From Coprothermobacter platensis DSM 11748 (GTDB taxonomy: Bacteria; Coprothermobacterota; Coprothermobacteria; Coprothermobacterales; Coprothermobacteraceae): 64,000 nucleotides of DNA. Made by a program: the position numbers and the translations under genes. The stretch covers positions 439,468-503,467 of the forward strand of contig NZ_KB899040.1 in assembly GCF_000378005.1 (NCBI RefSeq), given 5' to 3'. The notes beneath the pieces were generated by a model. It saw only the letters and a list, made by a program, of their open reading frames with translations. It did not search any database and had not been told where the DNA came from. Shown piece after piece: positions 1 through 64,000 of this stretch. Numbering within the stretch: position 1 is the stretch's first letter; every line of letters starts with the position of its first letter.

Positions 1-56
1 GAGATTAATGTGGTAGGGAAAACATCCTCAATTACGCTTCTGTAATAATCGTTCAT
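1..56 (-). CDS. 5' end of an unidentified gene, third member of the DUF499 module (partial)
   Basis: Reading leftward on the minus strand, an ATG (bases 54-56) follows the DUF3780 gene by 14 bases. It is preceded by an AAAGGA ribosome-binding site about 8 bases upstream. The frame stays open to the window edge (18 codons, starting MNDYYRSVIEDVFPTTLI). Spacing and ribosome site show it is the next gene of the DUF499/DUF3780 operon. Eighteen residues are too few to name a family. In modules of this kind I would expect a helicase, a DUF1156 methyltransferase-like protein or a phospholipase-D-type nuclease, but that is only an expectation. Confidence 0.6.
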   Translation of the reverse strand, partial: MNDYYRSVIEDVFPTTLI

Positions 57-70
57 GCTAAAAATCCTTT

Positions 71-691
71 CTACAATTCATAAGAATCTTGAGGAGGTTC
101 AAACAGCTCAAGCTGTTTTATCTCTTCCTCGTTTACGGGGTTTTCCAACAATCCCCACTTTATACCTGTGCGCCAACCTTGCCTATCGTGAACGCCGCCG
201 CTGGCTGCATTTACCAAGTCGTAAAGAAACCAGCGTTCTTCAGGCCTTAGCCCTCTCCAGTTGATTATTGCTTTAAGAAGCCTTATATCGTCTGGTTCTT
301 CCACATCCTCTATTGCCCAAAATAGCAATGTAATTTCCTTACCCAGCAGCCAATGTATGGGGTTGTTTCCTACCTGCCATTTGCTTGTCTTGTATCCGTC
401 TCTGTGAAGGCGGAAATTGAGGTCCTGCGTTAGGAATGGTTTTACCTTGTCAAATATGGATTGGCGAAGTTCAACCCTATGTCGGTTATTTATGGTTTGT
501 CTAAAGTTTTCTGCTGCCAAATCCTCTTCGCCTTTCCAGTCGAAGCGCTCAACCACCCTTACGGGGTCCTTTTTATTCTTTGGTATTACCACCATAAAGT
601 GGTGCAGCGTTTCCAGCGGTTCAAAGCCAAAACCGTAGGTCGGCCCCATGGGTGTTGGCTGTATTCTTTTCTGTTTCCTTGTAGAGCTCAT
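71..691 (-). CDS. DUF3780-family protein, defence-associated
   Basis: A 206-residue soluble protein with no signal peptide or membrane helix. The layout resembles DUF3780: an N-terminal GFGFEPLETLHHFMVVIPK-type segment, a central NPIHWLLGKEITLLFWAIED segment and then LRPEERWFLYDLVNAASG. As I recall, this family occurs beside DUF499 ATPases in anti-phage islands, and its biochemical role is unknown. I chose ATG 691 rather than the upstream ATG 706 because GGGAG lies about 8 bases before it. The TAA stop of the DUF499 gene then shares one base with this ATG, a sign of translational coupling. The partial gene at 1-56 follows 14 bases downstream. Family call is by eye. Confidence 0.7.
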   Translation of the reverse strand: MSSTRKQKRIQPTPMGPTYGFGFEPLETLHHFMVVIPKNKKDPVRVVERFDWKGEEDLAAENFRQTINNRHRVELRQSIFDKVKPFLTQDLNFRLHRDGYKTSKWQVGNNPIHWLLGKEITLLFWAIEDVEEPDDIRLLKAIINWRGLRPEERWFLYDLVNAASGGVHDRQGWRTGIKWGLLENPVNEEEIKQLELFEPPQDSYEL

Positions 692-3600
692 TAGTCTTGC
701 TCCCATTCGGTAGAATCAAGGTTTTCAAACTTGAAGTTTGATTGACCGTTCACCCAACTGCTGAAATCTCTGCCATGTTCAAAGTAGATCGTTCTAATTT
801 GGGCGCTGATATTCACCGAATCGTTTTCGTCGGTCTTAAGAAGATCCGACATTTTTTCCACAATGTCAAAAAGCTGGTCCGGTTTCTGATAGATTCCTTC
901 TTTAGTCCGCAGATATATGGTCGCGTTCTGCGATGGTGTATCTGCCGTTATATAAGCCTCAGCTATTGAAGCATTGTATCTCGCTAATGTGTCTACCAAT
1001 GTTCTCAAATCTCTAAGGCTGGGAGCGGTTATGTATTTATCGCTCTTTGGGCTAAAGAGCAGTGGCTTGGCTTGGTCCACGTGCTTATCGACAGCTACGG
1101 TAGTTAGAGGTAAATATTCTTCTCCTTGTGGAGCTTTCACCTGTACTTGGCTTGCTTCTGTTGGAACGACCAGTTCCACAGCCGATGTAGCCTCTGAGGC
1201 AGTAAAAGTTTCTGTACTTGACCCATATTCATACACAAGCTTATCTACTTTCGGCAGGACCTTTAACTGCACGTGGATGTTACCGTTTTCATCGATGGTC
1301 TTTTCCGTCTGCTTGACCTTAATAGGGATGTTTATTGTAGTGGGGTCACCCAGCGTTTCACCAAAGGCTGGAATAATTGTAATTTGTGTGTTATTCTCAG
1401 GATTAATCGTGAGCTCGGTTAAATTAGTTTCCCTGTTTGCGTCTGAAATGTTTTCTAAACGGTTTCCGAATGTCCAATATATTGCGTCTGCGTCACGAGT
1501 GTATAGGCGTATTGTCACCGTTTCATTTTCAAAATCGTACTCCGCTATGTCGTAACTAAGGATTTCGGGAATCTTCTCTGGGCTCAATATGATAGTGTTT
1601 CCATCAATTTTCCACATGCCCTGTTGAACCATCCAGTGGATGAAGCCATCGAGCACGTTCATGTCATGCCAGATCCAACGAGGCAGCCTCGCCATGCGTT
1701 CTTTTATCTCGTTTGTGGTTATTTCCTTTCTGATAGATTGGTCTCCGAGGATAACGGTTCTAAACCTGTTTAGAAAATTTTCCATGTCTTCTGATTTATC
1801 GGCACTAAATTTGAAATACTTTTTCCCTTCCAGCGACTTTGTTATCACTACTGCCCCGTCTCTGTTGTTACCTTGAAGGATTTGCCATAGGTCGTCAGCC
1901 CTCTGATCACCTGCGCCTCTGAGCTGACCTTCAGGCAAGAACGAGCTCTGCATGGGGCCGCGAACGCCGCCGATGGAAGAATAGTCAATCTCTAACTCAT
2001 CCAGTGATGCCGCTCGAGTAGAAATGTCGTAACTGGGATAGTAAATTTTGTTAAAAGTGTTTTTCATATATTGGATCGTATCCAGGGCAGCCTGATTTCG
2101 TGACTTGGTAGCACGCTCAAACTCTGGGTCGGTTTCTCTTATTCCGCTGTCGCGGAGGTTTCTGATTACCTTTTCCCACGCTATGTAATTCTTTGTTTTT
2201 TCTATCAAGGTATCGTAATAGCGCTCAGAACCCGTGAGAAAGAGAACGCGGTTTTTCCACTCTAACGTGCTGAGCCACCATTCTTTGAGTTCTTCGTTCA
2301 GCTCGCCGCGGGGGCTGACGGGCTTAGAAATTATCAATGTTATATAATCGCGCCTGCTTCTTACACTGCTTTCCATTGTTTTTAGGTCGTTGGGCATAGC
2401 CTCTACGTACTGATATACACAATCCGTGTTGCCTGGATCAAAGAAGTTTTTGAGTAGGTTTGTAGCTGTGCTTTCCGCCTCATCGAGAGTTATTGTGTTG
2501 AACGTCGCGTTGAAAAGCGCCACAACATTTTCCCTGTAGGAAAAATACTTCTTGCCCTTGTCGTTTTCAATGCCAAATCGCGTTTGGTTCCAATATTCGT
2601 CAAGTATAGGACGCGCGTCAGCTATGCTGTCGCCGCGTTGTAGCGCATAGAGAAAGATTTCTTCATCGAAAACGCCTACTGCATTGGGATCAGTGGTAGA
2701 AAGGGATGCAAAAAGTACTGCCCGAGCGAACTTGCTGGCTAAATCAGTGTTGTGGCTTTTGTCCACTAACTGCGCAGCGGCACGTCCGCTCACGGCGTGG
2801 ACATCTTGCTGCAAAGCATTATTCAGGCTTGGATTTATGGATGTTATCAACGTTCTTGTATCTTCATCGTCAAGGCTGTAATCGGTAACCCCTATGAAAT
2901 ACTTTTTCTTAGCGAGTTCACCGTCGTTCGCATATAAGTATTTAACAAAACGCCGCATGAGCCTTAGCAAGCCACGGGTTTGTTGAAAGTTCAGGTTGTT
3001 TTGGAAGTTCTTTGCAAGATCGATGATGCCCGGGTGGAATGGGTAGGTTTTGGAAAAATAAGCTATAGTGGCATCGCCAAAACCTGTTGAAATCAAACCG
3101 GATTTTTCCACTTCACCAACGAAGCGTTTGTAGTCAGCAACGATCTCTTTGACATCAGGGTTGTCTTGATTGTCTCCTGAAACTTGTGGATACTCTTTGA
3201 AAAGCTTCCTTCTTAGAATTTCATGGATATCTGGTCCACTGGTGTCTACGGGCGTTATAGGTTCTCCTGTTCGGTTAGCTTCTTTGCTAAGTGCACCGGC
3301 AACCACGTTTGTTACATACTCTCCACCTTTTTCGTAAGCTGCTTCAAGGTCGGCGAGCAATACCATAACCTGAGAGAGCTCATCGCTATTCATCGCATTG
3401 AACAGGTTGGCTAAACCTGTCTTTATCAAATCGGCTAAGGTTTGTTCACCAGCAGGAATGGATAAAGCATAGTCAAAATAAAATGGTATTTCATCCATAA
3501 GAATCAGGGTTGGTCCACCCTTTAACAGATTCTTCCATTCGCGGTCGCTGGGCGCTGCCGCACCCATTAACACTTCTCTGCGCAACAAGTCTTCTCTACC

Positions 3601-4005
3601 GAGTTGTTTAGCAATTTCTAACCACGGTAATGTATCTGTCCACCTACCGGTGAAGCCCAGTACACGTACTTCACCGTCGTATGGATATGGGAAATTGGCA
3701 TCTAAAACGTGTTTTCTGACGTGGGGATATTTGCAAAGCAAGCCGGTGGCGATCATAGTGTGAGTTTTACCGCCACCCATGGCTTGTTTTAAGACAATAA
3801 GACCGCTACCGACCTTTTTGTCGGAAAATCTACTGAATGTTTTTTCAAACACTTGCTTCATGCTGCTTGTGACGTATGTTTTGTCGAAAAAATTCTGGGG
3901 GTCAATTTGTCCATTTAGAAGTTGATCTAATTCTTGTACGTCATCTGCGTCATTGCCGGCTAATGTTTCTTGCCTTGGAACACATAAATCATACAGTGTT
4001 TTCAT
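691..4005 (-). CDS. DUF499 P-loop ATPase, probable anti-phage module component
   Basis: A 1104-residue protein opening a minus-strand operon. A Walker A motif (QAMGGGKTHT, residues 74-83) is followed by a Walker B-like stretch (TLILMDEIPFYFDY, about 166-179). This is the arrangement of DUF499/COG1483 predicted ATPases. The C-terminal third (about 850-1000) is rich in beta-type sequence and may be a separate recognition domain. The ATG is preceded by TTGGAGG about 9 bases upstream. DUF499 genes are typically found with DUF3780 and DUF1156 genes in defence islands, and DUF3780 follows here. Its substrate is unknown. The module directly abuts the conserved rpsF operon, consistent with insertion of an accessory island. 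Confidence 0.75.
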   Translation of the reverse strand: MKTLYDLCVPRQETLAGNDADDVQELDQLLNGQIDPQNFFDKTYVTSSMKQVFEKTFSRFSDKKVGSGLIVLKQAMGGGKTHTMIATGLLCKYPHVRKHVLDANFPYPYDGEVRVLGFTGRWTDTLPWLEIAKQLGREDLLRREVLMGAAAPSDREWKNLLKGGPTLILMDEIPFYFDYALSIPAGEQTLADLIKTGLANLFNAMNSDELSQVMVLLADLEAAYEKGGEYVTNVVAGALSKEANRTGEPITPVDTSGPDIHEILRRKLFKEYPQVSGDNQDNPDVKEIVADYKRFVGEVEKSGLISTGFGDATIAYFSKTYPFHPGIIDLAKNFQNNLNFQQTRGLLRLMRRFVKYLYANDGELAKKKYFIGVTDYSLDDEDTRTLITSINPSLNNALQQDVHAVSGRAAAQLVDKSHNTDLASKFARAVLFASLSTTDPNAVGVFDEEIFLYALQRGDSIADARPILDEYWNQTRFGIENDKGKKYFSYRENVVALFNATFNTITLDEAESTATNLLKNFFDPGNTDCVYQYVEAMPNDLKTMESSVRSRRDYITLIISKPVSPRGELNEELKEWWLSTLEWKNRVLFLTGSERYYDTLIEKTKNYIAWEKVIRNLRDSGIRETDPEFERATKSRNQAALDTIQYMKNTFNKIYYPSYDISTRAASLDELEIDYSSIGGVRGPMQSSFLPEGQLRGAGDQRADDLWQILQGNNRDGAVVITKSLEGKKYFKFSADKSEDMENFLNRFRTVILGDQSIRKEITTNEIKERMARLPRWIWHDMNVLDGFIHWMVQQGMWKIDGNTIILSPEKIPEILSYDIAEYDFENETVTIRLYTRDADAIYWTFGNRLENISDANRETNLTELTINPENNTQITIIPAFGETLGDPTTINIPIKVKQTEKTIDENGNIHVQLKVLPKVDKLVYEYGSSTETFTASEATSAVELVVPTEASQVQVKAPQGEEYLPLTTVAVDKHVDQAKPLLFSPKSDKYITAPSLRDLRTLVDTLARYNASIAEAYITADTPSQNATIYLRTKEGIYQKPDQLFDIVEKMSDLLKTDENDSVNISAQIRTIYFEHGRDFSSWVNGQSNFKFENLDSTEWEQD

Positions 4006-4449
4006 AAACCCACGCCTCCAATTGACTCATACATGGCGCACGGCATCATTTTTTGACAATCACTCCTTGCAAATGTAACGTCTATAAGCTGATGCATACG
4101 CACTATATGTTATATGTTTATTATATATAACAAGAGCTTAGCGTATAGCGAAAACATGACCATTATCATGATGGACAATTGTTGCTTTATCAAGGAAACC
4201 AAGAGAAAACGAACAGAATAAAGGGGTAGGGCACAGCGTCTGCAATAATTGATAGGCTGATCATAGCTAAGGTATGCTATGCAATTTGAGGTTCGTGACT
4301 ATTTAGTGCAAGAATGGTAAACAATTTTGGTGCTATTACTGTACTCACATAACTTTATTGGCAAAGCAGTACGGACGTTGCCTATGTGATGTATATAAAA
4401 AACAATCATACGGAAAGAATAAAGCGTGGTATAAGGGCGGTCACCATTG
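4006..4449. other. Intergenic region between the defence module and the rpsF operon
   Basis: This stretch separates the divergent DUF499 and rpsF operons. I find no convincing ORF or RNA gene. It contains a very AT-rich segment (about 4101-4132, TATATGTTTATTATATATAA) that could hold the DUF499 promoter on the minus strand, but no hexamer pair there is good enough to call. A 7-base inverted repeat, TCACATA (4346-4352) and TATGTGA (4383-4389), brackets about 30 bases without a T run. Confidence 0.4.
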
Positions 4450-4479
4450 TTGTAAAATAATAGTGTAGTTTGTTAAAAT
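4450..4479 (+). promoter_or_regulatory. Promoter of the rpsF operon
   Basis: TTGTAA (4450-4455), an 18-base spacer and TAAAAT (4474-4479) give a plausible sigma-70 promoter. Transcription would start near 4486, leaving a leader of about 80 bases before rpsF that contains the hairpin at 4512-4562. Confidence 0.5.
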
Positions 4480-4511
4480 ATTTTCTTGGTTGTTACGAGA
4501 AAAATAACAAA

Positions 4512-4562
4512 CCCTGCTTTCCTAAAACAAAGAGATGGAAAGCTGTTTAGACCGAAGGGAGG
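4512..4562 (+). promoter_or_regulatory. Candidate S6:S18-binding leader RNA of rpsF
   Basis: The leader can fold into an outer stem CCCT (4512-4515) with AGGG (4556-4559), stacked on an inner stem GCTTTCC (4516-4522) with GGAAAGC (4537-4543) and a 14-base loop. A 12-base bulge on the 3' side (4544-4555) carries CCG at 4552-4554. The outer stem uses the first bases of the AGGGAGG ribosome site. Known rpsF leaders bind the S6:S18 complex through a CCG in such a bulge, which represses translation. The pairing is seen directly; the regulatory role is inferred from that family. Confidence 0.55.
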
Positions 4563-4567
4563 AACTT

Positions 4568-4852
4568 ATGAACAGAAAGTATGAACTCATGGTAATTTAC
4601 AGAGCCGAAGATGACAACGGCTACCAAGAAGGTAACGACTGGGTTACGGAAAAGGTGCAGTCGTACCAAGGACAAGTTACGAAGTTAGACCCGTGGGGTC
4701 TGAGAAGGTTTGCTTATCCATTGGAGAAGCGCACACAAGGTTATTACAGCGTATTTCAAATTGAGCTTCCCATTGAGAACTTAGACGAGTTTTCTCAAGA
4801 TATGAAAGTGGATGAGCACATCCTTCGTTTCATGATTACTCGAGGCGAGTAG
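4568..4852 (+). CDS. rpsF: 30S ribosomal protein bS6
   Basis: A 94-residue protein with the bS6 opening NRKYELMVIYR and the later WGLRRFAYPLEKRTQGYY segment, normal in length for the family. bS6 pairs with bS18 on the platform of the small subunit. I chose ATG 4568 over the in-frame ATG 4535 because AGGGAGG (4556-4562) sits just upstream and the family starts here. It heads the conserved rpsF-ssb-rpsR order and is probably controlled by the leader at 4512-4562. Confidence 0.95.
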   Translation: MNRKYELMVIYRAEDDNGYQEGNDWVTEKVQSYQGQVTKLDPWGLRRFAYPLEKRTQGYYSVFQIELPIENLDEFSQDMKVDEHILRFMITRGE

Positions 4853-4853
4853 A

Positions 4854-5339
4854 GTGCTGAATAAGGTTTTGCTTATCGGTAGGCTTACCGCCGATCCGGT
4901 TATTAAGGCTTTACCCAGTGGCAAAAGGGTGGCTAATTTTACGTTGGCCATAGACAACCCCGGTAAAGACCAATCAGGAGCTCCGCTTCCGGCAGATTTC
5001 ATTGACTGCGTTGCTTTCGGTGATAATTTGGTGCGCCTTTTAGACCTTTATGTGAAAAAAGGACGTCTCATATTTGTAGAAGGAAGGTTGCGCATTAGAA
5101 GTTATACCGACCGCAGTGGCATTAGAAGAAAAGCTGCAGAAGTTGTACTAAGTTCCATTCAGTTTTTGGATTCCAAACGTGATGCATCGCAGAGTGCGGC
5201 GGCTACTTCAGGTAGCGGCAGTAGCATGCGGCCAGATGACATAGATACCATGGATATTCTTGATGAAGTGGAATCAAAGCTGAAAGAAACGGAGAGTTCC
5301 AGCGATTTTGACGACGATAATTTTGATGTGCCATTTTAA
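4854..5339 (+). CDS. ssb: Single-stranded DNA-binding protein
   Basis: A 161-residue SSB. Residues 1-105 form the OB fold (MLNKVLLIGRLTADP at the start, then the FIDCVAFGDN core). A Ser/Gly-rich linker follows, then an acidic tail ending DDDNFDVPF, the peptide that recruits replication and repair partners. It begins with GTG one base after the rpsF stop, with GAGG within the end of rpsF as ribosome site. Its place between rpsF and rpsR is standard, so it will be co-transcribed with both. Confidence 0.95.
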   Translation: MLNKVLLIGRLTADPVIKALPSGKRVANFTLAIDNPGKDQSGAPLPADFIDCVAFGDNLVRLLDLYVKKGRLIFVEGRLRIRSYTDRSGIRRKAAEVVLSSIQFLDSKRDASQSAAATSGSGSSMRPDDIDTMDILDEVESKLKETESSSDFDDDNFDVPF

Positions 5340-5421
5340 TGGCAAAGATAGAGCTTTTATGGAACGTCGGTGTATTAAAAGGCAGGAGACTGCTGACTAC
5401 ATTTAGGAGGTGACTTAAGCA

Positions 5422-5646
5422 ATGCCAGTACAAAGGAAAAGAAGAGTAAGACTGTGCCCTCTTTGCGCAGATGGCGTAAGAGAAGTTGATTATAAGGATG
5501 TAAATAGGCTAAAAAGGTACGTATCGGACAGAGGCAAGATTTTACCGCGCCGCGTTACAGGTGTGTGCGCTTTCCATCAGAGGTCTCTTTCCAGAGCTGT
5601 AAAGCGTGCTCGTGAAATGGCTCTGCTCCCTTACGTAGTGCAGTAA
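5422..5646 (+). CDS. rpsR: 30S ribosomal protein bS18
   Basis: A 74-residue bS18 with the conserved core [19 protein letters not shown] and a C-terminal [20 protein letters not shown]. It keeps a zinc-type set of ligands, CPLC near residue 11 and CAFH near residue 49, so it is the metal-binding (C+) form. A strong TTAGGAGGTGA ribosome site precedes ATG. The 82 bases between ssb and this gene contain no evident terminator. bS18 pairs with bS6 in the ribosome and in feedback control of the operon. Confidence 0.96.
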
Positions 5647-5656
5647 ACAAAAGGAC

Positions 5657-6682
5657 ATGAGACAAAACAACACAGTTGCCATAGTTGAGAGCGGGCTTAT
5701 GTCCGCTCTTGCTGTTATATTAGTGCTTCTCGGCTGGTACATACCTGTGGTGGGTGCACTGATTACATTGATTGCACCGTTACCGTTTTTGGTTGTGTCC
5801 GCTAAATATGGCCTTCGTTATGGCGCTATAACGGTGGTGGTATCAGCTCTGATAAGTTACTTTTTCACAGGTGATCCGCTCATAATTGTTAGTGTGGTGC
5901 TTTCTTTGGGAAGCATAGGGCTTGCTTTAGGCTATGCTGTGGCGCACCATTTTACTGCCGAACGAACGCTCATTTTGGGCGCGGCTGTATTTGTGGTGGT
6001 TAGCGCCATCATGCTGTATGGAAGCCAGCTACTTCTTCACCAAAACCTACTAAAAGATTTTGCCGATATGCTTAGACAGTCTGCGGATATCATCGCAAGG
6101 CAGTTCGGTTCTGTGAGCACGGCCACAGGCACGATAACGAGTAGTACGGCTACTGCCGTTACCGCTTCAGGTGCCATGACATCTACGGCAAGCGCTGTGG
6201 GAACGGCTACCCCTGCTTGGCAGACAATTGTTGATTCGTATAAAAGTTATGCGGATCAATTGGAAAGCGGCATGCTCACACCTGCACTCATACTGGTAGG
6301 CAGTATCGCCCTTTCGTTCTATAACTATGTTATTTTGAAGCCGTTCGCCGGGAGGTTGGGCGTTTCACTTCCCAACATGCCCACCATGCAGGAGATTAGG
6401 CTGCCTGCTTTAGGTGTATGGCTTTTACCTATTGCTATGCTACTTATGGTGATAAAGAGTAATTACACTGCCTATATGGGCTTGAATTTGTACATAATAG
6501 GCTTGTATTACTTGATATTCTGTGGTTTATTTTATTTAGCACGGATTCTCCTTAAAGACAAAGACAACAAGCTCATAAAAACGTTGTTCATTGTAGGTCT
6601 CATTTTCCCCTATGTGCCGGAAATATATTTCCTGTTCGGCATTTATGACTGCATGATGAGACTTATAAGAAGGGAGGGGTAA
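5657..6682 (+). CDS. DUF2232 (YybS-like) membrane protein
   Basis: A 341-residue multi-pass membrane protein with helices packed in residues 10-120 and 215-335. Between them lies a hydrophilic Ser/Thr/Ala-rich stretch (about residues 150-190) that is probably an extracytoplasmic loop. Position between rpsR and rplI matches the yybS gene of Firmicutes-type operons, and the fold resembles DUF2232. Its function is not known; some relatives look like S components of ECF transporters. It starts with ATG ten bases after rpsR, with AAAAGGA as ribosome site. The yybT/gdpP gene often found next is absent here. Confidence 0.75.
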   Translation: MRQNNTVAIVESGLMSALAVILVLLGWYIPVVGALITLIAPLPFLVVSAKYGLRYGAITVVVSALISYFFTGDPLIIVSVVLSLGSIGLALGYAVAHHFTAERTLILGAAVFVVVSAIMLYGSQLLLHQNLLKDFADMLRQSADIIARQFGSVSTATGTITSSTATAVTASGAMTSTASAVGTATPAWQTIVDSYKSYADQLESGMLTPALILVGSIALSFYNYVILKPFAGRLGVSLPNMPTMQEIRLPALGVWLLPIAMLLMVIKSNYTAYMGLNLYIIGLYYLIFCGLFYLARILLKDKDNKLIKTLFIVGLIFPYVPEIYFLFGIYDCMMRLIRREG

Positions 6683-6688
6683 AACGCT

Positions 6689-7153
6689 ATGAAAGTGTAT
6701 CTTCTTAAAGATTTGCCAGGAACAGGCAAAAAGGGACAAATTGTGGATGTAGCAGAAGGCTATGCGCGTAATTACTTGTTTAAGAACAATTTGGCTGTGG
6801 TAGCCGATGATAAGCTCATTGAAGATGTAAAAAAACGTGAAGAACGCCAGCAAAAAAAGGAAGAAGATCGTTATAGAAATGCTCAAAACCTGAAGGCTGA
6901 ACTTGAAGGTAAGCTGGTGACCGTAAAAGCTCCTGGTGGTGAAAGTGGCAAGTTATATGGGTCAGTGACCACACGTCAGATTGCTGAGGCTTTTAGAAAA
7001 CAACTTGGATTGGATGTTGACAGTAAAGAAATCAACATGCCTGAAACGATAAAAAGTGTGGGAACCTACGAGATTAGCATTCATTTGTTCAAAGATATTT
7101 GGGCTACGGTTAAAGTGCGTGTGGAAAAAGACAGCGATAAGGAAAGCAAATAA
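6689..7153 (+). CDS. rplI: 50S ribosomal protein bL9
   Basis: A 154-residue bL9. The N-terminal domain carries the signature [19 protein letters not shown], followed by [14 protein letters not shown] long charged helix (residues 45-75, rich in Lys, Glu and Arg) connects to the C-terminal domain ending in [17 protein letters not shown] strong AGAAGGGAGGGG ribosome site lies before ATG, only 6 bases after the DUF2232 stop. The product binds 23S rRNA near the base of the L1 stalk. Confidence 0.96.
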
Positions 7154-7205
7154 AAAGAAACGACAAAAAATAAAATAATTAGGAAAAAGATGGCGAAATG
7201 CAAAA

Positions 7206-8576
7206 ATGATAAATGAATCGTTGGGTATGCCTTATTCTCATGAGGCCGAGGTTTCTGTTTTAGGCGCGTGCCTCATAAACAAAGATGCTTTAGCTGAAGT
7301 ATCTGGCTATTTAATTCCAGATGATTTTTATGAAGAGCGCCATAAAACCATGTTTCAAATGATGACACAGATGTATGAAGAAGGCGTACCTGTTGATTTG
7401 GTTACGTTCGTAGAGCGCTTGAAACGTGATAATCTGCTCGACGGCGTGGGCGGGCAGGATTATATTGCTCAGGTGGCCTCTTCTGTTTATACGGCTGCCA
7501 ATGTGAGTGCCTATGCAAAATTGGTCAAAGAACGTTCTTTGCAGCGTTCGTTAATCAGGGTCGGAACAGAAATTGCACGTTTGGGTTACACAGGCAAGAA
7601 TGTGGAAGAAGATTTGGATAGGGCGCAGCAGTTGGTGTTTAACCTTTCCATGTGGAAATACATGAAGTCGGCTGCCCCAGTAAGCGAGTTGGTAAAACAG
7701 TACTACCAGCTCATAGAAGAACGGTACGCACAAAGAAGCAGGGTAACAGGTTATCCTACGGGCTTAAAGAGACTGGACGAGCAGCTCGCCGGTTTGCAAA
7801 AATCTGACTTGCTCATTTTAGCCGCTCGGCCAGGCATGGGAAAGACGGCTTTTGCCTTGAATATAGCGTCATACATGGCCATTGAAGCACATATCCCTGT
7901 ACTTTTCTTTTCTTTGGAAATGTCTGCTACCCAGCTTGTACAACGTTTGCTTTCGTCGGTTGCTAATGTTCCTTCTCAAAAACTAAAAACGGGTTATTTG
8001 GGCACCGATGATTTTGATGCGTTAAGGATCGCTATGTCGCGTTTGGAAGATGCTCCCCTTTGGATCGATGAATCTCCGGGCTTGTCTGTTTTGGAAATTC
8101 GTTCCAGAGCACGAAGGGCAGTGGTAGAGCAGGGCATAAAAGTGATAGTCATAGATTACTTGCAGCTTGTACGGCTTGGCCAGAACATCGATAACCGTGT
8201 GCAAGAGGTTTCTGAAATAACACGTTCACTTAAAAATTTGGCCAGAGAGCTTGACATACCACTGCTGGTTCTCTCACAGCTCAGCAGAGCAGTGGAACAG
8301 CGAGCAGATAAGCGCCCTCAACTAAGTGATTTGAGAGAGAGCGGAAGCATTGAGCAGGATGCCGATGTAGTCATGTTTTTATACAGCGAAGATTATTACA
8401 AGCAGCAAAAAGGACTCAGACCTGAAAGTTCCACTATGGATTTAATGGTTGCAAAGCACAGGAATGGGCCCACTGGTGAAGTAAAATTACTGTTTAGGAA
8501 AGACATAGGACGGTTCTATTCATTGGAAGAAAACGCAGATATTTGGGGTGATGAAGGTGCAGCAGATGGAGAATAA
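7206..8576 (+). CDS. dnaB: Replicative DNA helicase DnaB
   Basis: A 456-residue DnaB. Residues 1-105 form the N-terminal primase-interaction domain ([16 protein letters not shown]). The RecA-type motor has Walker A ARPGMGKT at 207-214, a Walker B-like [10 protein letters not shown] near 316 and [16 protein letters not shown] near 357. No intein is present. Translation starts at ATG 7206 with a weak AGGAAAAAG about 18 bases upstream. The 11-base overlap with leuS suggests coupling. Its likely loader, DciA, is encoded at 15016. Confidence 0.95.
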
Positions 8577-11079
8577 TGATAATAATAACAAGAATGTAAG
8601 CACCGAAGCGAAGGAGTATGATTTCAGGCAAGCTGAAGAGCGCTGGTCTAATTACTGGCAGCAGCGTGACATGCATAAGGCTGAAGAAACCACGAAAAAG
8701 CCTAAAAAATATGTGTTGGAAATGTTCCCTTATCCATCGGGAAGGCTTCACATGGGCCACGTTCGTAACTATACGTTGGGTGATGTGGTAGCACGCTACA
8801 ACAGGATGCGCGGCTTCAACGTACTGCATCCCATGGGATGGGATGCTTTTGGTTTGCCTGCTGAGAATGCAGCCATAGAGAGAAACATACACCCAGAAAC
8901 ATGGACACTTTCAAATATTGATTACATGAAACAGCAGATGAAAAAGTTAGGGTTTAGCTACGATTGGGACCGTGAATTAGCAACCTGCCTACCAGATTAC
9001 TACAAGTGGACGCAATGGCTTTTCCTCAAGCTTTATGAAAAAGGTTTGGCTTATAAGAAAAGAGCAAAAGTAAACTGGTGTCCTCACTGCAAAACCGTTT
9101 TGGCAAACGAACAGGTCATAGATGGCAAATGTTGGCGATGCCATACACCTATCGAGAAGAGAGAAATAGAGCAGTGGTTCTTTAAAATAACCGCTTACGC
9201 GGATGATTTACTTAAAGATTTAGATGATTTGGATTGGCCAGAATACGTAAAAGCACAGCAAAGAAACTGGATAGGGCGGTCTGAAGGTGCTACGGTTAGG
9301 TTCCAAATAGAGGGAACAGACAAATACATAGAGGTATTCACAACCAGGTTAGACACCATTTATGGCGCTACGTTTATGGTGCTGGCTCCAGAACATCCGT
9401 TGGCAAAAGAGCTTACTCAGGGCACTGAACTTGAAGAGGATTTCAACGCATTTTTGAAAGCGATAACGTTAAAACCTGAGATAGATAGATTGAGCACCGA
9501 AAAAGAAAAAGAAGGCTTCTTCTTAGGCAAGTATGCGATTAACCCATTCAACGGTGAGCGTTTACCCATTTATGCTGGTGACTACGTACTGATGGAATAT
9601 GGCACAGGAGCTATCATGGCTGTTCCAGCGCACGATGAGCGTGATAATGCATTCGCAAAAAAGTATCATTTGCCTATAATACCGGTGGTGGTTCCCAAGG
9701 ATGGGACCAAGGCAAGTGAAAAAGGAGAAGATGTTTTATTTACCGATTATGGTACGTTGGTTAACAGCGGGCCATACAGCGGGAAAACTTCTGAAGAAGC
9801 TTTAGATTTGATGGCCACATATTTGGAAGAACACCAGCTGGGAAGCAAGAAGGTTACCTATAGGCTGAGAGATTGGCTCGTAAGTCGACAACGTTATTGG
9901 GGCGCTCCCATACCCATGGTTTACTGCGAAAAATGTGGTATGGTTCCTGTGCCAGAAGAAGAGTTGCCTGTGGTTCTTCCTCGTGAGGTAGATTACATGC
10001 CTGGTGATTTGGTATCACCACTGGCTACAGACCCTGCTTTTGTGGAGACCACATGTCCCAAATGCGGCGGTCCGGCACGTCGCGAAACAGATACCATGGA
10101 CACGTTCGTGGACAGTTCATGGTATTATTTCCGCTACGCAGATGCTCGCAACGAAAACGAGGCTTTCAGTAAAGATGCCGAGAATTATTGGCTGCCAGTG
10201 GACATATATATCGGTGGCGTGGAGCATGCTGTTCTGCATTTGCTTTACAGCAGGTTTATAACAAAAGCTCTCAAAGATATGGGATACACCCATGTGAGCG
10301 AACCTTTCAGCAAATTGTTCACTCAAGGCATGGTGACATTAGGCGGTTCTGCGATGTCCAAATCGAAAGGTAATATTGTGGACCCAGACGATATCCTTAA
10401 GAACTATGGTGCCGATGCCGCTCGTATGTACACGCTCTTTGTGGCACCTCCCGAAAAAGACTTTGAATGGAGCCAGCAGGGGTTGGAGGGCATTGTGCGG
10501 TTTCTTAGGCGCATATGGAACTTCTATGGCAAACACGCTGCGCGCCTTGAAGGTGTAAATAGCGCAAATGAAAATGTCGAGGCCCATAGCGAATGGGATA
10601 GCAAAGCATTAAGGGCATCTAATAGACTGGTTTACAGAGTTACATCAGATATTGAAGACAATTACAGGTTTAATACTGCTATTGCTGGCATGATGGAGTT
10701 TCTTAATGAAATCACCGAGTATGACGACAAAGTATCCAGCGCTGTTATGAAAGAGGTGCTGGAGACATTTGCAAAAGTTTTAGCTCCGTTTGTGCCGTTT
10801 ATGGCAGAAGAGCTTTGGTCTACCATGCTCGGTAATGAGCCATCCGTGCACGAGCAAAGCTGGCCTGCCTTCAACGAGGAACTTCTCGAAGAAGCGCAGG
10901 TTGAGGTGGCTGTACAAATAAATGGCAAGTTCAGAGGAACAATTATTGTGCCCAATGGGGCTCCGGAAGAAGATGTTAAGAATGCAGTTTTGCGAAGCGG
11001 TTCATTCACGAAGTATTTCGACCAGGGGTACAAGAAGTGTTTCTACGTGCCGAACAAGATAATAAACTTCATCGTTTAG
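8566..11079 (+). CDS. leuS: Leucyl-tRNA synthetase
   Basis: An 837-residue class I synthetase. HMGH lies at residues 62-65 ([12 protein letters not shown]), a zinc-type CPHC...CWRC set near 175-195, the CP1 editing domain in the middle, CEKC...CPKC in a second zinc-like insert near 450-500, and MSKSK near 590. In-frame GTG 8548 and ATG 8551 also exist, but ATG 8566 has GAAGGTG about 7 bases upstream, so I use it; it overlaps dnaB by 11 bases. An intrinsic terminator begins nine bases after the stop (11088) but inside comEA. Confidence 0.95.
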
Positions 11080-11726
11080 ATTTTTGGAAGAAAGCCACCA
11101 CTTGGTTGGTGGCTTTCTTTTTAGTGGGGGCAATTTTCTTTGAGGTTGGGTACCGTTTTGGTGCAGCTAACGCTTTTTCTCAAAAAAATGCTGCTGCAAT
11201 AAAGAATAGTGCAGATAAAACCTCAACAGCTTCTTATAATATGCAAATCCAGAATGACGAACCGATAAGCGTTTATGTAACGGGTGCCGTGAGCAAACCG
11301 GGGGTTTATACAGTTATACCTGGTAAGCGTATAAATGATGTGGTAACCATGGCAAGCCCTAAGAATGAGGCGGATTTAAGCAAGCTGAATTTGGCTGCTA
11401 AGGTGTCTGATGAAATGATGATTTACGTGCCCTTGAAAGGCGAGGTACCCCAAAGTCCAGTATCGTCACCTTCGGGCAGCTCGAGTGGTGGTACGTTGTC
11501 AGGTAACGGTGGTTTTAGTCAATCAGTAAACGGGCTGATAAACATTAACACGGCTGACGCTGCCCAACTGGACACACTCCCCGGCATAGGACCTACATTA
11601 GCGCAGCGTATAATCGATTACCGTGAAGCAAATGGCCCATTTCAGAATATTGAAGAGATAAAGGATGTAAGTGGTATAGGTGATAAGAAGTTTGAAGATA
11701 TAAAGAGCATGATAACGGTACGCTAA
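11037..11726 (+). CDS. comEA: ComEA-type DNA-binding competence protein
   Basis: A 229-residue protein. One membrane helix (about residues 20-42) anchors it outside the cell. A SLBB-like domain (residues 78-140, [17 protein letters not shown]) and a Ser/Gly-rich linker lead to a helix-hairpin-helix pair at 165-229 ([20 protein letters not shown], then [16 protein letters not shown]), which binds double-stranded DNA. The GTG start at 11037 lies inside leuS (43-base overlap) with CAGGGGT upstream. Later starts would destroy the membrane anchor. A terminator-like hairpin is embedded in codons 18-29. comEC follows after 4 bases. Confidence 0.88.
11088..11122 (+). terminator. Intrinsic terminator after leuS, inside comEA
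   Basis: A perfect 13-bp stem, AAGAAAGCCACCA (11088-11100) with TGGTGGCTTTCTT (11107-11119), a 6-base loop and a run of five T (11118-11122). It begins nine bases after the leuS stop, the expected place for a leuS terminator. However, it encodes the start of the ComEA membrane helix, so it must be read through, or blocked by ribosomes, for comEA-comEC to be expressed from upstream. Confidence 0.8.
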
Positions 11727-11730
11727 AACA

Positions 11731-13476
11731 ATGGTGCTCACCGTTTTATGCGCTGTTTTTGCTCTCCAGTTTTACCCATGGGGGATACTTTCATTTTTTG
11801 GTGCTTTCTTTTTGCTTAAGGATAAACGATGGATAGCGCTCATAGGGATTCTTATTACCCTTTTGGGCTATAGCAGTATTTACCAGTCTCTAAAGATGGA
11901 TGGTACCACATTCAATGCCGTGGTACTCATCGATAGCGACGGAAAGGGTTATTATGGTCGCTTACCAGTTTGCTCGAGCAAGGTAGGTTTGCAATCGGGA
12001 AGTTTCGAGATGAAATGGGAAAAGTACCACTGTGCTGTACCAGTGAAGACGAAAACAGTTAGTACTCCGCTTTTTTCTCTAAGATCGTTCATGGAAAAGC
12101 GTTTGAATAATCTTAAATCTGCTCCTCTTCTTAACGCTTTAGTACTTGGAGAAAAACTTCCTGTGAGAATACAGGAACAAGCGATAAAAACAGGAATATT
12201 ACATGTCTTTGCCATATCTGGGTTGCAAACGACATTGCTATTGGGTTACATTCAGCGTTTCGGTAAGAATAAAATGCTGACACTTCTTGCTGGTATGGTA
12301 TTGGTGTTCTTTTATGGCTTTGCTGCGTCAGTTCTTCGTAGTGTGCTAATGTACGGTGTTATGCTTGCCATACCCAAGGGGAGAAAGTTAGGCTTGGGTG
12401 GAGTAGCGGCAGCGGCATTGCTTGCATCATTTCTTGATCCTCTGTTTCTTACGCGCATATCGTCCATCCTTTCTGTAGTGGGTGCAGCGGCTGTTGTTTA
12501 TTGGGGAGACAGCTCATGGTCTGGTGTAAAAATAAGCCTTTCTTTGTTACCGGTGAGCTTGGTTTTCTTCCATTCATTCTCTCTTATTAGTGTCGTTTCT
12601 AATGTGCTGATGGTTCCCATCTTCACCTTGCTTTACGGTTTGGGGGTGCTTTATGTGGCGGCGCCACTTAGACTTATTGGCTTTGCTACCGATGGCATCG
12701 GTTCGTTACTACTTGCTTTGCACCAATGGGTTGAAGTTTTGCCATCTTGGTTTGTGTTGAATTTTAGCTCTTTGGAGGTGTTCATCATACTTGTCGCTGT
12801 GGTGCTGACCTTTACTCTTAAAAAGTGGTGGATACCCATACTTGCTTCCATCGTCTTTGTGCTTGTGCCAGCTCAGAATAGGGTAGTGTTTTTAGACGTG
12901 GGTCAGGGGTCTGCAACGCTGGTTCAGAAAGGTTCGTACGGTCTACTGGTTGATGTTTCAAAGAATGACGTGGTTTTGCGCGACGTGAGGTGGTACGGAA
13001 TAAGGCATTTGGCAGTTATCATCAGCCACGATGATAATGACCACAATGGGATGTTGGAGCAGGTTCAATTGTCGTTTCATCCAACCGTCTTTACGACTTT
13101 TGAGGGAGACACTGTCTCTTTTGGTCCTATAACGGCAGAAACGCTTTGGCCTCCAAAAAACTTTGTAGGAACAGATAACGAGCAGAGCAAAGTTATTTAC
13201 TTGCCAGAATGGAATGGACTTATCACGGGCGATGTGCCACAAGCATATTTGCCTGCTGGGGATTATGATTTCTTTACTGTTCCACATCACGGCGCAAAGA
13301 TGACATCGCTTAATTTGACTTCTTCTGTGGGTGTTATTTCTGTGGGGAAAAACAGTTATGGGCACCCTAATGCGCAAACGTTGAATTTGTTGGAAAGCAA
13401 AGGGATAACCGTTTATCGTACAGATGTGTGTGGCGACATTGTTTTGGAACGTGGTCAGTTTTCTTGTAACCCTTAG
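11731..13476 (+). CDS. comEC: ComEC/Rec2-type DNA uptake channel
   Basis: A 581-residue membrane protein, shorter than the usual 700-800. The competence domain appears near residues 150-215 (NALVLGEKLPVRIQEQAIKT, then GILHVFAISGLQ) and is followed by a run of helices to about 370. The C-terminal metallo-beta-lactamase domain starts with VVFLDVGQGSATLVQKG and keeps the metal motif SHDDNDHNG near 430. Most of the N-terminal OB part seems reduced. The product would carry single-stranded DNA across the cytoplasmic membrane, receiving it from ComEA. It starts 4 bases after comEA, so the pair is co-transcribed. Confidence 0.9.
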   Translation: MVLTVLCAVFALQFYPWGILSFFGAFFLLKDKRWIALIGILITLLGYSSIYQSLKMDGTTFNAVVLIDSDGKGYYGRLPVCSSKVGLQSGSFEMKWEKYHCAVPVKTKTVSTPLFSLRSFMEKRLNNLKSAPLLNALVLGEKLPVRIQEQAIKTGILHVFAISGLQTTLLLGYIQRFGKNKMLTLLAGMVLVFFYGFAASVLRSVLMYGVMLAIPKGRKLGLGGVAAAALLASFLDPLFLTRISSILSVVGAAAVVYWGDSSWSGVKISLSLLPVSLVFFHSFSLISVVSNVLMVPIFTLLYGLGVLYVAAPLRLIGFATDGIGSLLLALHQWVEVLPSWFVLNFSSLEVFIILVAVVLTFTLKKWWIPILASIVFVLVPAQNRVVFLDVGQGSATLVQKGSYGLLVDVSKNDVVLRDVRWYGIRHLAVIISHDDNDHNGMLEQVQLSFHPTVFTTFEGDTVSFGPITAETLWPPKNFVGTDNEQSKVIYLPEWNGLITGDVPQAYLPAGDYDFFTVPHHGAKMTSLNLTSSVGVISVGKNSYGHPNAQTLNLLESKGITVYRTDVCGDIVLERGQFSCNP

Positions 13477-13567
13477 TAAACTGCAAAAGTGTTGTTTTAG
13501 GCATCTAATGAAGTGTATCAAAACCTCATTTTTTCTGCTTCAGTGCTGTATTTTGTGGCTCTTTTAG

Positions 13568-13576
13568 TGATATAAT
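13568..13576 (+). promoter_or_regulatory. Extended -10 promoter of the LCP gene
   Basis: TG-A-TATAAT (TATAAT at 13571-13576) with no good -35 hexamer. Only seven bases separate the hexamer from the ATG at 13584, so transcription should start at or one base before the start codon. No Shine-Dalgarno sequence is present, which suggests a leaderless mRNA. Confidence 0.65.
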
Positions 13577-13583
13577 TTTTAAT

Positions 13584-14918
13584 ATGAAAAGTAAATTTAG
13601 CCTTAAAAACGTATTCATAGCAGTGGGTTTAATTGTGGTTTTCGCCTTATCCTTCGTAGGCGGTGTTTACGCTCAGAAGATAGTAATGCCACAGCAAGGA
13701 AGTGTGGATATATCAGATATCTTGGGCACAGCTACTGATAGATTATCCAGCTTAACTGGTTCTAAGGCAGATCAGGTTTGGCTCATAGCTGGTTTGGACA
13801 CGGTGGGTAAGATGAACGAAGGAGGTTCAGTGGGTCATAATGATACACTGGTCCTTGCCTTTATAAGAGGTTCTACAGTGAATCTTCTTTACATACCGCG
13901 TGATTCGTTAGTGAACATACCCGGGTATGGGGTAACAAAAGTGACGCATACATCCATGTATGGTGGCGTTAGAAAACTGGTTGAAGTGCTAAAGCAGAAT
14001 TTTGGTGTAACAGTAGATCATTATGTGGTTATAAACTTTACCACGGTCATAAAAATGGTGGATTTAATGGGTGGCTTAACAGTGGACGTGCCACAGCGTT
14101 ACTGTTACCAGGGTGTTGGTGTGCCAAAGTACACGTGTTTGAGCGCAGGAACCCATACGCTCAATGGAACACAGTTCCTGGTTTATTGGCGTATACGTGA
14201 TTATGGTTCCACTCACATGTCTGACTTAGATAGAATTTCCAGGCAGATATCGCTTATAACGGGCACCAACTTAAAAGACCAAGTTATCTCCAAATTGTCA
14301 CCATCTTTCTTGTCTAACGGTATCAATTTGTGGAGCGATTATGTTCTTTCTGATATGAGCTTGATGGAAGTGGCTGGCATGGCAAATAAACTAAAAGACG
14401 CTAAGCTTCAAGTGGACATGCTCCCGGGAGACGCTTACACCACGCATGTGTTTGACTTAAGTGTACCCGTGTCTGTTTATAAGTGGGACGCAGACTGGCT
14501 GAAAAACTGGTATGCACAAACGTTGGGTTCTGTGGGGCAAGCATTTGCGTCGCAGGTTAATCCACCTGAAGTGAATTTATCCAGTTCGTCGAGCCGAGGG
14601 TCAGAAAGCGGTTTGCCATCCGTTTCTACCGGTACCGGTAAACAAACTACATCAACAAGCAAAACGGGTTCTTCTAAGACAAGCACCAATAATACGTCCA
14701 GCCCAACAACTAGCAAGAGCGGAACCACGGGTAAAACGAGCGGCAACACGTCGCCTTCTGGAACGGTTACTGCAAGTAGTGCGAATCCATCTACGGGAAG
14801 TGGTAGCGAAGTGGTGAACCCTGTAGAAAACAGCACAACGGCAACTGAATCTGAAGTTTTGCCTGACAATAGTAGTACATCAACCAGTAGCACGGCAACA
14901 GAGGGAACGTTACCTTAG
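13584..14918 (+). CDS. LytR-CpsA-Psr (LCP) family protein
   Basis: A 444-residue protein. An N-terminal membrane helix (residues 9-30) is followed by an LCP domain at about 65-240, seen in LLYIPRDSLVNIPGYG, then DHYVVINFTTVIKMVDLMGG and YWRIRDYGSTHMSDLDRISR with the conserved arginines. The last 120 residues are a low-complexity Ser/Thr/Gly/Pro-rich tail, probably a spacer in the cell envelope. LCP proteins transfer undecaprenyl-linked glycopolymers to peptidoglycan. The gene stands alone with its own promoter and probably no 5' leader. Confidence 0.9.
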   Translation: MKSKFSLKNVFIAVGLIVVFALSFVGGVYAQKIVMPQQGSVDISDILGTATDRLSSLTGSKADQVWLIAGLDTVGKMNEGGSVGHNDTLVLAFIRGSTVNLLYIPRDSLVNIPGYGVTKVTHTSMYGGVRKLVEVLKQNFGVTVDHYVVINFTTVIKMVDLMGGLTVDVPQRYCYQGVGVPKYTCLSAGTHTLNGTQFLVYWRIRDYGSTHMSDLDRISRQISLITGTNLKDQVISKLSPSFLSNGINLWSDYVLSDMSLMEVAGMANKLKDAKLQVDMLPGDAYTTHVFDLSVPVSVYKWDADWLKNWYAQTLGSVGQAFASQVNPPEVNLSSSSSRGSESGLPSVSTGTGKQTTSTSKTGSSKTSTNNTSSPTTSKSGTTGKTSGNTSPSGTVTASSANPSTGSGSEVVNPVENSTTATESEVLPDNSSTSTSSTATEGTLP

Positions 14919-15015
14919 CGTATTATAAGAAAGGCCTTTTGTTAGCTAATAAAAGTAACCGTAATTGATTATGACATTTGCAGAAAATAAGTACTAAATA
15001 GGTAAAACGGGTGAT

Positions 15016-15474
15016 TTGAATTTGGCGCATTCCATGAAAAAAGTTTATTACTCGCTAAAAGAAAGCGACATTGTTCCAGCGAGTGTACTCTTATTTTTGG
15101 AAGTTTCGGCAAATTGGGATAAAGTTGATAGCTGGATGAAAGATTTGTTATTTCCCGCTCAATTGAGGGGCAACATAGTGACCATGGATTACTACAGCCC
15201 TGTGGGAAGGATGAAACTACTTTATAACAAGAAAGATGTTTTGGAGGAGATAAGGCGTCTATTGCCTTTTGTTGAAGATGTTCGTTTGGGAAAGGCACGG
15301 ACCAAAGTTAGAAATGCAGGTGATTTTGCTGCACAAAAGGATAATGAAACTAAGCTTTTGACACCGTCCGATGAGCATGTGTGCACGGATGGCATTAAAG
15401 ATAAAGAACTGGCTGAACTTTTTGAGAAGTACGTAAGGATTAGGAGGTCATGGCAGGAATGGAAAAGAGCTTAA
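15016..15474 (+). CDS. dciA: DUF721 protein, probable DciA helicase-loading factor
   Basis: A 152-residue protein. The N-terminal two thirds resemble DUF721/DciA: a W-containing start (SANWDKVDSWMKDLLFP), then strands ending in MKLLYNKKDVLEEIRRLLP and VEDVRLGKA. A polar region and a short C-terminal helix follow. DciA proteins load the DnaB helicase in bacteria lacking DnaC or DnaI and are commonly found just upstream of gyrB, as here. The start is uncertain: TTG 15016 (weak GGTAAAACGGGTGA upstream) or ATG 15034. It overlaps gyrB by 16 bases. Confidence 0.65.
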   Translation: MNLAHSMKKVYYSLKESDIVPASVLLFLEVSANWDKVDSWMKDLLFPAQLRGNIVTMDYYSPVGRMKLLYNKKDVLEEIRRLLPFVEDVRLGKARTKVRNAGDFAAQKDNETKLLTPSDEHVCTDGIKDKELAELFEKYVRIRRSWQEWKRA

Positions 15475-17372
15475 AGACACAGAATTACGGTGCAGATCAG
15501 ATTCGAGTGCTCGGTGATCTTGAGGGCGTGCGAAAACGCCCTGCCATGTACATTGGAAGCACCGATAAAAGTGGTTTACATCACCTGGTATGGGAGATTG
15601 TCGATAATGCAATCGACGAAGCCATGGCAGGTTTTTGCGACTACATAAAAGTTACATTGCTTGATGACGGGTCTGTGGAAGTAGAAGATAATGGGCGTGG
15701 CATACCGGTAGAAATTCATCCACAAGAACAACGTTCAACGTTGGAAGTTGTTCTAACAAAATTGCATGCGGGTGGAAAGTTCGGCGGTCAGGCTTATAAG
15801 GCCAGTGGCGGATTGCACGGTGTTGGTTTGTCGGTTGTGAATGCGCTTAGTGAGTGGCTGGAAGTTACAGTAAAGAGAGATGGAAAGATGTACTGGCAGC
15901 GCTATGAATATGGCAAGCCAGTTGCTGATGTGCAGGAAATAGGCGATGTCGATGATCCTAATATTTCTGCCACGGTGGTGCATTTCAAACCAGATAAGAC
16001 AATATTTTCTGAAACCCGTTTCGATTATGAGGTCATAAGGCAACGCATAAGAGAGCTGGCTTTTCTTAATAAAGAAGTGACCATAGAGCTTAGAAAAGAT
16101 GGTCAAGAGCCAGAAATATTTCACTATGAATCAGGTTTGGCGGGCTTGTTGGAAGAAATTGCCGAAGGTGACCAGAAGGTAACCGACATACTCCACTTTT
16201 CAGGAGAGCAGCAAGACATTCAGGTGGAAGTAGCGTTCGTTTATGTGGATGATTTTGACGAAACGATTGTATCTTTTGTGAACTCTGTTAGAACAGTTGA
16301 CGGCGGAACACACGTTCAAGGGTTCCGTTCTGCTGTTTCAAAAACGCTTGCTGAGGTTGCCAGAAGAAAGGGTCTGTTAAAGGACAACAACGTATCTGGC
16401 GATGATTTTAGGCAAGGTTTGAGAGCTGTGGTTGCAGTAAGGGTTCCAGAGCCAGAGTTTGAAGGGCAAACAAAAGGTAAGCTGGGCTCTAAACAAGTCA
16501 GAGGCGTAGTGGAAGATATTGTATCAAAGGCTTTTGACAGTTACCTGGAAACTCAAAACGAAGTCATGAAGACTTTGGTTCAACGAGCCTTGGCTTCTGC
16601 AGAGATGCGTGAAACATTTAAACGTACTAAAGAAATGATGAAGAACAGGCTCAGAGTGGAGTCAACGGTATTACCTGGTAAACTCTCTGATTGTTCAAGT
16701 AAAGATGTAGAACGCAGAGAACTCCTCATTGTTGAGGGTGAAAGCGCTGGCGGTTCGGCAAAGCAAGGTCGAGACAGAACTATACAGGCTGTATTGCCTC
16801 TTAGAGGTAAGATTCTCAACGTGGAAAAGGCAAATTGGAAGCGTGTCGTAGATAATGAAGAAATACAGGCATTGATAGCTGCCATAGGAACTGGTGTGTC
16901 TGACCACTTCGATTACACCAAGCTAAGATATGGAAAAATCATCATCATGACCGATGCTGATGTGGATGGTGCTCACATTCGTACGCTGCTCCTTACATTC
17001 TTCTTTAGGATGATGAGGCCGCTGGTGGAAGAAGGACACATATATTTTGCTCAGCCACCCTTATATAAGATTGAACGAAAAAGAAGCAAAGATGTGACAT
17101 ACCTTTATACCGATGAAGAGCTTCAAACATTTTTGAAAAAGCATGATGGAGAGAATTTTGAAATACAGCGTTATAAAGGTTTGGGTGAAATGAATGCTGA
17201 GCAGCTTTGGGAAACAACTTTGGATCCGGAAACACGAAATCTTTACCGTGTCACGGTAGATGATGCTGAAAAGGCTGATGAATTGTTCTCCATACTCATG
17301 GGTGAAAAGGTTCAGCCCCGTAAGGAGTTCATTTTTGCGAATGCCGATTTGGTTAAGAACTTGGACGTGTGA
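15459..17372 (+). CDS. gyrB: DNA gyrase subunit B
   Basis: A 637-residue type IIA topoisomerase ATPase subunit. The GHKL ATPase domain carries VWEIVDNAIDEAMAG and VEDNGRGIPVE near residue 80, then ASGGLHGVGLSVVNALSEW. The TOPRIM domain has VEGESAGGSAKQGRDR near 430 and MTDADVDGAHIRTLLL near 505. The C-terminal ERRYKGLGEMN-type motif (IQRYKGLGEMNAEQLWETT) is present, and the long insertion of enterobacterial GyrB is absent. AGGAGG lies only 2 bases before ATG 15450 but 11 before ATG 15459, so I prefer the latter. gyrA follows after 10 bases. Confidence 0.95.
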   Translation: MEKSLKTQNYGADQIRVLGDLEGVRKRPAMYIGSTDKSGLHHLVWEIVDNAIDEAMAGFCDYIKVTLLDDGSVEVEDNGRGIPVEIHPQEQRSTLEVVLTKLHAGGKFGGQAYKASGGLHGVGLSVVNALSEWLEVTVKRDGKMYWQRYEYGKPVADVQEIGDVDDPNISATVVHFKPDKTIFSETRFDYEVIRQRIRELAFLNKEVTIELRKDGQEPEIFHYESGLAGLLEEIAEGDQKVTDILHFSGEQQDIQVEVAFVYVDDFDETIVSFVNSVRTVDGGTHVQGFRSAVSKTLAEVARRKGLLKDNNVSGDDFRQGLRAVVAVRVPEPEFEGQTKGKLGSKQVRGVVEDIVSKAFDSYLETQNEVMKTLVQRALASAEMRETFKRTKEMMKNRLRVESTVLPGKLSDCSSKDVERRELLIVEGESAGGSAKQGRDRTIQAVLPLRGKILNVEKANWKRVVDNEEIQALIAAIGTGVSDHFDYTKLRYGKIIIMTDADVDGAHIRTLLLTFFFRMMRPLVEEGHIYFAQPPLYKIERKRSKDVTYLYTDEELQTFLKKHDGENFEIQRYKGLGEMNAEQLWETTLDPETRNLYRVTVDDAEKADELFSILMGEKVQPRKEFIFANADLVKNLDV

Positions 17373-17382
17373 GGTGCTGTAA

Positions 17383-19659
17383 ATGGCTGGTATTCACGAT
17401 AGGTTTATTACTGAAGAATTAAAACAATCTTACATCGATTACGCGATGAGCGTAATCGTTGGTAGGGCACTTCCTGACATTAGAGATGGTTTGAAACCAG
17501 TGCAGCGCAGGATTGTGTATTCCATGTATGAGACGGGTAGTACATACAATACGCCATACAAGAAATCTGCTCGTATTGTGGGTGACGTGTTGGGTAAGTA
17601 CCACCCACATGGCGATGCTTCTGTTTATGACGCACTGGTCCGCATGGCACAGGATTTTGTTATGCGGTATCCGCTGGTAGACGGCCATGGAAACTTTGGA
17701 TCCATGGATGGAGATCCGCCTGCGGCTATGCGTTACACCGAGGTAAGGCTTACACGTTTAGCTGAGTTTTTGGTTCAAGATTTGGACAAGAACACGGTGG
17801 ATTGGATACCTAACTTTGATGGCACTCTAAATGAACCACAGGTTTTGCCTGCAGTATTTCCTCAACTACTGGTTAATGGTTCTAATGGTATCGCTGTGGG
17901 CGTGTCTACTTATATACCACCTCATAACCTAACCGAGGTCATAGATGCTACGCTGCATTACATAGAGAATCCTGAATCGAGTTCACGAGATTTAATGCGT
18001 TTCGTCAAGGGCCCTGATTTCCCCACTGGAGGACAGATCATAAATCCTGCAGATTTAGTTCGTGTGTATGGAGAGGGCAAAGGTGTCATACGCGTTAGAG
18101 GTAAGGCACGTTTGGAAGATGGCCATGGCCAGAAGAACAAGTTGGTCATTTATGAAATTCCCTACATGGTCAACAAAGCTGAACTTGTATCCCAAATTGC
18201 CCAACTAATCAGGGATAGAAAACTGTCAGGCGTAGATGAAGTGCGTGATGAAAGCAACAGACAAGGGGTTCGTGTGGTTCTTGAGCTGAAAAAGGGTGCA
18301 AGTTTTCAGCACATACTTAATCAGCTTTATGAACAAACAGGTTTGGAAACCTCTTATGCACTGAACATGGTAGCGCTCAAAGATGGTGCTCCTGTGCAGT
18401 TCTCTTTGAAGGACTACATCAGTTCGTTTGTGGAGTTCCGTAAGGAAACTGTTATAAGGAAAACAAAATATCTTCTCGATAAAGCAACCAAGCGCCGTGA
18501 AATTGTTGAAGGTATATTGAAAGCGCTGGATAGCATAGATTTGGTCATCAACATTATCAGAAATGCAGAAACTACAGAGCAGGCCAAACAAGATTTGATG
18601 GCAAAGATTGGACTCACTGAAGTACAGGCTGAAGCAGTCCTTGAAATAAAGCTTAGATCGCTGGTACACATGGAAAAGGAAAAGGTGCAGCAGGAATTAG
18701 ATGCTCTGCTTAAAGCCATAGAAGAGTACAACGAAATACTCGGCAGCGAGAAGAAACTACTTGAGGTCATAGCAGAAGATCTTCGCAATGTGAAAAAGTT
18801 GTTCGGCAATAAACGTAGAACGCAGATAGGCTTTTCTGAAGCACAGATACAGGGTAGTGAGGAAGGCACAGAAGAGTTCTATGTAGAAATGATGGACCTC
18901 AGCATCGTACGTAGGTCAAAGAATGTTCCTGCAGGCGTGGACTATGTGAAAGTGCAAGGTAGCGATACGGTAATGTTCTTAACGAGTTTCGGTAAGATTT
19001 TTGCCATATCGGCTTATGAAATACCAGAAAGTCAAAAAGGTGTTGCGCTGAATGCGTTGTTCCCCATGGGGAATGATGAGCGTGTAATCATGATCGGCAC
19101 TGAAGGTCAAGAGGTTATTGCGCTATCTGAGAAAGGAAAAGGTAAACGGTTTAAGCTTGATTCTAGCAAGATTCCTACGCGTGGTGGATACTATTTCTTG
19201 CTCGATCCAGGAGACACGGTTGTCTTGGTAGTGCCTGTAGCTCCAGAGATCGTTATCGTAACGGCTCAAGGTAAAGCTGTGAGACTGGATGCGGAGAGCA
19301 TTCCAGAGAGGGGTCTACGCACTGGCGGTGTGAAAGTTGTCCGTATTTATGACGGAGACAAAATCGCTGGTGCCACTGGAATTACCACACCATATGTGGT
19401 AACGATGACTGAAAATGCTTATGTGAAAAAAACTCCGGCTGCTGATATACCAAAACGTAGGCGAGGAGCGGCTGGTGTCTTCATACATAAAGCCAATGAA
19501 AACACTGGCCCTGTTATAGGCGTTTCCTGCAGTAACGATGAACTACTTTATAGAGCCGGTAGAGAATGGAGAAAACTCTCGGTTAAAGATGTGAGAGTCT
19601 GCTCAAAGGTGTCTATGGGTAAAAAAGTGCTGAGGACGACAATAAATAGGTTGGTGTAA
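17383..19659 (+). CDS. gyrA: DNA gyrase subunit A (atypical C-terminal domain)
   Basis: A 758-residue breakage-reunion subunit. The catalytic tyrosine is Tyr118 in AAMRYTE, and the quinolone-region helix reads [17 protein letters not shown], with alanine at the place of E. coli Ser83. The C-terminal pinwheel domain occupies about residues 500-758. The canonical GyrA box (Q-R/K-R-G-G-R/K-G) is missing before the [13 protein letters not shown] strand where it is normally found; a degenerate copy, KRRRGAAG, occurs near residue 693. With gyrB adjacent, gyrase is the best call, but a ParC-like activity is possible. Confidence 0.9.
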
Positions 19660-19663
19660 TCGT

Positions 19664-20047
19664 ATGCCTTATACGTTTTTGGACCACACAGCAGACTTAG
19701 GTGTTGCTATTAGTGGAGAGTGTATGGAGGAATTATTCCAGTCGTGTGTGGATGCACTACGCGACTGGAGTTTCTCCGAAGTTGGGAATGGCACTCTTGT
19801 CCACAACATTGAACTTAGTGCGGAAAGTGAAATGGAGCTTTGGTTCAAGTTCCTAAACGAGATTGTTTTCTTTATGGACAAAAATGAGGCACCAACCCAT
19901 GTTACTCTAAAAGAGTATCATCTTGGAGCTGTATGCTATCTGAGGGCAGAGCTGACCGTCGTTCCTGATAGTAAAAGGAAACAAGACATAAAGGCCTTTA
20001 CTTTACATGATTTCGGTTTTCAAATGCAACTTGTTTTCGATGTGTAG
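19664..20047 (+). CDS. Archease, RtcB cofactor
   Basis: A 127-residue archease with the N-terminal FLDHTADLGVAISG signature (residues 5-18), the acidic ELWFKFLNEIVFFMD segment and the C-terminal AFTLHDFGFQMQLVFDV. Archease promotes guanylylation and turnover of the RNA ligase RtcB, which is encoded directly downstream. The ATG lies 4 bases after the gyrA stop, with GGTTGGTG in the gyrA end as ribosome site, so it is likely on the gyrBA transcript. Confidence 0.92.
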   Translation: MPYTFLDHTADLGVAISGECMEELFQSCVDALRDWSFSEVGNGTLVHNIELSAESEMELWFKFLNEIVFFMDKNEAPTHVTLKEYHLGAVCYLRAELTVVPDSKRKQDIKAFTLHDFGFQMQLVFDV

Positions 20048-20083
20048 AAAGCGTAGCCGAAGGAAAGAAGGCGGGTGAGTGCC

Positions 20084-21535
20084 ATGGCTTCTTCGCCATT
20101 ATGGAATAAACGTGATGAGTACATTTACGAAATACCAAAAGGTACAAGAGAAGGTATGAATGTTCCAGGAGTGATCTTTGGCTCTGAAGAGATTGTGAGA
20201 CAAGCGGAATCCGATAAGGCTCTGGAGCAAGTTATTAACGTGGCTACCTTACCCGGTATATTGAATTACTCAATGGCTATGCCTGACATACATTGGGGTT
20301 ATGGATTTCCTATAGGCGGAGTGGCGGCATTCGATATAGACAACGGAGTTATAACTCCTGGGGGCATTGGTTTTGATATAAACTGTGGCGTAAGATTGCT
20401 CTCAACCCCAATGGATGAAGAAGAGTTGAGACCAAAACTGTTAAGCCTTTTAAATGCTTTGTTCATGGAAGTGCCCAGTGGAGTCGGGTCACAGGGTTTT
20501 CTAAAACTACGAGGGAAAGAGCTTAATGGCGTCCTTGAAAAAGGCGCAATGTGGGCAGTTGAAAATGGATTTGGGTATGATTCCGATCTATCAGGCATTG
20601 AATCTCAAGGGCATATGGATGGAGCGGACAGCGAAAAAGTATCATCCAAGGCTAAAGAACGGGGTTCTGATCAACTTGGAACACTTGGGTCGGGTAATCA
20701 CTTTTTAGAGGTACAGGTAGTAAGGCACATTTATGACCAGACCATAGCTGAACAATGGGGGCTTCATGTAAACCAAGTTGTCATCATGCTTCATACAGGT
20801 TCACGTGGTTTAGGCCACCAAGTGGCCACCGATTACATAGATGTCATGCTTCGTGCTTCAAAAAAATATGGCATAAAGCTTGTGGACAAGCAGCTTGCTG
20901 CTGCTCCTTTTAAAAGTGAAGAAGGGCAAAACTATTGGTCTGCTATGCAATGTGCTTCAAATTATGCTTGGGCAAATCGGCAAATTATTACGCATTACGT
21001 TCGCAACGCATTGAACAAAGTGTTTGGCAAAGATGTAGGCGAGCAGACCCGCGTAGTTTATGATGTGGCTCATAACATTGCCAAGGTAGAAAAACATCAA
21101 GTAAGAGAAGGTTTAAACCTGGACGTATTGGTTCATAGGAAAGGAGCTACCAGATCTTTTCCCGCTGGTCACGATGCATTAGCCGGTGTTTTCAAGGAAA
21201 CAGGTCAGCCCGTAATCATACCTGGCAGCATGGGAACCAGTTCTTACTTGTTGGTGGGCATGCGTAAAAGCATGGAGATGAGCTTTGGGTCTACGTGCCA
21301 CGGTGCAGGTAGGGTAATGAGCAGAAAAGAGGCTGTGCGTCGCGGCGATTACAATGTCTTAATATCACATCTAAATGAGCAGGGTATCCTTCTAAAGAGC
21401 ACAGACCGTGAAACGGCGTTGGAAGAGGCCCCTGAAGCTTATAAGAATGTAGATGAAGTGGTTGACGTAGTGGAAAAAGTTGGGCTAAATAAAAAGGTTG
21501 CTCAAATGTGCCCTATGGGAGTTGTCAAAGGTTGA
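20084..21535 (+). CDS. rtcB: RNA-splicing ligase RtcB
   Basis: A 483-residue GTP-dependent 3'-phosphate/5'-OH RNA ligase. Visible landmarks are MPDIHWGYGFPIGGVAA (residues 66-82), the metal-binding Cys101 in GIGFDINCGVR, GSGNHFLEV with His206, HTGSRGLGHQ (237-246), YDVAHN with His330 and HRKGATRSFP with His351, the expected guanylylation site. The C-terminus reads CPMGVVKG as usual. GTG 20075 is also in frame, but a GGCGGGTGA ribosome site fits ATG 20084. Archease precedes it; tsaE starts inside its stop. Confidence 0.95.
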   Translation: MASSPLWNKRDEYIYEIPKGTREGMNVPGVIFGSEEIVRQAESDKALEQVINVATLPGILNYSMAMPDIHWGYGFPIGGVAAFDIDNGVITPGGIGFDINCGVRLLSTPMDEEELRPKLLSLLNALFMEVPSGVGSQGFLKLRGKELNGVLEKGAMWAVENGFGYDSDLSGIESQGHMDGADSEKVSSKAKERGSDQLGTLGSGNHFLEVQVVRHIYDQTIAEQWGLHVNQVVIMLHTGSRGLGHQVATDYIDVMLRASKKYGIKLVDKQLAAAPFKSEEGQNYWSAMQCASNYAWANRQIITHYVRNALNKVFGKDVGEQTRVVYDVAHNIAKVEKHQVREGLNLDVLVHRKGATRSFPAGHDALAGVFKETGQPVIIPGSMGTSSYLLVGMRKSMEMSFGSTCHGAGRVMSRKEAVRRGDYNVLISHLNEQGILLKSTDRETALEEAPEAYKNVDEVVDVVEKVGLNKKVAQMCPMGVVKG

Positions 21536-21945
21536 TAAAAACGTGTAGTGCTGAAGAAACGGTCGCTGCGGGTTTTGATTTTGCTCAATATCTTCATGTG
21601 GGTGACTTGGTTCTATTATTTGGCGCACTGGGCACCGGTAAAACGACCTTTGTGAGGGGTATCGGTCAAAGGCTTGCACCTGGTGCCAAGGTATCTTCCC
21701 CATCGTTTAACTTGCTTAAAGTTTATGACATGCAGGATGGCGGTAAACTATACCATCTGGATTTCTATCGTGTTATTAGTGTGAAAGAACTGTGGGATAT
21801 ACGTATTGAAGAGTTCTTGGAAGATGGAATTGTATTGGTAGAATGGCCTGGGCGTTTTCCAGACTTAATAGAGCTTCCTCACTGGAAAGTGATTTTTAAA
21901 CTGGAGGATGATTGTCGTTGCATAGAAATCGTAAGACACTCATAA
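21532..21945 (+). CDS. tsaE: tRNA t6A synthesis ATPase TsaE
   Basis: A 137-residue P-loop protein with Walker A GALGTGKTTF near residue 32 and the family segments SSPSFNLLKVY, LYHLDFYRV and VLVEWPGRFP. TsaE hydrolyses ATP to drive turnover of the TsaB-TsaD complex that makes threonylcarbamoyladenosine at tRNA position 37. The TTG start at 21532 overlaps the rtcB stop (TTGA); GGGAGTTG and AAAGG lie just upstream. An earlier in-frame ATG at 21508 exists but adds residues the family lacks. Confidence 0.9.
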   Translation: MIKTCSAEETVAAGFDFAQYLHVGDLVLLFGALGTGKTTFVRGIGQRLAPGAKVSSPSFNLLKVYDMQDGGKLYHLDFYRVISVKELWDIRIEEFLEDGIVLVEWPGRFPDLIELPHWKVIFKLEDDCRCIEIVRHS

Positions 21946-22469
21946 TTCAAACAGCCGTACCTCAGGAATTTGCAGGCATTTATGATACCGCCACACAGCA
22001 GTTTTGCTGGCAGTCTTTAGAGGGAAAGAACCTTGAAGCTTTATGTGGCGTGGATGTGCCTGCTGATTTGGATGCATTGGCTGTTGCTGTCGGGCCAGGA
22101 AGATTCAGTTCTACACGCGTGGGCGTAGGTTTTGCCTTTGGATTGAGCTTCGCAAGAGACTTGCCCATAGCGGCACTGGACGTTTTTGATCTTATGGATA
22201 ACGGAGAGAATGGGTGGTATTTAATAACGTCCAGAAAAGATGAATTCTATGCAAGTTACAGGCGGAATTCTATGGAGATTCGGCGGACTATTTTGGAGAC
22301 AGTGCCTGAGGATACTGTGCGCATCGTAGACAAGGAACATCCTTTAGGCTACGAAGATGTGGAGCGTTATGTTTCATCACATAATGGTTTTTCTTTTAGT
22401 AGTGATTGGCAGTCGTTAAGAGTAGCTTACATGAAAGATGTGGCAGAGGAATACAAGTTATGGAAATAG
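21918..22469 (+). CDS. tsaB: t6A synthesis protein TsaB (divergent)
   Basis: A 183-residue ASKHA-fold protein, short for TsaB. The family signature is recognisable as AVGPGRFSSTRVGVGFAFGLS (about residues 56-76, split here by eye), followed by PIAALDVFDLM. TsaB dimerises with TsaD. The start is probably TTG 21918, about 10 bases after GGAGG; TTG 21912 is also possible. It overlaps the end of tsaE and the start of rimI. Placement between tsaE and tsaD makes the call firm despite the divergence. Confidence 0.82.
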   Translation: MHRNRKTLIIQTAVPQEFAGIYDTATQQFCWQSLEGKNLEALCGVDVPADLDALAVAVGPGRFSSTRVGVGFAFGLSFARDLPIAALDVFDLMDNGENGWYLITSRKDEFYASYRRNSMEIRRTILETVPEDTVRIVDKEHPLGYEDVERYVSSHNGFSFSSDWQSLRVAYMKDVAEEYKLWK

Positions 22470-22942
22470 TTGAAGTTGAAGATGCCACGCAAGATGATCT
22501 GGACGCCATTTATGAGGTGGACAGGCGAGCTTTTGAGTTTCCTATGAGTAAAGCAAGTATAGAACGTGATCTTCGTGACGAACGACTTTCTAAGTACTTT
22601 GTGGCTCGAGCTCTGGGTGTAGTCGTAGGCTATATCGGTTTATGGTGCATTTACCCAGAAGCACATATTATTTCCGTTGCCGTGGACCCAGACTTTCAAG
22701 GGCGCGGGATAGGCAAAAAGCTCATGGAGACCTCTTTGAAATGGCTAAAAGACGCAGGCTTTAAACATGTTTTTCTCGAGGTTAGAGTGGATAATACCAT
22801 TGCAATAAACCTATATAAACAATTCGGCTTTGAAAACGTTACTGTTCGTAAGAACTATTACCAAGATGGTTCTGATGCCTTTGTCATGGTATGTGATCTT
22901 GGAAAAGCATCTAATATTGATGGAGAGCAAAAAAATGAATGA
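22460..22942 (+). CDS. rimI: GNAT acetyltransferase, RimI-like
   Basis: A 160-residue GNAT protein. The acetyl-CoA loop appears as VDPDFQGRGIGKKLME near residues 75-90, followed by HVFLEVRVDNTIAINLYKQ and a C-terminal FENVTVRKNYYQDGSDAFVM typical of RimI, which acetylates the N-terminus of ribosomal protein S18. I chose ATG 22460, with AGAGGAA about 9 bases upstream; it overlaps tsaB by 10 bases. The position between tsaB and tsaD matches many genomes. Confidence 0.9.
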   Translation: MEIVEVEDATQDDLDAIYEVDRRAFEFPMSKASIERDLRDERLSKYFVARALGVVVGYIGLWCIYPEAHIISVAVDPDFQGRGIGKKLMETSLKWLKDAGFKHVFLEVRVDNTIAINLYKQFGFENVTVRKNYYQDGSDAFVMVCDLGKASNIDGEQKNE

Positions 22943-23885
22943 AATATTGGCTATAGAGTCAAGCTGTGATGAAACCGCTGTCGCCACCTTGACAAAAAAT
23001 GGACAAGTAGGTCTGAGCAGAGTTATAAGCCAGATCGATATGCATGAAGTATTTGGTGGAGTCCTGCCTGAAGCGGCAGCACGTAGGCATTTGGAAGCTC
23101 TACCTTATCTGCTTCAAGGAGTGACACGGCCTGATTTGGTATGCGTTACAGCAGGACCGGGGCTTCTTCCAGCACTGCTTACAGGTGTTAGTGTTGCATT
23201 GGGTTTGTCCCATGGTTGGGGTATTCCTTTGCTGGGTGTAAACCATGTTGTTGCGCATGTAGCCGCCGCATCTCTGGAACAAGACATTCATTTGCCTGTG
23301 CTGGGTTTGGTTGTGTCGGGCGGTCATACGTCTTTCTATTTTATTGAACGATGGAGTGAACCCAAGCTTATTGGCTGGACTTACGATGATGCTGCTGGCG
23401 AGTGTTTAGACAAGGTTGGGCGGGCTTTGGGCATGAAATACCCAGCGGGCCCCGCCATAGACAAACTTGCTCTGGACATTTCTGATCGCATAGCGCTACC
23501 GTTACCGCTGAAGAACGAATCATCTTTTAACTTTTCTTTCTCTGGTTTAAAAACTGCTGCTTTACGCCACAAGGATGACACTTCGCCTGAGATTCTGGCA
23601 GCTTCACTGATGGACGCTGTAGTTGCGCATCTAATGGATCGTGTAGATCGCGTTATGGCTGATTATCATTATCCATTAGTCGTAGGTGGTGGCGTCTCTG
23701 CTTCCTCATATTTGAGAAACAGGTTTCTGAGCAAGTACGGGAACAATGTTCTCTTTCCAAGCCCTAAGAGAAGCACCGACAACGCTGAAATGATTGCTGC
23801 TTATGGCCGATTACTCTTGGATGAAGGTGTGAAACCATCAGCGTGTGTTAGTCCGGATCCGAATATGGAACGCGGTTGGTGTTGA
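22935..23885 (+). CDS. tsaD: tRNA t6A transferase TsaD
   Basis: A 316-residue ASKHA-fold enzyme. It opens with MNEILAIESSCDETAVA and keeps the iron-binding HVVAH motif (VNHVVAHVAAA, about residues 101-111), the VVSGGHTSF loop and a C-terminal VGGGVSAS...STDNAEMIAAYG segment. TsaD transfers threonylcarbamate to A37 of ANN-decoding tRNAs. ATG 22935 has GGAG about 10 bases upstream and overlaps rimI by 8 bases. The gene ends the long run that begins at dciA; no clear terminator follows before the groES promoter. Confidence 0.94.
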   Translation: MNEILAIESSCDETAVATLTKNGQVGLSRVISQIDMHEVFGGVLPEAAARRHLEALPYLLQGVTRPDLVCVTAGPGLLPALLTGVSVALGLSHGWGIPLLGVNHVVAHVAAASLEQDIHLPVLGLVVSGGHTSFYFIERWSEPKLIGWTYDDAAGECLDKVGRALGMKYPAGPAIDKLALDISDRIALPLPLKNESSFNFSFSGLKTAALRHKDDTSPEILAASLMDAVVAHLMDRVDRVMADYHYPLVVGGGVSASSYLRNRFLSKYGNNVLFPSPKRSTDNAEMIAAYGRLLLDEGVKPSACVSPDPNMERGWC

Positions 23886-23903
23886 ATAGCACCCCCATGG
23901 TCG

Positions 23904-23912
23904 TGGTATATT
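23904..23912 (+). promoter_or_regulatory. Extended -10 promoter of groES-groEL
   Basis: TG-G-TATATT (TATATT at 23907-23912), with TTGAAT at 23882-23887 as a distant -35 candidate (19-base spacer). Transcription would begin near 23919, inside the inverted repeat at 23918-23944. Confidence 0.55.
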
Positions 23913-23917
23913 ATTCT

Positions 23918-23944
23918 TTAGCAACTGTTTAAAGAAATTGCTAA
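23918..23944 (+). promoter_or_regulatory. Degenerate CIRCE operator for HrcA
   Basis: TTAGCAACT (23918-23926), nine bases, then AATTGCTAA (23936-23944). CIRCE is TTAGCACTC-N9-GAGTGCTAA, so the outer six bases of each arm, the 9-base spacer and the 27-base length agree. The inner three bases differ and no longer pair beyond the seventh position. It covers the predicted start of transcription and abuts the AAGGAGGTG ribosome site of groES, where HrcA would repress. Confidence 0.7.
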
Positions 23945-23956
23945 GGAGGTGTCCTT

Positions 23957-24253
23957 ATGGAGATTAGACCATTGGGCGACAGAGTGCTCTTAAAACCATT
24001 AGATCAAGAGGAAAAGACAAAGTCCGGTATTGTGATCCCTGACACTGCAAAAGAAAAACCTCAGAAAGGAAAAATTTTGTCTGTAGGTAGTGGTCGGATT
24101 TTAGACAATGGAACGAAGGTTCCTTTAGAAGTTCAGGTCGGAGACATTGTTATGTTTTCCAAGTACTCCGGAACAGAAGTTAAAGTTGACGGAGAAGAGT
24201 ATTTAATTGTTTCTGAACGTGATATTTTGGCCGTAGTCGGTCACGAAGATTAA
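23957..24253 (+). CDS. groES: Co-chaperonin GroES
   Basis: A 98-residue GroES with the opening [20 protein letters not shown], the mobile-loop [18 protein letters not shown] and the C-terminal [15 protein letters not shown]. It caps the GroEL folding chamber. AAGGAGGTG lies just before the ATG. It is co-transcribed with groEL 20 bases downstream and probably under HrcA control through the adjoining CIRCE-like repeat. Confidence 0.97.
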
Positions 24254-24270
24254 GAAGGAGGTGTAGATAA

Positions 24271-25887
<1,617 letters not shown>

Positions 25888-25917
25888 TCAACTAAAAACA
25901 AAACTTTAGCAATATTA

Positions 25918-25956
25918 GAAGGAGGGGACCAGTTGTTGGTCCCCTCCTTCTTTTTT
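25918..25956 (+). terminator. Intrinsic terminator of groES-groEL
   Basis: A perfect 14-bp stem, GAAGGAGGGGACCA (25918-25931) with TGGTCCCCTCCTTC (25937-25950), a 5-base loop and TTTTTT (25951-25956). It is one of the strongest hairpins in the window and isolates the chaperonin operon from the transporter operon. Confidence 0.93.
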
Positions 25957-25968
25957 AAGGTTGTTGCT

Positions 25969-25975
25969 GTATAAT
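25969..25975 (+). promoter_or_regulatory. Likely -10 element of the peptide transporter operon
   Basis: TATAAT at 25970-25975, directly preceded by TG, lies 39 bases before the first permease gene and just after the groEL terminator. No convincing -35 hexamer is visible; the upstream T run would occupy that position. Confidence 0.45.
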
Positions 25976-26014
25976 TTAATGAAAATAGTCCCAAGGGAAG
26001 GGAGTGTAAGTTGA

Positions 26015-26977
26015 ATGAATTATCTTATCAAAAGGATCTTAGAACTCATTCCTACGTTCCTCATCGCCACGCTCATCGCATTCATACTGTTCTCCTTAGT
26101 GGGCGATCCGTTTGAGGGAATGCGTCAGGACCCGCGATTAGCTTCTCAAGTAGAACGTTTGAAGAGAATCTACGGCTATGACAAGGATCCGGTAACGCGT
26201 TACTTCTTGTGGCTTTACAACTTCTTCAAAGGTGAATGGGGTTACTCCATTATGGCCAAGCGGCCAGTGTTCAATGTGGTGGTGGAGCGAATACCCGTAT
26301 CGCTTGCCATGGGTGTAGCTAATACGGTGCTGTCAACGCTCTTCGGTATCTTGCTGGGCATCTATTCTGCCTTGCATTTGTATTCGACTGCCGATTATGC
26401 AGCTACTGCTCTGGTGTTCTTTGGTATGTCCATGCCGTCGTTCTTTTTCGGGGTTCTCGGGCTCTTTTTCTTTGTCATCTCGTGGCCGCTGTTTAATGTC
26501 GGCTTGATGACGCCAGGGTTCCATCCTGAAATGGCGAATTTGCTGGAGAAAACCATTGAGTACGGAAGGCACTTGATGCTTCCCATATTGTTGCTGACAG
26601 TCCTCGGAATGGGTGGCTTTGTGCGTTATGCTCGTTCTTCCATGTTAGAAGTGCTGAACATGGATTACATTAGAACAGCACGGGCAAAAGGTTTACCAGA
26701 AAACGTTGTGGTAAGAAAACACGCGTTAAGGAACGCTCTTATACCCATTGTGACGCTGCTGGCTTTAACGTTGCCAGGCGTTTTGGGGAGTGCTCCAATT
26801 ACTGAAACAATCTTTAGTATTAATGGTTTAGGTAAACTGTTCATAGACGCGTTAGGAGCCAACGACCAGATGACATTGATGGCTAACTTGGTTATTTCAA
26901 TCGTTCTCGTCATTTTCGGTAATCTGTTAGCCGATATACTTTACACTGTCGTAGATCCACGAGTCAGTTTGGAATGA
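26015..26977 (+). CDS. Peptide ABC transporter permease, OppB/DppB type
   Basis: A 320-residue membrane protein of the DppB family. It opens with NYLIKRILELIPTFLIATLI, has a first helix, a large extracytoplasmic loop and five further helices. The EAA-type cytoplasmic loop near residues 225-250 reads MDYIRTARAKGLPENVVVRKHALRNAL (split in two blocks). It pairs with the OppC-type permease that follows. AAGGGAGTG precedes ATG. No periplasmic/extracellular binding protein gene adjoins this operon, so the substrate cannot be read from context; oligopeptides or dipeptides are the usual cargo. Confidence 0.9.
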   Translation: MNYLIKRILELIPTFLIATLIAFILFSLVGDPFEGMRQDPRLASQVERLKRIYGYDKDPVTRYFLWLYNFFKGEWGYSIMAKRPVFNVVVERIPVSLAMGVANTVLSTLFGILLGIYSALHLYSTADYAATALVFFGMSMPSFFFGVLGLFFFVISWPLFNVGLMTPGFHPEMANLLEKTIEYGRHLMLPILLLTVLGMGGFVRYARSSMLEVLNMDYIRTARAKGLPENVVVRKHALRNALIPIVTLLALTLPGVLGSAPITETIFSINGLGKLFIDALGANDQMTLMANLVISIVLVIFGNLLADILYTVVDPRVSLE

Positions 26978-26991
26978 GGAGGGTATAAGTC

Positions 26992-28293
26992 ATGGCTGAT
27001 AACGACAAAGAAAAAAACCAAAGCAATATCAACGCAAGCAGCAATGGCACAATTCCTCCTGCAACTGCTGACTATGAGGTTTCCGAGGAAAATTACTCTT
27101 TCTGGGGTGCTGTGTGGCGTCGATTCAGGCGTCATAAATTAGCCATTTTTGGTCTTTGGGTATTGGTCATTGTGTTCCTGTTCTCATTTGTGGGACCAGT
27201 GATTTACACCACTGACCCATCAGAAAATATTTTCGAGGAAGATGTGGCAAATTACTATCTTTCTCAGATAAACAAAGTTATCAAAAAGGATCCGGCAATA
27301 AAAGAATATCTTGGCCAATCTCTGACACAGTTTGAGCAAGATCTTAAAACTGCGGATCAGTTGAAGACAAAGGCAGCCAGCGGCGACTATGAAGCGTTGA
27401 GCCAGCTTGCGTTTAGCAGGAGTGATATATCTTCACTCAGTATGCAAATACTAAGCCAAATGGCTTCCTACACAGACAGCAATGGCAATCAACCTTATAC
27501 CTATTTCTTGGATATGACGCGTTACCTCAGCCCTCCTGGACTTCCAGTAGGTGCTCCAGGTCATCCACTGGGAACCGATGACCAAGGACGAGACTTATTA
27601 GCCAGGGTCATGTTCGGTGGTAAAGTTTCATTTACTATAGGTGTGGTATCAGCTTTGATAGCTGTTATACTGGGAAGTTTGATCGGCTTAGTGGCTGGTT
27701 ACGTTGGTGGTGTTGTAGATACACTGCTCATGCGTTTCGTGGACATTATGCTTTCTATCCCGAGTATGCCGCTTTTATTAGCATTGGCGCCTCTAATCCG
27801 GCGATGGACAAAGACGCTGACAGAAGGAATGGGCCTTGGTGTCTTCGGCGCCATACTTCCTATGGTGTTGGTGCTCGCTATTTTTGGATGGATGGGGTTG
27901 TCGAGGTTAGTACGCGGAGAAGTTCTGTCTTTAAGAGAACAGCAGTTTATTGAAGCTGCTCGCGCTATCGGCGTGCCCACCAGCAGAATTCTGTCACGGC
28001 ATCTGTTCCCGAACGTTATTGCACCTGTGGTTGTTGCTGCGTCATTGGCAGTGGCTGGAAACATCATAGAAGAAGCCAGTTTGTCGTTTTTAGGCTTCGG
28101 TATTCAACCACCAGCTACGTCATGGGGCCAAATACTTAACGTTGCTATTAACTTTATAAACAGTCCAGAACAAATTGTGCGTTATTGGAATATGATTTTC
28201 ATTCCGGGTGCTTTGTTGTTCCTCACGGTGCTTTCGTTTAACTTTGCGGGTGACGGTTTAAGAGATGCCGTAGATCCCCGAATGAAGTTGTGA
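26992..28293 (+). CDS. Peptide ABC transporter permease, OppC/DppC type, with large insert
   Basis: A 433-residue permease, about 120 residues longer than usual. After a polar N-terminus and the first helix (residues 50-70), residues 75-185 form a hydrophilic, helical insert before the canonical GHPLGTDDQGRDLLARVMFG. The remaining helices and the EAA loop (QFIEAARAIGVPTSRILSRH, near residues 320-340) are normal. Insertions of this kind would face the outside of the cell and may take part in substrate delivery, but that is inference. GAGGAGGG is the ribosome site. Confidence 0.9.
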   Translation: MADNDKEKNQSNINASSNGTIPPATADYEVSEENYSFWGAVWRRFRRHKLAIFGLWVLVIVFLFSFVGPVIYTTDPSENIFEEDVANYYLSQINKVIKKDPAIKEYLGQSLTQFEQDLKTADQLKTKAASGDYEALSQLAFSRSDISSLSMQILSQMASYTDSNGNQPYTYFLDMTRYLSPPGLPVGAPGHPLGTDDQGRDLLARVMFGGKVSFTIGVVSALIAVILGSLIGLVAGYVGGVVDTLLMRFVDIMLSIPSMPLLLALAPLIRRWTKTLTEGMGLGVFGAILPMVLVLAIFGWMGLSRLVRGEVLSLREQQFIEAARAIGVPTSRILSRHLFPNVIAPVVVAASLAVAGNIIEEASLSFLGFGIQPPATSWGQILNVAINFINSPEQIVRYWNMIFIPGALLFLTVLSFNFAGDGLRDAVDPRMKL

Positions 28294-28303
28294 GGTGAAT
28301 TTG

Positions 28304-29323
28304 ATGGATAAAAGTAACATTTTGGAAATAAAGGACCTTCATGTAACTTTCTACACTGAAGATGGTGTTGTGCGTGCTCTTCACGGTGTAAGTTATGATG
28401 TGCCGGAAAACGAGACCTTGGGTGTGGTTGGCGAATCAGGTTGCGGTAAATCCGTTACGGCTCTTTCAGTAATGCGCCTTTTGCCTCGCCCTCAAGCTCG
28501 TGTTGAGCAGGGAGAAATATGGTTTAGGGACAAAGACACCGGAGAAGAGATTAACCTGCTTAATCTTCCAGAAGAACATATGCGCCACATACGTGGGAAC
28601 AAAATTTCCATGATCTTTCAAGAGCCTATGACAGCGTTAAACCCTGTCTACACGGTGGGCGATCAGATTGAAGAGGCAGTGCTTATACACAACCCCAAAA
28701 TGAGCCAGAAAGAGGCCCGTGAACGGGCTATTGAAATGCTCAAGACGGTAGGTATTCCTGCTCCAGAAAAACGTGTGGATGATTTCCCTCACCAAATGTC
28801 AGGCGGCATGCGTCAAAGGGTCATGATAGCAATGGCTCTATCGACAAATCCTGAGATATTGATAGCCGACGAGCCGACTACAGCGCTTGACGTGACCATT
28901 CAAGCCCAAATACTGGAACTCATGAATAAGCTACAAGAGCAGTTCGGAATGAGCATCATCCTTATCACTCACAACTTGGGTGTTGTGGCTCAAAATGCTG
29001 ACAAGATCGCTGTTATGTATTTGGGGCGTATTGTGGAAAAGGCTCCTGTGAGAGAAATATTCCATGATCCCAAACATCCTTACACGGAAGGGTTGTTGGC
29101 CTCAGTGCCACGTTTGGACAAAGGTGGACTTAAAGAGCACTTGCCAGGTATAAGTGGTAGTTTACCATCTCCTTATAATCCGCCGCCCGGATGCAAATTC
29201 CATCCTCGGTGCCCTTATGCCTTTGACAAATGCCGTGTGGAGGAACCACCTCAAGTGGAGATTAGCCCAGGCCATACTGTTTGCTGCTGGCTCCATACAA
29301 AGGAGGAAACACGACATGAGTGA
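28304..29323 (+). CDS. Peptide ABC transporter ATPase, OppD/DppD type
   Basis: A 339-residue ABC ATPase. Walker A is VGESGCGKS near residue 40, the signature MSGGMRQRVMIAMAL near 158, and Walker B ILIADEPTTALDVT near 178. The C-terminal oligopeptide-transporter extension holds a cysteine cluster, CKFHPRCPYAFDKC. I chose ATG 28304 because TGAGGTG lies just upstream; GTG 28295 is part of that site. It overlaps oppF by 8 bases. Confidence 0.93.
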   Translation: MDKSNILEIKDLHVTFYTEDGVVRALHGVSYDVPENETLGVVGESGCGKSVTALSVMRLLPRPQARVEQGEIWFRDKDTGEEINLLNLPEEHMRHIRGNKISMIFQEPMTALNPVYTVGDQIEEAVLIHNPKMSQKEARERAIEMLKTVGIPAPEKRVDDFPHQMSGGMRQRVMIAMALSTNPEILIADEPTTALDVTIQAQILELMNKLQEQFGMSIILITHNLGVVAQNADKIAVMYLGRIVEKAPVREIFHDPKHPYTEGLLASVPRLDKGGLKEHLPGISGSLPSPYNPPPGCKFHPRCPYAFDKCRVEEPPQVEISPGHTVCCWLHTKEETRHE

Positions 29324-30293
29324 TAATAACAGCGATGTCTTGTTGGAAGTTAATGACCTTGTAAAGTGGTTTCCTATAAAAAGAGGTTTCTTCGGTGGTG
29401 TACAGGGCAATGTTAAAGCTGTAGATGGTGTAAGCTTCAAAATTAAAAAAGGTGAAATCCTTGGTTTGGTTGGTGAAACGGGTAGTGGAAAAACGACCAT
29501 AGGTCGCTTGGTGTTGAGGCTTATTCCTCATACTAAGGGACAGGTCCTTTTTGATGGTATTGACATAACAGCAATGGATTACAGCAAATTCAGACCAATG
29601 AAAAAGGATATGCAAATTATCTTCCAAGACCCTTATTCTTCGCTAAATCCAAGGATGACCATAGGTGAAATCATCGCAGAGCCATTGATCGTTCATACAA
29701 AAATGAGTACTAAAGAGCGTGAGAAACGCGTGTACGAACTGCTGGAACTGGTTACTCTTCGCCCTGAACATGCTCGGCGTTATCCTCACGAGTTCAGCGG
29801 TGGTCAGCGTCAGCGTATCGGTATAGCACGCGCCTTAGCGTTAAAACCACGCTTTATTGTGGCTGATGAACCCATAAGTGCTTTGGACGTTTCAATTCAG
29901 GCTCAGATTACCAACTTGCTTATTGACCTGCAAGGAAGGTTAGGGCTATCGTTCCTGTTTATCGCTCACGACCTTTCTGTTATAAAGCACATGTGCGATT
30001 CGGTGCTAGTTTTGTACTTGGGAAAAGTTATGGAATATGGTACGAATGCTGATATTTTCCAACAATCGCGCCACCCATATACGCAGGCGCTCCTCTCTGC
30101 GGTGCCTGTACCAGATCCTGATTACAAACGTGATAGGATTTTGCTTCAGGGAGAAATTCCTTCTCCAATAGATCCTCCGTCTGGGTGTGTATTCCATACG
30201 AGATGCCCGTATGCAACAGACAAATGCAAAACGGACGTTCCTGAACTAAGGGAAGTTGCTCCTGGACATTTAGTTGCTTGCCATTACGCTTAG
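29316..30293 (+). CDS. Peptide ABC transporter ATPase, OppF/DppF type
   Basis: A 325-residue ABC ATPase. Walker A GETGSGKTT is near residue 54, the signature FSGGQRQRIGIARALAL near 163 and Walker B FIVADEPISALDVS near 182. The C-terminal cysteine motif CVFHTRCPYATDKC matches OppD. ATG 29316 has AAAGGAGGAA upstream. It is the last gene of the four-gene transporter operon, which ends at a clear terminator. Confidence 0.93.
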   Translation: MSDNNSDVLLEVNDLVKWFPIKRGFFGGVQGNVKAVDGVSFKIKKGEILGLVGETGSGKTTIGRLVLRLIPHTKGQVLFDGIDITAMDYSKFRPMKKDMQIIFQDPYSSLNPRMTIGEIIAEPLIVHTKMSTKEREKRVYELLELVTLRPEHARRYPHEFSGGQRQRIGIARALALKPRFIVADEPISALDVSIQAQITNLLIDLQGRLGLSFLFIAHDLSVIKHMCDSVLVLYLGKVMEYGTNADIFQQSRHPYTQALLSAVPVPDPDYKRDRILLQGEIPSPIDPPSGCVFHTRCPYATDKCKTDVPELREVAPGHLVACHYA

Positions 30294-30300
30294 CATACTC

Positions 30301-30342
30301 AAAGGCTGAGTTACGAGTTTTCTCTTGTAACTCAGCCTTTTT
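30301..30342 (+). terminator. Intrinsic terminator of the peptide transporter operon
   Basis: A 14-bp stem, AAAGGCTGAGTTAC (30301-30314) with GTAACTCAGCCTTT (30327-30340), a 12-base loop and a short T run. It starts seven bases after the oppF stop. Confidence 0.85.
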
Positions 30343-30359
30343 AAAAGAGGTTGACAGTT

Positions 30360-30866
30360 ATGATAGTGAATTTCATAGATATTTCTACGGCGTTGTGGCC
30401 TGGTTTTACTTGCACGGGCATTGTTCTCGATGATCCCAGTGATTGGTGCAGAAAGATAAGTTTCAGCCATGAGATTCTAAGTGTAAGACGCGCCACGAAT
30501 TTCTTAAGGAAGAATGCGGATGTCATAGATGGTGTAGTGATTATTGGCAATGGCTCAGAGGCTGCAACGCTGTCGGCTGTTGCACGTGACATTGTAAAAC
30601 CTGTTCGTTGGGTGCTTGGTGCAGAACAAGAGCCGTCTGATGCTTCTTCGAGCTTTAATAACATTTTACTGATGTATAGCGGTGGTTGGAATAAGGGTTG
30701 GGACCAATTGGCGGAAAAGATAACTTTAGGGATACTTGACGAAAAATATGTGAAAAAAGGACTTCAATTATCGAATGATCTTTCTATACCGGTGGAAACG
30801 CCCTTAAACACTGTTCCTAAGAATTACGCTCAGAACATTACAACTTTTCACTGGCTCTGGGCTTGA
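30360..30866 (+). CDS. Hypothetical protein, unrecognised
   Basis: A 168-residue soluble protein. I do not recognise a family. It starts MIVNFIDISTALWPGF, has a hydrophobic VVIIGNGSEAATLSAVARDI segment with a glycine turn in the middle, and ends HWLWA. No signal peptide, membrane helix or metal motif is evident. A ribosome site, AAAAGAGG, lies about 9 bases before ATG 30360, and codon use looks like the neighbours, so I think it is real. It converges on lipA, and the two coding regions overlap by 19 bases at their 3' ends. Confidence 0.6.
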   Translation: MIVNFIDISTALWPGFTCTGIVLDDPSDWCRKISFSHEILSVRRATNFLRKNADVIDGVVIIGNGSEAATLSAVARDIVKPVRWVLGAEQEPSDASSSFNNILLMYSGGWNKGWDQLAEKITLGILDEKYVKKGLQLSNDLSIPVETPLNTVPKNYAQNITTFHWLWA

Positions 30867-31711
30867 AGCTGCTGGAATGAATCGTCGGCCATATAGGACG
30901 AGCGAACTAAGGGCCCAGCAATGGTTATGGGTATACCTACTTCTTTCGCCATATTTGAAATGTCTGCAAACTCCTTTGGTGTGTAGTACTTGCTCACGGG
31001 CCAGTGTTTCTTAGAAGGCTGCAAATATTGGCCCACTGTTACGATATCGGCACCTGTTTTTGCTATTTCTTCTAATAATCGAGCAATGTCTTCCATGGTT
31101 TCGCCAACACCTACCATGAAACCTGTTTTTGTGGTAAACCCCATAGACTTGTAAAATTTGAGCATTTCTAAGGAGACATCTAAATCTCCTTTAGGCCTTA
31201 GCTTTGGAAACATGTTTCTCACTACTTCTACGTTGTGTGCCACAACATCTACGCTGGGTGTTATAAATTTATCCCAATTGCTTTTATTCTTATTGAAGTC
31301 TGGGATCAGCGCTTCCACTTTTGTTTGCGGATTCTCCATTTTCACTTCTTCGACTATGGAACGGAAGAATGAGCTACCTCCATCTCGTAGATCATCGCGC
31401 GTTACACTGGTAAGAACTACATATTTTAAGTTTAAGCGTTTAACCGCTTGTGCTACGCGCTTTGGCTCATTACTGTCCAGGGGCATGGGTATGCCACCTT
31501 CTACGTTACAGTAGAGGCAGTGACGGGTACAAACACTTCCCATGACAAGAAATGTGGCTGTTCCGTGATTAAAACATGTTCCAATATTGGGGCAGCGCCC
31601 TTCTACACATATGGTGTTTAAATCCAATCCTTGTAAAGCTTGCCGGACATGTTTTGCCGTTTCACTATCTTTTAGATTTGTTTTTATCCAATCTGGTTTA
31701 GTATTTTCCAT
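30848..31711 (-). CDS. lipA: Lipoyl synthase
   Basis: A 287-residue radical-SAM enzyme that inserts two sulfurs into octanoyl groups. The auxiliary cluster cysteines lie at 35, 40 and 46 (CVEGRCPNIGTC) and the radical-SAM cysteines at 61, 65 and 68 (CTRHCLYC). The final RSSYMADD-type segment is present (VRSSYMADDSFQQ). No lipB or lplA is in this window. The upstream region has TGCTAAAAT six bases before the ATG and no Shine-Dalgarno sequence, so a leaderless message is likely. It is transcribed away from comF. Confidence 0.94.
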   Translation of the reverse strand: MENTKPDWIKTNLKDSETAKHVRQALQGLDLNTICVEGRCPNIGTCFNHGTATFLVMGSVCTRHCLYCNVEGGIPMPLDSNEPKRVAQAVKRLNLKYVVLTSVTRDDLRDGGSSFFRSIVEEVKMENPQTKVEALIPDFNKNKSNWDKFITPSVDVVAHNVEVVRNMFPKLRPKGDLDVSLEMLKFYKSMGFTTKTGFMVGVGETMEDIARLLEEIAKTGADIVTVGQYLQPSKKHWPVSKYYTPKEFADISNMAKEVGIPITIAGPLVRSSYMADDSFQQLQAQSQ

Positions 31712-31717
31712 AGTTTC

Positions 31718-31726
31718 ATTTTAGCA
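31718..31726 (-). promoter_or_regulatory. Extended -10 promoter of lipA (leaderless)
   Basis: On the minus strand TG-C-TAAAAT occupies 31726-31718, and six bases (GAAACT) separate it from the lipA ATG. This places +1 on the A of ATG. Its -35 position coincides with the -10 of comF. Confidence 0.65.
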
Positions 31727-31737
31727 TCGCTTTACTA

Positions 31738-31746
31738 TGTTATATT
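31738..31746 (+). promoter_or_regulatory. Extended -10 promoter of comF (leaderless)
   Basis: TG-T-TATATT (TATATT at 31741-31746), then six bases, then the GTG start at 31753, so transcription should begin on the start codon. The 17 bases between this -10 and the lipA -10 mean that each hexamer sits where the other promoter would have its -35. Confidence 0.65.
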
Positions 31747-31752
31747 AAACGT

Positions 31753-32325
31753 GTGAGACTGTACAGGTGTTTGCCGTTTTCGTTGTATGCCGATTTTGTA
31801 GATTCGGTAAGCGAAGAATGGGTGATTCCAAAACCAGAGCCTGTTTTTTGGAAAACGAAGAAATGCGGTGTTTATTGCCTTTATCCTTATGCACAGGCAA
31901 AACCAATGATTAAGCAATGGAAATTTAACGGGGATGTGGCGCTGGGTTATCGACTGGGACAAGTTATTGGTGAAACCTTTAAAGATGTTCTTCATGACAA
32001 GACTATTTCATATGTGCCACGGTACGGCGAAGGATATCCATATGTGGGAAACCATTTGTTTTCGCTTTTAGGTGGTATTGCTGACGTCTCTGGTTGTGAA
32101 GTGGTACCTGCTTATAAGAAAATAAGACAAACATTTCCGCAGAAGGCTCTTTCACGTCGTGCGCGCATGATGAATCTGTCAGGTTCATTTGCCGCCGTAG
32201 GCAAAGCTGATATTGTGGTGGATGATGTGTTCACTACAGGCTCCACGTGCAGCAGTATTTACGATGCTGCACCGTTTGAAGCATGGCTCGTAGTTTCTCG
32301 CGTAGACCTAATACTTGAGCACTAA
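31753..32325 (+). CDS. comF: ComF-family phosphoribosyltransferase-like protein
   Basis: A 190-residue protein lacking the N-terminal zinc finger of most ComF proteins. It keeps the family core: a K-W-K-F/N segment (IKQWKFNGD, residues 53-61), a Q...LSRRARMMNLSGSF stretch (130-146) and the PRPP loop VVDDVFTTGSTCSSI (155-169). ComF supports DNA uptake after ComEC in competent bacteria; its enzymatic role is uncertain. The GTG start at 31753 has no ribosome site and lies six bases from an extended -10. Confidence 0.8.
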   Translation: MRLYRCLPFSLYADFVDSVSEEWVIPKPEPVFWKTKKCGVYCLYPYAQAKPMIKQWKFNGDVALGYRLGQVIGETFKDVLHDKTISYVPRYGEGYPYVGNHLFSLLGGIADVSGCEVVPAYKKIRQTFPQKALSRRARMMNLSGSFAAVGKADIVVDDVFTTGSTCSSIYDAAPFEAWLVVSRVDLILEH

Positions 32326-32339
32326 ACATTTGCTAAGCA

Positions 32340-32348
32340 TGATATACT
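32340..32348 (+). promoter_or_regulatory. Extended -10 promoter of tRNA-Ser
   Basis: TG-A-TATACT (TATACT at 32343-32348) lies 14 bases before the tRNA 5' end. No good -35 is seen. Confidence 0.55.
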
Positions 32349-32362
32349 TTATAAGGTAAAGC

Positions 32363-32457
<95 letters not shown>

Positions 32458-32695
32458 TTTTTAGGTTTAGGGGTTGAAATCAGAACAAAAACGCGTTTTC
32501 CCGTAATTTTCCTTCACAGAGAGCAAGAAGCTTTTCAATTTTTTCGTAGAAATACGTGGTAGCTATCTGTGTAGTTGGATTAAACTGCAAGATGGACGTT
32601 GTTAGCGAAACATGGGTGAGATAAAGCCTGAAGTTCATTATCATCATTTTTGACATATATATCCATCTTACAGAGCAGTCAAGGAGGTAAACTTG

Positions 32696-33865
32696 ATGAT
32701 TAACGATTTTATTTACGAAATTCCGACAAAAGTGTATTTTGGAAAGAATCAACTTCACCGTTTAGGTCAAGAACTTTCACACTTTGGCCAGCGTGTACTT
32801 CTCACATACGGCGGTGGTTCTATAAAAACATCTGGGTTATATGACAACGTTGTAAACGAGATTCGTTCCTCCAAGCTTGACTTGTTCGAGCTCGGTGGGA
32901 TAGCACCCAATCCTCGCATAGACTCCGTGAGGGAAGGAGCTGCAATCTGCAAACGCGAGAACATCGATGTGCTGTTAGCGGTAGGCGGCGGTTCTACCAT
33001 CGATGCTACGAAATGGATGGCGGCCGGCGCATGTGTCGATTTTGATCCTTGGAAGTTTTTCTCCGACAACGTTCGAGTGGAAAAGGCTTTACCTGTGTGC
33101 AGCGTTTTGACACTATCTGGAACAGGTTCTGAAATGGATGGAGGCGGTGTAATAACAAACCCCCAGACACATGAAAAGATAGGGCGTGGTTCAAAGTTAC
33201 TAGTCCCCAAGGTTTCTTTTCTCGATCCCACGAACACGTATACGGTTAATGCGTATCAAACGGCATGTGGTTCTGTGGATATGATGTCACACATAATAGA
33301 GGTTTACTTTCATCCTGAAAGAGACTTAGAGATGCTGGATCATGTTATGGAAGGTCTTTTAAAAACGGTTATTAAGTTTGCGCCTATGGCTATGGAAGAA
33401 CCTGAAAATTATGAAGCAAGAGCAAACCTGATGTGGACAAGTTCTTGGGCCATTAACGGATTTATCAGCTCTGGAAAAAGGCATGAATGGAGCTGCCATC
33501 CTATAGAACATGAGCTATCTGCGTTTTACGATATCACACATGGCTTGGGCTTAGCTATATTGACCCCACGATGGATGGAATATGTTCTGGACGAAGATAA
33601 TGTGGAACCGTTTTATCAGTTTGCTGTTAATGTTTTCGGGGTAGATCCCAAACTACCGAAAATGGATGTAGCAAAGGAAGGCATAAAGCGTCTAAGTGAT
33701 TTCTTTTTCCATACATTGAAGCTCAGCAGTACTTTGCATGAGCTTGGCATAGATGATAAAAACTTTGAAGTAATGGCAAACAAAGCGTGTCAGGGGAATG
33801 TCTTAAAAGGATTCAAAACACTAACGCCACAGGATGTAGAAAACATATACAGAATGTGTTTGTAG
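32696..33865 (+). CDS. Iron-containing alcohol dehydrogenase, YqhD/BdhA-like
   Basis: A 389-residue group III alcohol dehydrogenase. The nucleotide segment GGGSTID is at residues 97-103. The metal ligands are visible as Asp195 and His199 (VDMMSHIIEVYFH), His268 (SCHPIEHELSA) and His282 (ITHGLGLA), the same spacing as in YqhD. It would reduce aldehydes to alcohols with NADPH during fermentation. ATG 32696 has AAGGAGG about 9 bases upstream; TTG 32693 is less likely. It stands alone between tRNA-Ser and a terminator. The 240 bases before it hold a TTGACA at 32650 without a clear -10. Confidence 0.92.
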   Translation: MINDFIYEIPTKVYFGKNQLHRLGQELSHFGQRVLLTYGGGSIKTSGLYDNVVNEIRSSKLDLFELGGIAPNPRIDSVREGAAICKRENIDVLLAVGGGSTIDATKWMAAGACVDFDPWKFFSDNVRVEKALPVCSVLTLSGTGSEMDGGGVITNPQTHEKIGRGSKLLVPKVSFLDPTNTYTVNAYQTACGSVDMMSHIIEVYFHPERDLEMLDHVMEGLLKTVIKFAPMAMEEPENYEARANLMWTSSWAINGFISSGKRHEWSCHPIEHELSAFYDITHGLGLAILTPRWMEYVLDEDNVEPFYQFAVNVFGVDPKLPKMDVAKEGIKRLSDFFFHTLKLSSTLHELGIDDKNFEVMANKACQGNVLKGFKTLTPQDVENIYRMCL

Positions 33866-34160
33866 ATTCAAAGAAAGAAGTACACATGGAACTTAAGTTG
33901 TCTTCTTTCAGCAATAAACGTGTTGAGGCAGAACTAACTCCTGTTAGCTCTGCTTTTTTTACGTGTTGTGGTGAGAATGTTAGAAATAATGGGGATATTC
34001 CGGGTGCTCCAACGTTATATATGCACGTATGCACACTTAATTATACATATGCACTTATTGACAAATCGTATACTTTACTTTAAGTACTGACTGATCACGC
34101 AAGTATCGTTGTTTATACACTATTTGGTTTCCTCAAAATGATTCATGAGAAAGTTCATTT
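33866..34160 (+). other. Intergenic region upstream of the liv operon
   Basis: Besides the terminator at 33928-33960, it holds three copies of TATGCAC (34020-34026, 34028-34034, 34048-34054) and a TTGACA at 34058-34063 that lacks a good -10. No supported gene is seen; the open frame crossing it is only the overrun of another frame of the dehydrogenase. Confidence 0.45.
33928..33960 (+). terminator. Intrinsic terminator after the alcohol dehydrogenase
   Basis: GCAGAACTAAC (33928-33938) pairs with GTTAGCTCTGC (33943-33953) with one mismatch and a 4-base loop, followed by seven T. Confidence 0.85.
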
Positions 34161-34190
34161 TTGACTAAATCGCGTATAATATACTATATT
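34161..34190 (+). promoter_or_regulatory. Candidate promoter of the liv operon
   Basis: TTGACT (34161-34166), an 18-base spacer and TATATT (34185-34190). A TATAAT at 34175-34180 lies inside the spacer and could be used with a different upstream element. Confidence 0.5.
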
Positions 34191-34222
34191 CTTTTGGGTG
34201 TGAAACGAAGGGAGGCTTCATC

Positions 34223-35386
34223 GTGAGGTGGTCCAAAAAGGGTGTCATAACAGTAATGGTTTTGGTGTCACTGTTCATCATGGGTTGTTCCGGAGGTGGA
34301 GGAAGTTCCACAGGTGGAAGCAGTGATACCATAAAGATTGGACTTATTGCACCTATGACTGGCAGTGAGTCTTTGTACGGTCAGGCTTATCAGCGTGGCG
34401 TTGAGCTCGCCATCAAGGACATCAATAACGCTGGAGGCATTTTGGGTAAAAAGGTGCAGCTACTTGTGGAAGATGATCAAAATGATCCAAACCAATCCAT
34501 AAATGCAGTGCAAAAACTGGTCACCCAGAATCATGTAGTGGGTATTATTGGATCGTTTTCATCCAAGTGTTCCATACCAGCTCATGAACAAGCATGTTCC
34601 TTGAAGGTACCAATCATTTCTCCCACATCTACAAATCCAAGTGTGACCACAAATAATGATGGTACCCACAAGTGGTGCGCATTCCGTGCCACATTTATCG
34701 ACCCATTCCAAGGAGAAGTAGGAGCGAAATTCGCTTATCAGAATATAAATATCCGCAAAGCAGCAGTGTTCTGGGACAACGGCAACGACTACAGTATTGG
34801 TCTTGGCCAGGCGTTTATTACAAATTTTGAAAAACTTGGTGGTCAAGTACCCATAAAAGAAGCATACACATCCAGTGACCAAGATTTTTCAGCACAGATA
34901 ACAAAGGCCATACAGGCGGGCGTGGAACTGATTTATTTGCCTGATTATTATTCCAAGGTGAACCTCATATCTGGGCAAGCAAGGAAACTTGGGTATAAAG
35001 GTATTTTCATGGGTGGCGATGGTTGGGACGATCCAGCATTAGATAAGACAGTTTTGAGCGGTTCTTACTTTACAACTCATTATTCTCCTGACGACCCTGG
35101 TTCAGCCTCTCTGGTAAGTGAGTGGAAGGCTGCCTACAACGGAGAAACACCATCGGGAATAGGTGCTTTGGCTTATGATGCTGCTGTCATATTGTTAAAG
35201 GGAGGCATAGAAAAAGCAGGCACCACTGATGGAGAAAAAGTCGCTGATGCCATGGTTCACATAACAGACCTGAAAGTCGGAACAGGCACTATATCGATAA
35301 ACTCGCTGGGAAACACAGTGAAACCCGCTTATGTTATGCAAGTTACCAGCGGTGAACCAAAATTTATTACAAAAGTAGGGCCTTAG
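34223..35386 (+). CDS. livJ: Branched-chain amino-acid binding lipoprotein (LivJ-like)
   Basis: A 387-residue ABC binding protein. A lipoprotein signal (residues 1-22, ending LFIMGC) is followed by a Gly/Ser spacer and a type I periplasmic-binding fold beginning IKIGLIAPMTGSESLYGQAY. The mid-protein AVQKLVTQNHVVGIIGSFSS is typical of Leu/Ile/Val binding proteins. The GTG start has GAAGGGAGG upstream. The permease and ATPase genes follow, so this is the receptor of a five-component uptake system. Confidence 0.93.
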   Translation: MRWSKKGVITVMVLVSLFIMGCSGGGGSSTGGSSDTIKIGLIAPMTGSESLYGQAYQRGVELAIKDINNAGGILGKKVQLLVEDDQNDPNQSINAVQKLVTQNHVVGIIGSFSSKCSIPAHEQACSLKVPIISPTSTNPSVTTNNDGTHKWCAFRATFIDPFQGEVGAKFAYQNINIRKAAVFWDNGNDYSIGLGQAFITNFEKLGGQVPIKEAYTSSDQDFSAQITKAIQAGVELIYLPDYYSKVNLISGQARKLGYKGIFMGGDGWDDPALDKTVLSGSYFTTHYSPDDPGSASLVSEWKAAYNGETPSGIGALAYDAAVILLKGGIEKAGTTDGEKVADAMVHITDLKVGTGTISINSLGNTVKPAYVMQVTSGEPKFITKVGP

Positions 35387-35401
35387 GTAAGTATTACTTG
35401 C

Positions 35402-35435
35402 TCCGAGGGTAGCACTCGCGGGTGGTGCCCTCGGA
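35402..35435 (+). promoter_or_regulatory. Hairpin between livJ and livH
   Basis: TCCGAGGG (35402-35409) pairs with CCCTCGGA (35428-35435), and the interior GCAC/GTGG bases extend the stem with mismatches. No T run follows. It may stabilise livJ mRNA or reduce read-through so that the binding protein exceeds the membrane parts. Confidence 0.55.
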
Positions 35436-35457
35436 CTTATTGGAGGTGAAACGAGCT

Positions 35458-36330
35458 ATGCAACAGGTCATAAATGCACTAATGCTTGGTTCCATGTACG
35501 CTCTTATTGCCCTCGGTTATACCATGATTTACGGTATCATCCGGTTCATAAATTTTGCTCATGGTGACGTTTTTATGGTGGGTGCCTACATTGTTTTCAA
35601 TGTGGTTACCATATTTAAGTTCGGTTTTTGGGGCGCGCTTTTGTGTGCTGTTCTTGGTACGATGCTGCTGGGCGTTGTTATAGAACGCGTGGCTTATAAA
35701 CCGCTTAGGAATGCGCCTAAAATATCTCTTCTCATTACTGCCATAGGTGTTTCTTTGTTTTTGGAGAATTTTGTAGCATTGCCCGTGGTAATGGGGTCTA
35801 TGCCCAAGGTTGTGCCTTCTTTTATTCCGATTTCCATATATAGTTTAGGCAATGTAAAGTTTTCGTCAGCTCAAGTAATAATTCTGGTAACAGCGGTAGC
35901 CTTGATGATATTCTTAGGTTGGTTCATACGCAGTACAAAGTTGGGTCGCGCTATGAGAGCTGTATCTTCCGATTATGCTGCTGTGCCTTTAATGGGAATA
36001 AACGTGGATAACATCATATCCATGGCTTTTGCTATTGGTTCTGCTTTGGCTGGAGTCGGCGGTCTCCTTTATGTCATTGTTTATCCTGAGGTTGATCCAT
36101 TTATGGGCATTATGCTCGGTACAAAGGCCTTTATTGCCGCAGTGGTAGGTGGCATCGGTAACATTTATGGAGCTGTTGCCGGAGCATACCTTATTGCTTT
36201 TTTAGAAGTTGCTATGGTAGCAGCTGGATATTCTATGTGGCGCGATGCTGCTGCCTTTGGCTTGCTCATCATCGTATTACTTATAAAGCCATCTGGCCTA
36301 TTTGGCAAATTTGAAAAGGAAAAGGTGTAA
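35458..36330 (+). CDS. livH: Branched-chain amino-acid permease LivH
   Basis: A 290-residue membrane protein with eight or so helices. It has the LivH opening NALMLGSMYALIALGYTMIYG then IIRFINFAHGDVFMVGAY, and the cytoplasmic FIAAVVGGIGNIYGAVAGA coupling loop near residue 232. ATG 35458 has TTGGAGGTG upstream; an in-frame GTG/ATG at 35422 lies before the ribosome site and is rejected. It forms a heterodimer with LivM. Confidence 0.93.
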   Translation: MQQVINALMLGSMYALIALGYTMIYGIIRFINFAHGDVFMVGAYIVFNVVTIFKFGFWGALLCAVLGTMLLGVVIERVAYKPLRNAPKISLLITAIGVSLFLENFVALPVVMGSMPKVVPSFIPISIYSLGNVKFSSAQVIILVTAVALMIFLGWFIRSTKLGRAMRAVSSDYAAVPLMGINVDNIISMAFAIGSALAGVGGLLYVIVYPEVDPFMGIMLGTKAFIAAVVGGIGNIYGAVAGAYLIAFLEVAMVAAGYSMWRDAAAFGLLIIVLLIKPSGLFGKFEKEKV

Positions 36331-36334
36331 AGCC

Positions 36335-37327
36335 ATGAAGCGGTTATCTAAAAATACAATAACTACTATCGTGGTCATATTAGTTTTATTGATCGTACCT
36401 CAAGTGCTTTACAGTACCGGAGTAATAACCATTTATGTGCTGTCCATACTGATGGAAATATGTTTTTTCTCCATAAGTGCGCTTTCCCTTAATTTGGTAT
36501 TTGGCATTGCCGGGCAATTTTCTTTGGGACAAGCTGCCTTTGTTGGCGTGGGTGCTTACGTTTTTGGTTACATTATCAATCAGGTTCCATCATGGTGGAT
36601 GTTATTCCCAGCATTAATCGCCGGTGGTTTGGCGTCAGCAGCATTGGGCTATGTTGTCGGTCTTCCCACGCTGAGGCTCAAAGGGGACTATTTAGGTATC
36701 GCAACCCTCGCTCTGGATCAAATCTTTGTCGTAGTGATACAGAATATAAAAGCTGTTGGCGGAGCAAGAGGCTTTCTTTTGGGTATAGGAAGTTCTTTTC
36801 GTCAATGGTGGCTGTTTTTTGGCGTTGCCGTTATCAGTGTCTGGATAATGAGAAATATTGTCTATTCTAACTGGGGCCGTACGATGATTGCAGTAAGGGA
36901 AGACGACATCGCTGCAGAGGCTGTTGGCATAGATACCACGAAATCAAAAATTTGGGCGTTTGTTATTGGCTCGTTTTTTGCGGGCGTAGCCGGTGGTTTA
37001 TCTGCAATTTACAGCGGTTTTCTACAGCCAAACTCTTTCAACTTTATCCAGTCTTTTAATTATATGGTCATGGTCATTATGGGAGGTCTTGGTTCGCTGG
37101 GAGGTTCTCTGGTGGGCGCTTTTGTGTATGTGGCATTCCTGGAAGGATTTCGACTGTTGAAAGATTGGGCCATGTATGTGCCGTTACTCGGCAGCATAGC
37201 TCAAGATCAATATCGCATAGTGTTTTTTGCACTGATCCTGATAGTTATCATGCTTTATGCTCCTAAGGGCATTATGGGTGGAAAAGAATTTGCCATTCTT
37301 AAGGGTAAGGAGCTGGAAAAGAAATGA
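36335..37327 (+). CDS. livM: Branched-chain amino-acid permease LivM
   Basis: A 330-residue membrane protein. Family segments include [20 protein letters not shown] then [24 protein letters not shown] near residue 185 (the coupling helix) and [17 protein letters not shown] near 248. ATG 36335 follows AAGGAAAAGGTG within the end of livH, 4 bases after its stop. It overlaps livG by 4 bases. Confidence 0.93.
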
Positions 37328-38106
37328 AGCCTGTCCTTGAGTTCAATAATGTTATCGTTTCTTTTGGTGGACTAAAAGCAGTAAATGATGTATCGTTCAC
37401 TATCGAAGAGGGGCAGATATTCGGCCTTATAGGGCCAAATGGCGCTGGCAAAACAACGGTATTCAATACCATAACAGGTTTTTATAAACCAGATAGTGGG
37501 GAAATACGCTTTTTAGGTGAACCCATAGAAGGTAAACCCACATGGTGGATCACACGTAAAGGCATATGCAGAACATTTCAAAACATAAGAGTTTTTAAGC
37601 AATTGACAGTCTTAGATAATGTGCGTATTGCACTCCATGAAGCTGCTGAATACGGATTATTGGATGCTGGCACACATGCTACGAAAAAATTCCGGCAGCG
37701 TGAAGAAGAAATAATAAAAGTATCTGATGAGCTATTAGGGGGAATTGGTTTGCTCGAGGAACGAAGCAAGATTGCGTCACAACTGCCTTATGGTAAACAG
37801 CGAGAGTTGGAAATCGCTCGAGCGTTAGCATTAAAGCCAAAGTTACTTCTATTGGATGAACCAGCAGCCGGGATGAACCCAACTGAGACCATGGAATTAG
37901 GGCGCTATATAAAATCTATTAGGGATAATTTAGGCATTACCATTTTTGTTATCGAGCACCACATGGATTTGGTTATGGGTATTTGCGAAGAAGTCGCAGT
38001 GATGGACTTTGGGGTAAAAATTGCTGAAGGCACTCCTGACGTAGTCAAGAATAATCCACAAGTTATTTCGGCTTATCTTGGTCAGGAGGTGAGCACAAAT
38101 GCTTGA
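37324..38106 (+). CDS. livG: Branched-chain amino-acid ATPase LivG
   Basis: A 260-residue ABC ATPase. Walker [12 protein letters not shown] near residue 37, signature [16 protein letters not shown] near 158 (the LPYG variant normal for LivG), and Walker [16 protein letters not shown] near 178. It pairs with LivF to power the transporter. The ATGA overlap with livM and the 8-base overlap with livF show tight coupling. Confidence 0.94.
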
Positions 38107-38794
38107 GCTTGATTCCTTATTCGTTCGCTATGGCGGTATTACGGCTGTGCGCGGTATCAGCGTAAAAATTGATGACGGCGATTTGGCGGCGATAATCGGT
38201 GCCAATGGCGCTGGAAAGTCATCTACTCTAAATGCCATTGTTGGCATGGTTCCCGTAGCCGAAGGGAAGGTCTTCTTCGATGGCCAAGATGTAACAAGAA
38301 CGCCTACTCATGTGAAAGTAAGAAAAGGTATGGTACTTGTGCCCGAAGGGAGACGAATTTTCCCAAACCTGACCGTCTATGAAAACCTTCAGATGGCTGG
38401 ATATGCAGTAAAAGATTGGAAATCAGAACTGGATTTTGTTTTTACGTTATTCCCCATACTTAACGAGCGGTTTAAACAATCGGCAGGAACGTTGAGCGGT
38501 GGAGAACAGCAGATGCTTGCAATTGCCCGAGGAATAGTAGCTAAGCCTAAAGTATTATTGCTGGATGAGCCATCTTTAGGCCTTTCTCCTGTATTGGTTC
38601 AGCAGATAATGGGTGCCATAAAGCAGATAAACCAAAGAGGAACCACGGTACTACTAGTGGAGCAAAACGCTTTTGCAGCTTTGAGAATAGCGTCTAAAGC
38701 TTTTGTAATGGAACTCGGAGAAATTACGCTGCAGGGTGAACCTTCGCAGATTGCTGTCAATGAGCACGTAAGAGCTGCTTATCTGGGCGCCTAA
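38099..38794 (+). CDS. livF: Branched-chain amino-acid ATPase LivF
   Basis: A 231-residue ABC ATPase. Walker A GANGAGKSST is near residue 37, LVPEGRRIFPNLTVYENLQM is a LivF hallmark near 82, the signature is LSGGEQQMLAIARG near 135, and Walker B VLLLDEPSLGLSP near 155. It ends the liv operon; no hairpin terminator is evident before the tRNA promoters. Its GTCAGGAGGTGAG ribosome site lies in livG. Confidence 0.94.
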   Translation: MLELDSLFVRYGGITAVRGISVKIDDGDLAAIIGANGAGKSSTLNAIVGMVPVAEGKVFFDGQDVTRTPTHVKVRKGMVLVPEGRRIFPNLTVYENLQMAGYAVKDWKSELDFVFTLFPILNERFKQSAGTLSGGEQQMLAIARGIVAKPKVLLLDEPSLGLSPVLVQQIMGAIKQINQRGTTVLLVEQNAFAALRIASKAFVMELGEITLQGEPSQIAVNEHVRAAYLGA

Positions 38795-38829
38795 TCGTTA
38801 GGGTGCATGAGCCAAAAGGGTAGCAAGTA

Positions 38830-38859
38830 TTGTCAAGTGGCATATGTTATGTGTATAAT
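38830..38859 (+). promoter_or_regulatory. Upstream candidate promoter of the tRNA Val-Gly-Thr cluster
   Basis: TTGTCA (38830-38835), 18 bases and TATAAT (38854-38859), lying 69 bases before tRNA-Val. Confidence 0.55.
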
Positions 38860-38884
38860 TTATTTGGTTGGTTGAAGTTGGACC

Positions 38885-38914
38885 TTGACAAGCGTAAGGC
38901 CTCTGGGCTAAAAT
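38885..38914 (+). promoter_or_regulatory. Proximal promoter of the tRNA Val-Gly-Thr cluster
   Basis: A consensus TTGACA (38885-38890), 18 bases and TAAAAT (38909-38914), ending 13 bases before tRNA-Val. With the promoter at 38830 it makes a tandem pair. Confidence 0.65.
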
Positions 38915-38927
38915 AAGTAAAGTTGAA

Positions 38928-39002
38928 GGGCGGTTAGCTCAGTGGTAGAGCGCTTGTTTCACACACAAGAGGTCGGAGGTCCGAGTCCTCTACCGCCCAC
39001 CA
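38928..39002 (+). tRNA. tRNA-Val (CAC)
   Basis: Acceptor GGGCGGT with ACCGCCC, discriminator A, encoded CCA. Anticodon stem CTTGT/ACAAG encloses TTCACAC, anticodon CAC. First of three closely spaced tRNAs. Confidence 0.95.
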
Positions 39003-39006
39003 AGGT

Positions 39007-39081
39007 GCGGGAGTAGCTCAGTGGTAGAGCATTTGCTTGCCATGCAAAGGGTCGCGGGTTCGAATCCCGTCTCCCGCTCCA
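39007..39081 (+). tRNA. tRNA-Gly (GCC)
   Basis: Acceptor GCGGGAG with CTCCCGC, discriminator T, encoded CCA. Anticodon stem TTTGC/GCAAA encloses TTGCCAT, anticodon GCC. It starts 4 bases after tRNA-Val. Confidence 0.95.
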
Positions 39082-39111
39082 TTGTTTTTCTTTCCCCCTC
39101 CACGATGATGG

Positions 39112-39186
39112 GCCGGCGTAGCTCAACGGCAGAGCAGCTGATTCGTAATCAGCAGGTTCCCAGTTCAAGTCTGGGCGCCGGCTCCA
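39112..39186 (+). tRNA. tRNA-Thr (CGT)
   Basis: Acceptor GCCGGCG with CGCCGGC, discriminator T, encoded CCA. Anticodon stem CTGAT/ATCAG encloses TCGTA-type loop bases giving anticodon CGT. Last of the three-tRNA cluster. Confidence 0.93.
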
Positions 39187-39271
39187 TATGTAATTCGGAC
39201 AAAATCTGTTTAATCCTTTTTAACAACTATTGGCATATATAATTGATTTTGTTGTGTAGGAGCGTGATGTG

Positions 39272-42464
<3,193 letters not shown>

Positions 42465-42467
<3 letters not shown>

Positions 42468-42473
42468 TATAAT
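42465..42473 (+). promoter_or_regulatory. Extended -10 promoter of tRNA-Pro (GGG), over the pyrG stop
   Basis: TG-A-TATAAT with TATAAT at 42468-42473. The TGA stop of pyrG (42465-42467) supplies the TGn part of the element. The tRNA begins 8 bases downstream of the hexamer. Confidence 0.6.
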
Positions 42474-42481
42474 AACAGCTG

Positions 42482-42556
42482 CGGGGCGTAGCGCAGTGGT
42501 AGCGCACTCGTTTGGGGTGCGAGTGGTCGGCGGTTCGAGTCCGCCCGCCCCGACCA
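42482..42556 (+). tRNA. tRNA-Pro (GGG)
   Basis: Acceptor CGGGGCG with CGCCCCG (C1-G72 as usual for bacterial tRNA-Pro), discriminator A, encoded CCA. The anticodon loop TTGGGGT gives anticodon GGG. Confidence 0.94.
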
Positions 42557-42584
42557 ATTTTTGTTTCTTGGAGGTGGCTACCCC

Positions 42585-43826
42585 TTGAATTCTGATGAAA
42601 TAATCCAAAATTATCATGATCACATAAATCCAGGTTTGGCTGATTTACTTCAACTTGGTGGATTAGCGGCAGTTGATGACAGAGCCGAAGGTTCTTATGT
42701 GTGGGACATGGACGGAAATAAGTACCTGGATGCTGTTGGAGGTTACGGTGTCTTTGGTTTGGGACACAGACCACCAAAAGTTATTCAGCGAGTCAAAGAA
42801 ACACTTGATAGGATGCCCATGGCCTCTAAAATTTTTGTCTCTCCTTCTGAAGCTGAATTAGGTTATGTTCTTTCAAAGGCTACTGGTTATGAGTATTTCA
42901 TGTTCTTAAATTCTGGTTCTGAGGCTGTGGAAACAGCATTAAAACTAGCTCGTTTGACCAGTGGCAAGCAAACGCTCATTGGGATGACAAATGGCTATCA
43001 TGGTATCACCTATGGTGCGTTGTCTGTTTCTGGCAGAGATTTTTACAAAGAGCCGTTTAAACCGCTCCTACCTGGTGTGAAGATCGTTCAATACGGAGAT
43101 ATTGAAGCGCTGCGAAATGCTTTAGATGAAAACGTAGCAGCAGTTATATTGGAACCCATACAAGGTGAAGGCGGTGTAAACGTTCCACCTGACGGTTACT
43201 TAAGAGCTGTAAGGAAGGCTTGTGACGACGCTGGCTGCTTCCTCATCTTAGACGAAATTCAAACTGGTATGGGCAGGACAGGTAAATTATTGGCAGAAGA
43301 ATGGGAAGATGTTCGAGCGGACATCGTGTGTTTAGGTAAGGCGCTTGGTGGTGGCGTAGTTCCCATAGGTGCAGTAGGTGCCAATGAAAAAGCATGGCAA
43401 GGTTTTATTGATAACCCCTTAATACATGAGAGTACATTTGGGGGAAACCCTTTAGCAACCAGTGCTGGTATAGCATCTGTTCAAGAAATACTGGACAAGC
43501 ACATTTGGGACAATGCTTACACTATGGGAACAAAACTGATAAATGCATTGAAGAGTGAAGCAGAGAAATATCCAAATCTAATTAAAGAAGTTAGAGGGCG
43601 TGGACTTCTTATAGGCATTGAAATGGCTCAGGAGGGTTATGGTTTGCCCATGATGGGCTTTATGCTTGAGGAAAAGACACTGGTGGCTTACGCTTTGAAT
43701 AATCCGCGCGTCATACGTATAGAACCTCCCTTAATAATCGGTGATGAAGAAGTTGAGTGGATCGCAAACGCATTTAGCAATGCCTTGGTAAAACTTCAGG
43801 ATCTTGCCAAGGATTTGGAGGTGTAG
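42585..43826 (+). CDS. Class III aminotransferase, putrescine aminotransferase-like
   Basis: A 413-residue PLP enzyme. Visible are the FLNSGSEAVETALKLAR cofactor loop, NGYHGITYGALS, VAAVILEPIQGEGGVNVPP and ILDEIQTGMGRTGK, and the PLP-lysine segment VCLGKALGGGVVPIGA near residue 265. The MASKIF and GGYGVFGLGHRPP segments resemble PatA/YgjG-type diamine aminotransferases, but ornithine or acetylornithine substrates cannot be excluded. TTG 42585 lies about 10 bases after CTTGGAGG. The decarboxylase at 46995 could supply diamine substrate. Confidence 0.85.
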   Translation: MNSDEIIQNYHDHINPGLADLLQLGGLAAVDDRAEGSYVWDMDGNKYLDAVGGYGVFGLGHRPPKVIQRVKETLDRMPMASKIFVSPSEAELGYVLSKATGYEYFMFLNSGSEAVETALKLARLTSGKQTLIGMTNGYHGITYGALSVSGRDFYKEPFKPLLPGVKIVQYGDIEALRNALDENVAAVILEPIQGEGGVNVPPDGYLRAVRKACDDAGCFLILDEIQTGMGRTGKLLAEEWEDVRADIVCLGKALGGGVVPIGAVGANEKAWQGFIDNPLIHESTFGGNPLATSAGIASVQEILDKHIWDNAYTMGTKLINALKSEAEKYPNLIKEVRGRGLLIGIEMAQEGYGLPMMGFMLEEKTLVAYALNNPRVIRIEPPLIIGDEEVEWIANAFSNALVKLQDLAKDLEV

Positions 43827-43831
43827 ACAAG

Positions 43832-44269
43832 ATGTTAGTTGAAGAAGAGATTATAGTCAATGCACCTGCTGATAAGGTTTATGACATCGTAAAAGACATG
43901 GGACGGTATGCAGAATTCATACCGTCGCTGAAAGAAGTTACCGTTTTAGAGAGTGGACCAAATTACACCATAACCAAATGGGTTTCCAAGGTTCAGACGT
44001 TTACGCTGCAATGGACAGAACGTGACACCTTCTTTGATGATGATAGACGTATAGAATACAAACTTGTAGAAGGTGCTATGAAAAAGTTCGAAGGGAAATG
44101 GTTAGTAGAACCTCAGGCTGATGGAACCACGAAGGTTCATCTCGATGTGGACTTCGAACTGGCTATGCCGGCACTGCGTGACTTTTTGGGCCCCATGGCG
44201 AAAAAAATCATGCGTGATTCACTCAAAGCGTTGCTCCAGGGTGTAAAAGCGGAAAGCGAGCGCTCATGA
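43832..44269 (+). CDS. SRPBCC (START-like) family protein
   Basis: A 145-residue protein with the polyketide-cyclase/dehydrase fold. It opens VEEEIIVNAPADKVYDIVKD, has the MGRYAEFIPSLKEVTVLESG segment and ends in a long C-terminal helix. The family binds hydrophobic ligands; some members (COQ10/RatA type) bind quinones or ribosomes. Specific function is not deducible. It starts 5 bases after the aminotransferase stop with TTGGAGGTG upstream and overlaps the flavoprotein gene by 4 bases. Confidence 0.8.
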   Translation: MLVEEEIIVNAPADKVYDIVKDMGRYAEFIPSLKEVTVLESGPNYTITKWVSKVQTFTLQWTERDTFFDDDRRIEYKLVEGAMKKFEGKWLVEPQADGTTKVHLDVDFELAMPALRDFLGPMAKKIMRDSLKALLQGVKAESERS

Positions 44270-45648
44270 ATAAGCGTGTCATTATAGTAGGAGCTGGGCC
44301 TGCTGGTATTTTCTGCGGTTTGCGCCTTTCAGAGTTTATCCCTGGAGAAAATATAACCATAATTGAAAAAGGCAAACCCATAGATAAACGCAATTGTCCT
44401 TTGCTTATCACGGGGAAGTGCATAAATTGTGAGCCATGTTCCATGATCAGCGGATGGGGAGGAGCAGGCGCTTACAGTGACGGTAAGCTGAACATAACGG
44501 GTGATGTGGGCGGCTTCTTAGTTGATTTGTTGGGTGAAGAGCGTTTTTCTTCTCTTGTTCCAGAAGTTTTGCAGTACTATTTCGACCATGGTTCTCCACG
44601 CAACTTGGACAACGTCTCACAAGACCCGCAGGTTGCTGACTGGAGCAAAAAAGCTCGTCTATTAGGGATGAAACTTGTAACATTTCCTATTATCCATTTG
44701 GGTACAGACAAAACTAAAGAAGTACTTTCCAATATGTATAGAACACTCTCAGATAGAGGCGTTAAGGTGCTTTTTAACAGTGAAGTCGAGGCTATCATTA
44801 CAGAGAATAACCATGTAACGGGAGTGAAGATTAAGGATGGCGATTCCTTAGAATCTGATTACGTGGTGGTGGCCGTAGGACGTTCTGGTGCTGACGATGT
44901 TACAAGGTGGGTAAATCAATTACATTTGAGTTTTGGCACTAATCCCGTAGATTTGGGTGTCAGGGTTGAGGTTCCTGCTGAAGTTCTATTACCCATGACC
45001 GATGTTCTTTATGAAGTTAAGCTGGAATACTACTCTCACGCTTTTGAAGATAAAGTTCGAACATTTTGTATGAACCCAGGTGGAGAAGTGGTTAAAGAGC
45101 ATCTGGATGATGTAATCACGGTGAACGGGCATTCTTACAAGGAAAAATTCTTGCCCAATACGAATTTCGCTGTTTTGGTAAGTACTTATTTTACCGAACC
45201 GTTCAAAGATCCTGTAGCATACGGCAAGCACATAGCAAAATTAGCAAATTTGCTCAGTGGTGGTATCATCGTGCAGCGTTTTGGCGATTTGTTGAATGGG
45301 CATAGATCCACCCCTGAAAGGATTAAAAGAAGTATTGTTACACCTTCTCTTAAGGACTCGGTTCCTGGGGATTTGAACGCTGTTCTACCACGTCGTGACC
45401 TAGAAAGCATAATAGAGTTTTTGCAGTTATTGGATAAGTTCGCCCCAGGTGTGGGCAGCAGAGACACATTACTTTATGGAGTAGAAGTTAAGTTTTACTC
45501 AATGAGACCCGAACTTACAAATACGTTGGAGTCAGAAGTGCAAAACTTGTTCATGGTAGGAGACGGTGCAGGTATAACAAGAGGATTATTCCAAGCGGCG
45601 ATGGCTGGTCTCGTAGTCGGAGACGCAATAAAGGAGAGATGCTTGTGA
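44266..45648 (+). CDS. COG2509-type FAD-dependent dehydrogenase
   Basis: A 460-residue flavoprotein. The FAD fingerprint VIIVGAGPAGIFCGLRL is at the N-terminus, followed by a CPLL...CINCEPC cysteine cluster near residues 44-65, the SGWGGAGAYSDGKLNI segment and a C-terminal LFMVGDGAGITRGLFQAAMAG. This matches the uncharacterised COG2509 dehydrogenases; the cysteines may bind an iron-sulfur centre or form disulfides. Start ATG overlaps the preceding stop, and its 3' end overlaps purA by a few bases. Confidence 0.85.
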   Translation: MNKRVIIVGAGPAGIFCGLRLSEFIPGENITIIEKGKPIDKRNCPLLITGKCINCEPCSMISGWGGAGAYSDGKLNITGDVGGFLVDLLGEERFSSLVPEVLQYYFDHGSPRNLDNVSQDPQVADWSKKARLLGMKLVTFPIIHLGTDKTKEVLSNMYRTLSDRGVKVLFNSEVEAIITENNHVTGVKIKDGDSLESDYVVVAVGRSGADDVTRWVNQLHLSFGTNPVDLGVRVEVPAEVLLPMTDVLYEVKLEYYSHAFEDKVRTFCMNPGGEVVKEHLDDVITVNGHSYKEKFLPNTNFAVLVSTYFTEPFKDPVAYGKHIAKLANLLSGGIIVQRFGDLLNGHRSTPERIKRSIVTPSLKDSVPGDLNAVLPRRDLESIIEFLQLLDKFAPGVGSRDTLLYGVEVKFYSMRPELTNTLESEVQNLFMVGDGAGITRGLFQAAMAGLVVGDAIKERCL

Positions 45649-46859
45649 GTGCCGATTTGGTATTTGGGCTACAATGGGGTGACGAAGGAAAAGGCAAGGC
45701 TGTGGATTACATTTCGCCCAATTATGATGTTATAGCTCGCTTTAATGGTGGTGATAATGCAGGCCATACCGTGGTTCACCAGGGACAAACATATAAGTTT
45801 CACCAGATTCCTAGCGGTGTTCTGCACGGTTGCCTCGGGATTATAGGAAGCGGAGTCGTACTGAATCCAGAATCTTTGGAACAAGAGTTGACGCAGCTAA
45901 ATGGCACACCGAAATTGATTATTTCTAAACGGGCACATCTTATTTTGCCGTCGTACAAGCTTCTTGACCAACATCTCGAAAGTTTAAAGAACGGAAAAGT
46001 TGGCACGACAGGCAGAGGTATAGGACCAGCATACGGTTTTAAGGCATTACGGTTTGGTATTCGCGTAGGCGATCTGTTTGAAGAGGATTTGCTAACGAAA
46101 CTCAACGATGCAAAGAAACTTGTCGAAAACCTTGGCGTGGAATGGCAGGAACCAGATATAGAACACTGGAGGAGCATCCTTGAACCTTTTGTAGGTGATG
46201 ACTATAGAACTTTGCATGAATGTTTGCTCGAAGGCAAGCATATACTTTTTGAGGCTGCGCAGGGAGTCCTTCTTGATTTGGATTTCGGTACTTACCCGTT
46301 TGTGACATCGAGCCCAACATTTACAGATGGAATTCACGTAGGTTCTGGCTTTAACGGAAAAGACTTGGATGACATTATCGGTGTTACCAAGGCATATACC
46401 ACGCGCGTGGGTAATGGCGCTTTTCCTTCGGAACTTGATGGTGAGATGGCAGATTTTATAAGGAAACAGGGAGCAGAATTTGGCACCACTACAGGGAGAC
46501 CGCGCAGGGTGGGATGGCTGGACTTAGTGGCACTCAAGTACGCCTGTAAAATTTCTGGTTGTAACAAGATATTCCTGACCAAAGTAGACGTCCTCTCGGG
46601 ATTAAGTGATGTGGGTCTGGTAACAGCTTATGAAAGCAACGGAAAACGCTATGATGAATGGTTTGACTTTGATGAAACAGCTTTAAAACAAGTTCGACCA
46701 GTTGTGGAATGGGTGAGTGGGTGGGATAGCCCCACACATGATGGTTCTCCAGACAAGAATCTGATTTCTTTTATGGATAAAATAGAAAACACAGTGGGAG
46801 CAAAAATCCAATGGATCTCCTTCGGCCCTGGTGACGAAGAAACAATGCGCATGATATAA
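45645..46859 (+). CDS. purA: Adenylosuccinate synthetase
   Basis: A 404-residue purine enzyme joining IMP and aspartate with GTP. The signature LQWGDEGKGKAVDY lies near residue 8, NAGHTVVHQGQTYKFHQIPS near 35, GTTGRGIGPAYGFKALR near 122 and the C-terminal FGPGDEE near 395. It is slightly short for the family (about 430). ATG 45639 lies only 2 bases after AAGGAG, so GTG 45645 is the better start. The last codons (ATG ATA TAA) form part of the next tRNA promoter. Confidence 0.95.
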   Translation: MSADLVFGLQWGDEGKGKAVDYISPNYDVIARFNGGDNAGHTVVHQGQTYKFHQIPSGVLHGCLGIIGSGVVLNPESLEQELTQLNGTPKLIISKRAHLILPSYKLLDQHLESLKNGKVGTTGRGIGPAYGFKALRFGIRVGDLFEEDLLTKLNDAKKLVENLGVEWQEPDIEHWRSILEPFVGDDYRTLHECLLEGKHILFEAAQGVLLDLDFGTYPFVTSSPTFTDGIHVGSGFNGKDLDDIIGVTKAYTTRVGNGAFPSELDGEMADFIRKQGAEFGTTTGRPRRVGWLDLVALKYACKISGCNKIFLTKVDVLSGLSDVGLVTAYESNGKRYDEWFDFDETALKQVRPVVEWVSGWDSPTHDGSPDKNLISFMDKIENTVGAKIQWISFGPGDEETMRMI

Positions 46860-46860
46860 T
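46852..46860 (+). promoter_or_regulatory. Extended -10 promoter of tRNA-Pro (CGG), over the purA stop
   Basis: TG-A-TATAAT with TATAAT at 46855-46860. The stop TAA of purA (46857-46859) is inside the hexamer. The tRNA begins 32 bases downstream of the hexamer. Confidence 0.6.
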
Positions 46861-46892
46861 TGCCTATGGCAAACACATGATGACAGTTAGAG

Positions 46893-46969
46893 CGGGGCGT
46901 AGCGCAGCTTGGTAGCGCACCTGGTTCGGGACCAGGGAGTCGGCGGTTCGAATCCGCCCGCCCCGACCA
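46893..46969 (+). tRNA. tRNA-Pro (CGG)
   Basis: Acceptor CGGGGCG with CGCCCCG, discriminator A, encoded CCA. Anticodon stem CCTGG/CCAGG encloses TTCGGGA, anticodon CGG. It shares acceptor, D-stem and T-arm sequence with the tRNA-Pro at 42482. Confidence 0.95.
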
Positions 46970-46994
46970 TTCAAAAGGGAGGAAACACGAGGGA

Positions 46995-48452
46995 ATGAAT
47001 GATCAATACAGAACCCCTTATTACAGTGGCCTTTTGGCCTATATTGCGAAACATCGTGCAAGTTTTCATATGCCAGGGCATAAACGAGGCCGAGGCATTC
47101 ATCCGGATTTCAAGGCATTTTTAGGTGAAAATGTTTTTCTTCTGGACTTAACAGAAGTACAAGGGGTTGATTACCTCCATAAACCCACAGGTATTCTTAG
47201 AGAGGCCATGGATCTTCTTGCAGATGCTTATGGAGCCAAGGAGTCGTTTTTTCTGGTAAATGGCAGCACTGTGGGCAACGAGGCTGCTCTGATGACTGTA
47301 GGCGGGCCAGGTAAGAAGATACTTATAGCAAGAAATAGCCATCGCTCTGTAGTAGGTGGTCTCATCTTAAATGGTTCTATCCCTGTCTACCTCCCTGTTA
47401 ATGTTGACCCTGAATTAGGTATTACCACAAGCGTTTCTCCAGAAGTTCTTAAAGAGTATTTGGAGAAAAACGATGTTGATGGTGTTTTCTTAACAAATCC
47501 CAATTACTACGGCATATCCGGTAATATCAGTGAACTGGTGGACATCGTACACGAGCATAATTTACCTATCATTGTTGATGAAGCTCACGGAGCCCATTTC
47601 CATTTCCACCAGGCTTTGCCTCTTTCTGCTGTGGATGCGGGTGCGGATATCGTTGTCGAATCAACGCACAAGACACTTTCATCCATGACGCAGAGCTCTT
47701 GGATGCATATTAATGGCAATAGAATAGATGAGGACCTTCTGAAAGCATCATTAAGAACTTTGCAGAGCAGTTCTCCTAACTACGTACTTTTGGCAAGTTT
47801 AGATGTGGCTCGTATGCAAATGGCAACTGAAGGAAGTCAACTGCTAAGTGCAGCGTTGGAGGTTGCGCAGTATTTGCGTACTTCCATAAATGCCATACCA
47901 GGTCTTCAGTGCTTTGGTAGGGAACGGATAGGACGTTATGGCATCTTTGATGTGGACCTGACCAAGATAACTATTAACGTTCTTGGTTTAGGGCTCACTG
48001 GATATAAAGTAGAACAATTGTTGAACGATGAATTGGGTGTGGAAGTAGAACTTTCAGATCCTAATAATATATTGGCTTTTGTAACCATCGGCGACGATTA
48101 TGACAATGCAGATAAGCTCATAAAAGCAATGAAGAGCTTGTCAGAAAACTACTATGGTAAACTACAACCTCTGGAAACTGCAGCGGTGCATACGTTCCCA
48201 GAATTGCCTGATGTAGTTCTGACACCACGTGAAGCATTCTTTGGTGAGAAGAAAACTGTAGCATTCAAAGATTCTGTGGGAGCGGTGAGTGCAGAATCTG
48301 TGGTACTGTATCCGCCAGGAATACCTATAATTGCGCCAGGCGAACGTATTACTGAAGAAAGTTACGAGTACATTATTAAAAGAAAAGAAGAGGGTGCTGA
48401 GGTTCAAGGCACTGCTGATCCAGAGTTGGAATTTATTGAAATCCTCAAATAG
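46995..48452 (+). CDS. Orn/Lys/Arg decarboxylase family PLP enzyme
   Basis: A 485-residue fold-type I PLP enzyme of the arginine/lysine decarboxylase family (SpeA/Cad type of Gram-positive bacteria). It opens [17 protein letters not shown], has [13 protein letters not shown], then [13 protein letters not shown] and the PLP lysine in [17 protein letters not shown] near residue 224, with a C-terminal [17 protein letters not shown]. Substrate cannot be fixed from sequence; arginine is plausible. A GGGAGG site lies upstream of ATG 46995. It probably feeds polyamine synthesis or acid/energy metabolism. Confidence 0.88.
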
Positions 48453-48473
48453 TGTTAATGTCACTATTATAAT
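48448..48473 (+). promoter_or_regulatory. -10 element with adjoining inverted repeat before the V/A-ATPase operon
   Basis: TATAAT at 48468-48473 is immediately preceded by AATAGTG (48448-48454), 7 bases and CACTATT (48462-48468), a perfect inverted repeat that could be a repressor operator. No good -35 is visible. The repeat starts within the last codon region of the decarboxylase gene. Confidence 0.4.
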
Positions 48474-48503
48474 GTATGTGGATTCTATTGAGGAGGTGAG
48501 GCT

Positions 48504-48815
48504 GTGGAAGACTTTTTTGAAAAAATAAATGCTTTTGAACAAGAAGCTACACGCATTGTCGATGATGCTGCTACACAGGCACGGCAGCGTGTTGAAAATG
48601 CACGTAGCGAATTGCAAGAAAAACTTGATTCCGTTGAAAAAGAACTTCGTAAGGATATTGAAAAAACATTGGCTGCCAATAGCGAACACTGGGAGTCTGT
48701 AAAAAAAGAACAAGTTCAATCCTATAATCTAAAACTCAGTGAATCGGCTAATAAAATAAGCAAGAATACCGAAAATATGGCAGATGAGCTGCTCAATGAA
48801 TTTCTAAGGGTGTGA
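48504..48815 (+). CDS. V/A-type ATPase peripheral-stalk subunit (G/H type)
   Basis: A 103-residue, almost wholly helical protein with heptad-like Glu/Lys/Leu spacing over residues 1-90, as in the AhaH/NtpF stalk subunits. With subunit E it should form the peripheral stalk that holds the stator. It heads the operon in the position ntpF has in Enterococcus. GAGGAGGTGAGGC precedes the GTG start. The call rests on position and coiled-coil character. Confidence 0.75.
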   Translation: MEDFFEKINAFEQEATRIVDDAATQARQRVENARSELQEKLDSVEKELRKDIEKTLAANSEHWESVKKEQVQSYNLKLSESANKISKNTENMADELLNEFLRV

Positions 48816-48819
48816 TCAT

Positions 48820-50667
48820 TTGGCTATAGCTGAATTAATGAAAGTAGGTTTTTGTGTTCCCAAGAGTAATGTGGGAGCACTACGGAAATATCTATTTGAA
48901 GTGTCTGACTTTCATCCTCTCGATTTAAACGGTTCTGTCCTCGGTGATTTTGCTTCGCTTAAGGAGCGGTTGGAACATGTAGTTAACGTTGCGGTGAAAC
49001 GTAAACCACAAATTTACGGGACATCTATTCTTTCAGAAAAGGAAGAAATTTCCTCTGGATATATTGAAATTGGTCCGATTTTATCCCATATTGAAGAGCT
49101 TTTGGATAAAGAGCAGCAGTTTTTGAGTGCTATTGAAACGATTAAACGACAGCTAAGCTCATTTGAACCATTTGCATGGGTTAGCGCTCCATGGGACAAG
49201 TTGAACGATTGGCAATGGCTGACAGCTGTTTTGCTTAAGAAAAATAAGAATGTTCTAAAGTTGCTTGAAAACTCTAATGCTGCCTGGTTTGAAGGAGACA
49301 ATGGTGTTATCGCTGTTGTTTACAAGGGCGATGATGAACTTCTGAATATGCTCCGCGATTACATGCTTGATCAAGCATTGCTTACTGATATCAACGCTCT
49401 TCTAAAAGACTTGAATAACCAACGTAATACGCTGGAAGAGGAATTGCGAGAAGTTCAAGATCAGCTCGGTAGCTTGCTGGAAGAAAATGCCTCTCAAATA
49501 AAACGTGCGTTTGACTATTACACTGTATCTTTGGACTATGCACGATTAATAAAGGGTTCCGTGGACACAAATTTCCTCGGCATTGTTGTGGGTTATGTCC
49601 CTCGAAAACTGTATAATAGTGTTTTACATGAAGTAGAAATGCTTGGTGGGACAGCCGTGGAACTTCCTCAAGAGGAACAAGAAACCTTCCCTACGAAATT
49701 GGTGAATTCTTCATTTTTCAAACCATATGAGTCCATCGTTCTTATGTATGGACCTCCGCTTTACAGTACTTATGATCCCACGCCGTTAGTGGCTTTATGG
49801 TGGAACTTCTTTTTTGCCTTTATGCTTGGCGATGCTGGTTTTGGTCTGATTATCACATTAGCGAGTTTGTACGGTTTGAGAAAGTTAAAAAGTATGAAGC
49901 AATTATCTAAATTAGGTTTGAATATAGGCATTGCCACAATGGCGGTGGGCACAGTGACATGGAGTTGGTTTTCTACTCAACCGTTTCTTATAAATGGGAA
50001 AGCTTTAGGACTGTTTTATCCCTTGAATTCGAACGATGTCAACACAATGTTAGTAATTTCACTTGCTATCGGTGTCGGGGCACAGTTTTATGCCATGGGA
50101 ATAAAAGGCTGGTGGATGCTTAAGCACAAAGATTACCTGGGATTTTGGTCAGATGTGTTTTGCTGGTGGGGCCTCTTAAGCTCTCTCATTTGGCTCTTAC
50201 TGGGCGGTGGAACAATGGCAGAATACACTGCTATCTTTTTTGCCGTGAATCTTCTACTTTTCCAAGGTCGAGCTTCAAAGAATTGGATTGCGCGTATTGG
50301 GATGGGCCTGATCGGCCTTTATGGAATAATCAGCCCTTACGGTGTAGCCTCGTTCTTGGGAGATGCATTATCTTATTCTCGTCTAATGGCGCTGAACTTA
50401 ACGGGAGCACTTATGGGTCAAGTCTTCAATACCCTTTCTTTCAGCGTTATGAAGAGTGGTATCGTGGGTATGGTTGCTGGTGCGTTGATGTTTGTTCTTT
50501 TCCAGGTTTTCAATTTTGCCATATCCGCCTTGGGAGCGTTTGTACACAGTATACGTTTGTTATTCCTTGAAATGTATGGACGGTTCTATGAGGGCAACGG
50601 TGAGTCATTTAAACCACTTAGGAGAACAGGACGGTATTATGAGTTTAAGGAGGTAGATTACGAATGA
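48820..50667 (+). CDS. ntpI: V/A-type ATPase subunit I (a)
   Basis: A 615-residue stator subunit. A cytoplasmic N-terminal half with coiled-coil stretches (about residues 80-110 and 190-225) is followed by a membrane domain from about 330 with seven or eight helices (FFFAFMLGDAGFGLIITLAS, then SYSRLMALNLTGALMG). The C-terminal VHSIRLLFLEMYGRFYEGNG carries the conserved arginine region that faces the c-ring. TTG 48820 with AAGGGTG upstream is the best start. It overlaps ntpK by 4 bases. Confidence 0.93.
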   Translation: MAIAELMKVGFCVPKSNVGALRKYLFEVSDFHPLDLNGSVLGDFASLKERLEHVVNVAVKRKPQIYGTSILSEKEEISSGYIEIGPILSHIEELLDKEQQFLSAIETIKRQLSSFEPFAWVSAPWDKLNDWQWLTAVLLKKNKNVLKLLENSNAAWFEGDNGVIAVVYKGDDELLNMLRDYMLDQALLTDINALLKDLNNQRNTLEEELREVQDQLGSLLEENASQIKRAFDYYTVSLDYARLIKGSVDTNFLGIVVGYVPRKLYNSVLHEVEMLGGTAVELPQEEQETFPTKLVNSSFFKPYESIVLMYGPPLYSTYDPTPLVALWWNFFFAFMLGDAGFGLIITLASLYGLRKLKSMKQLSKLGLNIGIATMAVGTVTWSWFSTQPFLINGKALGLFYPLNSNDVNTMLVISLAIGVGAQFYAMGIKGWWMLKHKDYLGFWSDVFCWWGLLSSLIWLLLGGGTMAEYTAIFFAVNLLLFQGRASKNWIARIGMGLIGLYGIISPYGVASFLGDALSYSRLMALNLTGALMGQVFNTLSFSVMKSGIVGMVAGALMFVLFQVFNFAISALGAFVHSIRLLFLEMYGRFYEGNGESFKPLRRTGRYYEFKEVDYE

Positions 50668-51128
50668 TCATTGATGGGACGTCGGTGGCTTTGATTGGTG
50701 CTGGATTAACGGCTGCACTTAGTGCTGTTGGTTCTGCTTGGGGAGTTGGCTTAGCTGGAAAGGCTACAAGTGCGGTGTTGTCAGAGAAGCCTAATCTATT
50801 CGGACAAATGCTTGTGCTACAGGCTCTACCTGGAACGCAGGGCTTTTATGGATTCATCGCTATGTTCCTCGCACTCGGACGAATAAATGCTGCTCAGTCG
50901 ATTTCTATTGCTCAGGGCGTGCAACTCATAGGCGCGTTACTACCTGTTATGTTAGGCGAGTTGATTAGCGCTTATTGGCAGGGCGTAGCTTCTTCTGGAG
51001 CCGCATCAATGGTTGCAAAACAACCCGATTCTTTTGGTAGAGCCGTTATCATACCTGCATTGGTAGAAACTTATGCTATTTTGTCTTTGCTTGCAAGCAT
51101 ATTGCTTCTCGGAGGAGTGAACCTTTAG
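50664..51128 (+). CDS. ntpK: V/A-type ATPase proteolipid subunit K (c), Na+-type site
   Basis: A 154-residue, four-helix proteolipid (two fused hairpins). The first hairpin holds LPGTQGFYGF (Leu55, Thr58, Gln59), and the second holds YWQGVASSG (Gln106) and ALVETYAIL (Glu135). These match in order and spacing the sodium ligands Leu61, Thr64, Gln65, Gln110 and Glu139 of Enterococcus hirae NtpK. The c-ring therefore probably carries Na+. Start ATG overlaps the ntpI stop. Confidence 0.93.
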   Translation: MIIDGTSVALIGAGLTAALSAVGSAWGVGLAGKATSAVLSEKPNLFGQMLVLQALPGTQGFYGFIAMFLALGRINAAQSISIAQGVQLIGALLPVMLGELISAYWQGVASSGAASMVAKQPDSFGRAVIIPALVETYAILSLLASILLLGGVNL

Positions 51129-51670
51129 TGAACGAAGATAAATTGAAAGCAGTTATCTTCGAGGAAGCGAAGCGGCAGGCAGGCGATATCATAGCTGCTG
51201 CTGAAAAAGAAATTGAGAAGCTTCGCGATGAGTATGCTAAAAAAATGGATGAGTTGCGTAGTTCACTATCGCAAGAGAAAGAAAGAGCGTTATCTGTTGA
51301 AAATGAACGTTGGGAAAGACAAATTGAATATGAAAAGCGTCTTGCAAGAGAACTGACGATTTCTAAAATCGTGGAACAACTACGCGTGGACATCGAAAAG
51401 AAATTGATAGATAAAACGTATGCCGACTTATATGCTGATTGGCTCATGAATAAGTTACCTGATGCTGACGAATGGTTCATAGGTAAAGATTACCTTGCAC
51501 TTGGAGACGCGTTTTCTAAAAAAGGAATACGATGGAGTGCTAGCGACACAGGCGTAAAAGCAAGAAAGGGCAACACTACGTATGATTTGTCGCCCAGTGT
51601 CGTAGCAAACGCAGTCTTGGAAACGTATTCTCACGATATCTACGATCAGATAGGAAAGATGTTGGCATGA
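51128..51670 (+). CDS. ntpE: V/A-type ATPase subunit E
   Basis: A 180-residue peripheral-stalk protein. The first 100 residues are a charged helix (EEAKRQAGDIIAAAEKEIEK), and the C-terminal part is a mixed fold. It should pair with the G/H subunit at 48504. The GTG start shares a base with the ntpK TAG stop, and GGAGG lies just upstream. It overlaps the following gene by 4 bases. Confidence 0.85.
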   Translation: MNEDKLKAVIFEEAKRQAGDIIAAAEKEIEKLRDEYAKKMDELRSSLSQEKERALSVENERWERQIEYEKRLARELTISKIVEQLRVDIEKKLIDKTYADLYADWLMNKLPDADEWFIGKDYLALGDAFSKKGIRWSASDTGVKARKGNTTYDLSPSVVANAVLETYSHDIYDQIGKMLA

Positions 51671-52188
51671 AGGGTTTGGCTGATATCTCTGCTTTAGTTG
51701 CCTCAAGGCAAGATTTAACTGTGCCTTTAGACACATTGAAGAAGTTGCAAACGGATCCATTTTGGATCAGGCAAATACCTTTGAGCAATGCGCTTAAAGA
51801 ACAGATATCAGGGAAATCCGCACGCCGGGCTATGGAAGTACTTTGGGAAAATTTTTTGTCGGAGCTTGACGAACTTTCTATGTACCTGGAGGAAGATGGC
51901 TATGACATTGTAAAGGCATTCTATGAAGCACGATTTAAGGGAACAGAATTCGATGAGGAGCTTCTTAGGAAAATGCCTTTCGGTAATGTGTTGTCTGAGC
52001 TGTTTATTAGATCGAAGAACACTAAACAAACGGCGAATGAGTCACCCGTTGATTGGCGAGTAGAATGGCTAAAATATCTCGAACAAGAGTATTATTCTGG
52101 TTCTTTCTTGGCAGGGGTTCTTCGATATATTGAATTGAGATTTCAAACTGTGGCAGGGCTAAGCTTAGCCTTGCTTAGAACGGAGTAG
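51667..52188 (+). CDS. ntpC: V/A-type ATPase subunit C (d), unusually short
   Basis: A 173-residue helical protein at the position of subunit C, between E and F. Normal subunit C is about 330 residues. The C-terminal YIELRFQTVAGLSLALLRTE resembles the final helix of AC39-type subunits, but similarity is faint. No frameshifted remainder is seen nearby, since the next gene begins 10 bases later. It would couple the central stalk to the c-ring. Call rests mainly on operon order. Confidence 0.6.
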   Translation: MKGLADISALVASRQDLTVPLDTLKKLQTDPFWIRQIPLSNALKEQISGKSARRAMEVLWENFLSELDELSMYLEEDGYDIVKAFYEARFKGTEFDEELLRKMPFGNVLSELFIRSKNTKQTANESPVDWRVEWLKYLEQEYYSGSFLAGVLRYIELRFQTVAGLSLALLRTE

Positions 52189-52197
52189 ACAAAAATC

Positions 52198-52485
52198 ATG
52201 GCAGAGATAATTGCCTGCGGCAATGGCGGATTATACGACTTCCTGAGTTTTTCAGGCATAAATGTTATGAGATCCGAACAAATTGATGCCTTTGTTTCTC
52301 GTTCAAATGATACAGTAGTACTTGTGACAGACGGAATCGCATGCGATGTGGAAACACTTACGCAATTAGAGGAGAAATACCCTGCTAAGTTCATACCAGT
52401 AGTACTGGACCCAAAGCAGGGCGTTGATGTGAGCTCTGCAAAAAAGTTCGTTGAAAGAGCTCTCGGCATAAAGCTCGATAGGTAG
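52198..52485 (+). CDS. ntpG: V/A-type ATPase subunit F
   Basis: A 95-residue protein with the alternating strand-helix layout of subunit F, including VVLVTDGIACDVETLTQLEE and FIPVVLDPKQG. Subunit F binds the central D shaft. In the Enterococcus naming it is NtpG. ATG 52198 follows subunit C by 9 bases. Confidence 0.85.
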   Translation: MAEIIACGNGGLYDFLSFSGINVMRSEQIDAFVSRSNDTVVLVTDGIACDVETLTQLEEKYPAKFIPVVLDPKQGVDVSSAKKFVERALGIKLDR

Positions 52486-52495
52486 GTGATAATTA

Positions 52496-54256
52496 GTGGG
52501 AGGATACATAGTTCGCGTCGCCGGACCTTTGGTAACGGCAAAAGGCTTGGAAAAACCTATGATGTATGAAGTGGTACGAGTAGGTGACCTCAAGCTGTTT
52601 GGTGAGATTATTGGTATAGAAAATGATTTGGTGTTTATCCAGGTTTATGAAGATACCAACGATGTAAAGCCTGGTGAACCCGTTGAAAATACAGGACAAC
52701 TTCTTAGTGTTGAGCTTGGTCCTGGACTGACCAGTAGTATTTTTGATGGAATACAGAGGCCCCTAACGGCGCTTCAAGTGAATACTGGAGATTTCTTAAC
52801 AAGGGGTTTTTCCATCAATGCTCTTGATCGAAACAAGAAATGGCACTTTGTCCCTATCGTGAATGAAGGCTCACAAGTGGAACCAGGTACATTTTTGGGG
52901 GATGTTGACGAATCATCCACCGTTAAGCATAGAATTATGGTCCCGCCGACAATCAGTGGAAAGGTACAATGGATTGCTCCAGAGGGCGACTACACTGTTG
53001 AAGAGACCATTGCTAAGGTAGAGCAACAAGGGAATGTGGTTGAACTAAAACTCATGCAAAAGTGGCCTGTAAGGATACCCAGGCCGGTGAAAGAAAAGGT
53101 ATTTAGCGATATTCCCATGCTTACAGGACAGCGCATCTTAGATGTATTCTTCCCTGTTATTAAGGGGGGTACGGCATGCGTGCCTGGCCCGTTTGGTTCT
53201 GGAAAAACAGTTATTCAACATCAGCTTGCGAAATGGTCCGATGTGGATGTCGTAGTTTATGTCGGGTGTGGCGAACGGGGAAACGAAATGACCGAAGTGT
53301 TAATTGAGTTTCCTGAATTGAAAGATCCGCGCACCGGTGGTCCGCTTATGGATAGGACTGTACTGGTCGCCAATACGTCAAACATGCCTGTGGCCGCTCG
53401 AGAAGCTTCTGTTTTTACTGGTATAGCTATCGCTGAATACTACAGAGATATGGGTTATGATGTTGCACTTATGGCCGATTCGACATCGAGATGGGCAGAG
53501 GCCATGAGGGAGATTTCTACCAGACTTGAAGAAATGCCGGGTGAAGAAGGTTATCCAGCATATCTTGCTTCGAGAATTGCATCGTTTTACGAACGTTCTG
53601 GTTTTGTAAAATGCTTGGGAGAACCAGAGAGAACTGGTTCCGTCACAGTTATTGGAGCTGTGTCACCTCCAGGCGGTGACTTATCTGATCCTGTAGTACA
53701 GGCTACGTTGCGAGCTGTACAGGTTTTCTGGGGATTAGATCAGCAGTTGGCTTTTGCGAGGCATTTCCCGTCGATAAACTGGCTGAACAGTTATTCGCTC
53801 TATTTAGATCGGATAGGGCAATATTACAATAGAACATTCGAAAATGATTGGCTACAGAAACGTAACAATGCCATGGTGATCTTACAACGCGAGGCAGAGC
53901 TTCTTGAGTTAGTTAGACTAGTAGGCTATGATGCACTATCTACTGAAGAGCAGCTGTATTTGGAGACAGCACGTTCTTTAAGAGAAGATTTTCTCCAGCA
54001 AGATGCTTTTGACGACATAGATAGTTATTGCTCGTTAAGGAAGCAATATGTTATTCTTTCGTCTATCTTGTTAATCCACGAGATTATCCTGGACCATTTA
54101 AGAAAAGGTGGGGATTTTAACGTTCTTATAAAAAATCCTATAAGGGAGCGTGTATCACAACTTAGATGGCTGAAGGAAGAGGATGTCCCTGATTGGGATA
54201 CCATGGAAAGAGCTATCGTTGAAAGCTTTTCGGAGGAAGTGAAAGCTCGTGATTAG
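52496..54256 (+). CDS. ntpA: V/A-type ATPase catalytic subunit A
   Basis: A 586-residue catalytic subunit. Walker A is GPFGSGKT at residues 231-238, followed by the [17 protein letters not shown] segment and [19 protein letters not shown] near 330. The roughly 100-residue non-homologous region of A subunits (about 110-200) is present. It opens [23 protein letters not shown] 52496 has AGGTAGGTGA upstream. It overlaps ntpB by 8 bases. Confidence 0.96.
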
Positions 54257-55625
54257 AGAATTTAATACCATATCTGAAGTAAATGGACCTCTGGTATTTG
54301 TTGAAGGCGTGGGCGATGCTGGTTATGGCGAATTAGTGGAATTCATTCTGAACGGGGAAGTTCGCCGTGGTCAAGTTTTGGAAACCACCGATAAATATGC
54401 TCTGGTACAAGTTTTCGAAGGAACGCAGGGATTAACGCCAAAAACGACTGTCGCCAGATTTCTGGGGCGTGGCCTAACCTTCGGTGTTAGTGAGAGCATA
54501 TTAGGAAGAGTGTTCGATGGGCTGGGTTCTCCTAAAGACGGCAAACCGCAGCCATTTGTTGATAAATACGTGGACATTAACGGTGCTCCTATAAACCCCG
54601 TAAGTCGTGAATACCCCGCTGAATTCATACAAACCGGCATATCCGCCATAGATGGAATGAATACATTGGTTAGAGGCCAGAAGTTGCCCATCTTTAGTGG
54701 CAGCGGTTTGCCACACGCACGTCTCGCAGCTCAAATAGCAAGTCAAGCAAAAGTACTTTCTTCTGAAGAAAAGTTTGCTGTGGTTTTTGCAGCCATGGGA
54801 ATAACCTTCGAAGAAGCCAACTTTTTTATACAGTCCTTTGAAAAGACTGGCGCTATTGAGAGGTCTGTGCTTTTTCTAAATTTGGCCAATGACCCCACCA
54901 TAGAACGCATAGCTACCCCTCGTTTTGCTTTAGCTGCTGCTGAATATCTTGCATTTGAGAAAGACATGCATGTTTTGGCCATACTCACAGATATGACAAA
55001 CTATTGTGAAGCGTTAAGGGAGATTTCCGCGGCGCGTAGAGAGGTGCCGGGTAGAAGGGGATATCCCGGGTATATGTATACAGACTTGGCTAGCATATAC
55101 GAAAGAGCCGGAAGAATAAAAGGGAAGAAAGGCAGTATAACGCAGATACCAATTCTTACCATGCCTGAGGACGACAGAACACATCCAATCCCAGATTTAA
55201 CTGGTTACATAACAGAAGGGCAGATTTTCCTTTCTAAAGATCTTCAGCACAAAAACATTTATCCTCCTATTGACGTTCTGCAATCGTTGTCTCGACTCAT
55301 GCAGCGCGGCATAGGGCAAGGACATACCAGAGAAGACCATTCGGCAGTGGCCAACCAGATATATGCTGCTTATGCTAGAGGTAAAGATGCGCGAGAATTG
55401 GAAATTGTTCTTGGCGAAGCTGCGTTGACTGATTTGGATAAACTTTATGTGCAATTTGCTGATCGCTTCGAAGCAGAGTTTATTGCACAAGGAGAGGATG
55501 AGAATCGTAGCATCGAAGAAACACTATCCATAGGATGGGAACTATTGAGTATGCTTCCCAGGAGTGAGTTGAAACGTATAAGAGATGAGTATGTCAACAA
55601 GTATATGCCGGGGGTACGGGGCTAA
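54249..55625 (+). CDS. ntpB: V/A-type ATPase regulatory subunit B
   Basis: A 458-residue subunit with degenerate nucleotide loop ([18 protein letters not shown] near residue 147) as usual for B. Other landmarks are [30 protein letters not shown] and [23 protein letters not shown] 54249 has CGGAGGAAG upstream. It forms the alternating A3B3 head with NtpA and ends in a 1-base overlap with ntpD. Confidence 0.96.
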
Positions 55626-56254
55626 TGGTTTCTAACGTTAGCCCTAACCGTATGACCCTACTCGCTGTAAAACGGCGGTATATTACCAGCAAGAGGGGGC
55701 TTAAACTATTAAAAGACAAATTGGAAGCCATGGTGAAAGCGTTCCGGGAGCTTTTTAATGAATTCGACAACGAGAGGCGTTATATTGAAGAACTTATGGG
55801 TCCTTTTATGGAGCTCATGAATCAATATGAGGCTGAAACATCACCGTTAGTAAGAGAAAAAATAAAGGCCATGCGGCTTTTCGATTTGAATTATCAGCTT
55901 TCTACCAGAACTGTTTTCAACATAAAAGTTCCTTTTTTAAACGTGGAAATTAGTCAGCGCGAAATGCCTGATCTGTATTTGCAGACCGGATCAGCTTTTT
56001 ATAAGGCATTAGATCTTTATGAGCAACTTTTGCCTCACTTACTCAAACTTGCTTCTTTACGGAACGCACTTTACGTTATGAGTGAAGAGATAGAGAAGAC
56101 ACGAAGAAGAAGTAATGCATTGGAGTATAATGTAGTACCGCAGCTTGAAGAAACGATAAAATGGGTACAACAGTATTTGGACGAAATGGAAAGGAGTCAG
56201 ACAGTGCGGATTATGAAGGTAAAAAGCATGCTTGAGAAGGAGAGGAGAGACTAA
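55625..56254 (+). CDS. ntpD: V/A-type ATPase subunit D (central shaft)
   Basis: A 209-residue helical protein with the family opening NRMTLLAVKRRYITSKRGLK then LLKDKLEAMVKAF. The C-terminal helix has RRSNALEYNVVPQLEETIKW. Subunit D is the rotating shaft inside A3B3. ATG overlaps the ntpB stop, and its stop overlaps the next small gene. Confidence 0.93.
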   Translation: MVSNVSPNRMTLLAVKRRYITSKRGLKLLKDKLEAMVKAFRELFNEFDNERRYIEELMGPFMELMNQYEAETSPLVREKIKAMRLFDLNYQLSTRTVFNIKVPFLNVEISQREMPDLYLQTGSAFYKALDLYEQLLPHLLKLASLRNALYVMSEEIEKTRRRSNALEYNVVPQLEETIKWVQQYLDEMERSQTVRIMKVKSMLEKERRD

Positions 56255-56568
56255 TGATGGGATTAGATGATGCCGTTGCGGCAGTAAAGAGGCTGAAAGC
56301 CTTGGCAAAAGCGGAAATACTTGAGTCAGAGGCTTTCGGCTTGAATGAACAACAGATTGCGTTCGCAAAAGAACGCCATCATTATTACTCACGTCTGTTA
56401 GATAGGTTAGAAACAGAACCACTGGATGATTTGGTTGAAGATGTTCAAAAGCAAGCCAGTGAGCTTTGGCACAGGGAAACAAAGAACATTACTGAAAAGG
56501 CTGACTTGGTAGCTGCAGAGAGTTTTCTCAGAGCAATAGGTTTAGAGCCCGACTACGATAAAGCTTAG
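56254..56568 (+). CDS. Small helical protein closing the V/A-ATPase operon, unknown
   Basis: A 104-residue acidic, apparently all-helical protein (residues 5-90) with no cysteine, signal peptide or membrane helix. I do not recognise a family. It overlaps the ntpD stop by one base and has GGAGAGGAG upstream, so it is translated with the ATPase. In Enterococcus hirae the gene after ntpD is ntpH; this ORF has the same place but I see no sequence support for equating them. It could be an accessory or assembly protein. Confidence 0.6.
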   Translation: MMGLDDAVAAVKRLKALAKAEILESEAFGLNEQQIAFAKERHHYYSRLLDRLETEPLDDLVEDVQKQASELWHRETKNITEKADLVAAESFLRAIGLEPDYDKA

Positions 56569-56739
56569 CCGCGTTTCACATTTTTCGTCAGACTCTTCTT
56601 GAAAATAAGATGTTATGTAAGTCAGAGAAGTATAAATAATTTTCACATCCATCTACAAGATAAAAATTAGCAAAGTATTATGCTCCTTTATTAGGTGTAA
56701 TAAAAATCCTTTTTGCTTACTAAGATTGACCAACGTGTA

Positions 56740-57717
56740 TTAGTAGAATATTTCTGCTAAGTTGTAGAGCTCCTTGTCTGCAGTCTTTATCTGGGATGCC
56801 AGGTCAAAGTTTATGAGTTCCATTCTTCCACCACTGAAAGCAACCATTTTATTAATTGTTCCTTCTTTGACCGCATTTACCAACTGTATGCCCATTTGTG
56901 TTGCCAGCATTCTGTCCTGCACAGTAGGGCTTCCTCCCCTTTGCTGATGGCCTAAAACGGTTATACGTGTTTCCATGCCAGTGGCATCCTGTATTTCCTT
57001 GGCCAATGCGTGCCCCACACCAACTTCGCTTTGTGGTAACCAAGGCAGTTTTGTCCCTTCCGCTACCACCACTATAGAGAAGCCTCTGCCTGATTCTCTT
57101 CTGCGGTAAATATGATCAACAATTTTTTCTTTTTCTACTTCTACTTCTGGAATTACGATGAAATCGGCTCCGCCGGATATACCACCATACAATGCTAACC
57201 AACCTGTGGCTCCACCCATGGTTTCGACGACCATAACTCTGTGGTGTGCCTCTGCGGTAGTGTGCAATTTATCCAGCGCTTCAGCGATTGTTGTGACTGC
57301 TGTATCAAACCCAATCGTTTCATCAGTGCCATTAATATCGTTATCAATAGTTAACGGTAATGCCAATACAGGTATGTCGTTCTGAGAAAGTAACTCGCAG
57401 GTGGACATTGTTTCTCTGTCACCCAATACTGCTAAGATTGTTATGCGGTACCTATCCATGACTTCTTTTATGGTCTGTATTTGGCTCTCATCGATATGCG
57501 TTCTGGATGTGCCTAAAATGGTTCCGCCGCGAGGTAAAATACCTGATACGGATTTAGAAGTGAGAATAATCACATCATCGCTAAGGAGACCTGCGAATCC
57601 TCCTCTTACCCCAAGTACTTCCATGTCTTTATAATAGGCGGTTCTAACTATACTCCTTATAGCCGCATTGGCGCCAGGAGCATCTGCACCTGCTGTTAAA
57701 ATAGCAATTCTTTTCAT
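56740..57717 (-). CDS. 6-phosphofructokinase family protein with altered phosphodonor site
   Basis: A 325-residue PfkA-fold protein. The fructose-6-phosphate side is intact: RGGTILGTSR (63-72), TIDND (123-127), HRVMVVETMGG, VVVAEGTK and TRITVLGHQQRGGSP. The donor side is not. The GGDGS of ATP enzymes is replaced by GDRET (99-103), PGTIDND by PLTIDND and TSGGD by TAGAD. It fits neither the ATP (Gly104/Gly124) nor the pyrophosphate (Asp104/Lys124) pattern. ATG 57717 is about 8 bases from AAAGGAG; ATG 57723 is too close. It runs opposite to its neighbours. Confidence 0.85.
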   Translation of the reverse strand: MKRIAILTAGADAPGANAAIRSIVRTAYYKDMEVLGVRGGFAGLLSDDVIILTSKSVSGILPRGGTILGTSRTHIDESQIQTIKEVMDRYRITILAVLGDRETMSTCELLSQNDIPVLALPLTIDNDINGTDETIGFDTAVTTIAEALDKLHTTAEAHHRVMVVETMGGATGWLALYGGISGGADFIVIPEVEVEKEKIVDHIYRRRESGRGFSIVVVAEGTKLPWLPQSEVGVGHALAKEIQDATGMETRITVLGHQQRGGSPTVQDRMLATQMGIQLVNAVKEGTINKMVAFSGGRMELINFDLASQIKTADKELYNLAEIFY

Positions 57718-57802
57718 GCTCATCGCTCCTTTCCTTTAGACAGTTTACAACAACTTTAGTGAAAAACGGACATATGCAAAGATGGTATATAAATAGTCAC
57801 TA

Positions 57803-57830
57803 TTGACTTTGTGGGAGAAAGTGGTAATTT
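57803..57830 (+). promoter_or_regulatory. Promoter of the division/cell-wall cluster
   Basis: TTGACT (57803-57808), a 16-base spacer and TAATTT (57825-57830), with TG one base upstream of the -10 (extended form). Transcription would begin near 57837, at or next to the mraZ start codon. Confidence 0.55.
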
Positions 57831-57837
57831 ATGGATG

Positions 57838-58275
57838 ATGGGAACTGTGGATGTGCTTACCGGGGAATACGAGTATACCCTTGACAGCAAAAGTAGATTT
57901 TTAATGCCAACTGAGTTTCGAGATTATCTGGGCGAACCTATGTATTTTGTCCGTGGTTTTGAGAATTGTATTTACGTTTATAGTGAAAGTCAGTGGCAGA
58001 AAATGTCTGAAGATATCAGAAATTTGCCTTGGTCTTCTGATGCAGCTCGATGGGTAAAAAGAATATGGTTTAGTTCTTCAATTAAGGTGAAGGCAGATCC
58101 ACAAGGAAGGGTATTGGTTCCTCAAGTTTATAGAGACCATGTTTTGAAATCCAATAAAGTTGTTGTTCTTGGGTGTTTTGATTATGTAGAAATTTGGGAT
58201 GAAGAACAATGGCGAAATGATGCTTCCGAAAAAATCGGTTTGTTGGGAAAGTTTTTGGAGGAAGCTAACAAATGA
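57838..58275 (+). CDS. mraZ: Transcriptional regulator MraZ
   Basis: A 145-residue protein with two MraZ/AbrB-like halves. The first contains TGEYEYTLDSKSRFLMPTEF, the second IKVKADPQGRVLVPQVYRDH. MraZ binds direct repeats in its own promoter and controls the division cluster. Start choice is open: ATG 57838 or 57835, or GTG 57811/57847. No ribosome site fits any of them, but the promoter above fits leaderless starts at 57835-57838. Classical MraZ boxes (TGGGN repeats) are not obvious; TGGGAG and TGGG occur at 57811 and 57839. Confidence 0.85.
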   Translation: MGTVDVLTGEYEYTLDSKSRFLMPTEFRDYLGEPMYFVRGFENCIYVYSESQWQKMSEDIRNLPWSSDAARWVKRIWFSSSIKVKADPQGRVLVPQVYRDHVLKSNKVVVLGCFDYVEIWDEEQWRNDASEKIGLLGKFLEEANK

Positions 58276-59174
58276 TGAACTATATTCCTCATAAACCCGT
58301 TATGGTTAGTGAGATTTCTCAGTTGCTCATCTGGAAAGAAAATGGCATTTATATAGATGGAACGGCAGGCGCTGGTGGGCACCTGGAAGAACTCTCTAAG
58401 TCATTTCCTAAAGCGGTGTTCGTGGGTATTGATATAGACAACGAAGCTGTAGAGTTTCTCAGAGAAAAGTTCTCTAATACCGAGAGCGTGCACATTCTCG
58501 CTGGCAACTACGCTGATATGGAAAGTCTTTTGACTTCCATGGGCATTGATAAGGTCGACGGCATTCTGTTGGACCTTGGCTTATCAACTCATCAAGCACT
58601 GTCTGCTTCCAGAGGTTTTAGCATAAAGAACTCTGGCCCTTTAGATATGCGCTTCAGCGTATCGCAAAAAGTTACTGCTTATGATTTGGTGAACAAACTT
58701 AGCCAGGAAGAACTTTCAGATATTATTTACCGTTACGGTGAAGAGCCAAGAGCGAGGAAAATTGCAAAAGACATTGTTAATGCAAGAACGATCAAACCAC
58801 TGGAAACAACCGGTGAATTGGCTGATTTAGTTGCAAAAAGCGTCGGAAGGCATGGTAGCAGGATACATCCAGCTACACGTGTTTTTCAGGCGCTGCGTAT
58901 TGCTACAAATGATGAGCTATCAAATTTGGAGAGAGCATTACCCAACATACTCAATTGCTTGAACATAGGTGGACGATTAGTCATAATCTCATATCACTCA
59001 CTGGAAGACCGTGTGGTTAAGCAGCAATTCAAACGTTGGGAACAGTCTGGTATGGGTGAAAGACTGAATAAAAAAGTAATAAAGCCGAGTCAGGAAGAAG
59101 TTGAAGACAATCCAAGTAGTAGAAGTGCAAAAGTAAGAGCTTTTGAGAAGGGAGCTGGGGGAGTTGAGGAATGA
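58272..59174 (+). CDS. rsmH: 16S rRNA m4C1402 methyltransferase RsmH
   Basis: A 300-residue SAM-dependent methyltransferase. It opens YIPHKPVMVSEISQLL, has DGTAGAGGHLEEL near residue 29, ILLDLGLSTHQ near 94 and the C-terminal LVIISYHSLEDRVVKQQFKR near 232. TTGGAGGAAG precedes ATG 58272, which overlaps the mraZ stop by 4 bases. Confidence 0.95.
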   Translation: MMNYIPHKPVMVSEISQLLIWKENGIYIDGTAGAGGHLEELSKSFPKAVFVGIDIDNEAVEFLREKFSNTESVHILAGNYADMESLLTSMGIDKVDGILLDLGLSTHQALSASRGFSIKNSGPLDMRFSVSQKVTAYDLVNKLSQEELSDIIYRYGEEPRARKIAKDIVNARTIKPLETTGELADLVAKSVGRHGSRIHPATRVFQALRIATNDELSNLERALPNILNCLNIGGRLVIISYHSLEDRVVKQQFKRWEQSGMGERLNKKVIKPSQEEVEDNPSSRSAKVRAFEKGAGGVEE

Positions 59175-59511
59175 GCAAACAGTTTTAGCGGAGAAACCTC
59201 AGTATATTCCGCAGTATGAACCAAAAGAAAACAAAACACCCAAGCCGAAATCGAGCTACAAGATATGGGAACGCATGCTTGCACTGACGGTCATTCTTAA
59301 TGTTGTTTTAATAACAGGTGCTGTATTCCTTTGCTACCGTCTTTCCAACAGCGTATTTACGGTAGAATATTTAAGGAGATCGATGTTGGAGACGCAGCAA
59401 GACATATGGAAATTGAATACAGATTTGGAGATGGCTACTAATCAGAAAATGCAGAGCTTGCTTGGTAACGCTGATTATGCTAAGTCACTAACAAGTATTG
59501 GACAGCGCTGA
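59164..59511 (+). CDS. ftsL: FtsL-like division protein
   Basis: A 115-residue bitopic protein. A polar N-terminus of about 40 residues leads to one membrane helix (LALTVILNVVLITGAVFLCY) and an extracytoplasmic coiled-coil-like segment (residues 70-100). This size and topology, between rsmH and the mur genes, is the FtsL/DivIC pattern; FtsL sequences are poorly conserved. TTG 59164 has GGGAG about 9 bases upstream and overlaps the rsmH stop; TTG 59143 is another option. The usual next gene, ftsI, is absent. Confidence 0.7.
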   Translation: MRNEQTVLAEKPQYIPQYEPKENKTPKPKSSYKIWERMLALTVILNVVLITGAVFLCYRLSNSVFTVEYLRRSMLETQQDIWKLNTDLEMATNQKMQSLLGNADYAKSLTSIGQR

Positions 59512-59513
59512 TC

Positions 59514-60836
59514 ATGTTGGGTTCGCAGTTAGCAAAAGTCGTTGGTGGCCAGTTAGTTGGGGAAGATTTCTATTTCAGCCACATAGCATTCAATAGCAGT
59601 GATTGTGACACAGATACCCTTTTTGTTGCATTGCCAGGTGCCAAAACGCACGGGATAAAGTTCTGGGCTGATGCCCGGGCTAAAGGTGCTACCGGTGTCC
59701 TTACCGATGTTTCTCCATCCACAGGTAGCTATGTTTTGGTCAAAGACAGCTTACAGGCGATGGAATTATTGGGCAAGTCCTTAGTAAGTGGTTACAAAGG
59801 GAAAGTTGTCGTTGTATTGGGCGCTAGTGGTAAAACAACGCTGAAAGAACTGCTAAGGGCATTGGCGCCTGTTCCGGTATGGAGCAGTTATGGTAATAGA
59901 AATACTATGATTTCGTTAATCACGGATTTATTCAACGAAGGTAATAACGCGCTGGATTTGCCATATTGGATATTGGAGTTTGGTATACATGAGCCTAAGG
60001 ATGCTAATGAATTCTTGAGCGTATTTGACCCTTACGCTGTCATCTTTACATCGCTTGGAGCGGAACATCTCGAGTATCTCACAGACACAGATACGGCTAT
60101 TAAAACAAATCTAATGATAGGCGAACACGCCAAAAAGCGCTTTGCATATGCTCCTGAAGGATACAGCGTGAATGATGCTGTCATATTTGGTGGGAATGAT
60201 AGCCCATATAGGTTCGATGTAAAGAGTTTTACTTGCGATGGTTGCACCGTGGGGGAATTGATATGTGGGGAAGCGAAAAAGCATTTTGTACTTCCATTCT
60301 GGGGGAAACGGTCTTCGCAAAGCGTTGCAGGTGCGGCAGCTTTCTGGCAAAGCGAAGGGTTTTCTTTAGAGTCACTTCCATGGCAGAATATCGAATCCAT
60401 AAACATATGGGGCAGACAGCAGCTTACTCGATGGAATGATTTACTTATTTTCTTTGATGCATACAACGCGAATCCTGAGAGCATGAAGGAATTTCTGGAT
60501 GTTGTTAAAGAAGTTCCCTATGCTCGTAAAGGTTTGGTTATCGGTGACATGCTTGAGCTTGGATCATACTCTGCTTATTGGCATAAGCAGTTAGCTCACT
60601 GGTTAAAGAACTCAGGCGTGCAGTATCTCGTGCTCGTGGGCGACGAGGTCAGGTATACATTGCAAGAGTTAAACAAGATAGATGGTCAACCCATATATGT
60701 GGAATGGTATCGTGATGTGGACACCGCCAAAGCGTTTTTCCTTGTGCCAGATGACCTTGAACTTCTTGGTTTAAAGGGCTCTCGCAGAATAGCTTTGGAA
60801 AAGCTCATTCAGGAGGTTTCGGAGGTTGAATCGTAG
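59514..60836 (+). CDS. murF: UDP-MurNAc-tripeptide-D-Ala-D-Ala ligase MurF
   Basis: A 440-residue Mur ligase. Residues 1-90 form a substrate domain (FIAFNSSDCDTDTLFVALPG-type, with GAKTHGIKFW). The ATP loop reads GASGKTTLKELL near residue 103, with the usual Asn replaced by Ser. Then NTMISLITDLFN, LEFGIHEP and the central FDAYNANPESMKEFLD near 320 identify MurF. ATG 59514 starts 2 bases after the ftsL stop. murE is not found beside it. Confidence 0.88.
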   Translation: MLGSQLAKVVGGQLVGEDFYFSHIAFNSSDCDTDTLFVALPGAKTHGIKFWADARAKGATGVLTDVSPSTGSYVLVKDSLQAMELLGKSLVSGYKGKVVVVLGASGKTTLKELLRALAPVPVWSSYGNRNTMISLITDLFNEGNNALDLPYWILEFGIHEPKDANEFLSVFDPYAVIFTSLGAEHLEYLTDTDTAIKTNLMIGEHAKKRFAYAPEGYSVNDAVIFGGNDSPYRFDVKSFTCDGCTVGELICGEAKKHFVLPFWGKRSSQSVAGAAAFWQSEGFSLESLPWQNIESINIWGRQQLTRWNDLLIFFDAYNANPESMKEFLDVVKEVPYARKGLVIGDMLELGSYSAYWHKQLAHWLKNSGVQYLVLVGDEVRYTLQELNKIDGQPIYVEWYRDVDTAKAFFLVPDDLELLGLKGSRRIALEKLIQEVSEVES

Positions 60837-61677
60837 TTTTTTTGTATTTTTTCTCCTTGGTCTGTGTGCTGGCTATTTAGTGTTTTGGCTTTGTTTAAAG
60901 TTGGGCATACAACTAAAGTTCTACCCTAAAAGAATCAGAGAGTTCTATGAAGACCAGAGCAAATCAAGTATACCGCTGAGTGGTGGTATAGGATTTATGC
61001 TCCTCTCGATGGGGTTGTACATTTATTTCCGAGAGCCTGCCCTTTTGCTCGGGTTACTGTGCGGTTTGGTCGGTCTTGTAGATGACTTGTCTAAAACGCT
61101 TCGGCACGGTGAGGGAATAAAGGCTCGAGTTAAAGTGGTTTTGCTTTTTCTTATTTCACTCGTTTTTCTTAGTTTTGGATTTGATTTTGTTCGTGTCCTT
61201 TGGTGTTTCATAGTCATACTCGCTACAACGTCTGCAACAAACTTTACAGACGGAGTGGACGGTCTACTTGGCAGTGTGCTTATCCCTGTGATGCTTATTT
61301 TGCCCTTATCAGGCGTTACCGGAGGGCTGCTGGGTGCTCTACTTGCCTTTCTGTTTTTCAATGTTTCTCCAGCGAAACTTTTCATGGGAGATACCGGTTC
61401 ATTCTTCTTTGGTGGATTTCTGGGTGGGCTTATGCTTATTGAGGGAAAAGAATGGTGGCTTTTGCTTCTATGTTTTATTGGCGTTGTGGAGGTGGCATCT
61501 GTAATAATACAAGTAACATATTTTCACCTTACTGGTGGTAAACGTGTTTTTCTTATGACTCCCATACATCATCATTTTCAGAAATTAGGGTGGAGTGATC
61601 CTCGAATTGTTACATTATTTGCCAGCCTGCAAGCTATAGCATGCATATTCTTGTGGATGGGGTGGAACATATGGTAG
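60826..61677 (+). CDS. mraY: Phospho-MurNAc-pentapeptide transferase MraY
   Basis: A 283-residue multi-pass membrane enzyme making lipid I, shorter than the usual 320. It keeps SIPLSGGIGFMLLSMG near residue 45, VDDLSKTLRHGEGI near 85, the catalytic NFTDGVDGLLG near 138, FMGDTGSFFFGGFLGG near 186 and the HHHFQKLGWSDPRIV motif near 246. TTG 60826 has AGGAGG about 9 bases upstream and overlaps the murF end. Confidence 0.93.
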   Translation: MNRSFFVFFLLGLCAGYLVFWLCLKLGIQLKFYPKRIREFYEDQSKSSIPLSGGIGFMLLSMGLYIYFREPALLLGLLCGLVGLVDDLSKTLRHGEGIKARVKVVLLFLISLVFLSFGFDFVRVLWCFIVILATTSATNFTDGVDGLLGSVLIPVMLILPLSGVTGGLLGALLAFLFFNVSPAKLFMGDTGSFFFGGFLGGLMLIEGKEWWLLLLCFIGVVEVASVIIQVTYFHLTGGKRVFLMTPIHHHFQKLGWSDPRIVTLFASLQAIACIFLWMGWNIW

Positions 61678-62999
61678 ATGTTAGACCCGGATTTTCTCAA
61701 GAGCTTGAAGATAAGAACGTACTTGTTCTCGGTTACGGCGTTTCTGGACAAAGTGCTGAATCATTCTTGGTTAGCAGAGGGGCTAATGTTTATGTTTATG
61801 ATGAGAAAGACATAAAAACTAAAGTGGCTCCTGTACTACATGGTTTGCCAGATGATTTACAGATAGACCTTTGCGTAACATCTCCGGGTTTTTCTATAAA
61901 CCATCCCATCATTCGAGAATTAACAACCAATCATGTGCCGGTAGTAGGAGAATTGGAGTTATCCTTCGACGCGAGCAGGTGGAATTACTGGATAGCTGTA
62001 ACAGGTACCAATGGTAAAACGACAACGACCTCACTCATTGGTCATTTGCTCAAAAAAGCTGGACATCAGGTTGTCATTGGTGGGAATATCGGCGTTCCCA
62101 TAACGTCTTTTCTTACTCAGCCTATCAGTGAAACAATTATTGTGGCTGAAGTGAGCTCGTTTCAATTGGAAACGGTATACACTTTCAGACCACAGGTGGC
62201 AGCTTTTTTGAACCTTACGCCTGACCACTTAGATCGTCATGGGACAATGGAAAACTATTTCAATACAAAGGCGAGAATATTCGCTATGCAACAGGAACAA
62301 GACCGAGCAGTCTTGAATGCTGAAGACAGGTGGACACGGTCATTACTAGGAACATTAAAGAGCCAAACGGTTACGTTTGGGATAGAAAAGGGCGATGTTC
62401 ATTGGGAAAACGGCATGCTTCTTATTGATGGTAAGGCTGTTGCTAGTCTGGATAATGTAAAACTAAAGGGAACGCACAATTTAGCTAACATTTCCGCTGC
62501 TGTTGCTTGCTGTCATCACATTTTGCCTGAGAACTTCGATTATGCCAGTGCTATTTCAAGCTTCTTGGCGCCTGAACATAGGATAGAATTTGTTCGTTCA
62601 GTGAACGGTGTTGATTTTTACGATGATTCCAAGGCGACAAACATTGATTCTACAGTTGTTGCCTTAGAGGCATTTAGTGAGCCTGTAATACTCATATTAG
62701 GCGGCAGGAACAAGGGTATGGATTTTACGCCTCTGGCTGACTTCATCAAAAATGAGTCAAGTGTGAAGTGGATTGTATTAATGGGGGAATCTAAAGATTC
62801 TCTAAGAGATGCTTTGATAAAAAAGGGAATAGACAGTTTTTCTGAGGCAGATTCTTTAGAAAAAGCGGTAGAAGAAGCGTTCGACGTCGCTAATGAGGGA
62901 GATGTTGTCTTGCTGTCGCCGGCTTGCGCATCCTTTGATATGTTCAAGAATTTTGAAGAACGTGGGGACAAATTCAAGGAGATTGTAAAAGCGTTATGA
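61671..62999 (+). CDS. murD: UDP-MurNAc-Ala D-glutamate ligase MurD
   Basis: A 442-residue Mur ligase. A Rossmann-like N-terminus (VLVLGYGVSGQSAESFLV) precedes the ATP loop GTNGKTTTTSLIGHLLK near residue 112, AEVSSFQLE, NLTPDHLDRHGTMENY and a C-terminal LILGGRNKGMDF. ATG 61671 overlaps the end of mraY by 7 bases with GGGGTGG before it; the in-frame ATG 61641 lies deeper in mraY. Its stop overlaps the ftsW start. Confidence 0.94.
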   Translation: MVDVRPGFSQELEDKNVLVLGYGVSGQSAESFLVSRGANVYVYDEKDIKTKVAPVLHGLPDDLQIDLCVTSPGFSINHPIIRELTTNHVPVVGELELSFDASRWNYWIAVTGTNGKTTTTSLIGHLLKKAGHQVVIGGNIGVPITSFLTQPISETIIVAEVSSFQLETVYTFRPQVAAFLNLTPDHLDRHGTMENYFNTKARIFAMQQEQDRAVLNAEDRWTRSLLGTLKSQTVTFGIEKGDVHWENGMLLIDGKAVASLDNVKLKGTHNLANISAAVACCHHILPENFDYASAISSFLAPEHRIEFVRSVNGVDFYDDSKATNIDSTVVALEAFSEPVILILGGRNKGMDFTPLADFIKNESSVKWIVLMGESKDSLRDALIKKGIDSFSEADSLEKAVEEAFDVANEGDVVLLSPACASFDMFKNFEERGDKFKEIVKAL

Positions 63000-64000
63000 C
63001 AAAACTGCTCCAAGTTTTGTCTGTTTTTTTATTGATCGTTATAGTGTTTCTGTTTGGTTTGATTACCTGGCAAACGGGAACTGTTACGGCAAAGAACGTA
63101 CTTTTATACATAGCATTGATGGCGGGGGTTTACTGGTTCGCTTTTTTTATCGTGTACGGCTTAAGAAAAACGAACTTTTTAGGCAGCCTCCAATGGATCG
63201 TTGGAGGGCTCACAGTTGTTGCCCTTTCCATGACGTTAATGATAGGAGAGGTTCGCTACGGTTCAAAACGGTGGCTTTATGGCGTACAGACATCGGAGTT
63301 AGCAAAAGGGCTGTTATTGCCAATGTTTTTTAAATCTAATGGAACCTATGTGGTTATTGGTTTGATTTCGTCAGTATTGGTTATCCTTCAGCCAGATTTG
63401 GGTACAGGTTTAGTGATTTTGTGTTCCATTGGCATTGCGTGGTTTCTAAGAGCGCAGAAAAACAGAAGCGTGGAAGTAATATGGATGATATTGATGGCGT
63501 TGATAATTTTGGTTCCTTCAGTGTTTTGCTATTCTTTGCCCATGAGACAGCAGGTTGTCTCAAAAATGTCCTCCGTTCCAATATTCTATGAACACTGGGA
63601 AGACAGATTTCAAAATTGGGCAGATCCATTGAGAGATCCATTTGGCGAAAGCTATCAAACGCTTTCTGCTTTAAGTTCATTGGGGCAATCAGCTGGCTTC
63701 GGAAAGGGTATAGGGCTTATGACAAGTTTACCTGTGTCATGGTCAGACTATGCCTTTGCGGAAATGGTCAGAAAGTATGGGATTCTTTCAGGTTTGTTAT
63801 TGCTTCTTTTATTCGGTGCCTTACTTGAAATGATCATCAATTGGGGGGGTCGCAGTAAGTACTACGTGGCTTCCGTTATGGCTCTCCACATCATAATAAA
63901 CTTATACACTGTCGCGAATGTACTTCCCGCTACAGGTATACCACTTCCATTTGTAGGCAGGGCGCTTCAAAATTCTATTGTTCTATCTGCTATGATAGGT
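62996..64000 (+). CDS. ftsW: FtsW/RodA-type SEDS glycosyltransferase (3' end beyond window)
   Basis: At least 335 codons from the ATG that overlaps the murD stop, running open to the window edge. It shows about nine membrane helices, the GSKRWLY segment near residue 96, VILQPDLGTGLVI near 128, FQNWADPLRDPFGESYQTLS near 205, and a final VLPATGIPLPFVG. These are SEDS landmarks. The usual SYGGS after LPF is replaced by GRALQNS. FtsW is expected by position; RodA cannot be excluded. Confidence 0.85.
   Translation, partial: MTKLLQVLSVFLLIVIVFLFGLITWQTGTVTAKNVLLYIALMAGVYWFAFFIVYGLRKTNFLGSLQWIVGGLTVVALSMTLMIGEVRYGSKRWLYGVQTSELAKGLLLPMFFKSNGTYVVIGLISSVLVILQPDLGTGLVILCSIGIAWFLRAQKNRSVEVIWMILMALIILVPSVFCYSLPMRQQVVSKMSSVPIFYEHWEDRFQNWADPLRDPFGESYQTLSALSSLGQSAGFGKGIGLMTSLPVSWSDYAFAEMVRKYGILSGLLLLLLFGALLEMIINWGGRSKYYVASVMALHIIINLYTVANVLPATGIPLPFVGRALQNSIVLSAMIG

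Follow-up and report, generated by a model that had tools for sequence, protein, structure and literature searches.

The leuS-comEA junction

The window analysed here is the whole 64,000-nucleotide stretch of the Coprothermobacter platensis DSM 11748 genome, and all positions refer to it unless a locus is named. At the junction studied, the leucyl-tRNA synthetase gene leuS (8548–11079, forward strand; Pfam tRNA-synt_1_2, E 7e-67, and tRNA-synt_1, E 5e-59) ends with a TAG stop codon at 11077–11079; it probably starts downstream of the first GTG of the ORF. leuS overlaps comEA (11037–11726, forward strand), which encodes a DNA-binding protein with SLBB and helix-hairpin-helix domains (Pfam SLBB and HHH_3) and an N-terminal membrane helix. 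The comEA product also scores above the cut-off of NCBIfam TIGR00426, the ComEA HhH region. A comEC-like gene (11731–13476, forward strand; Pfam Competence, E 1e-14) would share a transcript with comEA; its product is barely above the cut-off of TIGR00360 (ComEC_N-term) and under that of TIGR00361. Genes for DprA and for a T2SSE-family ATPase are also present, which makes a functional DNA-uptake pathway plausible, judging from gene content.

The GTG start of comEA (11037–11039, forward strand) lies 43 nt inside leuS, where it is formed by the leuS codons AAG-TGT (Lys-Cys). It is the only in-frame ATG, GTG or TTG upstream of the membrane helix. The locus was compared within a family set of five genomes, consisting of the window genome, three others of the same genus (G001, G002 and G003) and one from another genus of the same family (G004); the family is probably Coprothermobacteraceae. 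Lys-Cys, encoded as AAG TGT or AAG TGC, is found in leuS of all five, and so is a comEA GTG at the homologous position. Shine-Dalgarno-like complementarity ahead of this GTG is seen in the family and is weaker in the window than in G001 and G003.

At 11034–11039 of the window, the family LeuRS has this Cys within the conserved C-terminal motif K-x-I/F-Y-V-P, and it is the Cys codon that creates the comEA GTG. At this motif position, Cys occurs in none of the approximately 70 other LeuRS C-termini listed.

A scan for sigma-70-like promoters gave no match near the leuS-comEA junction. As the only start is the GTG inside leuS, any full-length comEA transcript must cross the hairpin described below, and from the reading frame comEA is very probably translated through it. 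The initial annotation had proposed that expression of comEA-comEC from upstream needs passage of this hairpin, and the lack of an alternative start upstream of the helix and of a promoter-like site bears this out.

The embedded hairpin and its conservation

The 5' arm of the hairpin, AAGAAAGCCACCA, occupies 11088–11100 and the 3' arm, TGGTGGCTTTCTT, 11107–11119; the 6-nt loop CTTGGT lies between them at 11101–11106. The stem has 13 Watson-Crick pairs, or 15 when two outer G-U pairs are counted, so that the whole element spans 11086–11121 of the forward strand. At its 3' end there is a run of five T (11118–11122, forward strand), which is part of Phe-Phe-Leu codons and is followed by AGTGG. 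The first two T are paired in the stem, and thus the element can be read either as a 13-bp stem with three free T or as an 11-bp stem with five. The initial annotation had described a perfect 13-bp stem with five T, nine bases after leuS. The hairpin itself is confirmed, including all 13 pairs, but two of the T belong to the stem, and the distance from the stop codon to the stem is 8 nt by our count. Its placement in codons 18–29 of comEA was right for the frame that begins at GTG 11037; these codons encode the start of the predicted membrane helix (Lys-Lys...Phe-Phe).

RNA folding gives a minimum free energy of -22.3 kcal/mol with a z-score of -3.5 relative to 200 dinucleotide shuffles, not one of which is as stable; these energies are computed for 37 C, and stability at the growth temperature of a thermophile is lower. 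To place the hairpin within the 1.42-Mb genome, a sample of 464 kb was used, which includes twenty 20-kb stretches and contains 463 ORFs with 438 kb of coding sequence. Only one perfect hairpin among the sampled ORFs exceeds it in stability, and in the entire sample it is the strongest one with a T-rich tail inside an ORF of the same strand. Stronger terminator-like hairpins in the sample fall into the intergenic or ORF-edge classes. The strong intergenic terminators sampled have similar energies and are mostly found 8–34 nt past stop codons. Such a hairpin is present at few of the other sampled ORF starts.

Two further ORF-internal hairpins were seen in this survey, at L131:553 and L123:15940. 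Both are at codons 45–55 of apparently soluble proteins and away from gene junctions. The former (L131 553–577) has a T-rich tail (GGGCAAGGGAGAAAATCCCTTGCCT TTTATTTT) and lies at about codon 55 of a same-strand ORF.

Some pairing is expected from the protein alone. Since codons for Lys-Lys-Ala can almost fully pair with those for Ala-Phe-Phe, the probability of a chance hairpin is higher than naive shuffling would estimate; on average, the amino acid sequence by itself yields 8.3 of the 10 core pairs. When the window sequence was recoded synonymously with fixed amino acids, about 6% of the recodings had an equally long stem and about 3% an equally low folding energy, which makes this single sequence only modestly surprising. 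With native codon usage, the probability of the observed pairing given the amino acids ranges from 0.016 to 0.08 per sequence. For the genus it is approximately 0.02 when only Watson-Crick pairs count and 0.08 when G-U pairs are allowed, and for G004 it is 0.04 to 0.07. The excess of T in the tail beyond what the amino acids demand is not significant (P 0.57 in the window, about 0.1 in G001 and in G005, a genome of the same order). As the T richness matches the Phe-Phe-Leu expectation, the tail was left out of the independent evidence.

The hairpin is present in all five family members and is centred on the same comEA codon, i.e., in the same register relative to the protein, as the initial annotation had suggested checking. 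It begins 8–11 nt past the leuS stop and has minimum free energies from -20 to -24.5. The distance from the leuS stop to the stem differs by 3 nt within the family, which preserves the comEA frame. When the four distinct sequences are aligned without gaps, 95% of the cells are paired and five of the 15 pairs have changed on both sides, compared with at most one when the partners are slid. One of these two-sided changes is ACC/GTG (Thr, Val) in the window against GCC/GCA (Ala, Ala) in G001; hence the pairing was kept despite amino acid changes in both codons.

Outside the family, a 13-bp hairpin followed by a T-rich tail is found in G005, also in the membrane-helix codons of comEA, 32 nt past leuS (synonymous recoding P 0.011 for energy and 0.027 for stem length). 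The stem is about 24 nt further on and displaced by around four codons relative to the protein. From this displacement, it may be a separate solution or one that has moved. The second order-level member, G006, has no true leuS match in its assembly. In the phylum outgroup (G007 and G008), leuS and comEA are adjacent with a 4-nt overlap (ATGA) and no comparable hairpin is found. The comparison covers only about three independent lineages; combined, they favour selection on the RNA, although not overwhelmingly. It is the conservation backed by covariation, and not the lone sequence, that is convincing.

A candidate leuS terminator in comEA codons

We suggest, with a probability of about 0.62, that the hairpin is the intrinsic terminator of leuS written in the codons of comEA, and that it acts as a partial barrier holding comEA-comEC expression low. 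The GC-rich stem of 13 bp with a short loop of 6 nt, which the covariation supports, and the location soon after the stop codon are those of an intrinsic terminator. A TTTTT run lies directly 3' of the stem, with two of its T inside the stem, and is explicable by the Phe-Phe-Leu codons. The claim of the initial annotation that a leuS terminator is embedded in comEA is partly supported, by the hairpin, its position and its conservation, but the T run adds little to it. The identity as a terminator is likely; termination in vivo, its efficiency and a low comEA output are inferred.

In the proposed scenario, the gap between leuS and comEA would have been lost in the family, the comEA start now being 43 nt inside leuS. 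Once the gap was lost, the terminator would have to be encoded by codons 18–29 of comEA. A ribosome at a stop codon covers roughly the next dozen bases. At the leuS stop it would reach no further than the base of the stem, leaving the GC-rich core (11094–11112) free and the hairpin able to fold. Most transcription would then end about 40 nt past leuS, and the read-through fraction would constitute the comEA-comEC mRNA and set its output, low relative to leuS. Every full-length comEA message would have crossed the barrier. When comEA is untranslated, Rho-dependent polarity could add to the effect; each of the four genomes examined for Rho encodes it.

It can be speculated that the barrier is instead a translation-dependent switch, in which ribosomes starting at GTG 11037 and trailing the polymerase keep the hairpin open, and comEA-comEC is transcribed only if comEA is translated. 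The arm lies within reach of such a ribosome, as in an attenuator, in frame and past the only start, which is 51 nt upstream of the stem. The 3-nt indel before the stem that retains the frame and the Shine-Dalgarno-like complementarity, strongest in G001 and G003, also fit. However, nothing points to controlled initiation of comEA, neither a sensor or leader nor an alternative antiterminator structure came to light, and the lowest-energy folds of 120–180 nt show no conspicuous antiterminator pairing. Moreover, ribosomes translating leuS pass over the comEA start and would be apt to occlude it. A constant partial terminator fits the structural data equally well, and we consider the switch possible but rather unlikely. 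Its use as a regulator-free control of DNA uptake, with the terminator in the helix codons letting comEA-comEC be transcribed only when comEA is translated, seems quite unlikely.

A role in translation or mRNA stability, either as an early slow-down at the membrane helix that aids targeting or as a stability element, is distinctly unlikely. Codons 18–29 do coincide with the programmed pauses at codons 16–36 of E. coli membrane proteins, but those pauses are ascribed to Shine-Dalgarno-like motifs and not to hairpins (PMC4359368). A second embedded hairpin, described below, likewise coincides with the first transmembrane segment that a membrane-protein gene encodes; against this, few other sampled ORF starts have one, the hairpin position tracks the leuS stop in the family, and in G005 its register within the protein is shifted. 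The recoding results would also allow an unselected by-product of the near-palindromic codons for Lys-Lys-Ala...Ala-Phe-Phe (AAR AAR GCN ... GCN TTY TTY), as equal stems arise in about 6% of recodings and most core pairs follow from the protein. The five two-sided changes in one register, a paired amino acid change among them, and the independent stem in G005 make this very unlikely. Finally, comEA could begin inside or after the hairpin (at TTG 11106, GTG 11109 or GTG 11127 in the window), which would leave an ordinary intergenic terminator; every family member has start-like codons in its loop or 3' arm. We regard such a start as highly improbable. Such a start would drop the Trp-Lys-Lys (or Trp-Arg-Arg) before the membrane helix, which is conserved in all five members together with the upstream frame; the stretch from the leuS stop to the Trp codon contains no GTG, ATG or TTG, and the Cys that creates GTG 11037 is peculiar to this family among the LeuRS compared.

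If the hairpin is a leuS terminator in comEA codons, one stretch of DNA is seemingly under two constraints, to encode a membrane helix and to form a terminator-like hairpin of the preceding gene, with base pairs retained even across amino acid changes. In compact genomes this would be a way to retain a terminator once the intergenic gap vanishes, and annotation that seeks terminators only between genes will miss such ORF-embedded elements. It also offers a testable idea of how competence genes behind a housekeeping gene stay low.

Related systems and a second hairpin after rpsR

In the Firmicutes Acidaminococcus (L061) and Phascolarctobacterium (L064), an ordinary hairpin followed by a T tail lies in the intergenic region between leuS and comEA. 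As in Coprothermobacter, it is GC-rich and comes right after leuS, ahead of comEA. However, it precedes the comEA coding region, while the Coprothermobacter hairpin, owing to the gene overlap, consists of comEA codons. As comEA follows leuS in several Firmicutes loci and in the phylum of the window, the adjacency is either old or recurrent.

For the bmrCD genes, sensing is said to be performed by a short leader ORF. The comEA hairpin lies inside the would-be regulated gene itself, and no sensing ORF is seen. The ribosome-mediated attenuation of B. subtilis bmrCD resembles our case in that terminator folding could hinge on a ribosome on the same RNA (PMC4191407). Term-seq in E. coli has revealed premature termination sites within ORFs and 5'-UTRs, and these are similar in that transcripts end within coding sequences, in some cases at sites that have intrinsic-terminator scores (PMC7815308). 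They are measured RNA ends from one species, whereas the comEA hairpin is a structure conserved across a family and deduced from sequence. A phrase search of the literature for a terminator lying within the coding sequence of the next gene gave nothing relevant. By title and abstract, none of the literature found on Coprothermobacter and competence appears to treat its competence genes; a metatranscriptome of C. proteolyticus has been published (PMC7501288), with reads under SRA study SRP134228.

A second ORF-embedded terminator-like hairpin, GAGCGGGCTTATGTCCGCTC (5686–5711, forward strand), lies 40 nt past the stop of rpsR (S18), in the same gene block as leuS-comEA. It is in the first membrane helix of a DUF2232 gene (5657–6682). 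The evidence is weaker here, since its T tail is poor (TTGCTGTTATATT), poorer than at leuS-comEA, and the protein is highly conserved at this point. If this hairpin also acted as a translation-dependent switch, near-palindromic Lys-rich plus Phe/Leu-rich first-helix codons might be built-in attenuators of membrane-protein genes in this family generally. G001 carries the same hairpin unchanged, and A-U replaces a G-U pair in G004. G005 is without DUF2232 at this place, and a strong hairpin of -20 kcal/mol with a partly T-rich tail (L150 1599–1624) is intergenic there, at the matching position past rpsR and just before the rplI start.
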